Shown here: one piece after another, positions 1 to 47,842 of the stretch
How positions within the stretch are numbered: position 1 is the first letter of the stretch
Layout of the letters: every line of letters starts with the position of its first letter
Assembly: GCA_030019475.1 (NCBI GenBank)
Contig: JASEER010000018.1
Span: 1 to 47,842 of the forward strand
Reading direction: 5' to 3'
Origin: Thermoanaerobacterales bacterium
Lineage (GTDB): Bacteria; Bacillota; Desulfotomaculia; Desulfotomaculales; JASEER01
DNA: 47,842 nucleotides
Translations under genes and position numbers: made by a program
Notes under the pieces: generated by a model
Told to the model about the DNA's origin: nothing
Seen by the model: only the letters and a program-made list of their open reading frames with translations
Databases searched by the model: none

Positions 1-45
1 CCTCAACTCAATTGTTCAGACCGAGTTTCCAACTGAATTATACGA

Positions 46-114
46 GGGGTCAGGCCCCTTACTTAAAACTAACTTAGAGACCTTTTAAGTAAAGTGCCTG
101 ACCCCTTACTTAAA
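46..114. repeat. REP/RAYT-like inverted repeat
   Basis: Positions 46-68 and 83-105 form a 23-nt inverted repeat with two mismatches around a 14-nt loop (left arm begins GGGGTCAGGC, right arm ends GCCTGACCCC). The sequence CCCCTTACTTAAA also occurs as a direct repeat at 55-67 and 102-114. Elements with a GGGTCAGGC core are of the sort associated with REP-associated (Y1-type) transposases; no transposase is present here. Degenerate pieces recur near 1214-1231 and 4609-4624. Confidence 0.6.
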
Positions 115-129
115 GAGGAGGTGTTCATC

Positions 130-1194
130 TTGGCCATCGACCTCGACGACGTCCGGGCGCTGGAAGCCCTCGACAGCATGGGCATGTTCCGCGCCGCCCG
201 GGAACTGCCGGAGCAGTGCCGGCGCGCCCTGGACCTGGCGGCCGACGTGCCCCTGCCGGAAGGCCCGTTCGAGAACATCGTCGTCACCGGCCTCGGCGGC
301 TCGGCCATCGGCGGCGATCTCCTGCGCGTCTGGGCCGCCGGGCGCCTGGAGATCCCGGTAATCGTCAACCGCGACTATACCCTGCCCCGCTTCGTGGGGC
401 CCGGCAGCCTCGTCTTCGCCGTCAGCTTTTCCGGGAACACCGAGGAGACCTTGAGCGCCTACGGCGAGGCCCGCGCGCGGGGGGCGGCGGTCGTCGCCCT
501 GACCAGCGGCGGGAAGTTGGCGGCGCGCGCGCGGGAGGACAGGGTTCCCCTCATCACGGTCCCCGGGGGTATCATGCCGCGCTCGGCCACCGGTTACCTC
601 TTCCTGCCGACCCTGGTCGTCCTGGAACGGTTGGGCCTGGTCGCGGGGATTGCGGCGGAAGTGGAAGGAATGACCGCCCACCTTCAAGAACTTACAACAA
701 GATACGGGGTCGAGACACCCCTCGCCGATAACCAGGCGAAGCAGTTGGCGATGGACTTCGAAGGGCGCCTGCCGGTCATCTGGGGGGCGAGCGGCACCAC
801 CGAGGTCGTCGCCCAACGCTGGAAGGGGCAGATCAACGAGAACGCCAAGGCCCCGGCCTACTGGAACGTCCTGCCCGAGGCCAACCACAACGAGGTGGTC
901 GGCTTCGAGGCGCCGGCCGACCTCCTGAAGAGGATCTGGCTGGTCTTCCTGCGCGACCCGAACGACCACCCGCGGGTGCGGCTGCGCTTCGCGATCACCA
1001 GGGAGATGGTCGGCACGGCCGCCGGGGTTTCCGAGTTCGAGGCCGGGGGCGAGGGGCGCCTGGCGCGCATATACTCCCTCATCTATCTCGGCGACTACGC
1101 CAGCCTTTATCTGGCGGCCCGGTACGGGATCGACCCCGGGCCGGTCGCGGCGATCGACCGCTTAAAGGCCGCACTTGTGAGAAGTGAGATGTGA
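130..1194 (+). CDS. Bifunctional phosphoglucose/phosphomannose isomerase
   Basis: Interconverts glucose-6-P/fructose-6-P and mannose-6-P/fructose-6-P in the cytoplasm. The 354-aa product has an N-terminal SIS fold with GGSAIGG at residues 56-62 and the sugar-phosphate loop SFSGNTEET at about 99-107, followed by the C-terminal half typical of the bacterial PGI/PMI family; length fits that family. The TTG at 130 is chosen because GAGGAGG lies 8 nt upstream; an upstream in-frame GTG at 94 sits inside the inverted repeat and has no ribosome binding site. The last codons lie in a low-complexity GTGAGAAGTG repeat, so the natural C-terminus may have been altered. It precedes rapZ by about 100 bp. 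Confidence 0.88.
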   Translation: MAIDLDDVRALEALDSMGMFRAARELPEQCRRALDLAADVPLPEGPFENIVVTGLGGSAIGGDLLRVWAAGRLEIPVIVNRDYTLPRFVGPGSLVFAVSFSGNTEETLSAYGEARARGAAVVALTSGGKLAARAREDRVPLITVPGGIMPRSATGYLFLPTLVVLERLGLVAGIAAEVEGMTAHLQELTTRYGVETPLADNQAKQLAMDFEGRLPVIWGASGTTEVVAQRWKGQINENAKAPAYWNVLPEANHNEVVGFEAPADLLKRIWLVFLRDPNDHPRVRLRFAITREMVGTAAGVSEFEAGGEGRLARIYSLIYLGDYASLYLAARYGIDPGPVAAIDRLKAALVRSEM

Positions 1195-1231
1195 GAAGTG
1201 TGAGGTGAGGGGGCGGACCCCTTACTGAAGA
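1176..1231. repeat. Low-complexity GTGAGAAGTG repeat and REP remnant
   Basis: A purine-rich tract built of imperfect GTGAGAAGTG/GTGAGATGTG units overlaps the isomerase stop codon, followed by ACCCCTTACTGAAG (about 1217-1230), a decayed match to the CCCCTTACTTAAAG element near position 102. Probably an insertion of repetitive DNA between two housekeeping genes. Confidence 0.4.
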
Positions 1232-1292
1232 CGCCGGCCGGGCCGCACCCCGGCAGTGAGAGCTTTGGACCCTTTTTCTGGAGGTTTTCCGG

Positions 1293-2159
1293 ATGACTTC
1301 CCCCCGCCTGGTGATCATCACCGGCCTTTCGGGGGCCGGCAAAACGCTGGCCGTCCGCTCGCTTGAGGACCTGGGCTTCTTCTGCGTGGACAATCTCCCG
1401 CCGCAGCTGATCCCCAAGTTCGCCGAACTCTGCGCGCAGACGGCCGGCAAGATCAACCGCGTCGCCCTGGTCATCGACGTCCGGGGCGGGGAGTTCTTCC
1501 GGGACCTGGTGGAAGTCCTGAAGGACCTGAAGCAGCAGGGTGTGCCCTACACGATCCTCTTCCTGGAGGCCAGCAACGAGGCGCTGGTGCGGCGCTTTAA
1601 GGAGTCCCGCCGCCCGCACCCCTTGAGCCCGTCGGGGGAGATCGTCGAGGGGATCACGGCCGAACGCGCCCAGTTGCGGGAACTGCGCGGACTGGCCCAC
1701 AAGATCATCGACACCTCCAACATGACGGTGAACCAGCTCAAGTTGGAGATCGCCAACCTGTACGGGGACACGGCGGACCAGGAGCGCCTGGCGATCACGG
1801 TCGTCTCCTTCGGTTATAAGCACGGGATCCCCCTGGACGCCGACCTGGTCATCGACGTGCGCTTCCTGCCCAACCCGCATTACATCGCCGAACTCCGCCC
1901 GTTGACCGGCCACGATCCGCGGGTACGCGACTACGTGTTCGGCTTCGATATCACCCGGGAGTTCCTGGAGCGGATGGTGGATATGCTGGAGTTCCTGATC
2001 CCGCATTACGTCCGGGAGGGGAAGGCCACTCTGACCGTGGCCGTCGGGTGCACGGGCGGCATGCACCGTTCGGTGTCCCTGGTCAACCGGCTGGGCGAAC
2101 TGCTGCGGGCGCACGGGCACCGCGTCGCGGTCCGTCACCGCGACCTGAACCGGGAATAA
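1293..2159 (+). CDS. rapZ: RNase adapter / nucleotide-binding protein RapZ (YvcJ)
   Basis: P-loop ATPase/GTPase family; in E. coli RapZ binds small RNAs and glucosamine-6-phosphate and directs RNase E, in Bacillus (YvcJ) it is a nucleotide-binding protein linked to competence. The 288-aa product shows the Walker A motif GLSGAGKT at residues 11-18 and the family C-terminal signature [10 protein letters not shown], and has normal length. ATG with CTGGAGG upstream. In most Firmicutes the next gene is yvcK and then whiA; here whiA follows directly. Confidence 0.93.
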
Positions 2160-2211
2160 ATCAGCCCCCGGTCGACTAAGATCTTAAAAAACCCCACTCC
2201 GTCAAATAGTA

Positions 2212-2240
2212 GGACATATTTGGTACCATTGTGCTATAAT
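2212..2240 (+). promoter_or_regulatory. Probable whiA promoter
   Basis: A perfect TATAAT lies at 2235-2240 with a weak -35 (GGACAT at 2212-2217, 17-bp spacing) in an AT-rich stretch just before whiA. The -10 is convincing, the -35 is not. Confidence 0.5.
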
Positions 2241-2266
2241 AATAAAACAGCGGAGGCCCGATTGGG

Positions 2267-3205
2267 TTGACCTTTTCCGTTTCCACCAAGGATGAGCTGT
2301 CCCGGGTGTTCGGGCGGCCTTGTTGCGTTCTGGCTGAGATCTCCGCCCTGGCGCGGGTCGGGGGGCGTCTTGGGATGGCCGGGTCACAGCCGGCTTCCCT
2401 GGTGATCGTCTCCGAGAACGCCGCCGTGGCGCGCAAGGCTTACCGGCTGGCGAAGGATCTCGGGCTGCCGGCGCGGACGGCGGTCAGCCGCAATGCCCGC
2501 CTGCGCAAAAGCTACCGCTACGAGGTGCGGCTCCCGCTGGAGCCCGACCCGCAAGGGGCGATGCGGAAGCTCGGCCTGGAGCAACGGGGAATCAAGAAAA
2601 GCCTGGTCCGGCGCAATTGCTGCCGCCGCGCCTACCTGCGCGGCGCCTTCCTGGCGCGGGGTTCGGTGGCCAGTCCGCGGGGCCCCTACCACCTGGAAAT
2701 TATGGTCGAGGACGAGGTCCTGGCCCGGGACCTGGCGGCCCTGATGGAGCGCCTGAGCCTGGAAGCGCGAGTCAGCCCCCGGCGCCAGGGCTGGACGATA
2801 TACATTAAGGAAGGGACGCAGATCGTCGACTGCCTGAACCTGATGGGGGCGCACGCTGCGCTCCTAAGCTTTGAAGACGCCCGTATCCTCAAGGAGATGC
2901 GGAACCGCGTCAACCGGCTGGTAAACTGCGACACCGCCAACCTGAACAAGGCGGTGGACGCCGGGGTGCGCCAGCAGGAATGCATCCGGGTTATCGCGGA
3001 GGGCATGGGACTGGAGAAGCTTCCCCCCGCCCTGCGCGAACTGGCCCTCCTGCGGCAGCGCCATCCGGACGTCAGCCTGCGCGAGTTGGGGGAACTGGCC
3101 GATCCGCCCCTTTCCAAGTCCTGTATCAACCACCGCATGCGGCGCCTGGAGACCGTTGCCGCACAGCTCCGCGCCCGTGGCGAAGCACGCCGGGGGGCGC
3201 GTTGA
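2267..3205 (+). CDS. whiA: DNA-binding protein WhiA
   Basis: Homologue of the WhiA family, which combines a LAGLIDADG homing-endonuclease-like fold with a C-terminal helix-turn-helix and acts in cell division/sporulation control. The 312-aa length matches the family; the N-terminus begins with the family-typical FSVSTKDELSRV and the C-terminal HTH includes a LRELGELADPPLSKSCINHR-type segment. TTG start with GGAGG 10 nt upstream. It has its own upstream TATAAT box, and its stop overlaps the rpoN start (TGATG), so the two are probably translationally coupled. Confidence 0.92.
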   Translation: MTFSVSTKDELSRVFGRPCCVLAEISALARVGGRLGMAGSQPASLVIVSENAAVARKAYRLAKDLGLPARTAVSRNARLRKSYRYEVRLPLEPDPQGAMRKLGLEQRGIKKSLVRRNCCRRAYLRGAFLARGSVASPRGPYHLEIMVEDEVLARDLAALMERLSLEARVSPRRQGWTIYIKEGTQIVDCLNLMGAHAALLSFEDARILKEMRNRVNRLVNCDTANLNKAVDAGVRQQECIRVIAEGMGLEKLPPALRELALLRQRHPDVSLRELGELADPPLSKSCINHRMRRLETVAAQLRARGEARRGAR

Positions 3206-4632
3206 TGGTCCACCAGGATGTCCGTCTCGACCAGGTCCAGACCCACAAGCTGGTGCTGACGGCCGAACTGCGGCAGGCCATGGCCGTCCTCCAGCTTCCC
3301 GTGACCGAGCTGGAGGTCTTTGTCAACCAGCAGCTGCAGGAGAACCCCCTGCTCGAGGCCGAGGAACTCGGGGATGAGGAGACGCCCGGGCCGGAAGGGG
3401 AGACCGGAGCGGATGAGGACGGCGAACCGGACTGGTCCCAGTACTTTGAAGACGCCAGCGATACCGGGGTGACCCCGGCGCCCGACCGCGCCTGGGATCC
3501 GGTGGAGCGGGTGGCGGACCGCGGGGCGACCCTGCAGGAGCACCTGCTCGCCCAGATGCGCCTGACACCCCTGCGGCCCCGGGACCGGCGCATCGCCGCC
3601 TACCTCATCGGCAACCTGGACGGGGACGGCTACCTGCAGGTGGACCTGGAGACGGCCGGGCGTCAGCTCGGGGTGCCGGTCCCGGACGTGGAGCGCGTCC
3701 TCTCCCTGGTGCAGACCTTCCACCCTCCGGGCGTGGCGGCGCGCGACCTGGCCGAATGCCTGCGCCTGCAGTTGGTACGCCGGGGGATCGTGGATGAAGT
3801 CCTCGAACGCCTGATCGCCGAGCATCTGCCCGATCTGGCCGAGGGCCATACGGCCAGGGTGGCCCGCGCCCTCAATGTCCCGCCGGAGCAGGTGGACGCG
3901 GCCATGACCCTGTTGCGGAGTCTGGAGCCCCGCCCGGGACGGAACTTTTCCGGCCCGGATGGCACCCGTTTCCTGGTTCCGGATGTTATAATACGGAAGG
4001 TCGGCGGGGAGTACATTGTCCTGGTGAACGACCACTTCATCCCCCACCTGACCATAAACCGCACTTACCAGAGGCTCCTGGGCGAGGGCGACACGGTGAC
4101 CCGCCGCTTTATCAGCACGCGGTTGACGGCCGCGCGCTGGCTGATCAGGAACATCGAGCAGCGCCGCCTGACCCTGACCAGGGTCTGCGGTGTCCTGGCG
4201 GACCGGCAGCGCGCCTTCCTCGACGGTGGCCGGGCATACTTGAAGCCGCTGACGATGAAGGAGGTGGCCGACGAGCTTGGACTCCACGAGTCCACCGTCA
4301 GCCGGGCGGTGGCCAACAAGTATGCCGAGACCCCGCGAGGGACCTTTGCCCTGAAGTTCTTCTTCGCCTCCGGCCCGAGCATGACGACGGCCGAGGCCGT
4401 AAAGAGCGTCATCGCCGACCTGGTCCGGGGCGAAGACCGGCGGCGGCCCTTGAGCGACCGGCAGATCGCCGAGATCCTGGCCGGGCGGGGTATGGACGTC
4501 TCCCGGCGGACGGTGGCCAAATACCGTGACGAGATGCACATTGCGCCCGCCGCGCGGCGCCGGGGCTGCAACACCCGGGGCACCGCGGCGAAGGAGGGGA
4601 GGCCCCTGACCCCGGGCACTAAAGAGAATTAA
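3205..4632 (+). CDS. rpoN: RNA polymerase sigma-54 factor
   Basis: Alternative sigma factor that recognises -24/-12 promoters and needs AAA+ activators. The 475-aa protein has the Gln/Leu-rich region I at about residues 8-45 (QTHKLVLTAELRQAMAVLQL), an acidic linker, the core-binding domain, the HTH (LGLHESTVSRAVANKY) and the RpoN box (RRTVAKYRDEMHI) near the C-terminus; all parts are present. The ATG at 3205 overlaps the whiA stop; the reading frame is open further upstream but homology begins here. I saw no clear -24/-12 promoter in the intergenic parts of this window. Confidence 0.95.
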   Translation: MVHQDVRLDQVQTHKLVLTAELRQAMAVLQLPVTELEVFVNQQLQENPLLEAEELGDEETPGPEGETGADEDGEPDWSQYFEDASDTGVTPAPDRAWDPVERVADRGATLQEHLLAQMRLTPLRPRDRRIAAYLIGNLDGDGYLQVDLETAGRQLGVPVPDVERVLSLVQTFHPPGVAARDLAECLRLQLVRRGIVDEVLERLIAEHLPDLAEGHTARVARALNVPPEQVDAAMTLLRSLEPRPGRNFSGPDGTRFLVPDVIIRKVGGEYIVLVNDHFIPHLTINRTYQRLLGEGDTVTRRFISTRLTAARWLIRNIEQRRLTLTRVCGVLADRQRAFLDGGRAYLKPLTMKEVADELGLHESTVSRAVANKYAETPRGTFALKFFFASGPSMTTAEAVKSVIADLVRGEDRRRPLSDRQIAEILAGRGMDVSRRTVAKYRDEMHIAPAARRRGCNTRGTAAKEGRPLTPGTKEN

Positions 4633-4686
4633 AAACGCAAGACAGAGATAACGTCGGCAAATACTTAGGGAAGGAGTGGGCGGTTA

Positions 4687-5724
4687 ATGGCGGTCAAACT
4701 GGGCATCAACGGGTTCGGTCGCATCGGGCGTCTGGTTCTGCGCGCGGCGCTGGAGCGGGACGACCTGGAGGTCGTGGGGGTAAACCACAAGTCGCGGCGC
4801 ATCGCGGTCACCCCCGACTACGGCCGGGCCCTGGCCCACAGCCTTAAGTACGATTCGGTCCACGGACGCCTGAACCGGGACGTGGGCGGCGAGGGGATGA
4901 ACCTGCTCCTCGAGGGACGCAAGGTTCCGGTCTTCGCCGAGGCCGAGCCCGAGCGCCTGCCCTGGGGCGAACTCGGGGCGGACATCGTCATCGAGTCCAC
5001 CGGCCGCTTCCGCGAGGTGCGCGAGGCGGCGCGGCACCTGCAGTCGGGGGCGAAGAAGGTCGTCATCACGGCCCCGGGCAAGAACGACGACGTGACGGTC
5101 GTGATGGGCGTCAACGAGGGGATCTACGACCCCGCACGCCATAACGTGATCTCCAACGCCTCCTGCACCACGAACTGCCTCGCCCCGGTGGCCAAGGTCC
5201 TGCATGAGCGTTTCGGCATCGTCCGGGGCCTGATGTCCACGGTGCACGCCTACACCAACGGCCAGCAGATCCTGGATATGCCCTTCAAGGACCCGCGGCG
5301 CGGCCGGGCGGCCAACCTCTCGATCATCCCCACCACCACCGGCGCCGCGGCGGCTATCGGCAAGGTGCTGCCGGAACTGGCCGGGAAGCTGAACGGCTGC
5401 TCCCTGCGCGTCCCGGTGCCGGACGTTTCGTTGGTCGACCTCGTGCTGGAGGTGGAGCGCGAGACGAGCGTGGAAGAGGTCAACCAGGCCTTCAAGGAGG
5501 CCGCGGAAGGACCGCTGGCCGGCATCCTGGCCTATACCGACCTGCCCCTGGTCTCCTCCGACTACGTCGGCGACCCGCATTCGGCCATCGTGGACGGCCC
5601 GGCGACGATGGTCACCCAGGGGAGGATGGTCAAGGTGCTGGCCTGGTACGACAACGAGTGGGCCTACGCGGTGCGGGTGCTGGACTTGGCCGCTTATATC
5701 GCCTCCCGCGGCCTAGACCGTTGA
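4687..5724 (+). CDS. gap: Glyceraldehyde-3-phosphate dehydrogenase
   Basis: Catalyses the reversible oxidation/phosphorylation of glyceraldehyde-3-P. The 345-aa protein has the nucleotide-binding NGFGRIGR at residues 8-15 and the catalytic ASCTTNCLAP motif near residue 155; length is normal. At the end of strand beta-2 the usual Asp that binds the adenosine ribose is replaced: the sequence reads VNHKSRR (residues 32-38) instead of VND, which may shift preference towards NADP or relax it (inference). ATG preceded by AAGGAG. First gene of the glycolytic operon; no cggR repressor gene precedes it. Confidence 0.95.
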   Translation: MAVKLGINGFGRIGRLVLRAALERDDLEVVGVNHKSRRIAVTPDYGRALAHSLKYDSVHGRLNRDVGGEGMNLLLEGRKVPVFAEAEPERLPWGELGADIVIESTGRFREVREAARHLQSGAKKVVITAPGKNDDVTVVMGVNEGIYDPARHNVISNASCTTNCLAPVAKVLHERFGIVRGLMSTVHAYTNGQQILDMPFKDPRRGRAANLSIIPTTTGAAAAIGKVLPELAGKLNGCSLRVPVPDVSLVDLVLEVERETSVEEVNQAFKEAAEGPLAGILAYTDLPLVSSDYVGDPHSAIVDGPATMVTQGRMVKVLAWYDNEWAYAVRVLDLAAYIASRGLDR

Positions 5725-5828
5725 AAAACTTTGTTCCTCGCCATGCTCGCTTTTGAACGGTCTCCGGGTTTGTTCCATAACGTTGGCCCGTACTAAAAAG
5801 ATGATACGACCTTGAAGGAGGTGCAGTT

Positions 5829-7008
<1,180 letters not shown>

Positions 7009-7010
<2 letters not shown>

Positions 7011-7040
7011 AATTAGAAATTACAATTACCAATTACTGAT
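7009..7040. repeat. AT-rich low-complexity tract between pgk and tpiA
   Basis: A run of AATTA/ATTAC units (for example AAATTACAATTACCAATTAC) starts at the pgk stop codon and fills most of the 46-bp gap before tpiA. Its base composition is unlike the surrounding GC-rich operon, suggesting inserted repetitive DNA. Confidence 0.45.
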
Positions 7041-7056
7041 TCCGGGGAGTGATACT

Positions 7057-7826
7057 TTGCGCCGGCCGCTGATCGCGGGCAACTGGAAGATGTATAAGAC
7101 CCCGGCGGAGGCGGCCGCCTTCGCGGCCGCCTTCCGTGAAGCCGCGGCGGGGTTCGCCGGGACGGCGGAGGTTGCCCTCTGCCCGGCCTTCCCGGCGCTG
7201 GTGGACGTGTCGCGCGCCCTGGCGGGCAGCGGCATCGCCCTCGGCGCCCAGAACATGTTCTGGGCGCCCGAAGGGGCCTACACGGGCGAAGTCTCGGCGG
7301 CCATGCTGCGGGACGCGGGCTGCCGTTACGTCATCCTGGGCCATTCCGAACGCCGGCAGTACTTCGGCGAGACCGACGAGGGCGTAAACCGCAAGGCCGC
7401 CGTGGCGCTGGAGAACGGTTTGATACCCATCGTCTGCGTCGGGGAGACCCTGGAACAGCGGGAGGCGGGAGTTACGGAGAACGTAGTGACCGGGCAGGTG
7501 CGGGGCTGCCTGGCCGAGTTCGGCGGGGTGAAGATCGCCGGCCTGGTCATCGCCTATGAGCCGGTCTGGGCTATCGGCACCGGGCGCACGGCCTCGGAGA
7601 AGGACGCGCAGGAGGTGATCGGCCTCATCCGCCGTACGGTCGAGGAACTTTCCGGGGCGCAGGCCGCCGCCGCGGTACGCATTCTCTACGGGGGCAGCGT
7701 GAAGCCCGAAAACACGGCGGGGCTGATGCGCCAGCCCGATATCGACGGGGCGCTGGTCGGCGGGGCGAGCCTCGACCCGGCGGTCTTCGCCCGGATCGTT
7801 GGCGCCGCCGAGGAGGTGTACCGGCC

Positions 7827-7830
<4 letters not shown>
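7057..7830 (+). CDS. tpiA: Triose-phosphate isomerase
   Basis: Interconverts dihydroxyacetone-P and glyceraldehyde-3-P. The 257-aa product has the substrate Lys in NWKMYKT (residues 9-15), the catalytic His in LGHSERR, the catalytic Glu in AYEPVWAIGTG, and the phosphate-binding YGGSVKP. TTG start with GGGGAG 7 nt upstream. The stop codon overlaps the gpmI start by four bases (GTGA), indicating translational coupling. Confidence 0.96.
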
Positions 7831-10639
<2,809 letters not shown>

Positions 10640-10658
10640 AATCACGAGCATTAAATCG

Positions 10659-10687
10659 TTGTCAGCGTGTCCCCAACATGCTATAAT
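10659..10687 (+). promoter_or_regulatory. secG promoter
   Basis: TTGTCA at 10659-10664 and TATAAT at 10682-10687 with a 17-bp spacer, about 30 bp before the secG start. A strong sigma-A type promoter. Confidence 0.75.
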
Positions 10688-10717
10688 TATCACCAAGTTG
10701 TGGAGGAGGGCCTTCCC

Positions 10718-10945
10718 ATGCTTAAAACAGTGGTAATGGTGATCGAGGTTCTGATCGCCTTGGCCTTGATTGCGGTTGTCCTTCTGCAATCGGGCAAGAG
10801 CGCCGGCCTGTCCGGGGCCATCGCCGGCGGCGCGGAAACCTTCTTCGGCAAGAAGAAGGGGCTGGACGAATGGTTTGCCAAAGTCACGGTGATCGTGGCC
10901 ATTATTTTCGGGCTACTCTCCCTGGTTCTCGTAGTCTGGAAATAG
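10718..10945 (+). CDS. secG: Preprotein translocase subunit SecG
   Basis: Small accessory subunit of the SecYEG channel. The 75-aa protein has two hydrophobic helices (about residues 3-22 and 52-72) joined by a Gly/Ala-rich loop ending in AETFFGKKKGLDEW, the usual SecG pattern. ATG at 10718 with GGAGGAGG 8 nt upstream; the longer in-frame start at 10667 lies upstream of the -10 box and is rejected. Its place after eno is common in Firmicutes. Confidence 0.92.
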   Translation: MLKTVVMVIEVLIALALIAVVLLQSGKSAGLSGAIAGGAETFFGKKKGLDEWFAKVTVIVAIIFGLLSLVLVVWK

Positions 10946-11060
10946 TGGCCTCCTAGTTTTGGACGCAGGCGGGAGGTGATGGTCAAGATACTCTGGCGCT
11001 GAACCGGTTCGCAATCTTTCTGGTTTCATCCTTTATAAGATCTTATGGAGGTGACCCTGT

Positions 11061-13085
11061 TTGTTCAGTCCGGAGACAATCCCTTATGTGGGGATCATCG
11101 CCGCCGGCGTCGGCATCCTGTTCGCCGCCTACCTGATCTCATGGGTTCTTAGTAAACCCGCCGGCAACCAGCGGATGATCGAGATCTCCGCCGCCGTGCA
11201 GGAAGGCGCCATGGCCTACCTCAGCCGGCAGTACAAGACCATCGCCATGGTCGGTATCCCGGTGGCGATCATCATTTGGCTTGGCCTGGGTTATGAGACC
11301 GCCCTCGGCTTCCTCGTCGGGGCAACCTTCTCCGGTCTCTGCGGCTACGTCGGCATGACCGTGTCGACCCGGGGCAACGCCCGTGTCGCTGAAGCCGCCA
11401 GGCAAGGTATGGGCCATGCCCTGCAGGTGGCCTTCAAGGGCGGCGCCGTCACCGGTATGATGTGCGTCAGTCTGGCCCTCCTCGGTGTGGCGGGCATTTA
11501 TGCCATCTTCCAGGACCCGGTCACCCTGGTCGGCCTTGGTTTCGGCGGTAGCCTGATCTCCGTGTTCGCCCGTCTAGGCGGCGGCATCTACACCAAGTCC
11601 GCCGACGTGGGCGCCGACCTCGTCGGTAAGGTCGAGGCCGGGATCCCTGAGGACGACCCGCGCAACCCGGCCGTTATCGCCGACAACGTCGGTGACAACG
11701 TCGGTGACTGCGCCGGTATGGCGGCCGACCTGTTCGAGACCTACGCCGTGACGGCCGTCGGCGCGATGTTGCTCGGCTTCCTGCTGTTCCCCGGCCAAAC
11801 CGCGTTTGTGGTCTACCCGATCATCCTCGGCGCGGCCGCGATCATCGCCTCCATTATCGGTACTTTCTTCGTCCGCATGGGCGGCGGCACCAACATCATG
11901 AGCGCTCTCTACAAGGGCATGTGGGCGGCGGCCATCCTGGCCCTGATCGCCTTCTACCCGATCACCACCGCGGTCCTCGGCACGGCGGTCTGGTTCTGGC
12001 CGGCCCTGGTCGGTATCGCGGTAACCATGATTATCGTTTACCTGACCGACTACTACACCTCCGCCGGCTTCCGGCCGGTTAAGTCGATCGCCTACGCCTC
12101 CCAGTCCGGTCACGCGACGAACATCATCTCCGGTCTCTCGATCGGCATGGAGGCCAGCGTCCTGCCCGCCCTGACCATCGTCGGCGGCATCCTGGCTTCT
12201 TATGTCATCGGTAACGGAGCGGTCGAGGGCGGCGGCCTTTACGGCGTCGCCGTGGCCTCGATGGCCATGCTCTCCATGACCGGCATCATCGTCGCCATCG
12301 ACTCCTACGGCCCGATCACCGACAACGCGGGCGGTATCGCCGAGATGGCCGAACTGCCGGCCGAGATCCGCAACATCACCGACCCGCTGGACGCCGTGGG
12401 CAACACCACCAAGGCCGTCACCAAGGGGTACGCCATCGGCTCCGCGGGCCTGGCGGCGATCGTGCTCTTCGCCGACTACACGCACCACCTGGCGGACTTT
12501 GTCCCGGCCGAGCAGCTCACCTTCTCCATCAACAACCCGTGGGTGCTGGCCGGCCTGTTCATCGGCGCGTCGCTGCCCTTCCTGTTCTCCTCGCTGGCGA
12601 TGGGCGCCGTGGGCCGCGCGGCCTTCGACGTCGTGAACGAGGTGCGGCGGCAGTTCCGTGAGATCAAGGGTATTATGGAAGGGACCGCGAAGCCCGAGTA
12701 CGGCCGTTGCGTGGATATCGTTACCAAGCGTGCGATCAAGGAAATGATGCTTCCGGGCATCATCCCCGTCGCGGCGCCGATCATCGTCGGCCTGGCTCTG
12801 GGCCGTGACGCCCTGGGCGGCCTGCTGATGGGCGTTATCGTCTCCGGTCTGTTCCTGGCTATCTTCCAGACCTCGGGCGGCGGCGCCTGGGACAACGGCA
12901 AGAAGTACATCGAAGAGGGCAACTACGGCGGCAAGGGCTCCGACGCCCACAAGGCCGCGGTCACCGGTGACACCGTCGGCGACCCGCTGAAGGACACCTC
13001 CGGCCCGGCCATCAACCCGATGATCAAGGTCGTGAACATCGTCGCCCTCCTGCTCGTCCCGCTGATCGCCAACATCGTGCGCTAA
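11061..13085 (+). CDS. hppA: Membrane proton-translocating pyrophosphatase
   Basis: Couples pyrophosphate hydrolysis to ion pumping across the cytoplasmic membrane. The 674-aa protein is built of about 16 hydrophobic helices and has the substrate loops [20 protein letters not shown] and [19 protein letters not shown], plus the C-terminal [16 protein letters not shown]. The discriminating motif reads GNTTKAV: Lys at the position where K+-dependent members have Ala, so this should be a K+-independent H+-PPase (established rule for the family, applied here). TTG start behind GGAGGTG. A terminator follows. Confidence 0.96.
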
Positions 13086-13101
13086 ACGCCGGAATCCAAC
13101 G

Positions 13102-13134
13102 GAACCCCTGCTCATACGGGCAGGGGTTCTTTTT
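13102..13134 (+). terminator. hppA terminator
   Basis: Perfect 10-bp stem GAACCCCTGC (13102-13111) / GCAGGGGTTC (13120-13129) followed by TTTTT. Confidence 0.85.
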
Positions 13135-13184
13135 GGCGCGCCCGGCATGGGCGGTGACCAGGTTGTGAAAGGCCTCGATTCTGC

Positions 13185-13213
13185 TTTACAAAATCCTGCA
13201 GCCTGATTATAAT
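13185..13213 (+). promoter_or_regulatory. Promoter of the DUF3842 leader
   Basis: TTTACA at 13185-13190 and TATAAT at 13208-13213 separated by 17 bp. It would start a leader RNA of about 150 nt before the coding region. Confidence 0.75.
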
Positions 13214-13219
13214 GAGGCT

Positions 13220-13330
13220 AACATCATAAGAAAGGGTGGCTCGGAGCCACCCCGGCGGTTAACGCTGTACCACGGATGGAAACCACGAGGAGTGTACTCT
13301 GTCGAAGCAGAGTCCCTTGTGGTTTTTTTT
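13220..13330 (+). promoter_or_regulatory. Structured leader with attenuator hairpin (copy A)
   Basis: Between the promoter and the DUF3842 gene. A first hairpin pairs 13234-13241 with 13245-13252 (GGGTGGCT/AGCCACCC), then a segment with CGGCGGTTAACGCTG. The terminator-like element pairs AACCACGAGG (13281-13290) with CCTTGTGGTT (13315-13324), encloses an inner hairpin (13296-13301/13308-13313) and ends in six T. The outer CCACGAGG stem is shared with four other leaders in the window (18307-18381, 32481-32540 minus, 32741-32790, 46505-46560). I cannot assign it to a known riboswitch class. Confidence 0.6.
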
Positions 13331-13373
13331 ACGGAACACCGGGCTCTCAATCTGCGATTCCAGGGGAGGAAGC

Positions 13374-13808
13374 ATGATACGTATCGCCGTAATCGACGGC
13401 CAGGGCGGTGGCATTGGTAGGCTTCTGGTGGAAAAGCTTTCGCATGTCCTGTGTTACAAAGACGCGGAAATCATTGCTCTGGGGACAAACGCCCTGGCCA
13501 CGGCGGCGATGGTCAAAGCCGGCGCCAGTGAAGGGGCCAGCGGTGAAAATGCGATCGTGTACAACGTTTCCCGGGTCGATATTATCGTCGGCACCATTTC
13601 CGTACTGGCGGCGCACGGCATGTCAGGCGAATTCACCCCGGCGATGGCCGAGGCGGTGGCGCGGAGCCCCGCGACAAAAGTCCTTTTGCACCTCAACCGA
13701 TCGGGTATCGAAGTGGTCGGTGTACCCGCCGAGCCGTTGCCGCACCTGGTGGATAAGCTTATAGAACGGGTTAGAGACCTCATAAAAAAGCAGGAAGAAT
13801 CCCGCTGA
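13374..13808 (+). CDS. DUF3842 family protein
   Basis: A 144-aa soluble protein of unknown function that I recognise as DUF3842-like. It begins with a Rossmann-like strand and glycine loop (IAVIDGQGGGIGR, residues 4-16) and further has GTNALATAAMVKAGA and a conserved NRSGIEVVGVP near the C-terminus; no catalytic motif can be named. ATG with GGGGAGG 4 nt upstream. It is expressed from its own promoter through a structured leader and is closed by a terminator, so it is a single-gene unit just upstream of the exported hydrogenase locus. A role in nucleotide or cofactor binding would fit the N-terminal loop but is only inference. Confidence 0.7.
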   Translation: MIRIAVIDGQGGGIGRLLVEKLSHVLCYKDAEIIALGTNALATAAMVKAGASEGASGENAIVYNVSRVDIIVGTISVLAAHGMSGEFTPAMAEAVARSPATKVLLHLNRSGIEVVGVPAEPLPHLVDKLIERVRDLIKKQEESR

Positions 13809-13810
13809 GT

Positions 13811-13858
13811 AACATCGCGAATTCCGGACACGAAGCCCGGCTTTCGCGATGTTTTATT
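13811..13858 (+). terminator. Terminator after the DUF3842 gene
   Basis: Perfect 11-bp stem AACATCGCGAA (13811-13821) / TTCGCGATGTT (13843-13853) followed by TATTT. The in-frame ATG at 13849 of the next reading frame lies inside this stem, which argues against using that ATG. Confidence 0.75.
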
Positions 13859-13887
13859 TCCAGGATCACGACTGGGGGATGACACTC

Positions 13888-14403
13888 GTGAAAAGCGCGG
13901 TCGTTATTGGGCTGGGGGACCCGCTCCTGGGTGACAGGGGCGCCGGCCCGTACGTTGTGGAAGCCCTGCTCCAGGAGAGACCGGGGTTGAACATTGAGCT
14001 GGCGGACATCGGTTTAAGGCTGACCGACCTGGAAATGCACCTTTACGGAAGGGATTACGGGATTCTGGTACAGGCTCTGGCGCGGGGGTATCCCGGCGGG
14101 CATGTTTCCCAGGTGGCGTATCGGGAATTGCAGCGTTCACGACAGAGCCCGCCATGCCTGCGGCCGGTTTTGGAGAGGCTTGGTCTGATGGAACGGTTTG
14201 GTGTTATGCCGCCGGAGGTGACGTTTGTCTTTATCGAGCCGCAAATGGTGTGCGAAGGTGTGGGAATTTCGAAGAACGTACGGTACGCCATTCGGAAAGC
14301 CACGCGTTTAATAAAGAAGGACCTTGAGCAGCGTGGGTATCTATGCGCGTCGCCGGTGGTCCCCCTGCGTTACCGGTTGGAGTTGCTTGAAATGACGGTC
14401 TAG
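13888..14403 (+). CDS. Hydrogenase-maturation-protease-like protein, degenerate active site
   Basis: 171 aa with the fold pattern of the HycI/HybD/HyaD endopeptidases, which clip the C-terminus of [NiFe] hydrogenase large subunits. The start VVIGLGDPLLGDRGAGP matches the family's VLGxGNxLLxDExxG, but the Glu nickel ligand is Arg; the second-strand Asp ligand (ADA in HybD) is VQA here, and the His of SPH appears as SPP. By eye all three metal ligands of HybD (Glu16, Asp62, His93) are lost. GTG at 13888 is preferred (GGGGGA 7 nt upstream; the family starts at this point); ATG 13879 is possible. There is no [NiFe] hydrogenase nearby; the next gene is an [FeFe] hydrogenase, which needs no such cleavage. 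Function unknown. Confidence 0.6.
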   Translation: MKSAVVIGLGDPLLGDRGAGPYVVEALLQERPGLNIELADIGLRLTDLEMHLYGRDYGILVQALARGYPGGHVSQVAYRELQRSRQSPPCLRPVLERLGLMERFGVMPPEVTFVFIEPQMVCEGVGISKNVRYAIRKATRLIKKDLEQRGYLCASPVVPLRYRLELLEMTV

Positions 14404-14525
14404 GGAGTAGAGGAAGATGTTGGTTTAATTATCAGTCGGAGAGAGGAGGGAGTAACGGCGCAAAGGTGTGGTTGATGTGGTTTGGCGGTCAGCGGTGTAC
14501 GAGCCATTGAGAGGAGGAAATGATC

Positions 14526-16106
14526 ATGACAAGCGGTCACGAGCGGGAGAAAGCGGTAACCCGGCGGGCCTTCCTGAAGCTGATGGGCGGACTTGGCCTG
14601 ACCGGGTTGGCCGCAAGCTGTGGCGGTTGTTTGCACTCTCCCGTGGGGGACACCGGCGGGGAGGGGTGGATCCCCTATCAGTATGAAGCCGCCGGCACCT
14701 GGCCGGCGCAAGTCCGCGGGCGGGTGCCCATCGACCCGGCCAGCCCCGCCATCGTGCGTGACGATGAAAAATGCATCCTTTGCGGGCAGTGCCTGGAAGT
14801 CTGCCAGCACACGCAATCGGTCTTCGGATACTACGGGCTCCCCGTGGTGGATGATATCGTTTGTATCAACTGCGGCCAGTGCGCTCTGGCCTGTCCCACC
14901 GGGGCCATCAGTGAAAGAGACGATACGGAAAAGGTCCGGCGGGCGCTCGAAGACCCCGACCGGTTTGTCGTGGTGCAGACCGCGCCGGCGACGCGCGTGG
15001 CGCTCGGCGAGGAGTTCGGCCTGCCGCCCGGCACATGGGTTATGGGCCAGCAGGTCGCCGCCCTGAGGCGCCTGGGCTTTGACGCCGTCCTGGACACCAA
15101 CTTCACAGCCGACCTCACGATTATGGAGGAGGCGACGGAGTTGATCAAGCGCATCAAAGGCGAGATGCCGGGGCGGCCGCTGCCCCAGTTCACCTCCTGC
15201 AGCCCGGGATAGATCAAGTTCTGTGAGTATTTCTACCCCGACCTGCTCCCGCACATCTCTACCTGCAAGTCGCCGCAGCAGATGTTCGGCGCCCTGGTAA
15301 AGACCTATTACGCGAAAAAGAGAAACATTGATCCCGCGAAGATCGTTTCCGTTTCTGTCATGCCATGCACGGCAAAGAAGTTTGAGGCGCAGCGCCCGGA
15401 GATGAACGACAGCGGGTTGCGGGATGTGGACGTCGTCCTCACCACCCGCGAACTGGCAAGGATGCTCAAACAGAGGGGTATCGACCTGACGCGGCTTCCC
15501 GAGGAGGATTACGATCCCCTGATGGGCAAGTGCACGGGCGGCGCGATTATCTTCGGCGCCACCGGCGGCGTTATGGAAGCCGCCGTCCGCACGGCCTACT
15601 TCTTCATCACCGGTCAAGAGCCGCCGGCCGGGCTGTTGAACCTGACCCCGGTCCGCGGCCTGGCGGGGGTCAAGGAGGCGGCGGTGGATGTGCCGGGCGT
15701 CGGGACCGTACGCGTTGCGGTCTGCCATGGTATGGGCAACGGGCGTCAGGTACTGGAGGCTGTGCGTCAAGGCAGGGCGCCCTGGCATTTCGTGGAGTTT
15801 ATGACCTGCCCCGGCGGTTGCATCAGCGGCGGCGGCCAGCCGCGCACGGCGGTACCGCCCACGGATGAAGTGCGTGCCAGGCGCATCGCGGCTTTGTACA
15901 GCGCCGATGCCCGATGGGTGATACGGGAGAGCCACGAGAACCCGGAGATTCTGGCCATCTATCAAGAATTCCTGGAACACCCGATGAGCGAACTGGCTGA
16001 AAAGCTGCTGCACACCGAATATGTCTCGCGCGGGCGGCACCTGCACGCCCTGGATATGCGTGAGGCGACGGGTGGAAAGGAAAGGGGGTTGGCCCGGAAT
16101 GCGTAA
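14526..16106 (+). pseudogene. hydA: Exported [FeFe] hydrogenase, interrupted by in-frame TAG
   Basis: One frame of 526 codons encodes a Tat-exported [FeFe] hydrogenase: twin-arginine signal TRRAFLKLMGG with a Cys (lipoprotein-like) at the end of the hydrophobic stretch, two 4Fe-4S motifs (CILCGQCLEVC, CINCGQCALACP), then the H-cluster domain with L2 MPCTAKKFE and L3 TCPGGCISGGGQP. A single TAG at 15210-15212 falls in L1, which reads TSCSPG-stop-IKF; both paralogues at 34174 and 36293 have TSCSPGW there. The frame stays open for about 300 codons after it. So: a fresh TGG-to-TAG nonsense mutation, a base-call error, or readthrough. ATG 14526 is chosen (8 nt from GAGGAGG; ATG 14520 is too close). 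Overlaps the next gene by 8 bp. Confidence 0.8.
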
Positions 16107-16866
16107 GGGCGTACTGGTAGACCTGACCAGGTGCGTCGGCTGCGGTAGCTGCGCGGTGGCGTGCAAGCTCTACAACGGCCTCAAGTGGGAGAGCGGCGCG
16201 TCGCCCATCGGCGATAAGGCGCAGCTTGGCTCCGAGAACTGGACCGTGGTCAGGAAGCATGTCGCCGAAGGCAAGGACGGCGCGGTGTGGCGTTTCGTAA
16301 AGACCCAGTGCTTCCACTGTCTTGACCCGGCCTGTGCCTCCGCCTGCTTCGTCAAGGCGATCCAAAAGACTCCCGAGGGGCCGGTTGTCTACAACGAGCG
16401 GCTGTGCGTGGGCTGCCGGTACTGCATGCTGGCCTGCCCGTTCCAGGTGCCCAAGTACGAGTGGGATAAGGCCTTCCCGGCCGTACGCAAGTGCCGTTTC
16501 TGCTATGACCGCCTGCAGGAGGGCATGCAGCCGGCCTGCACGTCGGCCTGCCCGACGGGAGCGAACAAGTTCGGTACCCGCAAGGAACTGCTGGACGAAG
16601 CGCACAAGCGCATCGCGGACAACCCCGACAAGTACGTTAACCAGGTCTTCGGCGAGAAGGAGTACGGCGGGACCTCGGTACTCTATCTGTCGGACGTTCC
16701 TTTTGACCAACTCGGCTTCCGCACGGACGTTTCGCAGGAGAGCATCCCGTCCTACACCTGGAAGGTGCTCAAGTGGACGCCGTACGTCGCCGTGGGCTGG
16801 ACCGCCGTCCTGACCGCGCTCTACCTCTACACCAAGCGGCGCGCGGACGTGGAAGAGGGACATTAA
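16099..16866 (+). CDS. HybA-like 4x[4Fe-4S] ferredoxin subunit of exported hydrogenase
   Basis: 255-aa electron-transfer subunit of the HybA/DmsB/NrfC type: Cys motifs CVGCGSCAVAC, CFHCLDPACASAC, CVGCRYCMLACP and CRFCYDRLQEGMQPAC can bind four 4Fe-4S clusters. A single hydrophobic helix near residues 222-243 (VAVGWTAVLTALYLY) would anchor it in the membrane. It has no Tat signal, so it probably crosses the membrane together with the Tat-tagged HydA encoded just upstream. It overlaps hydA by 8 bp. Role: pass electrons between HydA and the NrfD-like membrane subunit. Confidence 0.88.
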   Translation: MRKGVLVDLTRCVGCGSCAVACKLYNGLKWESGASPIGDKAQLGSENWTVVRKHVAEGKDGAVWRFVKTQCFHCLDPACASACFVKAIQKTPEGPVVYNERLCVGCRYCMLACPFQVPKYEWDKAFPAVRKCRFCYDRLQEGMQPACTSACPTGANKFGTRKELLDEAHKRIADNPDKYVNQVFGEKEYGGTSVLYLSDVPFDQLGFRTDVSQESIPSYTWKVLKWTPYVAVGWTAVLTALYLYTKRRADVEEGH

Positions 16867-16899
16867 GGGCGACATTAAGGTGAGATTGGAGGTACGGCT

Positions 16900-18084
16900 A
16901 TGAGTCTGGAAAGATGGACTTTTAGATGGTCCGGGTTACGTGCGGTCGGGGTGGCGATCGTCGCCGTGTTCCTCGGTGTCGCCGTCTACCGGCTCCTGAT
17001 GGGCCTGGGCGCGGCCACCAACCTGAACGACCAGTGGCCCTGGGGACTGTGGATCGGGTTCGACGTCCTGACCGGCGTCGCCCTGGCCGGCGGCGGGTTC
17101 TCCACCGCGCTGATCGTACACATCCTGCACAAGCACAAGTACCACTCGATTTCCCGCGCCGCCCTGTTGACGTCCCTGATCGGCTACAACCTGGTCCTGG
17201 GCGGACTGTTCCTGGACATCGGGAAATGGTACAACTTCTGGCGGCCCTTCTTCTACTGGGGCTACCACTCGGTGCTGTTTGAAGTCTTCTGGTGCGTCTC
17301 CCTGTACACCATGGTCCAGATGCTGGAGTTCGGACACATCGCCTTTGAGCGGGTCAAGGCTCCCAGCCTGAAGAAGCTCTTCGACGGCATCCTGCCTATC
17401 CTGTTCGTGGTCGGTATCATGCTCCCGACCCTGCACCAGCAGTCCCTGGGCAACCTCTACATCGTCGCCGTAGATCGCCTGTACCCGACCTGGTGGTCGC
17501 TGTGGATCGGGATCTTCTTCCTGACCTCCGCCTTCTTCGTCGGGCCGGCGATGTGCACCTTCGAGGGCTGGCTGGCCGCCAAGGCCTACAAGCGCGACTT
17601 CAACCATGAGGTGCCGGTCCTCGGCAGCCTGGTGAAGGTCACCGCCTGGCTGATGCTCCTCTACCTCGTAATGAAGGTCGTCGACCTCACCTGGCGGGGT
17701 GCCTGGGGCTTTGCCTTCAACGGCTCCTTCGAGGGCAACATGTTCCTGCTCGAGACCATCGTCTTCGTGCTCGTGCCGATGATCATGTTCTTCATGCCCG
17801 GCGTGCGGAACAGCGCCGGCGGGCTGCTCACCGCTTCCATCCTCACCGTGGCCGGCGTGATCTTCAACCGCATGAACGTGGTGTTCACCGGGATGGCCGG
17901 GGCCTCCGGCGGGAGCTACTTCCCGCACTGGATGGAGTGGTCGGTAACCATCGGGCTTGTCACCGTCGGCGTCCTGCTCTACTGCTTCATCGTGGAGAAC
18001 TTCGCGATCTTCCACGAGGACCAGGAGAAACAGGCGGCGATCAACAAGACCCACCGGTACGGTACGGCGCAGGTCCAAGCTTAG
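16900..18084 (+). CDS. NrfD/HybB-like integral membrane subunit
   Basis: 394-aa polytopic protein with about ten hydrophobic helices and no heme-ligand pattern, matching the NrfD/HybB/PsrC family that exchanges electrons with (mena)quinone. It begins with a short cytoplasmic-type leader and the first helix near residues 15-32; NLNDQWPWGLWIGFDVLTG is a typical family segment. ATG with GGAGG 8 nt upstream, 33 bp after the ferredoxin gene, so it completes a hydA-hybA-hybB-like operon. Inference: the complex links periplasmic H2 to the quinone pool, in either direction. Confidence 0.88.
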   Translation: MSLERWTFRWSGLRAVGVAIVAVFLGVAVYRLLMGLGAATNLNDQWPWGLWIGFDVLTGVALAGGGFSTALIVHILHKHKYHSISRAALLTSLIGYNLVLGGLFLDIGKWYNFWRPFFYWGYHSVLFEVFWCVSLYTMVQMLEFGHIAFERVKAPSLKKLFDGILPILFVVGIMLPTLHQQSLGNLYIVAVDRLYPTWWSLWIGIFFLTSAFFVGPAMCTFEGWLAAKAYKRDFNHEVPVLGSLVKVTAWLMLLYLVMKVVDLTWRGAWGFAFNGSFEGNMFLLETIVFVLVPMIMFFMPGVRNSAGGLLTASILTVAGVIFNRMNVVFTGMAGASGGSYFPHWMEWSVTIGLVTVGVLLYCFIVENFAIFHEDQEKQAAINKTHRYGTAQVQA

Positions 18085-18132
18085 TGCCCTGTGCCCGTAC
18101 CTCATGCTGAGGTTTTCTCTCCCTCCTATTGA

Positions 18133-18161
18133 GGTCCCCGGCGGCTCTTTCGCCGGGGACC
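18133..18161 (+). terminator. Strong hairpin after the NrfD-like gene
   Basis: Perfect 11-bp GC-rich stem GGTCCCCGGCG (18133-18143) / CGCCGGGGACC (18151-18161), loop GCTCTTT. No clean T-run follows (CCTTCATCCTTT), so termination efficiency is uncertain. Confidence 0.55.
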
Positions 18162-18230
18162 CCTTCATCCTTTGGGCCGAAGAGCAAAGTATGAATATTG
18201 CCAAAATTACAAAAACCTTCGCCCAAACCA

Positions 18231-18260
18231 TTGACACTTCGGGAAGAAAATAGCTACACT
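18231..18260 (+). promoter_or_regulatory. Promoter of the mvhD-hdr operon
   Basis: TTGACA at 18231-18236 and TACACT at 18255-18260 with an 18-bp spacer, in an AT-rich stretch. It would give a leader of about 135 nt. Confidence 0.7.
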
Positions 18261-18306
18261 ATGAGAAATAGGATAATTGAATCCGTGGTTGCAGTCTAGA
18301 GTAAGT

Positions 18307-18381
18307 AAAGTAAGGGCCACGAAGGCGCTGGTCTTCCCTGACGAAGGGGGGATGCCTGTTTCGTGGCCTTTTGCTTACTTT
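18307..18381 (+). promoter_or_regulatory. Attenuator hairpin before mvhD-hdr operon (copy B)
   Basis: GGCCACGAA (18315-18323) pairs with TTCGTGGCC (18360-18368); the stem can be extended outside by AAAGTAAG (18307-18314) with CTTACTTT (18374-18381) across TTTTG. An inner GC-rich hairpin lies between. The T-run is short (TTTT). Same outer stem type as the leaders at 13281, 32481 (minus), 32741 and 46505. Confidence 0.6.
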
Positions 18382-18406
18382 TCAGGGGGGAAGGAGAGGG
18401 TTGCGT

Positions 18407-18889
18407 TTGCTTGCAGAAGAAGGACAGCAGGGAGACCGGGCTCCGGAAGAAGAGGAGTACCAACCGTTGATTCTAATGTTCGCCACGGAGCGGTGCGCCT
18501 ATCCGTGCGCGGACGTGGCCGGGCTGACAAGAATAAGCTATCCGCCCAATATCCGGCTCATCCGGGTGCGCTGCTGTTCCATGGTTCCGCCGTCGTTGGT
18601 ACTCGAGGCCTTCCGCAAAGGGGTGGACGGGATTATCATCGGTACCTGCTATCCCCAGGACTGCGCCTACGGTGGAGGAGTGGAGCGAACGCGGGAGCGA
18701 ATGAAAAGTCTCACGCCCGCACTTCGTGAGATGGGGATCGAGGCCGACCGTCTGCGGGTGGAGGCCGTTTGCAGCATCTGCACCAATGTTTTTAAGCAGG
18801 TCACGGAAGAGATGACCGAGCTGTTGTCGCTGCTGGGCCCGACTCCTTACAGTCACCGGCGCGGTGAGCCGGCGGTCGGGGAGGCGTGA
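18407..18889 (+). CDS. MvhD-like [2Fe-2S] electron-transfer subunit
   Basis: 160-aa MvhD/FrhD-type protein; MvhD passes electrons from a hydrogenase or other donor to HdrA. The core has ADVAGLTRISYPPNIRLIRV, GTCYPQDCAYGGG and later CSICTN. The first Cys pair is spaced differently from the usual CNWCSYAGAD: here it is CAYPCADVAG, and the second motif has Tyr for His (GTCYPQDC versus GCHPGDC), so it is a divergent member. Start: TTG 18407 sits about 9 nt from AAGGAG; TTG 18401 is also possible. First gene of an operon with two HdrA-like flavoproteins; in QmoB the equivalent domain is fused to HdrA. Confidence 0.8.
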   Translation: MLAEEGQQGDRAPEEEEYQPLILMFATERCAYPCADVAGLTRISYPPNIRLIRVRCCSMVPPSLVLEAFRKGVDGIIIGTCYPQDCAYGGGVERTRERMKSLTPALREMGIEADRLRVEAVCSICTNVFKQVTEEMTELLSLLGPTPYSHRRGEPAVGEA

Positions 18890-18898
18890 GAGAGAAAT

Positions 18899-20215
18899 AT
18901 GACGGCAATGAACAGTGTCCTGGTCCTTGGCGGCGGGATCGCGGGCGTACAGACGGCCCTGGACCTGGCCGGCCAGGGGTTTAAGGTTTATCTGGTGGAG
19001 AAGGAACCCAGCATCGGTGGAAGGATGATCCAGCTGCAGAAGGTCTTTCCCACCCTGGACTGCCCGAGCTGCATCTTTACGCCCAAAATGGTGAACGTGG
19101 CCAACCATCCGGGGATCGACCTGCTGACCTACGCCGAGGTGGAGTCGGTGACGCGGCGGGGGACGGGTTTTATCGTGAACGTGGTGAAGAAGCCACGCTA
19201 TGTCGATGAGGAGCGCTGCGTGGGGTGCGGGTTCTGCGAGAACGTCTGCCCGGTGGACGTTCCCAGCGAGTTCGAAAACGGTCTGGGCGTCCGCAAGGCG
19301 ATCTACATCCCCTTCGCCCAGGCCGTGCCGAAGGTGGCGCTCGTGGACCTGGAGAACTGCGTGCTGTGCGGGACGTGCGAGCGCGTCTGCCGCAGCAAGG
19401 CCGTGGATTTCAACCGGCAGCCGGAGACGGTGACGGTGGAGGTGGGCGCGGTCGTGCTGGCCACCGGTTTCAGGCTCTTCGATCTTCGAAGGTTGGAAAA
19501 CTTCGGCGGCGGGCGGTTTGTCAATGTCATCCCTTCGCTGACGATGGAGCGGCTGCTGGTTCCCAACGGCCCCTACGGGGCGGTGGTGCGGCCCTCCGAC
19601 GGAAAAATCCCCCGGCGGGTGGCCTTTATTCTCTGCGTCGGTTCGCGGAGCCGCAACCCGCGCCTCGGCTTCCCTTACTGTTCCCGTGTCTGCTGCATGT
19701 ACACCGCCCGCCAGGCGCAGTCGACCATCTTGAACCTGAAAAAGGTGGCGGTGGACGTGTATTACATGGATATCCGGGCCTACGGCAAGGGGTATGAGGA
19801 ATTCTACCGGCGCGCCGAGGAAGCGGGGGTGCGTTTTGTCAAGGGCCGGGTGGCATCCATAAACGAAAAGGAGAACAAGAACCTTGTCCTGCGGGCGGAA
19901 ATCATCGGCGAGGATTCGCGGATCGTGGAAGAGGAGTACGAGATGGTGGTCCTGGCCCTGGGGATCCGTCCCCAGACAGAGCTTAGGCGCCTTTTCCCGG
20001 AATTGGCCGTGGACGATTACGGCTTCGTGCGGACGGTATCCCCGAAACTCGATCCGACCGTCACAAACGTTCCGGGGGTTTTCGTGGCGGGGGTGGCGGA
20101 GGGCCCCAAGGATATTGTGGACACGGTGATGCAGGCCGGTGCCGCGGCCATGCGGGTTTCCTGCTACCTCGCGGCGCGCGGGGACGGAGGGAGAGAAGCG
20201 AGTGACCGGGCCTAA
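18899..20215 (+). CDS. HdrA/QmoA-like flavoprotein
   Basis: 438-aa cytoplasmic FAD protein. The N-terminus has the dinucleotide loop LVLGGGIAGVQTA, followed by EKEPSIGGRM typical of HdrA; two 4Fe-4S motifs (CVGCGFCENVCPVD, CVLCGTCERVC) lie in the middle third, and the C-terminal part has GVFVAGVAEGPKDI. It lacks the N-terminal extension and the extra C-terminal ferredoxin domain of full HdrA, and is about the size of QmoA. ATG start 10 bp after mvhD; overlaps the next gene by 14 bp. Probably pairs with the larger HdrA-like protein downstream. Confidence 0.87.
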   Translation: MTAMNSVLVLGGGIAGVQTALDLAGQGFKVYLVEKEPSIGGRMIQLQKVFPTLDCPSCIFTPKMVNVANHPGIDLLTYAEVESVTRRGTGFIVNVVKKPRYVDEERCVGCGFCENVCPVDVPSEFENGLGVRKAIYIPFAQAVPKVALVDLENCVLCGTCERVCRSKAVDFNRQPETVTVEVGAVVLATGFRLFDLRRLENFGGGRFVNVIPSLTMERLLVPNGPYGAVVRPSDGKIPRRVAFILCVGSRSRNPRLGFPYCSRVCCMYTARQAQSTILNLKKVAVDVYYMDIRAYGKGYEEFYRRAEEAGVRFVKGRVASINEKENKNLVLRAEIIGEDSRIVEEEYEMVVLALGIRPQTELRRLFPELAVDDYGFVRTVSPKLDPTVTNVPGVFVAGVAEGPKDIVDTVMQAGAAAMRVSCYLAARGDGGREASDRA

Positions 20216-22169
20216 GGTAGGCGTCTACATCTGTCATTGCGGGGGCAACATCTCCGACGTCATCGACGTGGAGGAAGTCACGGCTTACGCGCGCTCTCTG
20301 GAGGGGGTCGCGGTGGCCCGTAACTATATCTTCATGTGTTCCAACCCGGGGCAGGAGCTGATCGAAGAGGACATAAGGGAGGAACGGATCGACCGCGTGG
20401 TGGTGGCCTCCTGTTCGCCGCGCCTGCACGAACCCACCTTCCGCAAGGCCCTGGCCCGGGGAGGCCTGAACCCTTACCTCTTCGAGATGGCCAACATTCG
20501 TGAGCAGTGCAGCTGGGCCCACGCGGGGGACGGCCGCCGCGCCACGGAGAAGGCCAAGGATCTCATCCGCATGGCGGTGGCGAAGGCCGTCCTCCTTGAG
20601 CCACTGGCCAAAATCCGTGTGGAGTCCCGCCGCCGTGTCCTTGTGGTAGGGGGAGGGGTCGCCGGGCTGCGCGCCGGCCTCGACCTGGCCGAGCGGGGGC
20701 TTACGGTGCACCTGGTGGAGAAGACCCCCTTCTTCGGCGGGCGAATGGCGCAGCTTGACAAAGTCTACCCGACCGAAGAAGGGGCGACCGCACTCTTGCG
20801 ATCCTTACTGGAACAGGTGGCGGGGCACCCGCGGATCAAGATGTACCCGTCAACCGTCCTGGATGCGGTGGACGGCTTCGTCGGCAACTGGCACGTCACC
20901 CTGAGGAGAGAGCCACGCTTTGTGAGTCAGGAGTGCGACCTGTGCGGCCGGTGCGCGGCGGTCTGCCCCGTGGAGACGGCCGACTCCTTCAACGAAGGCC
21001 TCGCCCGCCGCAAGGCGATCTACTTCCCTTATCCCGGGGCCCATCCGCCCCGCTATGCCATCGATGCGGCCGCGTGTACCAGGTGCGGCCGGTGTGCGGC
21101 GGCCTGTCCCACCGGGGCGATCAATCCGGCGGCTGAGGAACGGGTGGTCACGCTCACCGTGGGGGCGATCGTTGTCACCGCCGGTTTCGACCCCTATGAA
21201 CCACGGGAGGGCGAATTCGGGTTCGGTGTCTGCGAGAATGTCCTGACCCTGCCGCAGTTGACGCGGCTTCTGGCGGCCAACGGGCCCACGGGCGGCGAGT
21301 TGCGGCTGCCCGGCCGGGAGAGAAAAGACTTAAAAAACATCGTCTTCATCGGGTGTGTGGGCAGCCGCCAGGTGCCGGGGGAAGGGGAAAGGGCCAACCA
21401 GTATTGCTCCCGGTACTGCTGCACGGCGGCGCTGCAGGCGGCGCAGGAGATGAAACGGCGCTGCCCCGGCGCGCGGATCTCCTTTTTCTACCGGGACATC
21501 CGCACTTACGGCCGGGATTGTGAGGACTACTACGAGGGCGCGTCCCGGGACGGTGTCCTCTTTATACGGTACAAGTTGCGGGAGCCTCCTGTGGTGACAA
21601 GCGAGGACGGCCGTCTGAGGGTCACGGCCAGGGACCTCCTCACCTTCGGGGAAACGGTGTCCGTACCGGCCGACCTGGTGGTCCTGGTCACCGGGATGGA
21701 GTTAAGCCGGGGAGCGAAAGAGGTGGCGGAGAAACTGAGGCTTCCGACGGGTAACGACGGCTTTCTCCTGGAGGTCCACCCCAAGCTGCGGCCGGTGGAG
21801 GTGGGGATCGAGGGGCTCTTTATTGCGGGAACGGCCCAGGGACCCAAGGATATCACCGAGACGGTCCTCTCCGCTTCCGCGGCGGCGGCCAGGGCCTCCG
21901 TCCTGCTGGGGCGGGGCTATGTAAAGCTCGAGCCCTTCGTGGCCAAGGTGCGGGCGGACAGGTGCGACGGATGCGGTCTTTGTCTCCCCGAGTGCGACTT
22001 CGGGGCTCTGGCGGTGGTCGAAGGCCTGGCGCGGGTTAACGAAGCCCTGTGCAAGGGGTGCGGCGCCTGCGCGGCCGTCTGCCCCCATCGGGCCCTCGGG
22101 GTCCGGGGTTATACCGTGGAACAAATGGCGGCGATGGTCGACGCGGCCGTGGCGGAGGGGGTGCGATAG
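20202..22169 (+). CDS. hdrA: HdrA-like flavoprotein with C-terminal ferredoxin domain
   Basis: 655 aa. The N-terminal domain carries the HdrA signature CHCGGNISD and ASCSPRLHEPTFR; the FAD loop VVGGGVAGLRAG starts near residue 150; two 4Fe-4S motifs follow (CDLCGRCAAVCPVE, CTRCGRCAAACPTGAI), and two more lie at the C-terminus (CDGCGLCLPEC, CKGCGACAAVCPHRAL). HdrA of methanogens bifurcates electrons between ferredoxin and heterodisulfide; in QmoB it serves quinone-linked electron flow. GTG start preceded by GGAGGGAG. Between the small HdrA-like gene and a winged-helix gene, all overlapping or abutting, so one operon. Confidence 0.88.
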   Translation: MTGPKVGVYICHCGGNISDVIDVEEVTAYARSLEGVAVARNYIFMCSNPGQELIEEDIREERIDRVVVASCSPRLHEPTFRKALARGGLNPYLFEMANIREQCSWAHAGDGRRATEKAKDLIRMAVAKAVLLEPLAKIRVESRRRVLVVGGGVAGLRAGLDLAERGLTVHLVEKTPFFGGRMAQLDKVYPTEEGATALLRSLLEQVAGHPRIKMYPSTVLDAVDGFVGNWHVTLRREPRFVSQECDLCGRCAAVCPVETADSFNEGLARRKAIYFPYPGAHPPRYAIDAAACTRCGRCAAACPTGAINPAAEERVVTLTVGAIVVTAGFDPYEPREGEFGFGVCENVLTLPQLTRLLAANGPTGGELRLPGRERKDLKNIVFIGCVGSRQVPGEGERANQYCSRYCCTAALQAAQEMKRRCPGARISFFYRDIRTYGRDCEDYYEGASRDGVLFIRYKLREPPVVTSEDGRLRVTARDLLTFGETVSVPADLVVLVTGMELSRGAKEVAEKLRLPTGNDGFLLEVHPKLRPVEVGIEGLFIAGTAQGPKDITETVLSASAAAARASVLLGRGYVKLEPFVAKVRADRCDGCGLCLPECDFGALAVVEGLARVNEALCKGCGACAAVCPHRALGVRGYTVEQMAAMVDAAVAEGVR

Positions 22170-22460
22170 ATGGGTGATAGGGAAGGCACGGTGGCGACGA
22201 TGCGCGCCCGGCGGCCGGTGCCGGAGGAAAGGCGGCGCGCCCTCGCCCGGGCCCGCGGCGAGAAAAACAGTATCGTCGCCCTGCTCAAAAAGGCGGGGGC
22301 CTCTCTTACCGTCCCGCAGATAGCGGAGGGAACGGGCCTGGCTCCGGAGAAAGTGATGCGCCATCTTGCCTCCTTGAGAAAGTACGGGCAAGTGAGGGAA
22401 GAGTTCTTGAAGAGAGACTACTACACCTATGCGGTTGTGGAGGGGAAGAAAGAAGAATGA
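22170..22460 (+). CDS. Small winged-helix protein inside the hdr operon
   Basis: 96 aa, basic N-terminus, then a helix-turn-helix-like stretch (LTVPQIAEGTGLAPEKVMRH) and a beta-wing (YGQVREEFLKRDYYTYAVV), the pattern of MarR/ArsR-like winged helices without a sensor domain. It starts directly after the HdrA stop (TAGATG) and overlaps the next gene by 4 bp, so its amount is coupled to the electron-transfer subunits. It may regulate the operon or act as a structural part of the complex; I cannot tell which. Confidence 0.65.
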   Translation: MGDREGTVATMRARRPVPEERRRALARARGEKNSIVALLKKAGASLTVPQIAEGTGLAPEKVMRHLASLRKYGQVREEFLKRDYYTYAVVEGKKEE

Positions 22461-23545
22461 GCATGGCGGCGCAGCCGGAATTTACGGCGGAAGTGATTAG
22501 ATTGGGGGCCGCGCAAAGCCGGGCGTGTTTCAACTGCGGCAACTGCTCGGCCATCTGCCCCCTGGCCGAGACCGATTCCTTTTACCCGCGGCGGTTGCTC
22601 CGCTACGCGCAGCTCGGGGCCGGGGAGAAAATCCTTGCGAGCCCCGGGATCTGGCTCTGCTATCACTGCGGCCAGTGCACCAGCATGTGTCCCCGCCTGG
22701 CTGATCCCGGCGAGGTCATTATGGCCCTCAGGCGCTGGGCTATCGCCCGGTACAGCTGGCCGCGACCGGCGGGCAAGCTTTACACGTCCAAAATGTTCAC
22801 CTTCTTCTTTTACTTGTCGGCGGCGGTCTTCTTCGGCCTGGGACTCGTTCTCTTCCACGGACCGGTGGACCGCGAGACCGTTCGCTTAAGCCTCTTTATT
22901 CCCACCCGCCTGATTGAGGTCGGGGGGGTAGGCTTGGGTTGCTTTGTCTTGGGGTGCGTGGCCCTCAGCCTGCGGCGGATGTACCGGCACCTGACGACGG
23001 CGGCGCCGGTGCCGGTACGGTTGGGGGCCGGGGATGTGTGGCGCACCTTTCTGGAGGAGGTCCTGATCCAGCAGCGGTACCGGCAGTGCGAGGACAAGAC
23101 CAGGCGGTGGATGCACCTGGCCATCGTCAACGGGTTCATCGCGCTCGGTCTCACCACGGCCCTGGCCTTCATTTTTAACTCCGGCGGGGCGCCGGAAAAC
23201 CTGCCCGCGCCGATCCGGGGGCTCGGCACCCTCGGGGGGATCGCTCTCTTGGGGGGCGCTCTCGTGGCCGGTTGGCGGCGCCTGGCGGGGAGGGAGGTTT
23301 TCACCCACTTCACCGACTGGACCTTCCTCACCCTGCTTTTCCTGGCCGGTCTGACCGGGCTTTTGTTGGAGGGAACGGCCTACCTGAACCTGCCCCCGGC
23401 GAGCTACACCCTTTATGCGGCGCACCTGGTCGTGGTGGCGCTCCTGATCCTGGCCGCGCCCTGCACCAAGTTCGCCCACGCCGCTTACCGCTTCCTGGCC
23501 CTCTGTGTGGCCCGGGCTCAGACCCGGGCCCAATCCGGGAAGTGA
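22457..23545 (+). CDS. HdrC-HdrE fusion, QmoC-like membrane subunit
   Basis: 362 aa. The N-terminal 100 residues are HdrC-like with two motifs CFNCGNCSAICP and CYHCGQCTSMCP (two 4Fe-4S clusters); the rest has about six hydrophobic helices of the NarI/HdrE cytochrome b type with His residues that could bind heme (for example HFTDWTF and YAAHLVV). This domain order is that of QmoC. It ends the operon before a strong terminator. Inference: it anchors the MvhD/HdrA/HdrA proteins at the membrane and exchanges electrons with menaquinone. No adenylylsulfate reductase genes (aprBA), the usual partners of qmoABC, are in the window. Confidence 0.85.
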   Translation: MSMAAQPEFTAEVIRLGAAQSRACFNCGNCSAICPLAETDSFYPRRLLRYAQLGAGEKILASPGIWLCYHCGQCTSMCPRLADPGEVIMALRRWAIARYSWPRPAGKLYTSKMFTFFFYLSAAVFFGLGLVLFHGPVDRETVRLSLFIPTRLIEVGGVGLGCFVLGCVALSLRRMYRHLTTAAPVPVRLGAGDVWRTFLEEVLIQQRYRQCEDKTRRWMHLAIVNGFIALGLTTALAFIFNSGGAPENLPAPIRGLGTLGGIALLGGALVAGWRRLAGREVFTHFTDWTFLTLLFLAGLTGLLLEGTAYLNLPPASYTLYAAHLVVVALLILAAPCTKFAHAAYRFLALCVARAQTRAQSGK

Positions 23546-23568
23546 AAGCGTGTCGTCCCGGTGACGAT

Positions 23569-23611
23569 AAAGGCGCTCCCCGGCGAGGTGTCTCGCCGGG
23601 GAGCGCCTTTT
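23569..23611. terminator. Bidirectional terminator between hdr operon and metE
   Basis: Perfect 19-bp stem 23569-23587 / 23592-23610 with loop GTGT; it starts with AAA and ends TTTT, so it can work on both strands between the two convergent units. Confidence 0.88.
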
Positions 23612-23635
23612 CCCGGGCGGCGGGTTCCCTTTTGT

Positions 23636-25900
23636 TCAGCCGGCCGTATGTTCGGCGCGCAGCCGGCGCGCCGCCTCTACCATCCGGGCCAGTGCGGTGA
23701 CGGCCTCCTCCTTCTGTCGCGTCTTCAAGCCGCAGTCCGGGTTGACCCAGAGCCGCTCGGCCGGGAAGAGTTTCAGCGCCTCCCGGACAACCCTCGCCAT
23801 CTCCTCGACGGTCGGCGCATGAGGCGTGTGGACGTCGAAGACTCCCGGGCCGACGTCCCGGGGATAGGCGCGGTGTTTGAAGAGTTCCAACGCGTCGCCG
23901 CCGCGGGCGGCTTCGATGGAGATGACGTCGGCGTCCAGGGCGACGATGGCTTCGATTATATCACCGAACTCGCTGTAGCACATATGGGTATGAATCTGGG
24001 TTTCGGGACGAACCCCGGCGGTGGCCAGGCGGAAGGCGCGCACGGCCCAGGACAGGTAGGATGCTTTTTCCTCTGTCCGCAGCGGCAGCCCTTCGCGGAT
24101 GGCGGGCTCGTCAACCTGTACGATCGGCAGACCGGCCTTCTCCAGACCGGCGATTTCGTCGCGGACGGCGAGCGCGACCTGGTACGCGACCTGGTCCCGG
24201 TCGAGGTCTTCGCGTACGAACGACCAGTTAACCATGGTCACCGGTCCGGTCAGGATGGCCTTTACCGGCCGCGGCGTCAGCGATTGGGCGTAGACGGCCT
24301 CGGCAAGGGTCAGCGGCGTGTCGCGGTAGACGTCGCCCCAAAGGACCGGCGGTTTGACGCAGCGGGAGCCGTAAGACTGCACCCAGCCGTCGGCGGTGAC
24401 GGCAAACCCCCGCAGCCTGGCGGCGAAGTACTCCACCATGTCGTTGCGTTCGAACTCGCCGTGCACCAGCACGTCGAGCCCGAGTTCCTCCTGGAGGCGG
24501 ATCCATTCGGCGATCTGACCGCGGATAAAGGCCTGGTACTGTTCCTCGCTCCATTCGCCGCGCCGGCGGCGCGCGCGGCTTTGGCGTACCTCGGACGTTT
24601 GCGGGAAACTGCCGATCGTGGTCGTCGGGAACAGAGGAAGGGCAAGACGGTCCGCCTGCCGCCGGCGGCGTTCCTCAAAGGAGACGGCCCGGTCGAAATC
24701 GTCCTCGCTGAGGGCGGCGGTACGGGCACGGACGGCGGGCACCGCCCGCCCGTCGAGTTCCTCAAGGGCGCGCCGCGCCCGGTCCGAGGCCGCCAACTCG
24801 GCGGCGACCGCCCCTTCGCCCTCTCTGACGGCGCGGGCCAGGACGCCCAGTTCCGCCAGGCGCTCGTCGGCAAAAGCCAGTGCTTCGTGCAGGGCGGGAG
24901 GGAGGTGAGACTCGCCGGCGGTGGTCACGGGCAGGTGCATAAGGCTGCAGGAAGGCTGCAGCCACAGCCTGTCTTCCGGCACGTAGGACAGCAGCTTTTG
25001 TACTAGGGCCAACCCCTGGCGCAGGTCGGTCCGCCAGATGTTGCGCCCGTCCACGACCCCTGCGCCCAGCCGCTTGTCCCGGGGAAAGCCGTGCCGTTCC
25101 AGGTTGGCCAGGTTTTCCCGGCCCCCGCGCACGAAATCGAGCCCCAGGCCCTGGACCGGCAACGCCGCCAGGGACGTGTAGCGGTGTGGGGCGCCGAAGT
25201 ACGTCTGGAGCATTATCCTAAGCCCGCCCAGATCCCCGGTTATCCGCCGGTAGGCCGCCGCGAGGCAGTCCATTTCCTCTTCCGTCACGTCGCACACCAG
25301 CCACGGTTCGTCCACCTGCACCCACGTCGCTCCGGCCGCCTCCAGTTCCAGCAGCAACCGGGCGTAGAGAGGCGCCAGTTCGTCGAGCGCCCGTGGCAGG
25401 TTCGGGGCGTTTTTAGACAGCTTGACGAAGGTGAACGGACCCAGGACAACCGGCTTGGCCCTGTCGCCCAGGACGCCCCTGGCGCGCCGGTAGGCCAGAA
25501 GCGGCAGGTTTATGGCCAGGGAGGGTGTCCTGTCCCACTCGGGCACGACATAGTGATAATTCGTGTCGAACCACTTCTTGAGGGCGCACGCCCGGGCGTT
25601 GGGCATACCGCGCGCCGCGGCGAAGTAGACGGCCAGATCGGAGGAGAGGTTTTGAAACCGCTCCGGCACAAGGCCGAACGTCACGGCGGTGTCGAGAACG
25701 TGATCGTACAGTGAGAAATCACCCACCGGGACAAGCTCCACGCCGAGGCGGACCTGCCGGCGCCAGTGGGCCTCTTCCAGTCTGTTTGCGCCGTCCAGCA
25801 GACCGGACTCGTCCAGCTCTCCCCGCCAGAATGCTTCCAGGAGCCTCTTCAGGGTTCGCTCCCGACCTATGCGGGGATAGCCGAGGTTGCTGATCAACAT
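23636..25900 (-). CDS. metE: Cobalamin-independent methionine synthase
   Basis: Transfers the methyl group of 5-methyltetrahydropteroyl-triglutamate to homocysteine without B12. 754 aa, standard length, with both barrel halves. Zinc ligands are visible in HTHMCYSEFGD (His and Cys) and NPDCGLKTR (Cys), and VDEPAIREGLPLR is a family signature. The start ATG at 25900 has AAGGAGA upstream and gives the usual N-terminus (ISNLGYPRIGRERTLK); the longer open frame up to 26032 runs through leader RNA. A cobalamin riboswitch lies upstream, so the gene should be off when B12 is plentiful. Confidence 0.96.
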   Translation of the reverse strand: MLISNLGYPRIGRERTLKRLLEAFWRGELDESGLLDGANRLEEAHWRRQVRLGVELVPVGDFSLYDHVLDTAVTFGLVPERFQNLSSDLAVYFAAARGMPNARACALKKWFDTNYHYVVPEWDRTPSLAINLPLLAYRRARGVLGDRAKPVVLGPFTFVKLSKNAPNLPRALDELAPLYARLLLELEAAGATWVQVDEPWLVCDVTEEEMDCLAAAYRRITGDLGGLRIMLQTYFGAPHRYTSLAALPVQGLGLDFVRGGRENLANLERHGFPRDKRLGAGVVDGRNIWRTDLRQGLALVQKLLSYVPEDRLWLQPSCSLMHLPVTTAGESHLPPALHEALAFADERLAELGVLARAVREGEGAVAAELAASDRARRALEELDGRAVPAVRARTAALSEDDFDRAVSFEERRRRQADRLALPLFPTTTIGSFPQTSEVRQSRARRRRGEWSEEQYQAFIRGQIAEWIRLQEELGLDVLVHGEFERNDMVEYFAARLRGFAVTADGWVQSYGSRCVKPPVLWGDVYRDTPLTLAEAVYAQSLTPRPVKAILTGPVTMVNWSFVREDLDRDQVAYQVALAVRDEIAGLEKAGLPIVQVDEPAIREGLPLRTEEKASYLSWAVRAFRLATAGVRPETQIHTHMCYSEFGDIIEAIVALDADVISIEAARGGDALELFKHRAYPRDVGPGVFDVHTPHAPTVEEMARVVREALKLFPAERLWVNPDCGLKTRQKEEAVTALARMVEAARRLRAEHTAG

Positions 25901-25930
25901 CGATAAACCATCTCCTTCATCAAACTGGAA

Positions 25931-25955
25931 ACCCCGCCCGGGAAGCGGGCGGGGT
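25931..25955 (-). terminator. Hairpin just before metE, likely riboswitch expression platform
   Basis: Perfect 10-bp stem ACCCCGCCCG/CGGGCGGGGT with a 5-nt loop; on the minus strand it is followed by TTTCCAGTTTG and then the metE ribosome binding site. The U-tract is weak. It may terminate the metE leader when the upstream cobalamin aptamer is occupied. Confidence 0.55.
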
Positions 25956-25972
25956 CGGCATAAAGACACCCG

Positions 25973-26021
25973 GCGTCTCCCTCTATTTGCGCTCCGCAGG
26001 CGCGCAAATAGAGGGAGACGC
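25973..26021. repeat. Perfect 20-bp inverted repeat in the metE leader
   Basis: Arms 25973-25992 and 26002-26021 are exact reverse complements (core TCCCTCTATTTGCG) with a 9-nt loop. It lies between the cobalamin aptamer and the metE start, so it is transcribed and would form a very stable hairpin in the mRNA. No T-run follows on either strand. Confidence 0.8.
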
Positions 26022-26076
26022 GGAACTTTCACCTATGCCACTCCCCGCCTCTCGACCGAAGGCGTGCGGGAGCGAT

Positions 26077-26343
26077 GACAGGCAGGCAGGTCTCCTGGCT
26101 TACGGTCATCGTCGCCTCCCGCCTTCCCGCCCGGCACTCAACCCAGAGACACAGGCGTCTTTGGTCAACCGTTACCGCTCGGTACATACAAGCTTCCGGT
26201 ATTCACCACAAGCTTCCTGTTTCCCCGGGTTGAGTGCTGGGCAGTGGCTTTCTGGGGGCGACTCCTCGCTCACAGTAGCGGGACTGCTCAGGATTTGCAC
26301 CTGATTCCCTCTTAGCCCCCGCCGGGGGCACCCGCCTGTCCGC
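26077..26343 (-). ncRNA. Cobalamin riboswitch upstream of metE
   Basis: On the minus strand the leader contains, in order, GACAGGCGGGTGCCCC, the conserved GGTGCAAATCCTGAGCAGTC and CCGCTACTGTGA region, GCCACTG, and the B12 box AGCCAGGAGACCTGCC (26100 down to 26085), closed by the GACAGGC/GCCTGTC stem. This is the canonical B12-element order. Between GCCACTG and the B12 box there is a long peripheral arm of about 120 nt closed by GCACTCAACCC/GGGTTGAGTGC, longer than in minimal examples. Confidence 0.93.
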
Positions 26344-26357
26344 TATTGCTTTGGATG

Positions 26358-27485
26358 CTATTCTAACACGGGCGCGTCGCCCGGTGTCAAGACCCGCCGT
26401 ATGTTCGGCGGCTCTTCCGGGCCGTGGCGGCCGGCGGACGTCTTCGGGCTATGCCCATAGTCCCGGGCCACCGTCCTGCCCAAATCCTTCAGCTCCTCCT
26501 CCCACCAGGCGAAGGATGAGTCCCGGCCTTCGCCGGCGGGGCCGTTCTTGCCGGGGTATATCTCATAGTATCGCCGGTATGCGGCCGGCGTGAGGTCCGG
26601 CATCACCACGTCGGCGCCGGCCGCCAGCGCCCTCCGCCGCCCGTCCGGGTGGATGGTGGCGACGGCGGTGGTGGCCGGCAGGTGCGCCAGGGGGAGCAGG
26701 AGGCGGGTGACCGCCAGCACCTTCAGGGTCAGGTCCAGGGAACCCGGCGGGAAAGCGCCCAGCGGCGTCGCCGGGTGGGGGATGAAGGGGCCGGTGCCGG
26801 CCATCTCGACGTCCATTTTTTTCAGCAGCAGGATGTCATCGGCCAGCGTCTTAAGCGTTTGCCCGGGCAAACCCACGATGTTGCCGCTTCCCACCTGATA
26901 CCCGAGTTCGCGCAGCCAGGAGAGTCGTTCCAACCGGCCGGCGAGGGTGGTGCCGGGGCGGAGGCGGGCGAACAGCGCCGGGTTGGCCGTCTCGTGCTTT
27001 AAGAGGTAGCGGTCGGCCCCGGCGGCGCGAAGCTCCCGGTAGGCCTCTCGCGTCAGGTCGCCCAGGGAGAGCGTCACCGCCACGTCGAGCTCGGTTTTCA
27101 GGCGGTGGACGAGGCGGGCCAGATCCGTCGTTTGATAAGCGGGATCCTCGCCCGCTTGGAGCACCACGGTACGGTATCCCTGGGACCGGACGCAGCGGGC
27201 GGCGGCCAGGACCTCCTGCGGCGTAATGCGGTAGCGGGCGAGGCGGCGGTTGTCGCGCCGGAGGCCGCAATAATGGCAGTTTTTGACGCAATGGTTCGAA
27301 AACTCGATGACGGCCCGCAGGTGAACGGCCTCGCCCAGGTGCCGGGCCCGCACGGCGTCGGCGGCCCGGAACAGCGCTACGGCATCCTCGCCTTCGGCGC
27401 CGAGGAGCAGAACGATCTCCTCCCGCGCGAGCGCGTGGGCCTTTGTGGCCCGCGACAGCGCGGCGGCGAACTCCGGCCGCAACAT
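26358..27485 (-). CDS. hydE: [FeFe] hydrogenase maturase HydE
   Basis: Radical-SAM enzyme that processes the HydG-made Fe(CO)2(CN)cysteine synthon during H-cluster 2Fe subcluster assembly. 375 aa; radical-SAM Cys motif CVKNCHYC followed by GLRRDN near residue 63, plus GNIVGLPGQT and GTGPFIPHPATP, both typical of HydE. ATG at 27485 with GGAGAG upstream, one base after the hydF stop. Last gene of the minus-strand maturation operon; the C-terminus runs into the metE promoter. Confidence 0.93.
   Translation of the reverse strand: MLRPEFAAALSRATKAHALAREEIVLLLGAEGEDAVALFRAADAVRARHLGEAVHLRAVIEFSNHCVKNCHYCGLRRDNRRLARYRITPQEVLAAARCVRSQGYRTVVLQAGEDPAYQTTDLARLVHRLKTELDVAVTLSLGDLTREAYRELRAAGADRYLLKHETANPALFARLRPGTTLAGRLERLSWLRELGYQVGSGNIVGLPGQTLKTLADDILLLKKMDVEMAGTGPFIPHPATPLGAFPPGSLDLTLKVLAVTRLLLPLAHLPATTAVATIHPDGRRRALAAGADVVMPDLTPAAYRRYYEIYPGKNGPAGEGRDSSFAWWEEELKDLGRTVARDYGHSPKTSAGRHGPEEPPNIRRVLTPGDAPVLE
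26360..26390 (-). promoter_or_regulatory. metE promoter overlapping the 3' end of hydE
   Basis: On the minus strand TTGACA (26390-26385) and TAGAAT (26365-26360), spacing 19 bp. The -10 overlaps the hydE stop codon region, so the metE leader starts right at the end of the hyd operon. Confidence 0.55.
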
Positions 27486-27486
27486 A

Positions 27487-28779
27487 TCACTCTCCGACCG
27501 GCCCGCGGAAGCGGACCGGCGGCGCGTCCTCGCCGTCATCATCCCCTGTCGCGGCGCCGAGCGCGGCCAGGGCCGCCGGGAAGGGCGAGAGCGCCCGGTG
27601 CAGGACGCCGTGCATGCGGGCCAGCAGGACGCCGTAGTTGGCGATCGGCACCCCCGCCTGCCGCGCCTGCAGGATGCGGGAGAGCATCTCCCGGCGGTTC
27701 AGCATGCAGGCCCCGCAGTGGACGACCAGTTTGTAGTCGGCGAGGTTTTCCGGCAGCGCGCCGCCTCCCGCGCGGACGTCGAACTGCAACTCCCCGCCCG
27801 CCGTCTGCCGCAGCCAGCGGGGGATTTTGACCCGCCCGATGTCGTCCTCCACAGGGTGGTGGGTGCAGGCCTCCGCGATGAGGACCCGGTCTCCCGGCCG
27901 GAGTCTGCTCACCGCCGCCGCCCCCGCCGCCAGGGTGTTGAGGTCCCCCTTGTAGCGCGCGAACAGGATCGAGAAGGAGGTGAAGAGGACATCGGGCGGG
28001 GTATCGGCGACGGCCTTAAGGTACGCGGAGGCATCGGTCACCACGAGCCGCGGGCGCCTGACCATGCCGTCCAGGGCGTGGCGAAGCTCCCGTTCTTTGA
28101 CCATCACGGCCACTCCGTCGTGTTCCAGGATGTCGCGAATCACCTGCTGCTGGGGCAGGATGAGTCTCCCCTTGGGCGCCGCCTTATCGATGGGGATCAC
28201 CAGCACCACCGTGTCCCCGGGGGCAATGAGATCGCCGACGATGGTCGGCAGCGCCCAGTCCCCGGGGGCAAGCTCGATGATCTGCCGCTTCAGGTGCTCG
28301 ATGCCGTCCCGGGTCAGGGCGCTCACCGCCGTCCAGGGCACGGGCAGCCGGGCCGACCAGGCGGCGAGGGGTGGGTCGGGGTACAGGTCGGCCTTGTTGG
28401 CCACGCCGATGACCGGGATTTTGCGCTCGCGCGCCAGGGCCGCCACGTCATCCTCGCACGCGCCGGGGCCCTGCGCCGGGTCGACCACCAGGAGCACCAG
28501 GTCGGTCTTCGGTAGCACCTCCAGACTCTTCCTGACCCGCAGTTCCCCGAGGGGACCCGTATCATCGAGACCGGCGGTGTCGATAAGCATCACCGGGCCG
28601 AGCGGCAGCAGTTCCATGGCCTTGGCCACCGGGTCGGTGGTGGTGCCGGGGACGTCGGCGACGATGGCCAGATTCTGGTTGGTCAGGGCGTTGATCAGGC
28701 TGGACTTGCCGGCGTTCCGCCGTCCGAAAATGGCGATGTGCAGGCGCTGGCCGCGCGGGGTCGCGTTGAGATCCGTCAT
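27487..28779 (-). CDS. hydF: [FeFe] hydrogenase maturation GTPase HydF
   Basis: GTPase and scaffold that carries the 2Fe subcluster and delivers it to HydA. 430 aa: GTPase domain with P-loop GRRNAGKSS, switch DTAGLDDTG and NKAD; a middle dimerisation domain; a C-terminal cluster domain with ACTHHPVEDDIGR and HCGACMLNRREM, which supplies the CxH...CxxC ligands of HydF. ATG at 28779 overlaps the preceding small gene by 4 bp (ATGA). Confidence 0.95.
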   Translation of the reverse strand: MTDLNATPRGQRLHIAIFGRRNAGKSSLINALTNQNLAIVADVPGTTTDPVAKAMELLPLGPVMLIDTAGLDDTGPLGELRVRKSLEVLPKTDLVLLVVDPAQGPGACEDDVAALARERKIPVIGVANKADLYPDPPLAAWSARLPVPWTAVSALTRDGIEHLKRQIIELAPGDWALPTIVGDLIAPGDTVVLVIPIDKAAPKGRLILPQQQVIRDILEHDGVAVMVKERELRHALDGMVRRPRLVVTDASAYLKAVADTPPDVLFTSFSILFARYKGDLNTLAAGAAAVSRLRPGDRVLIAEACTHHPVEDDIGRVKIPRWLRQTAGGELQFDVRAGGGALPENLADYKLVVHCGACMLNRREMLSRILQARQAGVPIANYGVLLARMHGVLHRALSPFPAALAALGAATGDDDGEDAPPVRFRGPVGE

Positions 28780-29123
28780 TGCGGTTCCTCTCCTTCCCTG
28801 CCGGAAGCGGCCAGGCGCCGCCCGGCCGTTTCCAGCAGGTGCCTCAAGGTCCGTCTTTCCTCCGGCGGCAAATCCTCGGTTCCCTCGATGAAGGCCCACA
28901 GGTCGGGCCCCACCCGCATCGCCTCGGGGGGCAGGTAGGTTTCCTCGCCGAAACCGCCGAGATAGTGCATTCGCCGACCCAGGGCCCGCGCAAAGTAGAT
29001 TTTTTTCACCCCGAAACGGGCACAGGCCCAACGGCACAATCTCTCCAGCTCCGCCGGGACATCCCCTGCATCCGGCGGGCGGGGCGTGACGGCGCCGTTA
29101 CCGGCATCAGAAGTAGAGATCAC
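28776..29123 (-). CDS. Unknown small protein between hydG and hydF
   Basis: 115 aa, soluble, no signal or membrane segment, no Cys motif able to bind a cluster (single Cys pair region RLCRWACARFG). Notable features: GVKKIYFARALGRRMHYLGGFGEETYLPPE and an acidic C-terminal helix (DLPPEERRTLRHLLETAGRR). GTG start with GGAGG 9 nt upstream; it overlaps hydG by 17 bp and hydF by 4 bp, so it is clearly part of the maturation operon and made together with HydF. I do not recognise the family; position suggests an accessory role in H-cluster assembly (inference). Confidence 0.7.
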   Translation of the reverse strand: MISTSDAGNGAVTPRPPDAGDVPAELERLCRWACARFGVKKIYFARALGRRMHYLGGFGEETYLPPEAMRVGPDLWAFIEGTEDLPPEERRTLRHLLETAGRRLAASGREGEEPQ

Positions 29124-30582
29124 GTTCCCCGGCCTCCATTCGCGTCAGGAACTCCTTCAGCCTGTCCGTCTTCTGCGGCAGGCGTTTCTCCAATTCCGCG
29201 AGGTAGCGGGTGATCGTATCCTCCCCGGCCTCCCGCGTCTCGGGCGCGGCATAGTCCAGCAGGTATTCCTTAAAGGTGAGCACGGCGTTGGGAACGCAGA
29301 AGTTCTTGACGAGCCCCTTCTTGGCGAAGGACATAAAGTGACACCCCGTGCGCCCGGCGCGGTAACCCGCCGTGCAGAAGGATGGAATGTATCCGTCGTC
29401 ACAGAGTTCATGAATGAATTCGTCCAGGGAGCGGGTGTCGCCGAGCTGGAACTGCTCGCGGTCGGGGATATGTTCCCGTTCCATTTCAGCGTACCCGCCC
29501 ACGGCGATACGGGAGCCGGCGTCGACCTGCGAGACGCCCAGCGCAATGACCTCCCGCCTTAGTTCCGGCCGCTCGCGGCAGGTAAGGATCAGACCGGTGT
29601 ACGGCACGGCGCAGCGCAGGGCGGCGACGACCTTCTTGAAGTCCTCGTCGCCGACCCGGTACGGCGGACTGGCCGCCAGCGGCGTGTTCAGCGCCGGCTC
29701 GAGCCGCGGGAAGGATATGGTGTGGGGGCCCACGCCGAACTCACGCTCGAGGTCCATGGCGTGATAGAGGAGTCCCAACACCTCGAACCGCCAATCGTAA
29801 AGCCCGAAGAGGACGCCGATGGCCACGTCGTCGATGCCCGCCTCCTGCGCCCGGTGCAGGGAAAACAGGCGCCACAGGTACGAACCCTTGAGCGTGTTTG
29901 ACGGGTGCACCTTCCGGTAGGTGCCGTGGTGGTACGTCTCCTGAAAAACTTGATACGTGCCGATGCCGACGTTCTTCACGCGCCGGTACTCTTCCACGGT
30001 CAGCGGCGCGGCGTTGACGTTCACCCGCCGGATCTCGCCGTTGCCGTTCCTGGTGGCGTAGATCTTCTCGATGGTGCGGCACATAAAGTCGACGTCGCTG
30101 GCCGGGTGCTCCCCGTAGACCACGATCAGGCGCTTGTGCCCCTTCGAGGTGAGGATCTTTACCTCGCTTTCCAATTCCTCCAAAGAGAGGGTTCTCTTGG
30201 TTATCTCCTCGTTGGTCTGGCGGAAGCCGCAATAGGCGCAGTTATTGACGCAGGGGTTGGAAATATACAGCGGGGCGAAAAGAACGATCCGGTTGCCGTA
30301 GACTTCCTCTTTGATCCAGCGGGCCGTGGCGAAGATCTCCTCCCAGAGATCGGCGTCGCGGCAGTTTATGAGGACGGCGGTCTCCTCCGGCGTCAGGCCC
30401 TTCAATTCCCTCGCCCTGGCCAGAACCTCCCGCACCTCGGCGGGCTCGGGATCGGCCTTGCGTTCCAGGAGGCGCTGAATTTCCTCGTCATTGATGAAAT
30501 CCACCCGTTTTTCCGCTTCCTCGTACCGGCTGATCATCGCCAGGCGTTCCTCCCGCCAGGCTTTCTCCTCGGGTGTCAGCAT
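29107..30582 (-). CDS. hydG: [FeFe] hydrogenase maturase HydG
   Basis: Radical-SAM tyrosine lyase making the CO and CN ligands of the H-cluster from tyrosine. 491 aa; radical-SAM motif CVNNCAYCGF near residue 110, and the C-terminal auxiliary-cluster Cys residues in FCTAGYRAGRTGCHFM and KNFC. ATG at 30582 with GAAGGAGGG upstream. It is separated from aspA by 59 bp without terminator or clear promoter, so cotranscription is likely. Confidence 0.96.
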   Translation of the reverse strand: MLTPEEKAWREERLAMISRYEEAEKRVDFINDEEIQRLLERKADPEPAEVREVLARARELKGLTPEETAVLINCRDADLWEEIFATARWIKEEVYGNRIVLFAPLYISNPCVNNCAYCGFRQTNEEITKRTLSLEELESEVKILTSKGHKRLIVVYGEHPASDVDFMCRTIEKIYATRNGNGEIRRVNVNAAPLTVEEYRRVKNVGIGTYQVFQETYHHGTYRKVHPSNTLKGSYLWRLFSLHRAQEAGIDDVAIGVLFGLYDWRFEVLGLLYHAMDLEREFGVGPHTISFPRLEPALNTPLAASPPYRVGDEDFKKVVAALRCAVPYTGLILTCRERPELRREVIALGVSQVDAGSRIAVGGYAEMEREHIPDREQFQLGDTRSLDEFIHELCDDGYIPSFCTAGYRAGRTGCHFMSFAKKGLVKNFCVPNAVLTFKEYLLDYAAPETREAGEDTITRYLAELEKRLPQKTDRLKEFLTRMEAGERDLYF

Positions 30583-30641
30583 GGTTAAGCCCTCCTTCTG
30601 TGCAAGACATGGCTCATCCGTTCACGGGTCTGTTCTCCGTC

Positions 30642-32102
30642 TCAACCAGTCGCCCCACCTCCCTTGGAACGGAAACGGCGCGCTCCGGCCACGCCGGGGG
30701 TGGTCAGCTCCTCGGGGCGCAGAACGGCCTCCACCTCCTCCCGGGTGAACAGGCCCTCGTCGACCAGCACCTCGGCCACCGGGCGGCCGGTTTCCACGGC
30801 CCGGCGGACCGACGCCGCGGCCTTTTCATACCCGATGTAGGGGACAAAGGCCGTAATGACGCCCTGGCTGGCCTCCAGCAGCTCCCGGCAGCGCTGCGGG
30901 TCGGCCTGAATCCCACGGACGCACTTGTCGGCGAGAATCTCGGCGGCGTTGGCGAGGATGGTGAGGGAGTGCAGCAAATTATGGGCGATCAGCGGCAAGA
31001 AGGCGTTCAGTTCCAACTGACCGGACGCGGCGGCCATATTGACGGCGACATCGTTGGCCATCACCTGGTAGGCCGCCTGCGTGACCATCTCCGGGATGAC
31101 CGGATTGACCTTACCCGGCATGATGGATGAGCCGGCCTGCACCGGCGGAAGCTTGAGTTCGGCTATCCCGCCGCGCGGTCCGGAGGAAAGAAGGCGTAAA
31201 TCCCCGGCGATCTTGGCCAGGTTGACCGCGGCGGCTTTCAGAAACCCGGAGACCTCGGCGAAGACATCGGCGTTCTGCGTGGCCTCGAAGGTGTTCTCGG
31301 CGCGCGCCAGGCCGAAACCGGTCAGCTCGCGCAGGATTTCGACCACGCGGTGGATGTACCGCCGGTCGGCGTTCAACCCCGTGCCGACCGCCGTTCCGCC
31401 GAGATTCACCTGGCGGAGGCGTTCTTCCGCTTTATAGATCCGCCACCAGTCCCGGGCCACCGCCTCGGCCCAGGCGCCGAACTCCTGTCCCAGGGTGACC
31501 GGAACGGCGTCCTGCATCTCGGTCCGTCCGATCTTCAGGAGGGAGGCGAACTCCCTCTCCTTGGCCTGCAGCGCTCCCTGCAACGCCGCCAGGGCGTGGG
31601 CCGACCGGCGGGCCAGCTTGATCGCCGCCACCCGGAGAGCGGTGGGATAGACGTCGTTGGTCGACTGCCCGAGGTTGACATGGTCCAGGGGATGAACGAT
31701 CCGGTAATCTCCCTTCTCCCCGCCGAGGATTTCAATGGCCCGGTTGGCCAGGACCTCGTTCACGTTCATATTGGTCGAGGTGCCGGCGCCGCCCTGGAAG
31801 GCATCGACGATAATCTGGTCGCGCCACAGGCCTTCCGCCAGTTCCGTCGCGGCCCGGGCGATAGCCGTTCCGCGGCGGGCGTCCAGCAAACCGATTTCCG
31901 TGTTGGCCAGCGCCGCCGCCTTTTTCACCAGGGCCAGCGCCCAGATGAGTTCCGGGTGGACCGGTGTCCCGGAGACGGCGAAGTTTTCCCGCGCCCGCAG
32001 GGCGTGGAGGCCGAAATAAGCCCCGGCAGGTATGTCCGCCTGCCCCAGCGCGTCCTTTTCGACCCTTGATCCGACGGAGTTCGTCACACTGTTTCCCGAC
32101 AT
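30642..32102 (-). CDS. aspA: Aspartate ammonia-lyase
   Basis: Cleaves aspartate to fumarate and ammonium. 486 aa; fumarase/aspartase signature GSSIMPGKVNP, plus GGAGTSTNMNVNEV and GRTEMQDAVPVTLGQE, which are aspartase-typical. ATG 32102 overlaps the regulator stop by one base (TGATG) and has GGGGAGG upstream, so it is coupled to the hydrogenase regulator gene. aspA next to hydEFG is a recurring arrangement in Clostridia; a supply of ammonium for H-cluster ligand synthesis is a plausible reason (inference), ordinary aspartate catabolism the alternative. Confidence 0.93.
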   Translation of the reverse strand: MSGNSVTNSVGSRVEKDALGQADIPAGAYFGLHALRARENFAVSGTPVHPELIWALALVKKAAALANTEIGLLDARRGTAIARAATELAEGLWRDQIIVDAFQGGAGTSTNMNVNEVLANRAIEILGGEKGDYRIVHPLDHVNLGQSTNDVYPTALRVAAIKLARRSAHALAALQGALQAKEREFASLLKIGRTEMQDAVPVTLGQEFGAWAEAVARDWWRIYKAEERLRQVNLGGTAVGTGLNADRRYIHRVVEILRELTGFGLARAENTFEATQNADVFAEVSGFLKAAAVNLAKIAGDLRLLSSGPRGGIAELKLPPVQAGSSIMPGKVNPVIPEMVTQAAYQVMANDVAVNMAAASGQLELNAFLPLIAHNLLHSLTILANAAEILADKCVRGIQADPQRCRELLEASQGVITAFVPYIGYEKAAASVRRAVETGRPVAEVLVDEGLFTREEVEAVLRPEELTTPGVAGARRFRSKGGGATG

Positions 32103-32356
32103 CAGGTGCGCCTCCCCGTCAGGGCGCTTTTCACATTGACGCCCGGCAGAGCCCCCAGCTTGCCCGTCAGGGCGCCGATGGCGTCGGTGCTTCCGTCCAC
32201 AATAAGGGCAATGACCGAAAGGTTCTTCTCCCGGTAGGGGATGCCCATGCGGCCGACGATGATATCGGCGTGCGCTCCCAGGATTTCATTGACTTTGGGA
32301 GCCATGGCCCGCCGGTTTTCCACCACAATGCCCAGAACCCCGATCCGCGTTTCCAT
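32102..32356 (-). CDS. TM1266-like iron-only hydrogenase system regulator
   Basis: 84-aa small ferredoxin/ACT-like fold protein of the TM1266 family, found with [FeFe] hydrogenase genes and annotated as a putative regulator. Start METRIGVLGIVVENR and the central VGRMGIPYREKNLSVIALIVDG are family-typical. ATG 32356 with GGAGGAGAGG upstream. First gene of the maturation operon, directly after the attenuator leader. No DNA-binding domain is visible, so how it regulates is not clear. Confidence 0.88.
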   Translation of the reverse strand: METRIGVLGIVVENRRAMAPKVNEILGAHADIIVGRMGIPYREKNLSVIALIVDGSTDAIGALTGKLGALPGVNVKSALTGRRT

Positions 32357-32385
32357 CGGCGCCTTCCTCTCCTCCTTAGATACAG

Positions 32386-32413
32386 AAGCCCACCCGGCAA
32401 AAGGGGTGGGCTT
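32386..32413 (-). other. Hairpin in leader of maturation operon
   Basis: Perfect 10-bp stem AAGCCCACCC (32386-32395) / GGGTGGGCTT (32404-32413). On the minus strand it sits just before the ribosome binding site of the TM1266-like gene; no T-run. Could influence translation start. Confidence 0.5.
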
Positions 32414-32480
32414 GCCATCCCTTGCCGTCAGATAAACCCCTCCTGCGCAGGACGTCGGTATACGGTATATGGCAATAAAC

Positions 32481-32540
32481 AGAAAAAGAACCACGAGGAT
32501 TGCTCCCCGCTCGCCGGGGAGCAAAGACCTTCGTGGTCCT
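32481..32540 (-). promoter_or_regulatory. Attenuator hairpin of the hyd maturation operon (copy E)
   Basis: Read on the minus strand: GGACCACGAAGG, an inner perfect 10-bp hairpin (32515-32524/32500-32509), CCTCGTGGTTC, then TTCTTTTTCT. The T-rich tail is on the minus strand only, so the element belongs to the TM1266-aspA-hydGFE transcript. Outer stem is of the same CCACGAAGG type as in the leaders of the divergent hydA operon and three other units. Confidence 0.65.
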
Positions 32541-32596
32541 TTATAGTTTCTTCTATTCAATAGGGGCGGCGAACTTCCTGCCGCGGCCAAAAAAAA

Positions 32597-32602
32597 ATTA
32601 TA
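32597..32602 (-). promoter_or_regulatory. Probable -10 box of the maturation operon
   Basis: TATAAT on the minus strand (32602 down to 32597), about 55 bp upstream of the attenuator hairpin; no good -35 at 17 bp spacing. The remaining 32603-32740 holds a small hairpin GGTGGC/GCCACC near 32665-32680 and no clear plus-strand promoter. Confidence 0.4.
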
Positions 32603-32740
32603 GACCGGCAGGATATCTTTAAGGGACCGCGAATAAGACACGTAGCGAAGCAGCGGTGGCGCGAAGCCACCATCTCTTCAGGCGTGGACGTAAGCCGGTG
32701 TGAGGTTAACCGGTCAGCGAAAAATTAATAGCGAAGAAGG

Positions 32741-32790
32741 ACCACGAAGGTCGACCGCCAGGGTTCGAAAGACCTTCGTGGTTTTCTTTT
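32741..32790 (+). promoter_or_regulatory. Attenuator hairpin of the MvhD-NuoF/HydA operon (copy C)
   Basis: Perfect 12-bp stem ACCACGAAGGTC (32741-32752) / GACCTTCGTGGT (32771-32782) followed by TTTCTTTTT. It lies 90 bp before the first gene and has the hallmarks of an intrinsic terminator in a leader. Upstream at about 32663-32680 is a GGTGGC-GCGAA-GCCACC hairpin similar to those in leaders A and D. Confidence 0.7.
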
Positions 32791-32881
32791 TCCGGGGGTG
32801 GGGTGGTATAGGAAACAGCGCATGACGCACACGACCGGGTTTGGGATGGTGTGACGGTCAGGAAGGAGGAGGAGCAGGAGC

Positions 32882-33715
32882 ATGACAAACGGTTTCGAGC
32901 CGAGAATTGTCGGCTTTCTCTGTAACTGGTGCAGTTACGCCGGTGCGGACCTGGCGGGGGTCAGCCGGCTGCAGTACCCGCCGAACATCCGGGTGATCAG
33001 GGTGATGTGTTCCGGGAGGATTCACCCCGGCTTCATTCTTAAAGCGTTGTTGCACGGCGCGGACGGAGTACTGGTCGGGGGTTGTCACCCCGGTGACTGC
33101 CACTATATCAAGGGCAATTATTATGCCGAACGGCGGATCAAGATCACGCGGCGGCTGTTGGAGTGGCTGGGCATCGAGCGCGAAAGGCTGCGGCTGCGCT
33201 GGGTGTCCGCCGCCGAGGGGGGGCGTTTTGCGCAGGTCGTATCGGAGTTCACGGCTCATTTACGAGACCTCGGCCCGAACCCCCGGCGTGTTGCGGATGA
33301 GGATTACGAGTACGAGTCCCTGGCGCGGGTGGCGGCGGCGATGGGATCGGTCGGCCGGCTGATTGCGGAGCAGGACATCTGCACAGTGGACATGGCCAAA
33401 CATCTTTTGGCGTATGCGCAGCAAGAATCCTGCGCCGAGTGCGCCCCCTGCCGCGTTGGGACGAAACGCCTGCTGGAAGCCTTTGAACGGGTGTTGCGGG
33501 GCGAAATGGATGAGGACGAGATGGCCTTGTTGGCGGAGGTCGGGGAGGCGGTCGGCCATGCGGCCAAGTGCGAACTGGGGCGTGTCGCGGGCCGGGCGGC
33601 GGCGGGTGTGGCCAGGTACGGCCGCGACGAGCTTTTGGCGCACCTTGGGGGTACCTGTCCGGGTACGGTGGAGGCCAACCCGGGTTGGCAGGCCGTCATC
33701 GGCCAGGACGAATAG
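32882..33715 (+). CDS. MvhD-NuoF(4Fe-4S) fusion protein
   Basis: 277 aa. Residues 1-140 are a canonical MvhD: CNWCSYAGADLAG (Cys14/17), then GGCHPGDCHYIKGN. After a linker, residues about 165-265 match only the C-terminal iron-sulfur region of NuoF/HydB, with ESCAECAPCRVGT and a later Cys (KCELGRVAGR) to bind one 4Fe-4S cluster. The FMN and NADH domains that precede this region in NuoF are absent. ATG with GGAGGAGGAG upstream. First gene of the operon leading into two NuoF(FeS)-HydA pairs. Inference: it connects the [FeFe] hydrogenase via NuoF-type iron-sulfur contacts to an HdrA acceptor. Confidence 0.87.
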   Translation: MTNGFEPRIVGFLCNWCSYAGADLAGVSRLQYPPNIRVIRVMCSGRIHPGFILKALLHGADGVLVGGCHPGDCHYIKGNYYAERRIKITRRLLEWLGIERERLRLRWVSAAEGGRFAQVVSEFTAHLRDLGPNPRRVADEDYEYESLARVAAAMGSVGRLIAEQDICTVDMAKHLLAYAQQESCAECAPCRVGTKRLLEAFERVLRGEMDEDEMALLAEVGEAVGHAAKCELGRVAGRAAAGVARYGRDELLAHLGGTCPGTVEANPGWQAVIGQDE

Positions 33716-33735
33716 GTGTTGGGGAAGCCGGGCCG

Positions 33736-34161
33736 ATGGTTGGGAGTAACGCGGAATACAAGGGGCTTTTGCGATTGTCGTCGGTAATGCGTGACCTGGT
33801 GTTCCGGGTTGGAACACAAGAACCGGGTCCGGTCGGCGTAACGCGGGAACTCCTGGATCTGGCCCGGGAGGCTTCGTGCGGCGAGTGTACCCCGTGCCGT
33901 CTGGGCACAACCCGGATGCTGGAGCTTGTCGACGGTGTTTTGCGCGGGCGGGGTGCGGCCGGGGGCGACGATCTGCTGGCCCAGCTGGCGGATACGGCGG
34001 GGATGGTCGGCGCCTCGTCCGGATGCCATCTGGGAAGGGTGATCGGCAGGTTGGTGGCGCGGTCCGTGGAGCACCACCGTTTCGAATACGAGGCCCACGC
34101 GCGGGGCGAGCGTCTTGGGATCGGAGGGGCGAACGCCCGGGCGGGGGCTACCGCTGTTTAA
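33736..34161 (+). CDS. Free-standing NuoF-type 4Fe-4S domain protein (first)
   Basis: 141 aa. Residues about 45-110 contain ASCGECTPCRLGTTRM and SGCHLGRVIGR, the cluster-binding region of NuoF (N3 site) without flavin or NAD parts. N-terminal 40 residues and a Gly/Ala-rich tail have no recognisable motif. ATG 33736; the ribosome binding site is weak (GGGGAAG), 20 bp after the fusion gene, so translation may depend on coupling. Sits 12 bp before hydA, so it probably serves as electron-transfer partner of that enzyme. Confidence 0.8.
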   Translation: MVGSNAEYKGLLRLSSVMRDLVFRVGTQEPGPVGVTRELLDLAREASCGECTPCRLGTTRMLELVDGVLRGRGAAGGDDLLAQLADTAGMVGASSGCHLGRVIGRLVARSVEHHRFEYEAHARGERLGIGGANARAGATAV

Positions 34162-34173
34162 GGAGGCGAACAT

Positions 34174-35922
34174 ATGGGCAAGGTCGCGCTGGTCATCGAC
34201 CGGCAGACGGTTGAAGTGGACGCCGGGACCACCATTCTGGAGGCCGCGGCGCGGATAGGGATCAAGATTCCCACCCTCTGCTACCTCAAGGGGATCAACG
34301 AGGTGGGGGCCTGCCGCATTTGTGTGGTGGAGGTGGAAGGACGGGCGGAGTTTGTCACGTCCTGCAACACGCCGGTGGAAGAGGGCATGGTGGTACGGAC
34401 CAATACACCGGCGGTGCGCGCCGCGCGGCGGATGACGCTGGAGTTGATCCTCTCCGACCATCCCATGGAGTGTCTGACCTGTGTCCGGAACGGCAACTGC
34501 GAACTGCAGACGCTGGCGGCGCGGCTGAACGTGCGCGCGGTGCGGGTAAGCGGGGCGACCCACGCCGCCCTGCCGCCGGACGACTCCGGCGCCGGCATCG
34601 TCCGCGATCCGCGGAAGTGCGTTTTCTGCGGGCGGTGCATCAGCGTTTGCCGCGACGTCCAGGACGTGGGCGTCATCACGCTGCAGGGCTGCGGCTTCGA
34701 GGCCTTCATCGGACCGCCCGTGGGGCTGGCGCTTGCCGACACGCGATGCGTGCAGTGCGGGCAGTGCGCGCTGGTCTGTCCCACGGCGGCGATTACGGAA
34801 AAGGATGAAACGGATGCGGTCTGGGCGGCGCTGGCCGATCCGGAAAAGCACGTGGTGGTGCAGACGGCGCCGGCCACCCGCGTCACCATCGGCGACATGT
34901 TCGGTCTTCCGCCGGGGACGCCGGTGACGGGCAGGATGGTGGCCGCCCTGCGCCGGCTCGGTTTCGACGCCGTGTTCGATACCGACTTCACCGCCGACCT
35001 GACGATTATGGAGGAGGCCTCGGAACTCGTCAAGCGGCTGACCGAAGGGGGAGCGCTTCCCCAGTTGACCTCCTGCAGTCCGGGATGGATCAAGTACGCC
35101 GAGCATTTCCATCCCGAGATTCTGCCGCACATCTCTTCCTGCAAGTCGCCGCAGCAGATGTTCGGGGCGGTCGCCAAGACCTACTACGCCGAAAAGAAGG
35201 GCCTTGATCCGGCCAGCATTTTCGTGGTGTCGGTCATGCCCTGCACCGCGAAGAAGTTCGAGGCGGCCAGGCCGGAAATGGACGCGGCACAGCGTTACTG
35301 GAACAACCCTGAGGTGAGCCGTGACGTCGATGTCGTCCTCACATCACGGGAACTCGGCCGGATGATCCGGCGGGCGGGGATCGACTTCGCCAACCTGCCG
35401 GACGAGGAGTACGACGAACCACTGGGTGTCTCCACCGGGGCGGCGGCGATCTTCGGGGCCACCGGCGGCGTGATGGAGGCTGCTTTGCGCACGGCCTACG
35501 AGGTTGTTACCGGACGGGAACTACAGCAAATCAATTTTGAGGAGGTGCGTGGGCTGGAGGGCATCAAGGAGGCGGTGGTACCGCTGAAGGGGATCGATCT
35601 GAAGGTGATGGTGGCGCATGGGCTGGGCAACGCCCGCAAAGTGATGGAGAAGCTGAAGGCCGGCGAACTCAAGGACTATCACTTCATTGAAATTATGTGC
35701 TGTCCGGGCGGGTGCATCGGCGGCGGCGGCCAGCCGATCCCGACGGATACGGAAGTGAGGGCAAACCGTATCGCGGGGCTGTACCGGGTGGACGCGGCCA
35801 TGGAGTACCGCAAGTCGCACGAAAACCCGGCGCTGAAGAAGCTCTACGAGGAGTTCCTGGAAAAACCCCTGGGTCACCGGTCGCACGAGCTGCTTCACAC
35901 TCATTACACAGCGAGGTCGTAG
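34174..35922 (+). CDS. hydA: [FeFe] hydrogenase, multidomain (second copy in window)
   Basis: 582-aa cytoplasmic enzyme, no signal peptide. Order: [2Fe-2S] domain (Cys36, 47, 50, 64), His-ligated 4Fe-4S region (DHPMECLTCVRNGNCELQ), two 4Fe-4S motifs (CVFCGRCISVC, CVQCGQCALVCP), H-cluster domain with L1 TSCSPGW (299-305), L2 MPCTAKKFE (355-363), L3 MCCPGGCIGGGGQP (508-521). L1 has CS where most standard hydrogenases have CC, a change also found in multimeric, NAD-linked and bifurcating HydA. ATG with AAGGAGG 7 nt upstream. Preceded by a NuoF-FeS gene rather than a full flavin subunit. Uses a TAG stop. Confidence 0.95.
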   Translation: MGKVALVIDRQTVEVDAGTTILEAAARIGIKIPTLCYLKGINEVGACRICVVEVEGRAEFVTSCNTPVEEGMVVRTNTPAVRAARRMTLELILSDHPMECLTCVRNGNCELQTLAARLNVRAVRVSGATHAALPPDDSGAGIVRDPRKCVFCGRCISVCRDVQDVGVITLQGCGFEAFIGPPVGLALADTRCVQCGQCALVCPTAAITEKDETDAVWAALADPEKHVVVQTAPATRVTIGDMFGLPPGTPVTGRMVAALRRLGFDAVFDTDFTADLTIMEEASELVKRLTEGGALPQLTSCSPGWIKYAEHFHPEILPHISSCKSPQQMFGAVAKTYYAEKKGLDPASIFVVSVMPCTAKKFEAARPEMDAAQRYWNNPEVSRDVDVVLTSRELGRMIRRAGIDFANLPDEEYDEPLGVSTGAAAIFGATGGVMEAALRTAYEVVTGRELQQINFEEVRGLEGIKEAVVPLKGIDLKVMVAHGLGNARKVMEKLKAGELKDYHFIEIMCCPGGCIGGGGQPIPTDTEVRANRIAGLYRVDAAMEYRKSHENPALKKLYEEFLEKPLGHRSHELLHTHYTARS

Positions 35923-35959
35923 CGGGGTGAAACTATTGTCCGAAGGAGGCGGAAAGAAC

Positions 35960-36262
35960 ATGTCTCTGGACAACGCCGAGGCGAAAGTTGTCACGGAGAT
36001 GGCCCGTTCCCTGATGGCTCTGGTGCGCAACGAGTCATGCGGGGAGTGCCTGCCGTGCTGGCATGGGGTGAAACAGATCGCGGCCGTGCTTGACAGGATC
36101 GGCAACGGCGGCACGGTCAGCGCCGAGGATGCGGCAACGCTGGGCGAGCTGGCCCGTACCGTCGGCCAAAGCGCGAAATGCGGGGTGGGACGTATCGGGG
36201 GAAGGCTGGTTCTGGACCTGATGGCGCGCTATCCTTCGCTGTTTCAGTCCGGCGTTCAATGA
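35960..36262 (+). CDS. Free-standing NuoF-type 4Fe-4S domain protein (second)
   Basis: 100 aa, essentially only the NuoF iron-sulfur region: ESCGECLPCWHGVKQI near residue 26-41 and KCGVGRIGGR near residue 75. The usual CRxGT is CWHGV here, so this copy diverges from the one at 33736. ATG 35960 with GAAGGAGG 10 nt upstream; an in-frame GTG at 35927 lacks a good site. Lies between the two hydA genes, 30 bp before the downstream one, repeating the small-FeS-protein then HydA order. Confidence 0.8.
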   Translation: MSLDNAEAKVVTEMARSLMALVRNESCGECLPCWHGVKQIAAVLDRIGNGGTVSAEDAATLGELARTVGQSAKCGVGRIGGRLVLDLMARYPSLFQSGVQ

Positions 36263-36292
36263 GAATCTTGACGATAAAGGAGGGACGGGAAG

Positions 36293-38035
36293 ATGAGCAC
36301 GTTCGCGCTGACCATCGACGGCCTGCGGGTCGAGGTGGAGCCGGGGACCACGATTCTTGAAGCGGCGGCGCGCGTGGGGATAAAGATTCCCACCCTGTGC
36401 TATCTGAAGGACATCGGTCACGACGTCGGCGCCTGCCGTGTCTGCGTCGTCGAGGTCGAAGGAGAAAAGGAGTTCAAGACCGCCTGTAACACGCCCGCGG
36501 CGGCGGGCATGGTGGTGCGCACCAACACCGCTGCGGTGCGCGAGACGCGCCGGGTCACCGTGGAACTGATTCTGGCGAATCACCCCATGGAGTGTCCGGC
36601 GTGCGTGAGGAACGGGTTGTGCGAGCTGCAGGACCTGGCGGCGACCTTCGGCATCCGCGAGGTGCGTTTCCCCCGCACGCGGCCCGTCTACCCGATCGAT
36701 GATTCCTCGGCGGCGATCATCCGTGACCCCAACAAGTGCATCCTCTGCCGCCGTTGCGTGACGGTGTGTCAGCAGGTGCAGGGCGTGAGCGCCATCGAGT
36801 TTGCGAAGGTGGACGGGGAGGCCGCGGTTGCCCCGGTACTCCGGGTGCCGCTGGCCGAAACCAACTGCGTGCAGTGCGGGCAGTGTATCCTGGTTTGCCC
36901 GGTGGGGGCCATCTACGAACGCGACGAGACCGGCAGGGTCTGGGCGGCGCTGGCCGATCCGCAGAAGCACGTGGTGGTGCAGACGGCGCCGGCGACGCAC
37001 GTCTCCATCGGCGAAATGTTCGGCCTGCCGGTGGGAACCGACATCACCGGGAAGATGGTGGCCGCCTTGCGGCGGCTGGGCTTCGACGCGGTCTTCGACA
37101 CCAACTTCACCGCCGACCTGACCATCATGGAGGAAGGTTCCGAGCTTCTCGAACGGATAAACAATGGCGGCGTCCTGCCGCAGTTTACGTCCTGCAGCCC
37201 CGGCTGGATCAAGTACATCGAACACTTCTATCCGGATCTTTTGGAGCATGTCTCCTCCTGCAAGTCGCCGCAGCAGATGCTGGGGCCGCTGGCGAAGACG
37301 TACTACGCGCAGAAGAGGGGCATCGATCCGAAGGACATCTTTGTGGTTTCCATTATGCCCTGCACGGCCAAGAAATTCGAAGCGCAGCGCCCGGAGATGA
37401 ACGCCTCCGGTTACCGTGACGTCGATGTCGTGCTGACCTCGCGCGAACTGGGACGGATGATCAGGGAGGCCGGCCTGGACTTCGCCAACCTGCCCGACGA
37501 GGACTACGACGAACCGATGGGCGTCGGCAGCGGCGCCGCCCAGATCTTCGGCGCCACGGGCGGCGTGATGGAGGCGGCGCTGCGCACCGCGTACGAGTTG
37601 GTTACGGGCAAGACGTTGGATCAGATTGACTTTGAAGAGGTCCGGGGCCTGAAGGGTATCAAGGAGGCGACGGTACCCGTCAACGGCCTGAACGTGAAGG
37701 TGTTAGTGTCACACGGCTTGAGCAACGCCCGCATCCTTATGGAGAAGGTCCGCGCCGGGGAACTGAAGGACTACCACTTTATCGAGATCATGTGCTGCCC
37801 GGGCGGGTGCATCGGCGGCGGCGGCCAGCCGATTCCGACCGGCACCCTTTCGCGCGAGCGCCGCATCGGCGGGACCTATGCCCGCGACAAGGCGTTGCAG
37901 TACCGCAAGTCGCATGAGAACCCCCAGGTCACGAAGCTCTACGAGGAGTACCTGGAAAAGCCCTTGGGCCATCGATCGCACGAACTGCTCCACACCACTT
38001 ACGTCGCCCGTGGGTGGCAACCGCGGGTGGAATAG
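36293..38035 (+). CDS. hydA: [FeFe] hydrogenase, multidomain (third copy in window)
   Basis: 580 aa, colinear with the hydA at 34174 and very similar through its whole length: [2Fe-2S] domain, His-ligated cluster region (NHPMECPACVRNGLCELQ), two 4Fe-4S motifs (CILCRRCVTVC, CVQCGQCILVCP), and L1 TSCSPGWIKY, L2 MPCTAKKFE, L3 MCCPGGCIGGGGQP. All H-cluster Cys are present, so it should be active. It lacks the small insertion after the L2 region that the other copy has (QRYWNNPEVS). ATG behind AAAGGAGGG. Last gene before a terminator. Arose by tandem duplication of a NuoF(FeS)-HydA cassette (inference). Confidence 0.95.
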   Translation: MSTFALTIDGLRVEVEPGTTILEAAARVGIKIPTLCYLKDIGHDVGACRVCVVEVEGEKEFKTACNTPAAAGMVVRTNTAAVRETRRVTVELILANHPMECPACVRNGLCELQDLAATFGIREVRFPRTRPVYPIDDSSAAIIRDPNKCILCRRCVTVCQQVQGVSAIEFAKVDGEAAVAPVLRVPLAETNCVQCGQCILVCPVGAIYERDETGRVWAALADPQKHVVVQTAPATHVSIGEMFGLPVGTDITGKMVAALRRLGFDAVFDTNFTADLTIMEEGSELLERINNGGVLPQFTSCSPGWIKYIEHFYPDLLEHVSSCKSPQQMLGPLAKTYYAQKRGIDPKDIFVVSIMPCTAKKFEAQRPEMNASGYRDVDVVLTSRELGRMIREAGLDFANLPDEDYDEPMGVGSGAAQIFGATGGVMEAALRTAYELVTGKTLDQIDFEEVRGLKGIKEATVPVNGLNVKVLVSHGLSNARILMEKVRAGELKDYHFIEIMCCPGGCIGGGGQPIPTGTLSRERRIGGTYARDKALQYRKSHENPQVTKLYEEYLEKPLGHRSHELLHTTYVARGWQPRVE

Positions 38036-38085
38036 CCTTTCGTTGTGAAGCCATTCCCGCCCCTGATTATACAGGGGCTCTCCTA

Positions 38086-38117
38086 CCGGCAGGAACATCA
38101 TCCTGCCGGATTTTTTT
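38086..38117 (+). terminator. Terminator of the hydA operon
   Basis: Perfect 9-bp stem CCGGCAGGA (38086-38094) / TCCTGCCGG (38101-38109) then ATTTTTTT. Confidence 0.85.
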
Positions 38118-38165
38118 ATGCGTTGCAGGTGGGGCTTGGGAATCAGCGGGATCCTTGTCCGTGTC

Positions 38166-38194
38166 TTGACAGGGTGCGCGGGAAACCGTATCAT
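38166..38194 (+). promoter_or_regulatory. Promoter of fluoride-switched dynamin operon
   Basis: TTGACA at 38166-38171 and TATCAT at 38189-38194 with 17-bp spacing, about 30 bp before the aptamer. Confidence 0.75.
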
Positions 38195-38220
38195 TATGGC
38201 AGAACGTGAAGGCGGGAACA

Positions 38221-38305
38221 TAAGGGGCGATGGGGTTCGCCCGAAACACCACGCAGTGGTTGATAACCCCTACCGGAAAGAACGGTTGTGCCGGTAGGGG
38301 TTTTT
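38221..38305 (+). ncRNA. Fluoride riboswitch (crcB motif) before dynamin-like gene
   Basis: The aptamer reads GGGGCGATGGGGTTCGCCC (from 38224), then GAAACACCACGCAGTGGTTGAT and AACCCCTACC, matching the crcB-motif order GGCGATGGxGTTCGCC...AA...hairpin...TGAT...xxCCTAC. Expression platform: AACCCCTACCGG (38265-38276) pairs perfectly with CCGGTAGGGGTT (38291-38302), followed by T5, so the terminator competes with the 3' end of the aptamer. Fluoride binding should stabilise the aptamer and let transcription continue. Confidence 0.9.
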
Positions 38306-38353
38306 ATTTTGCCGCCCCGGCCGGAATGTTTTACCGAAGGAGGGAATGCCACA

Positions 38354-40120
38354 ATGAGCAACGGCTACGCCGGGCATAAAGCGGCCTTGCAGGGGGCTCT
38401 GGACGAACTCATCGCCATCGTGGCGGAGAAAGGCAACCGCTTCGCCGGGGATCTGCTGAACGAGAGCGCCGCCCGCCTCCGGCAGGAAACGATCACCCTG
38501 GTCGTCCTCGGGGAGTTCAAGCGCGGCAAGTCCACCTTCATCAACGCCCTGCTCGGGGATAACGTCCTGCCCACGGCCATCGTCCCTCTGACGGCCATCC
38601 CGACCATTATCCGCCACGGGGCGCAAACCGGGGCGACTGTCTTTTACCTTGACGGACGGGAGGAAACGATTCCCGTACCGGACATCCCTTCGTTCGTCAC
38701 CGAACGCGGCAACCCGGGGAACAAGAAAGGGGTGCGGGAGGTGGTGCTGACCCATCCCTCCCCCTACCTGGCCCGCGGGGTGATCCTGGTCGACACGCCG
38801 GGGGTCGGTTCGGTCTACGAGCACAACACGGAGGCGGCCTACGGCTACCTGCCGCGGGCCGACGCCGGCGTTTTCATTGTCTCGGTGGACGCGCCGCTCG
38901 GGAAGACCGAACTCTCCTACCTGCATGATATCCGCCGGTACGTGGGCAAAATGGTTTTCATCCTGAACAAGGCCGACCTGGCGCAGGGGGCCGACCTGGA
39001 CGAGGCCTTCCGTTTCGTGCGCGACACCCTGCGCGAGCACCTCGAGGTGCCGGAGATCACCCTGCTCCCGATCTCGGCGAAGCAGGCCCTGGAGGGGAAG
39101 CTGACCGGTGATGAGGCCCTTTACCGCCAGAGCCGCATGCCGGAGCTGGAAGGCCTGCTGCGCGCGGTGGCCGAGAAGGAGAAGGCCTCCCTGATCCTTT
39201 CGGCGACGGCATCCCGGGCGCAGCGGGTCATCAACGAACTGACGCTGGGGCTTGAGCTGTGGCGGCGGGGAATGGACGAATCGCTGGAGAGCCTGCAGGA
39301 GAAGATGGACGCCTTCACCGCCGAGCTGGGGGTTTTGGAACAGGAGCGCGAGGATAGCATCTACCTGCTTTACCGGGAGGTCGAGAAACTGGGCGCCTGG
39401 GTGGGCGAGGAAATCGAAAACTTCAAGAAAAAGATCCAGCCGGAACTGACCGCGCGCCTCGAGGCATATTTGGCCGAGGTCTGGCCGCGGAGCTCGGTCA
39501 AAGAGGTGGCCGAAAAAGCCAAGGAGTTCACGAAAAAGATCGTCCTGGAGGCCCTGGAGGCGGAGCAAGAACAGCTCCGGGAGAAGATCAAGAACGACTT
39601 CGAAGCAGTGGCGAAACGCTTCTTTGCCCGCATTGAGGCTATCGTGGACCGGATGATGAGTGTCTCGGCCGAGATCTTCAACGTCCCGGTGCACAGGACG
39701 GAGTACAAGGAGTACATCCTCGGGGACCGCTACTTCTACTTCCACTTCTGGGAGCACCCGACCTTCATCCCGGCCTTCGAGGACCTGACGGTGGTCTCGA
39801 TGCTCCCGAAGGCGCTGCTCAGGAAAAAGGTGACGGATAAGGCGCGCGACAAGCTCGCCGAACTACTGGACCGCAACTGCGGCCGGGTGCGCGCCGACCT
39901 GGTGACCGGCCTCACCGAGCGGGTGCGGGAGGTGGCCGGGGAACTGCGCCTGCGTGCCGACGCCGTGGCCTTCGGCCTGAAGGGCGCTGTCGAGCGCGCG
40001 ATGGCCGACCGGCAGGCGGGGGCGGAGGAGAGGGCGAAGGCCCTCGTCAAGTGCGAGGCCGAACTCGAGCGCCTCGGACGCCTGCGGAAAACCGTCGAGG
40101 CCGTCCTGGGGGCCTTCTGA
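38354..40120 (+). CDS. Dynamin-like GTPase
   Basis: 588 aa. GTPase domain at the N-terminus with P-loop GEFKRGKST (residues 53-61), LTAIPTIIR, DTPGVGS (G3) and LNKADL (G4); the rest is long alpha-helical with charged coiled-coil segments and an amphipathic LPKALLRKKV stretch, as in bacterial dynamin-like proteins that bind or reshape membranes. ATG 38354 with AAGGAGGG upstream. First gene after a fluoride riboswitch, followed by DUF6062 and HEAT-repeat genes. Inference: membrane protection or repair under fluoride stress; no experimental link is visible from sequence. Confidence 0.85.
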   Translation: MSNGYAGHKAALQGALDELIAIVAEKGNRFAGDLLNESAARLRQETITLVVLGEFKRGKSTFINALLGDNVLPTAIVPLTAIPTIIRHGAQTGATVFYLDGREETIPVPDIPSFVTERGNPGNKKGVREVVLTHPSPYLARGVILVDTPGVGSVYEHNTEAAYGYLPRADAGVFIVSVDAPLGKTELSYLHDIRRYVGKMVFILNKADLAQGADLDEAFRFVRDTLREHLEVPEITLLPISAKQALEGKLTGDEALYRQSRMPELEGLLRAVAEKEKASLILSATASRAQRVINELTLGLELWRRGMDESLESLQEKMDAFTAELGVLEQEREDSIYLLYREVEKLGAWVGEEIENFKKKIQPELTARLEAYLAEVWPRSSVKEVAEKAKEFTKKIVLEALEAEQEQLREKIKNDFEAVAKRFFARIEAIVDRMMSVSAEIFNVPVHRTEYKEYILGDRYFYFHFWEHPTFIPAFEDLTVVSMLPKALLRKKVTDKARDKLAELLDRNCGRVRADLVTGLTERVREVAGELRLRADAVAFGLKGAVERAMADRQAGAEERAKALVKCEAELERLGRLRKTVEAVLGAF

Positions 40121-40141
40121 ACAACCGGATGGAGGTTGGCC

Positions 40142-40861
40142 GTGGATCCCGATATAGATCTCATTGACACGGAGATCATGGGGGCGATGAAGCTCCCCGG
40201 CTGTCCCGTGTGCACGCTGCTTGTCAGCATCGAGGACCGTTACCTGCGCTCGCTGCTCCGCGAGGGGATCTGCGACGCATACGTCAGGGCCCGTCTCCGT
40301 CGGGGGCGCGGCCTGTGTCACCGTCACGCCTGGGCGCTCCAGGAACTGGAGGCGCGGGAGTTTGGCGACGGTATGAGCAACGCCATCCTGGAGGAGGATA
40401 TTCTTCTGTCTCTCCTGGAAGAAGACTTGGAACAATCGGAGGGACGACCATCGCGGCGGCGGTGGCTGAGGCGGCGGGCAAAAGAAGAGGCCGGCCTCCC
40501 GGCCGGGGCACTTCGCCCGGGTGAGCCCTGCGCGGTCTGCGCGCACCTGGAGAGCTTTACGCACATCTACTGCAAACGCACGGCCGACCGGGTGAACGGC
40601 AGCTACCGCGACGCCTATGTTTCCTCAGACGGGCTGTGCCTGCCGCATTTTATCCGCACGCTGGACCTGATGCCCGGTGCCTCCGAGAGGGCGGCTGTTA
40701 TAGCGATGCAGAGGCGAAAGATAGAAGGCCTGGTCGGCGAACTGCGGGAGTACATTCGCAAACACGACTACCGCTTCCGCAATGAACCTAAGGGGCCGGA
40801 ACAGGACGCCTGGATCAGGGCGGTACGGCTGCTGGTCGGCAACCGTGAGGCTCATGGCTGA
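40142..40861 (+). CDS. DUF6062-like Cys-rich protein
   Basis: 239 aa of unknown function. Two repeated metal-site-like units: CPVC (GCPVCTLL) with GLCHRHAW, then CAVC (PCAVCAHLE) with GLCLPHFI; this CxxC...CxxH pattern would suit zinc or an iron-sulfur cluster. A basic RPSRRRWLRRRAKEE segment lies between the units. GTG at 40142 is preferred, 6 nt after GGAGG; TTG 40136 is too close. It overlaps the HEAT-repeat gene by 8 bp and follows the dynamin gene by 21 bp, so all three are one fluoride-controlled transcript. Confidence 0.75.
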   Translation: MDPDIDLIDTEIMGAMKLPGCPVCTLLVSIEDRYLRSLLREGICDAYVRARLRRGRGLCHRHAWALQELEAREFGDGMSNAILEEDILLSLLEEDLEQSEGRPSRRRWLRRRAKEEAGLPAGALRPGEPCAVCAHLESFTHIYCKRTADRVNGSYRDAYVSSDGLCLPHFIRTLDLMPGASERAAVIAMQRRKIEGLVGELREYIRKHDYRFRNEPKGPEQDAWIRAVRLLVGNREAHG

Positions 40862-41243
40862 AACCTATGCCCAAAAGCTGATCGCCGCGCTGGAGCACCC
40901 CGACCCTGCCGTCCGGCGCCGGGCGGCCTGGCTCCTGGGGCGGCGGCGCGAAACGGGGGCCGTGGAGGCCCTGCTGGCGGCCGTCGCGGCCAACGCGGGC
41001 GATCCCTATCTCCTGGAGACGGTCGTTGAGGCCCTGGGGCTTATCGGCGACCCTCGGGCCCTGGGTACGCTTACGGAATTACTGCGCTCTTCCTACCTGC
41101 CGGTACGCGTCCAGGCCGCCCGCGCCCTGGGCCGCCTCGGCGGCGCGGCGGCCCGGGAGGCGCTGCGCGAGGCCGCCCGGGCCGATCCCAGCGCGGTGGT
41201 GCGCGAGGCGGCCGCCGCGGCGCTGGGGGAAGCAGGATTATAA
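40854..41243 (+). CDS. HEAT-repeat (PBS-lyase-type) protein
   Basis: 129 aa made of about four HEAT repeats (units such as DPAVRRRAAWLLGRR, DPRALGTLTELLR, YLPVRVQAARALGRLG, DPSAVVREAAAAALGEAG). Such proteins are protein-binding scaffolds with no catalytic site. ATG overlaps the DUF6062 stop; a terminator follows at 41314, ending the dynamin operon. Role in the operon unknown; assembly factor for the neighbouring proteins is a guess. Confidence 0.8.
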   Translation: MAETYAQKLIAALEHPDPAVRRRAAWLLGRRRETGAVEALLAAVAANAGDPYLLETVVEALGLIGDPRALGTLTELLRSSYLPVRVQAARALGRLGGAAAREALREAARADPSAVVREAAAAALGEAGL

Positions 41244-41313
41244 AAAGACGGCGGGGGACATCTAAGAAGTACTGACGGTAAAGTAATATAAATACATACC
41301 CGACCCGAGAAAG

Positions 41314-41355
41314 AGAGAGAGCCTGAGTACAAATATGGCTCTCTCTTTTATTTTG
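41314..41355 (+). terminator. Terminator of dynamin operon
   Basis: Perfect 10-bp stem AGAGAGAGCC (41314-41323) / GGCTCTCTCT (41337-41346) followed by TTTATTTT. Confidence 0.8.
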
Positions 41356-41358
41356 CCC

Positions 41359-41387
41359 TTGATGTAACTACTGTTACATGATATACT
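41359..41387 (+). promoter_or_regulatory. Promoter of chrB-like gene
   Basis: TTGATG (41359-41364) and TATACT (41382-41387), 17-bp spacer. The spacer contains the first palindromic operator. Confidence 0.7.
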
Positions 41388-41406
41388 CGGCGTAACGGCT
41401 GTTACA
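41363..41406 (+). promoter_or_regulatory. Two palindromic operators TGTAAC-N4-GTTACA
   Basis: Operator 1 TGTAACTACTGTTACA (41363-41378) is a perfect palindrome with 4-nt centre lying between -35 and -10; operator 2 CGTAACGGCTGTTACA (41391-41406) has one mismatch and lies at the transcription start. Centres are 28 bp apart. This layout fits repression, perhaps by the ChrB-like product itself or by an unlinked regulator. Confidence 0.7.
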
Positions 41407-41419
41407 AGAGGTGGTGATT

Positions 41420-41962
41420 ATGGCTGACGCCTGGCTGCTCCTGATCTATAAAATCCCGCCTGAACCTTCGCGCTACCGGGTCGCCACCTGGCGGCGCCTG
41501 AAAGGGGCGGGAGCCGTTTACCTGCAGAACTCGGTCTGTATTCTGCCGGATTCTCCGGTCAACCGTGATCTCTTTGAAGGCCTGGCCGGGGAGATCGGGG
41601 AGGCCGGCGGCGAAAGCCTGTTGCTCTTGGCGCGGGCTTTCAACCCGGCGGAGCAGGAAAAGGTGGTCGAGCGGTTCAACGCCGAGCGCGATGTCGAATA
41701 CGGGGAGATTGTTGAGCAGTGTGCGGCGTTCTTGGAAGAAATACGCCAGGAGACGGAGCGGAAGAATTTCATGTTTGCCGAACTGGAGGAGAACGACGAA
41801 GGCCTGCAAAGGCTGGTCGGCTGGCTTGAAAAGGTACAGAACCGGGACTTTTTCGGCGCCGCCAGGGCGGGAGAAGCCCAGGCGCGCCTGGCGGAATGCC
41901 GGGATGCCCTGGATGGTTTCGCGGCCCGGGTGTTTGCGGCCAGCGAAGGGAACAAAGAATAG
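41420..41962 (+). CDS. ChrB-like (N-terminal domain) protein
   Basis: 180 aa. N-terminal DAWLLLIYKIPPEPSRYRV and RRLKGAGAVYLQNSVCILP match the ChrB N-terminal domain found in chromate-resistance operons, where ChrB acts as chromate-responsive regulator; the C-terminal half is a charged helical region. The chromate-related C-terminal domain of full ChrB is absent. ATG 41420 with AGAGGTGG upstream; GTG 41411 is possible. Two palindromic operators overlap its promoter. The neighbour downstream is a PiT/CysP-like permease rather than the chromate exporter ChrA. Confidence 0.7.
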   Translation: MADAWLLLIYKIPPEPSRYRVATWRRLKGAGAVYLQNSVCILPDSPVNRDLFEGLAGEIGEAGGESLLLLARAFNPAEQEKVVERFNAERDVEYGEIVEQCAAFLEEIRQETERKNFMFAELEENDEGLQRLVGWLEKVQNRDFFGAARAGEAQARLAECRDALDGFAARVFAASEGNKE

Positions 41963-42052
41963 TGGGCTATTATCCCTTTTAGTCACTCTGAATTGCCGGA
42001 GAAACGGCAGACAATACTCCCAATCCGGGGCCCAGCGGCGATTCCATTGATG

Positions 42053-42099
42053 ATGCAGGCCAAGAAGATGTTGGGGCCTGCATAGGCAGACCCCAACAT
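42053..42099 (+). promoter_or_regulatory. Overlapping, mutually exclusive hairpins before the permease
   Basis: ATGCAGGCC (42053-42061) can pair with GGCCTGCAT (42075-42083), or ATGTTGGGG (42068-42076) with CCCCAACAT (42091-42099); the two share bases 42075-42076 and the segment between, so only one can form. The second is followed by TATTATTACTTG. This looks like an attenuator or riboswitch platform in the 178-bp gap between chrB-like and permease genes; no known aptamer is recognised. Confidence 0.45.
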
Positions 42100-42140
42100 T
42101 ATTACTTGTCAATTCATTATTTAACGAAAGGGTGAGGATT

Positions 42141-43187
42141 ATGGAGACTGCATACCTGGTCGGAATGATCATCGCCGGGCTTTTTTTCGGCTGGACAATC
42201 GGTTCCCATTATACCGGGGCGGTTATGGGCACAGCATTCGGGGCGAAACTGATCACCGCAAGAAACGCCACCCTTCTCATTGCCTTTTCCGTAATTCTGG
42301 GGGCCACACTGGAAAGTCACAACGTTGTCAAGACTATAGGTACTGGCATCATTGAAGCCAAGGATATGACGGTCTTCAGCGCCATGATCATGATGCTTAC
42401 CGCTGCGCTGGTTACCGCCGCCAATACCTGGCTCAAGCTACCGGTTTCCACTTCTCAGTTGGCCGTTTTTTCCGTCGTTGGCGCTGGCCTGGCAATGCAG
42501 GTCAAGGTATCCTGGGAAACCACCATTTTAGCCCTGGCCATCACCTGGGTAGGAACCCCGATCCTTGGGGTCATCCTCGGCTTCATCTTAACCAAAATGA
42601 TGGATAGACTTAATGCGCTTAAGGCGTCTGAAGTTGCAGCAGTATATCAAACCAGCAACGGGACCACAATGGTCGATAAGTCCGGTTCAGACAAAACTAG
42701 TGAAAAGAGACAGAGATATTGGGGTTATTTCTTAATCCTTGTATGCTGCTATGCCGCCTACACTTTGGGGTGCAACAACACGGGCAACGCCGTGGGAGTC
42801 TTCTTTGGCACGGGAGCATTCAAGTCCGAAATGATGGCGGGTTTCGTTGGCGGAATTGTCATAGCCATTGGCGCCCTTACGTGGGGGCGACCCCTTTTAG
42901 AGAAAGTCGGCCTCCACATTGTCTCTCTGGACCTCAACAGCGCCATAGGCGCCCAATTGGCCCAGGGAATTACCGCCCACGTCGCGGCTTTTCTCGGCTA
43001 TCCCACCTCCATGAACCAGGCGATGATAGGGGGCATAGCAGGCGCCGGACTGGCCCGGGGTATCAAGGCTATCGATCTAAAAGCAATTAAAGAGATTGTC
43101 ATTTCCTGGTTCCTTACGCCTGTTGTTGGTGGTATCGTGGCTTTTTGTTTATATTCCCTGCTGAGCTGGCTGCTGGGGGTAAAATAA
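42141..43187 (+). CDS. PiT/CysP-family inorganic anion permease
   Basis: 348 aa, about ten hydrophobic helices, the two-repeat layout of PiT transporters. The second repeat has GCNNTGNAVGVFFGTG, close to the family GxNDxANAxG; the first repeat is altered (GSHYTGAVMGTAFG). Length equals that of the B. subtilis sulfate permease CysP, a PiT member, so phosphate, sulfate or another oxyanion is possible. ATG 42141 behind AAAGGGTGAGG. The DNA here is clearly more AT-rich and uses codons unlike the neighbours, a sign of recent acquisition. Next to a ChrB-like gene, which would fit oxyanion handling. Confidence 0.82.
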   Translation: METAYLVGMIIAGLFFGWTIGSHYTGAVMGTAFGAKLITARNATLLIAFSVILGATLESHNVVKTIGTGIIEAKDMTVFSAMIMMLTAALVTAANTWLKLPVSTSQLAVFSVVGAGLAMQVKVSWETTILALAITWVGTPILGVILGFILTKMMDRLNALKASEVAAVYQTSNGTTMVDKSGSDKTSEKRQRYWGYFLILVCCYAAYTLGCNNTGNAVGVFFGTGAFKSEMMAGFVGGIVIAIGALTWGRPLLEKVGLHIVSLDLNSAIGAQLAQGITAHVAAFLGYPTSMNQAMIGGIAGAGLARGIKAIDLKAIKEIVISWFLTPVVGGIVAFCLYSLLSWLLGVK

Positions 43188-43273
43188 CGTGACAGGTTCT
43201 GCATTTTAAACCTAAAGGATGTTTAGGGCTTTTTAGGGCCAAGGAAGACAAGAGAAAGGGGTCGTAAGTAACA

Positions 43274-44494
43274 TTGCCGGAAAGCAAGCGTGAGACTCAA
43301 AGCGAACGTCAAGCTCGGACAAAGAATGCTCTACGCTTTATCGTCCTGATGGGCGTGGTGAGCCTCTTCGCCGACATGACCTACGAGGGCGCCCACAGTA
43401 TCACTGGCCCGTACCTGTCTCTCTTGGGGGCGAGCGCCGCTGTCGTGGGCTTCGTCGGCGGCTTCGGGGAACTGGTGGGCTACGCCCTGCGCCTGGTTTC
43501 GGGCTACCTGGCCGACCGCACCCAGCGCTACTGGCTGATCACCATCGCCGGGTACGGCATCAACCTGCTGGCCGTGCCCCTCCTCGCCGTGACCGGCCGC
43601 TGGGAGGCGGCCGCCTTCCTGATCGTGGCCGAGCGCTTCGGCAAGGCCATCCGTACCCCCGCCCGGGACGCCATGCTCTCCCACGCCGCGGCGCGCGTCG
43701 GGCGGGGCTGGGCCTTCGGCCTGCACGAGGCCCTCGACCAGATCGGCGCCGTCACCGGCCCGCTGATCGTCGCCGCCGCCTTACTTTTCCGTAACGAGTC
43801 TTACCGGGCTGGTTTCGCCGTTCTCCTTATCCCGGCCCTGATCGCTATCGTCATCCTGCTGACCGCCAGGTACCTTTACCCCGATCCGCAATCGCTGGAG
43901 GTCACCCACGGCGATGTGCGGTCCTATCACGAAGGACAAAAACTGCCCCGGGTTTTCTGGCTCTACATCCTGTTTACGGTAACCAGTATCGGGGGCTTCG
44001 CGCACTTCCAGCTCATATCCTACCATTTAAAGGGTCAGGGAATTGTGCCCGACGCCCACATTCCCGTGTTTTTCGCCGTGGCCATGGGGGTGGACGCCCT
44101 GGTGGCCCTGCCCGTCGGCCGCCTGTTCGACAATAAGGGCCTCCTCACGTTGACCGTCCTGCCCCTGCTTACGATCCCGATCCCCTTCCTGGCTTTTTCA
44201 AAGGCCTATTACCCGGTTCTCCTGGGCGTCGTCCTCTGGGGCGCGGCCATGGGTATCCAGGAGACGATCATGCGGGCGGCCATCGCCGCCATCATCCCTC
44301 CGGGGCGGCGCGGCCTGGCCTACGGAATCTTCAACACCGGCTACGGGGCCGCCTGGTTTCTCGGCAGCAGCCTGATGGGCGTCCTGTACGGTATCGCCAT
44401 TCCCTACGCCATAGCGTTTGCCGTGGCCCTGGAAATATTATCCCTGCCCCTTATTTTGATGGTGCGCCGGAATCTACTGGCTGGTCAGGGGTAA
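43274..44494 (+). CDS. Major facilitator superfamily transporter
   Basis: 406 aa with 12 hydrophobic helices. The loop between helices 2 and 3 reads GYLADRTQRYW (MFS motif A type), followed by ERFGKAIRTPARDAM and later GRLFDNKG, a pattern seen in MFS efflux-type proteins of this group. The substrate cannot be inferred. TTG start at 43274 with AGAAAGGGG 12 nt upstream, a poor spacing; the charged N-terminus KRETQSERQARTK precedes helix 1. The 86-bp gap before it is AT-rich. It is followed by a fluoride-riboswitch promoter region. Confidence 0.85.
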   Translation: MPESKRETQSERQARTKNALRFIVLMGVVSLFADMTYEGAHSITGPYLSLLGASAAVVGFVGGFGELVGYALRLVSGYLADRTQRYWLITIAGYGINLLAVPLLAVTGRWEAAAFLIVAERFGKAIRTPARDAMLSHAAARVGRGWAFGLHEALDQIGAVTGPLIVAAALLFRNESYRAGFAVLLIPALIAIVILLTARYLYPDPQSLEVTHGDVRSYHEGQKLPRVFWLYILFTVTSIGGFAHFQLISYHLKGQGIVPDAHIPVFFAVAMGVDALVALPVGRLFDNKGLLTLTVLPLLTIPIPFLAFSKAYYPVLLGVVLWGAAMGIQETIMRAAIAAIIPPGRRGLAYGIFNTGYGAAWFLGSSLMGVLYGIAIPYAIAFAVALEILSLPLILMVRRNLLAGQG

Positions 44495-44539
44495 CACTGG
44501 CGGACGTGGTGGTAAACGGCGGGAGTGTTGAGTTTTGTC

Positions 44540-44569
44540 TTGACGCCCGGTGGCCTGTCTGGATACAAT
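44540..44569 (+). promoter_or_regulatory. Promoter of fluoride-switched antiporter operon
   Basis: TTGACG (44540-44545) and TACAAT (44564-44569) with 18-bp spacing, directly before the aptamer. Confidence 0.7.
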
Positions 44570-44570
44570 A

Positions 44571-44647
44571 GTGCTCGGCGATGGAGCTCGCCTTAAACGC
44601 GACGACGCTAATGGCTCCTACCCAATCCATGGGTGGGGCCATTTTTT
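44571..44647 (+). ncRNA. Fluoride riboswitch (crcB motif) before antiporter
   Basis: GGCGATGGAGCTCGCC (44577-44592), TTAAACGCGACGACGC and TAATGGCTCCTACC match the crcB-motif consensus closely. The platform is ATGGCTCCTACCCA paired with TGGGTGGGGCCAT (44629-44641 region) followed by T6, overlapping the CTCCTAC part of the aptamer. Fluoride should prevent termination. Confidence 0.95.
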
Positions 44648-44684
44648 GTCGCGGTCCTGCCTGAGCATCGCGGGAGGGGAAGTA

Positions 44685-45875
44685 ATGAACGAGTGGTTGA
44701 CGGCCTCGGTCTGGATCGGCCTGGCCCTGGCGGCCGGCCTGGTCTCGGTGCGCCTGGGGATCTCCGTGGCACTTACCGAGATCATGTTCGGGGTTATCGG
44801 GGGCAACTTCCTGCACCTGGAGGTCGTGCCCTGGGTGCAGATGCTGGCCGGGTTCGGCAGCGTCTTCCTGACCTTCCTGGCCGGCGCGGAGGTCGACCCG
44901 GTCGTGCTGCGCGACAAATTCAAGGAGAGCGTGTCTATCGGCACGGCGTCCTTCCTCTTCCCGTTCGCCGGTGCCTTCGCCTACGCCTACTGGGTGGCCG
45001 GCTGGACGATGGACGCCTCGCTGATCGCCGGCATCGCCCTTTCCACGACTTCGGTGGCCGTGGTCTACGCGGTGATGGTCGAGACCGGCCTGAACGAAAC
45101 GGAACTGGGGAAGATCATCCTGGCGGCCTGCTTCGTGACCGACCTGGGGACCGTCCTGGCCCTCGGCGTCTTCTTCGCCAACTTCAACGTCTGGCTGGGG
45201 GTTTTCATCGGCGTGTCGGCCGTCGTCCTGGCGGCGACCCCGAAGCTGACCCGCTGGTTCACCGGGCGCTACGGGAACCGGGTCAGCCAGATGGAGGCGA
45301 AGTACTTTTTCTTCCTGCTGTTCCTGCTCGGCGGGCTGGCCCTGAAGGCCAACAGCGAGCCGGTCCTGCCGGCCTACCTGATCGGGCTGGCGGCGGCGGG
45401 GTTTTTCATGGAGCAGAAGGAGTTTCTCTCCCGGCTGCGGGCGATCGCCTTCGCCGTGCTCACGCCCTTCTACTTCCTGAAGGCCGGGCTCTTCGTCTCC
45501 CTGCCGGCGGTGGTCTCCGGCCTGCTTCTTATTACGATCCTCCTGGGGGTCAAAATGGTGACCAAGTTCTTCGGCGTCTGGCCGCTGACCCGGGCTTTCT
45601 GGTTTACGCCCCGCGACGGGATGTACACCACCCTGCTGATGTCCACCGGGTTAACGTTCGGGACGATTTCCTCATTGTTCGGCCTGTCGCACGGCATTAT
45701 TAACCAGAGCCAGTACACGGTCCTGGTCACGGTGGTCATCGGCAGCGCCGTGGTGCCGACGCTGATCGCCCAGGCCTTCTTCCGGCCGCAACCGGAGAGC
45801 GAAGAGGAGAACGGATCCCGAACGGTTACCCGGACTTCCGCGGAGCCGTTACAGAAAATTGCAGAAGGAGAGTAG
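44685..45875 (+). CDS. CPA2-type cation:proton antiporter (Kef-like)
   Basis: 396 aa, about 12 hydrophobic helices of the sodium/hydrogen exchanger (CPA2) fold, without the Kef TrkA-N domain; LTEIMFGVIGGNFL, FLAGAEVDP and STTSVAVVYAVM are family-typical segments, and ACFVTDLGTV contains the transport Asp region. The C-terminal 35 residues are polar. ATG with GGGAGGGG upstream. First gene after a fluoride riboswitch; antiporters are known members of fluoride regulons, either to remove fluoride by co-transport or to restore pH. Followed by uspA after 4 bp. Confidence 0.9.
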   Translation: MNEWLTASVWIGLALAAGLVSVRLGISVALTEIMFGVIGGNFLHLEVVPWVQMLAGFGSVFLTFLAGAEVDPVVLRDKFKESVSIGTASFLFPFAGAFAYAYWVAGWTMDASLIAGIALSTTSVAVVYAVMVETGLNETELGKIILAACFVTDLGTVLALGVFFANFNVWLGVFIGVSAVVLAATPKLTRWFTGRYGNRVSQMEAKYFFFLLFLLGGLALKANSEPVLPAYLIGLAAAGFFMEQKEFLSRLRAIAFAVLTPFYFLKAGLFVSLPAVVSGLLLITILLGVKMVTKFFGVWPLTRAFWFTPRDGMYTTLLMSTGLTFGTISSLFGLSHGIINQSQYTVLVTVVIGSAVVPTLIAQAFFRPQPESEEENGSRTVTRTSAEPLQKIAEGE

Positions 45876-45879
45876 GAAC

Positions 45880-46317
45880 GTGTTCAAGAAGATTATGGTC
45901 GCCTACGACGGTTCGGAGCACGCCCGGCGGGCCTTCGCCGCCGGCCTGAACCTGGCGGAAAGGTACGGCGCGACGCTGGACGCGGTGATGGTCGCCGACC
46001 TGCCGGACTACGCCGGCACCGTGGGGGAGGTCGAGGACCATAAGGCGCAGGCCCAGGCCTTCTACGAAAAGAGCATCGAGCAGGTCAGATGGCTCGCGCG
46101 CAAGAGCGAGGTCCAGGTGCGGACGCACCTCCTCTTCGGTCACGTCGGCCAGATCCTGGTCCGCCACGCCGAGGAAGAGAAGATGGACCTGGTGGTTGTC
46201 GGAGCGCGGGGGCTGAGCCGCCTGCAGCAACTGCTTATGGGCAGCGTTTCCCAGTTCGTTTCCCGCCACGCCCCCTGCGCGGTGCTGGTGGTCAAGGAGA
46301 AGCCGCATCAATCGTAG
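45880..46317 (+). CDS. Universal stress protein (UspA family)
   Basis: 145 aa, complete USP fold. Begins KKIMVAYDGSEHARRAF and has the ATP-binding pattern GARGLSRLQQLLMGSVSQFV (G-x2-G-x9-G-S). GTG 45880 with AAGGAG upstream. Four bp after the antiporter stop, so also under the fluoride riboswitch; UspA proteins are established members of fluoride-riboswitch regulons. Confidence 0.92.
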   Translation: MFKKIMVAYDGSEHARRAFAAGLNLAERYGATLDAVMVADLPDYAGTVGEVEDHKAQAQAFYEKSIEQVRWLARKSEVQVRTHLLFGHVGQILVRHAEEEKMDLVVVGARGLSRLQQLLMGSVSQFVSRHAPCAVLVVKEKPHQS

Positions 46318-46424
46318 CCCGGCCATCCAGTCATAATGTGTCGCGGCAGCCGAAACAGGGAAGTTTTTTGACGAGCGGCAGGAACTATTGGAGGAAGCGT
46401 CGAATAAAGCCCGGAAATGGCGGC

Positions 46425-46560
46425 CGAAGCCGCCGTGGTGGATATACAGGTAGTTACGCTGTAGAGCGTAAGGCACTCTGAAAAGGCATCGCGTAAACAA
46501 TTAAGGCCACGGAGACCTTAACCCCGCAGAAGCGGGGGTCAAAGGCTCCGTGGTCTTTTA
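46425..46560 (+). promoter_or_regulatory. Structured leader with attenuator hairpin (copy D)
   Basis: Before the methyltransferase gene. GGCGGC-CGAA-GCCGCC (about 46422-46437), then GTAGTTACGCTGTAGAGC, and the attenuator: GGCCACGGAG (46505-46514) pairs with CTCCGTGGTC (46546-46555), inner hairpin AACCCCGC/GCGGGGGT, then TTTTAATTT. Organisation parallels leaders A and C. No confident promoter found in 46318-46420. Confidence 0.55.
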
Positions 46561-46593
46561 ATTTCATCTCACGGGAGGCAGGGATGCAGTCGG

Positions 46594-47247
46594 ATGAACG
46601 ACTTACGGGAGACGATGCGGGCGCGATGGAACGCCAAGGGCCGTCATTACGAACATGCCGACGCTCACGGTACGAAAAGCCCCGCCGAGAAGGAACGTTG
46701 GCGGAACATCCTGGCACGGATGGGACCCGGTTCGCTGGATGTGCTGGATATCGGAACGGGCACCGGATTCGTGGCGTTGATCCTGGCCGAGCTGGGACAC
46801 CGCACAACGGGAGTCGACTGGTCCGTGACCATGCTCGACCAGGCCAGGGCGAAGGCCCGGGAGGCGGGCCTGGAGACGGCCTTCATCGAGGGGGAAATAG
46901 AGGCGCTTCCTTTTCCGGACGCGTCTTTTGATGCCGTGACGGCCCGGCACGTGCTCTGGACGCTGCCGGAACCGGAGCGGGCCATCGCCGAGTGGTACCG
47001 GGTGCTCAGGCCGGGCGGGCGGGTGCTGGCCGACTTCTCCCCCCGCCGGCCGGGGGAGAAGGGCCATCATTACCCTCCGGAAATCGAAGAGAGGCTGCCC
47101 CTGAACAGAGATGTCAGTCCGGGGGAAGTGGCCGCGCTTTTTGTGAACGCCGGGTTTGCCGGTGTGGATGTCGAGCCTCTCCCGCGTGATCCCGGCAGCG
47201 ATAGAGTCACCTGTCTCATCAGCGGGTTCAGGCCCCGGGAGGTGTAA
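46594..47247 (+). CDS. Class I SAM-dependent methyltransferase
   Basis: 217 aa; SAM-binding motif I VLDIGTGTGFVAL near residue 50, motif II GVDWSVTMLDQA, and a UbiE/type-11-like PFPDASFDAVTARHVLW and LRPGGRVLADF. Substrate unknown. ATG at 46594; the GGGAGG is 15 nt upstream, so the start is a little uncertain. It is followed after 2 bp by a DUF4198-type gene, suggesting a joint role in a metal or cofactor context. Confidence 0.85.
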   Translation: MNDLRETMRARWNAKGRHYEHADAHGTKSPAEKERWRNILARMGPGSLDVLDIGTGTGFVALILAELGHRTTGVDWSVTMLDQARAKAREAGLETAFIEGEIEALPFPDASFDAVTARHVLWTLPEPERAIAEWYRVLRPGGRVLADFSPRRPGEKGHHYPPEIEERLPLNRDVSPGEVAALFVNAGFAGVDVEPLPRDPGSDRVTCLISGFRPREV

Positions 47248-47249
47248 GG

Positions 47250-47842
47250 GTGGCGCCGCACAACATCTGGATCAAGTGCCCGTACCGGGCGCGTCCCGGA
47301 GAGGAGTTAACCGCCCGCATCAGGTTCGGCCACGATTTTGTCGTGCAGGGGAAAGCGGACCCGTTACGCACCAGGACCTGGTTGATTTCCCCGGCAGGCA
47401 ACAGAATCCCGCTGGCCGTGGAGGCCGGGGAGGCGGACCTGACTGCCGTTTTTAGGCCTGCCGAAATCGGCGTGCACACTCTTCTGGCCGAGTATGACGG
47501 GAAGATCTGGAGTATCGGTTCGGACGGCCGCCACCTGCGCGGTCCCCGCGCCGACCATCCGGACGTAACGATCGTGAAATCGGTCTATTATTACCAGTAC
47601 GCCAAGGCTTTGGTCGTCGTGGAACGGGACGGTCCCTGGCCGGGGCCGTCGGGCGCGGAGTTTGAGATCGTGCCGCGGCCTCCCGCGGAGGAGCGGCTGG
47701 AGCTGGCGGTTCTCTACGAGGGCCGTCCCTTGGGTGGGGCCAGGGTGCAAGCCTTTTGTTCCGGCAGCTCATTTCCCCGTACCGCTGGCACGGACGCGGA
47801 GGGGGTGGTAAGCTTTCCGTTCAGGGACGGGAACTGGATGAT
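47250..47842 (+). CDS. DUF4198-like protein, cut off by window end
   Basis: First 197 residues only; the frame is open at the window end. GTG start with CGGGAGGTG upstream. Begins NIWIKCPYRARPGEELTARI without a cleavable signal in view, followed by beta-rich repeats (FRPAEIGVHTLLAEYDG, GRPLGGARVQAF) as in DUF4198 proteins, which are often found near nickel/cobalt uptake genes. Function unknown; the gene downstream would help. Confidence 0.6.
   Translation, partial: MAPHNIWIKCPYRARPGEELTARIRFGHDFVVQGKADPLRTRTWLISPAGNRIPLAVEAGEADLTAVFRPAEIGVHTLLAEYDGKIWSIGSDGRHLRGPRADHPDVTIVKSVYYYQYAKALVVVERDGPWPGPSGAEFEIVPRPPAEERLELAVLYEGRPLGGARVQAFCSGSSFPRTAGTDAEGVVSFPFRDGNWM

Follow-up and report, generated by a model that had tools for sequence, protein, structure and literature searches.

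A fluoride riboswitch predicted to control a dynamin-like GTPase operon and recurring with this dynamin family in several bacterial phyla

Fluoride riboswitches led to the discovery of the fluoride resistance proteins CrcB/Fluc and CLC-F. With F− (and Mg2+) bound, the aptamer derepresses transcription, the pseudoknot being stabilized and the terminator not formed. The genes reported in the main text of Weinberg et al. (2010; PMC2864571) and in a 2024 review (PMC11139923) comprise mutS, transporters, enolase, pyrophosphatase, antiporters and others, and no dynamin is named in either. In the searchable open literature, we found no report of a link between fluoride riboswitches and dynamins, nor any on DUF6062, although an earlier listing in Baker et al. 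(2012) or in supplements is not excluded. The type of operon described here shares with known RF01734 (crcB motif) operons the same aptamer, pseudoknot and terminator-overlap design, as well as islands in which antiporter, enolase, UspA and MutS-like genes are found. By contrast, its controlled gene is a dynamin (accompanied by DUF6062 and HEAT-repeat genes), which is absent from the published gene lists examined.

To our knowledge, the natural stimuli of bacterial dynamins remain mostly unclear. BDLP1 of Nostoc (2j68/2j69) and IniA of Mycobacterium (6j72) resemble the protein studied here in having one GTPase head and a neck/trunk helical bundle. However, identity in the structural alignment is only 16–19%, and our dynamin belongs to a distinct family that has a conserved C-terminal NCGR motif and fluoride riboswitch control. 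DynA of B. subtilis, a bacterial dynamin that provides membrane stress protection and protects against phage (PMC8844932), is two-headed, whereas the present protein is one-headed, and the two-headed relatives examined do not carry the riboswitch.

The window, i.e., the whole stretch of DNA that was analyzed, is a 48 kb contig from a Bacillota genome of 2.28 Mb that is 95.7% complete (Table 1). The promoter ahead of the dynamin gene (TTGACA-17-TATCAT) has 11 of 12 matches and is the sole match in the region, against 0.3 expected, and the aptamer starts 22 nt downstream of it. The covariance model is matched over its full length (1–64) with an E-value of 1.7e-9, and the score of 45.4 bits exceeds the gathering score of 34. 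Together with the pairing of P1 and the pseudoknot, and with a platform coupled to the aptamer before an ORF, this score qualifies the element, on sequence grounds, as a member of RF01734. The terminator consists of a 12-bp stem followed by TTTATTTT, and the pseudoknot 3′ strand AACCCC is included in its 5′ arm (AACCCCUACCGG), so that pseudoknot and terminator would be mutually exclusive, as in an ON switch. The expression platform is thus predicted to have a fluoride-ON layout, for which there are no fluoride-binding data. The 103-nt fold has a z-score of −3.1 and is equaled by no shuffle. The dynamin and DUF6062 genes are separated by a gap of 21 bp, the DUF6062 and HEAT genes overlap by 8 bp, and we infer that all three are co-transcribed. 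The initial annotation had described the promoter, aptamer and terminator as clear and had named the genes as a dynamin-like GTPase, a DUF6062 protein and a HEAT-repeat protein; all three elements were recovered with scores and coordinates, and the Pfam matches agree with the gene identities.

Table 1. Features of the dynamin operon and its fluoride island, in window coordinates.
Feature	Position	Strand	Support or detail
Sigma-70-type promoter	38166..38194	+	-35 TTGACA 38166-38171, -10 TATCAT 38189-38194
Fluoride riboswitch aptamer RF01734	38217..38279	+	45.4 bits
Aptamer P1	38225-38229/38238-38242	+	sequence coordinates
Aptamer pseudoknot	38232-38237/38265-38270	+	sequence coordinates
Aptamer P3	38249-38252/38256-38259	+	sequence coordinates
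Intrinsic terminator (expression platform)	38265..38310	+	arms 38265-38276/38291-38302, U-tract to 38310
Shine-Dalgarno AAGGAGG of dynamin gene	38337..38343	+	sequence
Single-headed bacterial dynamin-like GTPase, 588 aa	38354..40120	+	Dynamin_N PF00350, E 1.4e-24
DUF6062 protein	40142..40861	+	PF19538, E 2.3e-16, 60.4 vs 27 bits
HEAT-repeat protein, 129 aa	40854..41243	+	PF13646, E 4.6e-30
Terminator-like hairpin with T-run, end of unit	41314..41354	+	read directly from sequence
Second fluoride riboswitch	44568..44627	+	50.3 bits; overlapping terminator about 44610-44647
CPA2 Na+/H+ exchanger-family transporter	44685..45875	+	fluoride island shared with dynamin operon

A second fluoride riboswitch, absent from the initial annotation, ends 57 bp before the CPA2 exchanger gene, and these two are the only fluoride riboswitches in the host genome. 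The window also encodes an enolase and a membrane H+-pyrophosphatase (9365-10639 and 11061-13085), both without a fluoride riboswitch; in other genomes, these are fluoride-response genes. Just upstream of the dynamin operon lie tandem paralogous [FeFe]-hydrogenase/NuoG-like proteins (34174-35922 and 36293-38035), of which the second was checked against Pfam and the first was assigned by visible similarity. A cobalamin riboswitch (122 bits) is present at 26068-26350 on the minus strand.

The strongest evidence that the riboswitch belongs to the dynamin gene comes from its recurrence. When 60 relatives from the window's order were searched with the dynamin protein alone, nearly all full-length orthologs (31–59% identity) were found to have a same-strand upstream RF01734 match. 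One apparent exception (G059) reflects a contig break, in which a riboswitch-HEAT unit ends one contig and the dynamin begins another; we infer that the two join. Since a single-sequence search of species-genome contigs gave no match, a profile of 15 orthologs (A1) was used instead against 85,000 species genomes, and the best 80 loci were taken on protein similarity only. They come from Bacillota, many Deltaproteobacteria/Desulfobacterota, Nitrospirota, Actinomycetota, and bins labeled Bacteroidetes, KSB1 and Atribacteria; most are from metagenome bins, and the phylum labels need caution. Once 1 duplicate had been dropped, along with 7 loci truncated at the end of a contig, 72 of these best 80 were evaluable, and 68 of them have an RF01734-type element upstream on the same strand. 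In 64, this element scores at least 18 bits with a covariance model built in this analysis (57 of the 64 lie within 450 nt of the gene, and the others head a short operon), and 4 further loci pass Rfam's own gathering score. Only L103, L122, L125 and L132 have no riboswitch. It is worth noting that our covariance model was built partly on dynamin-adjacent riboswitches; the loci were picked by protein, and Rfam's independent model agrees. Low scores of L065, L069, L071 and L121 with our home-made model (R1) proved to be an artifact of crude alignment, with Rfam scores of 34–51 bits.

The regulatory architecture recurs as well. Ahead of the gene, 50 of the 56 loci tested have an attenuator terminator that either overlaps the aptamer or comes after it, compared with 1.2 expected from mononucleotide shuffles. 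P1 and the pseudoknot covary among 31 relatives, where 99% of cells are paired, with 21 double changes, against 0 of 500 shuffles. Chance or a one-off coincidence was considered and is ruled out by the conservation counts. The proposal of the initial annotation that a fluoride riboswitch controls a dynamin operon is therefore supported by the aptamer, by the attenuator and, most strongly, by the 68 of 72 conserved loci. Earlier reports of such neighbors in numbers would have counted against it; none appear in the searchable papers, although the arrangement is common in genomes.

The association does not extend to the other dynamins used as controls. Two-headed and other dynamins of the window's order have the riboswitch in 0 of 12 cases, and the tandem single-headed sister dynamins in none. 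In a FastTree phylogeny, a supported branch separates the riboswitch-bearing rows from the sister group, and the riboswitch side holds 114 rows (94 positive, 13 unknown and 7 negative); long branches and a chosen root limit this tree. Across 399 Bacillota genomes, a fluoride riboswitch is present in 39/44 with the dynamin vs. 117/355 without it (Fisher p 7e-13, uncorrected for phylogeny), and 34 of 50 dynamin-profile matches in these genomes, counting the distant ones, have a riboswitch on the same strand no more than 2.6 kb upstream.

The protein itself retains the GTPase motifs G1 (GEFKRGKST), G3 (DTPG) and G4 (NKAD), which are invariant or near-invariant across 36 sequences, indicating an intact GTPase site. 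The AlphaFold model (pLDDT 81) consists of a GTPase domain and a long helical bundle (helices 262–442 and 486–587), with a low-confidence, aromatic-rich tip at about 443–485 that is only mildly hydrophobic and is at most a putative membrane-binding paddle; no transmembrane segment was found in the dynamin. IniA and BDLP were the best matches in structural comparison (BDLP TM 0.67–0.69), and a profile search matched BDLP with an E-value of 4e-47. In its Dynamin_N domain with the motifs and its single head followed by a helical neck/trunk, the protein conforms to the BDLP/IniA type, and not to the two-headed DynA type, as the 588 aa chain has one Dynamin_N domain. Near the C-terminal helices, the family has a highly conserved (D/E)RNCGR-R motif at residues 507–513 (window 39872-39895).

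The partner genes are frequent but not universal, HEAT being found in about 9 and DUF6062 in about 6 of the 80 loci. DUF6062 has two conserved CxxC...CxxH clusters, and these make zinc binding likely, in the absence of binding data. Its model is all-helical, and an attempt to derive a function from the fold failed, with no PDB match (best E 2.8). In 17 of 399 Bacillota genomes, the gene is found close to the dynamin, and in several genomes, some without a nearby dynamin, it is directly behind its own fluoride riboswitch, which suggests that DUF6062 is a fluoride-response family even apart from the dynamin. Examples are at L092 7558-8351, L113 5788-6538 and L039 17927-18318, and others occur in G316, G305 and G430. 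In several phyla, the dynamin has HEAT proteins as neighbors, which often carry a zinc ribbon at the N-terminus, and in one genome the two are fused into a 737 aa protein (L059 3533-5746; L040 3304-5517). This fusion places HEAT at the dynamin N-terminus, downstream of a fluoride riboswitch. Genes already known from fluoride islands, namely CPA2, UspA, enolase and a MutS-like pair, also co-occur in dynamin islands.

CrcB/Fluc and CLC-F exporters are, like the dynamin, products of fluoride-riboswitch operons, but they are unrelated to it in sequence, and neither family was found in the host genome. A six-frame HMM search, which matched control genomes, found no CrcB/Fluc or CLC in the operon or elsewhere in the host, i.e., no recognized fluoride exporter despite two fluoride riboswitches. 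More broadly, both CrcB and CLC are absent from 16/46 dynamin genomes vs. 5/34 riboswitch-bearing controls (p 0.07). This is only suggestive and does not establish that exporter absence is cleanly enriched among dynamin genomes; draft genomes may also miss genes, which limits these counts.

Overall, we consider it very probable, as far as sequence can tell, that this conserved dynamin module is regulated in response to fluoride. The best explanation of the whole, which we favor with moderate confidence, is a fluoride-inducible operon whose dynamin maintains or remodels the fluoride-stressed membrane; membrane maintenance as the effector function is an evenly balanced inference, with GTPase activity and lipid binding both inferred. 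A rise in cytosolic F− (with Mg2+) would stabilize the pseudoknot, the terminator would fail and the operon would be transcribed. The dynamin would then bind GTP and, through its helical bundle, assemble at the inner membrane. This assembly might keep the membrane intact under fluoride/HF stress or remodel it, while a scaffolding or regulatory part may fall to HEAT and to DUF6062, a putative zinc protein, and the co-regulated CPA2 antiporter would handle the acid load. A membrane repair or sealing role would fit the modeled fold (BDLP/IniA/mitofusin-like), and there are no functional data. Because HF crosses intact lipid, it is not obvious how a dynamin lowers fluoride toxicity. The lack of a transmembrane segment and the weak hydrophobicity of the tip likewise count against this explanation, as do the four family loci without a riboswitch and the patchy occurrence of HEAT and DUF6062. 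A bolder possibility, which we regard as doubtful, is that fluoride tolerance can be achieved independently of known exporters by a system made up of dynamin, HEAT and DUF6062. In anaerobes without CrcB/CLC, this system would be a main line of defense, with fluoride-induced dynamin assemblies acting by inner-membrane remodeling/sealing or by organizing an unrecognized exporter.

Other explanations have to be weighed against a membrane-maintaining effector. The cell might compensate for an inhibited target: MgFx or AlFx (with Mg2+ or trace Al3+) would trap the GDP-bound GTPase, more of the GTPase would be made, and the dynamin would be a housekeeping protein rather than a protective effector. 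The intact GTPase site is compatible with this, as is the example of enolase and pyrophosphatase, fluoride-inhibited enzymes under riboswitch control (PMC11139923), enolase being found in dynamin islands. However, the other dynamins of the window's order have no fluoride riboswitch, and at a stringent cut-off only 44 of the 399 Bacillota genomes carry the dynamin, which is therefore not a general housekeeping GTPase, leaving this explanation improbable. Alternatively, the dynamin, with HEAT and DUF6062, might cluster or regulate the CPA2 antiporter or another acid- or fluoride-removing transporter and not remodel lipid. CPA2/NHE genes occur in 18 + 8 and MFS genes in 16 of the 80 loci, often in the same operon, and no CrcB or CLC was found in the host. 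Yet the dynamin is often the sole gene behind the riboswitch, and about half of the loci have no close co-directional gene downstream, and we consider this explanation improbable as well.

It is also conceivable that the dynamin serves anti-phage or general envelope defense and sits in a fluoride island by coincidence, given partial PADLOC matches to LeoA/LeoBC (E about 1e-19) and the phage protection by B. subtilis DynA (PMC8844932). A full-length match to a Leo/DynA-type model with partner genes was not obtained, the LeoA match being expected from the common dynamin domain. Moreover, the riboswitch and attenuator lie directly upstream across phyla, and defense genes are not recurrent neighbors, which makes this very unlikely. 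That the aptamer-like RNA binds another ligand in the window's lineage, as low local-model scores of some divergent copies and the lack of ligand-binding data might allow, is scarcely credible given the conserved RF01734 core and pseudoknot and the presence nearby of genes characteristic of fluoride islands (antiporter, enolase, UspA and MutS-like).

The riboswitch-dynamin pairing, found before almost all close relatives of this gene in several phyla, suggests that bacterial fluoride defense has a widespread arm that has not been described. It ties a dynamin family to a fluoride switch and so provides a bacterial dynamin with a physiological trigger that is specific and defined by a ligand, gives DUF6062 a first functional lead, and makes a membrane-remodeling component in fluoride stress a testable claim, with relevance to engineering microbes for degrading fluorinated chemicals.

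Several further features were observed at these loci. Members of an AAA/NACHT-like ATPase family are encoded either beside the dynamin or immediately downstream of a fluoride riboswitch (L099 6718-7544, L101 2826-3632 and L109 815-1600). In L039, a dihydroxy-acid dehydratase (IlvD) gene is behind a fluoride riboswitch (12132-13952), and another fluoride riboswitch precedes a related gene pair, one member of which has a MutS_V domain (8793-12047). In L065, an M-box magnesium riboswitch (135 bits; 4758-4935) is close to the fluoride-switched dynamin locus.
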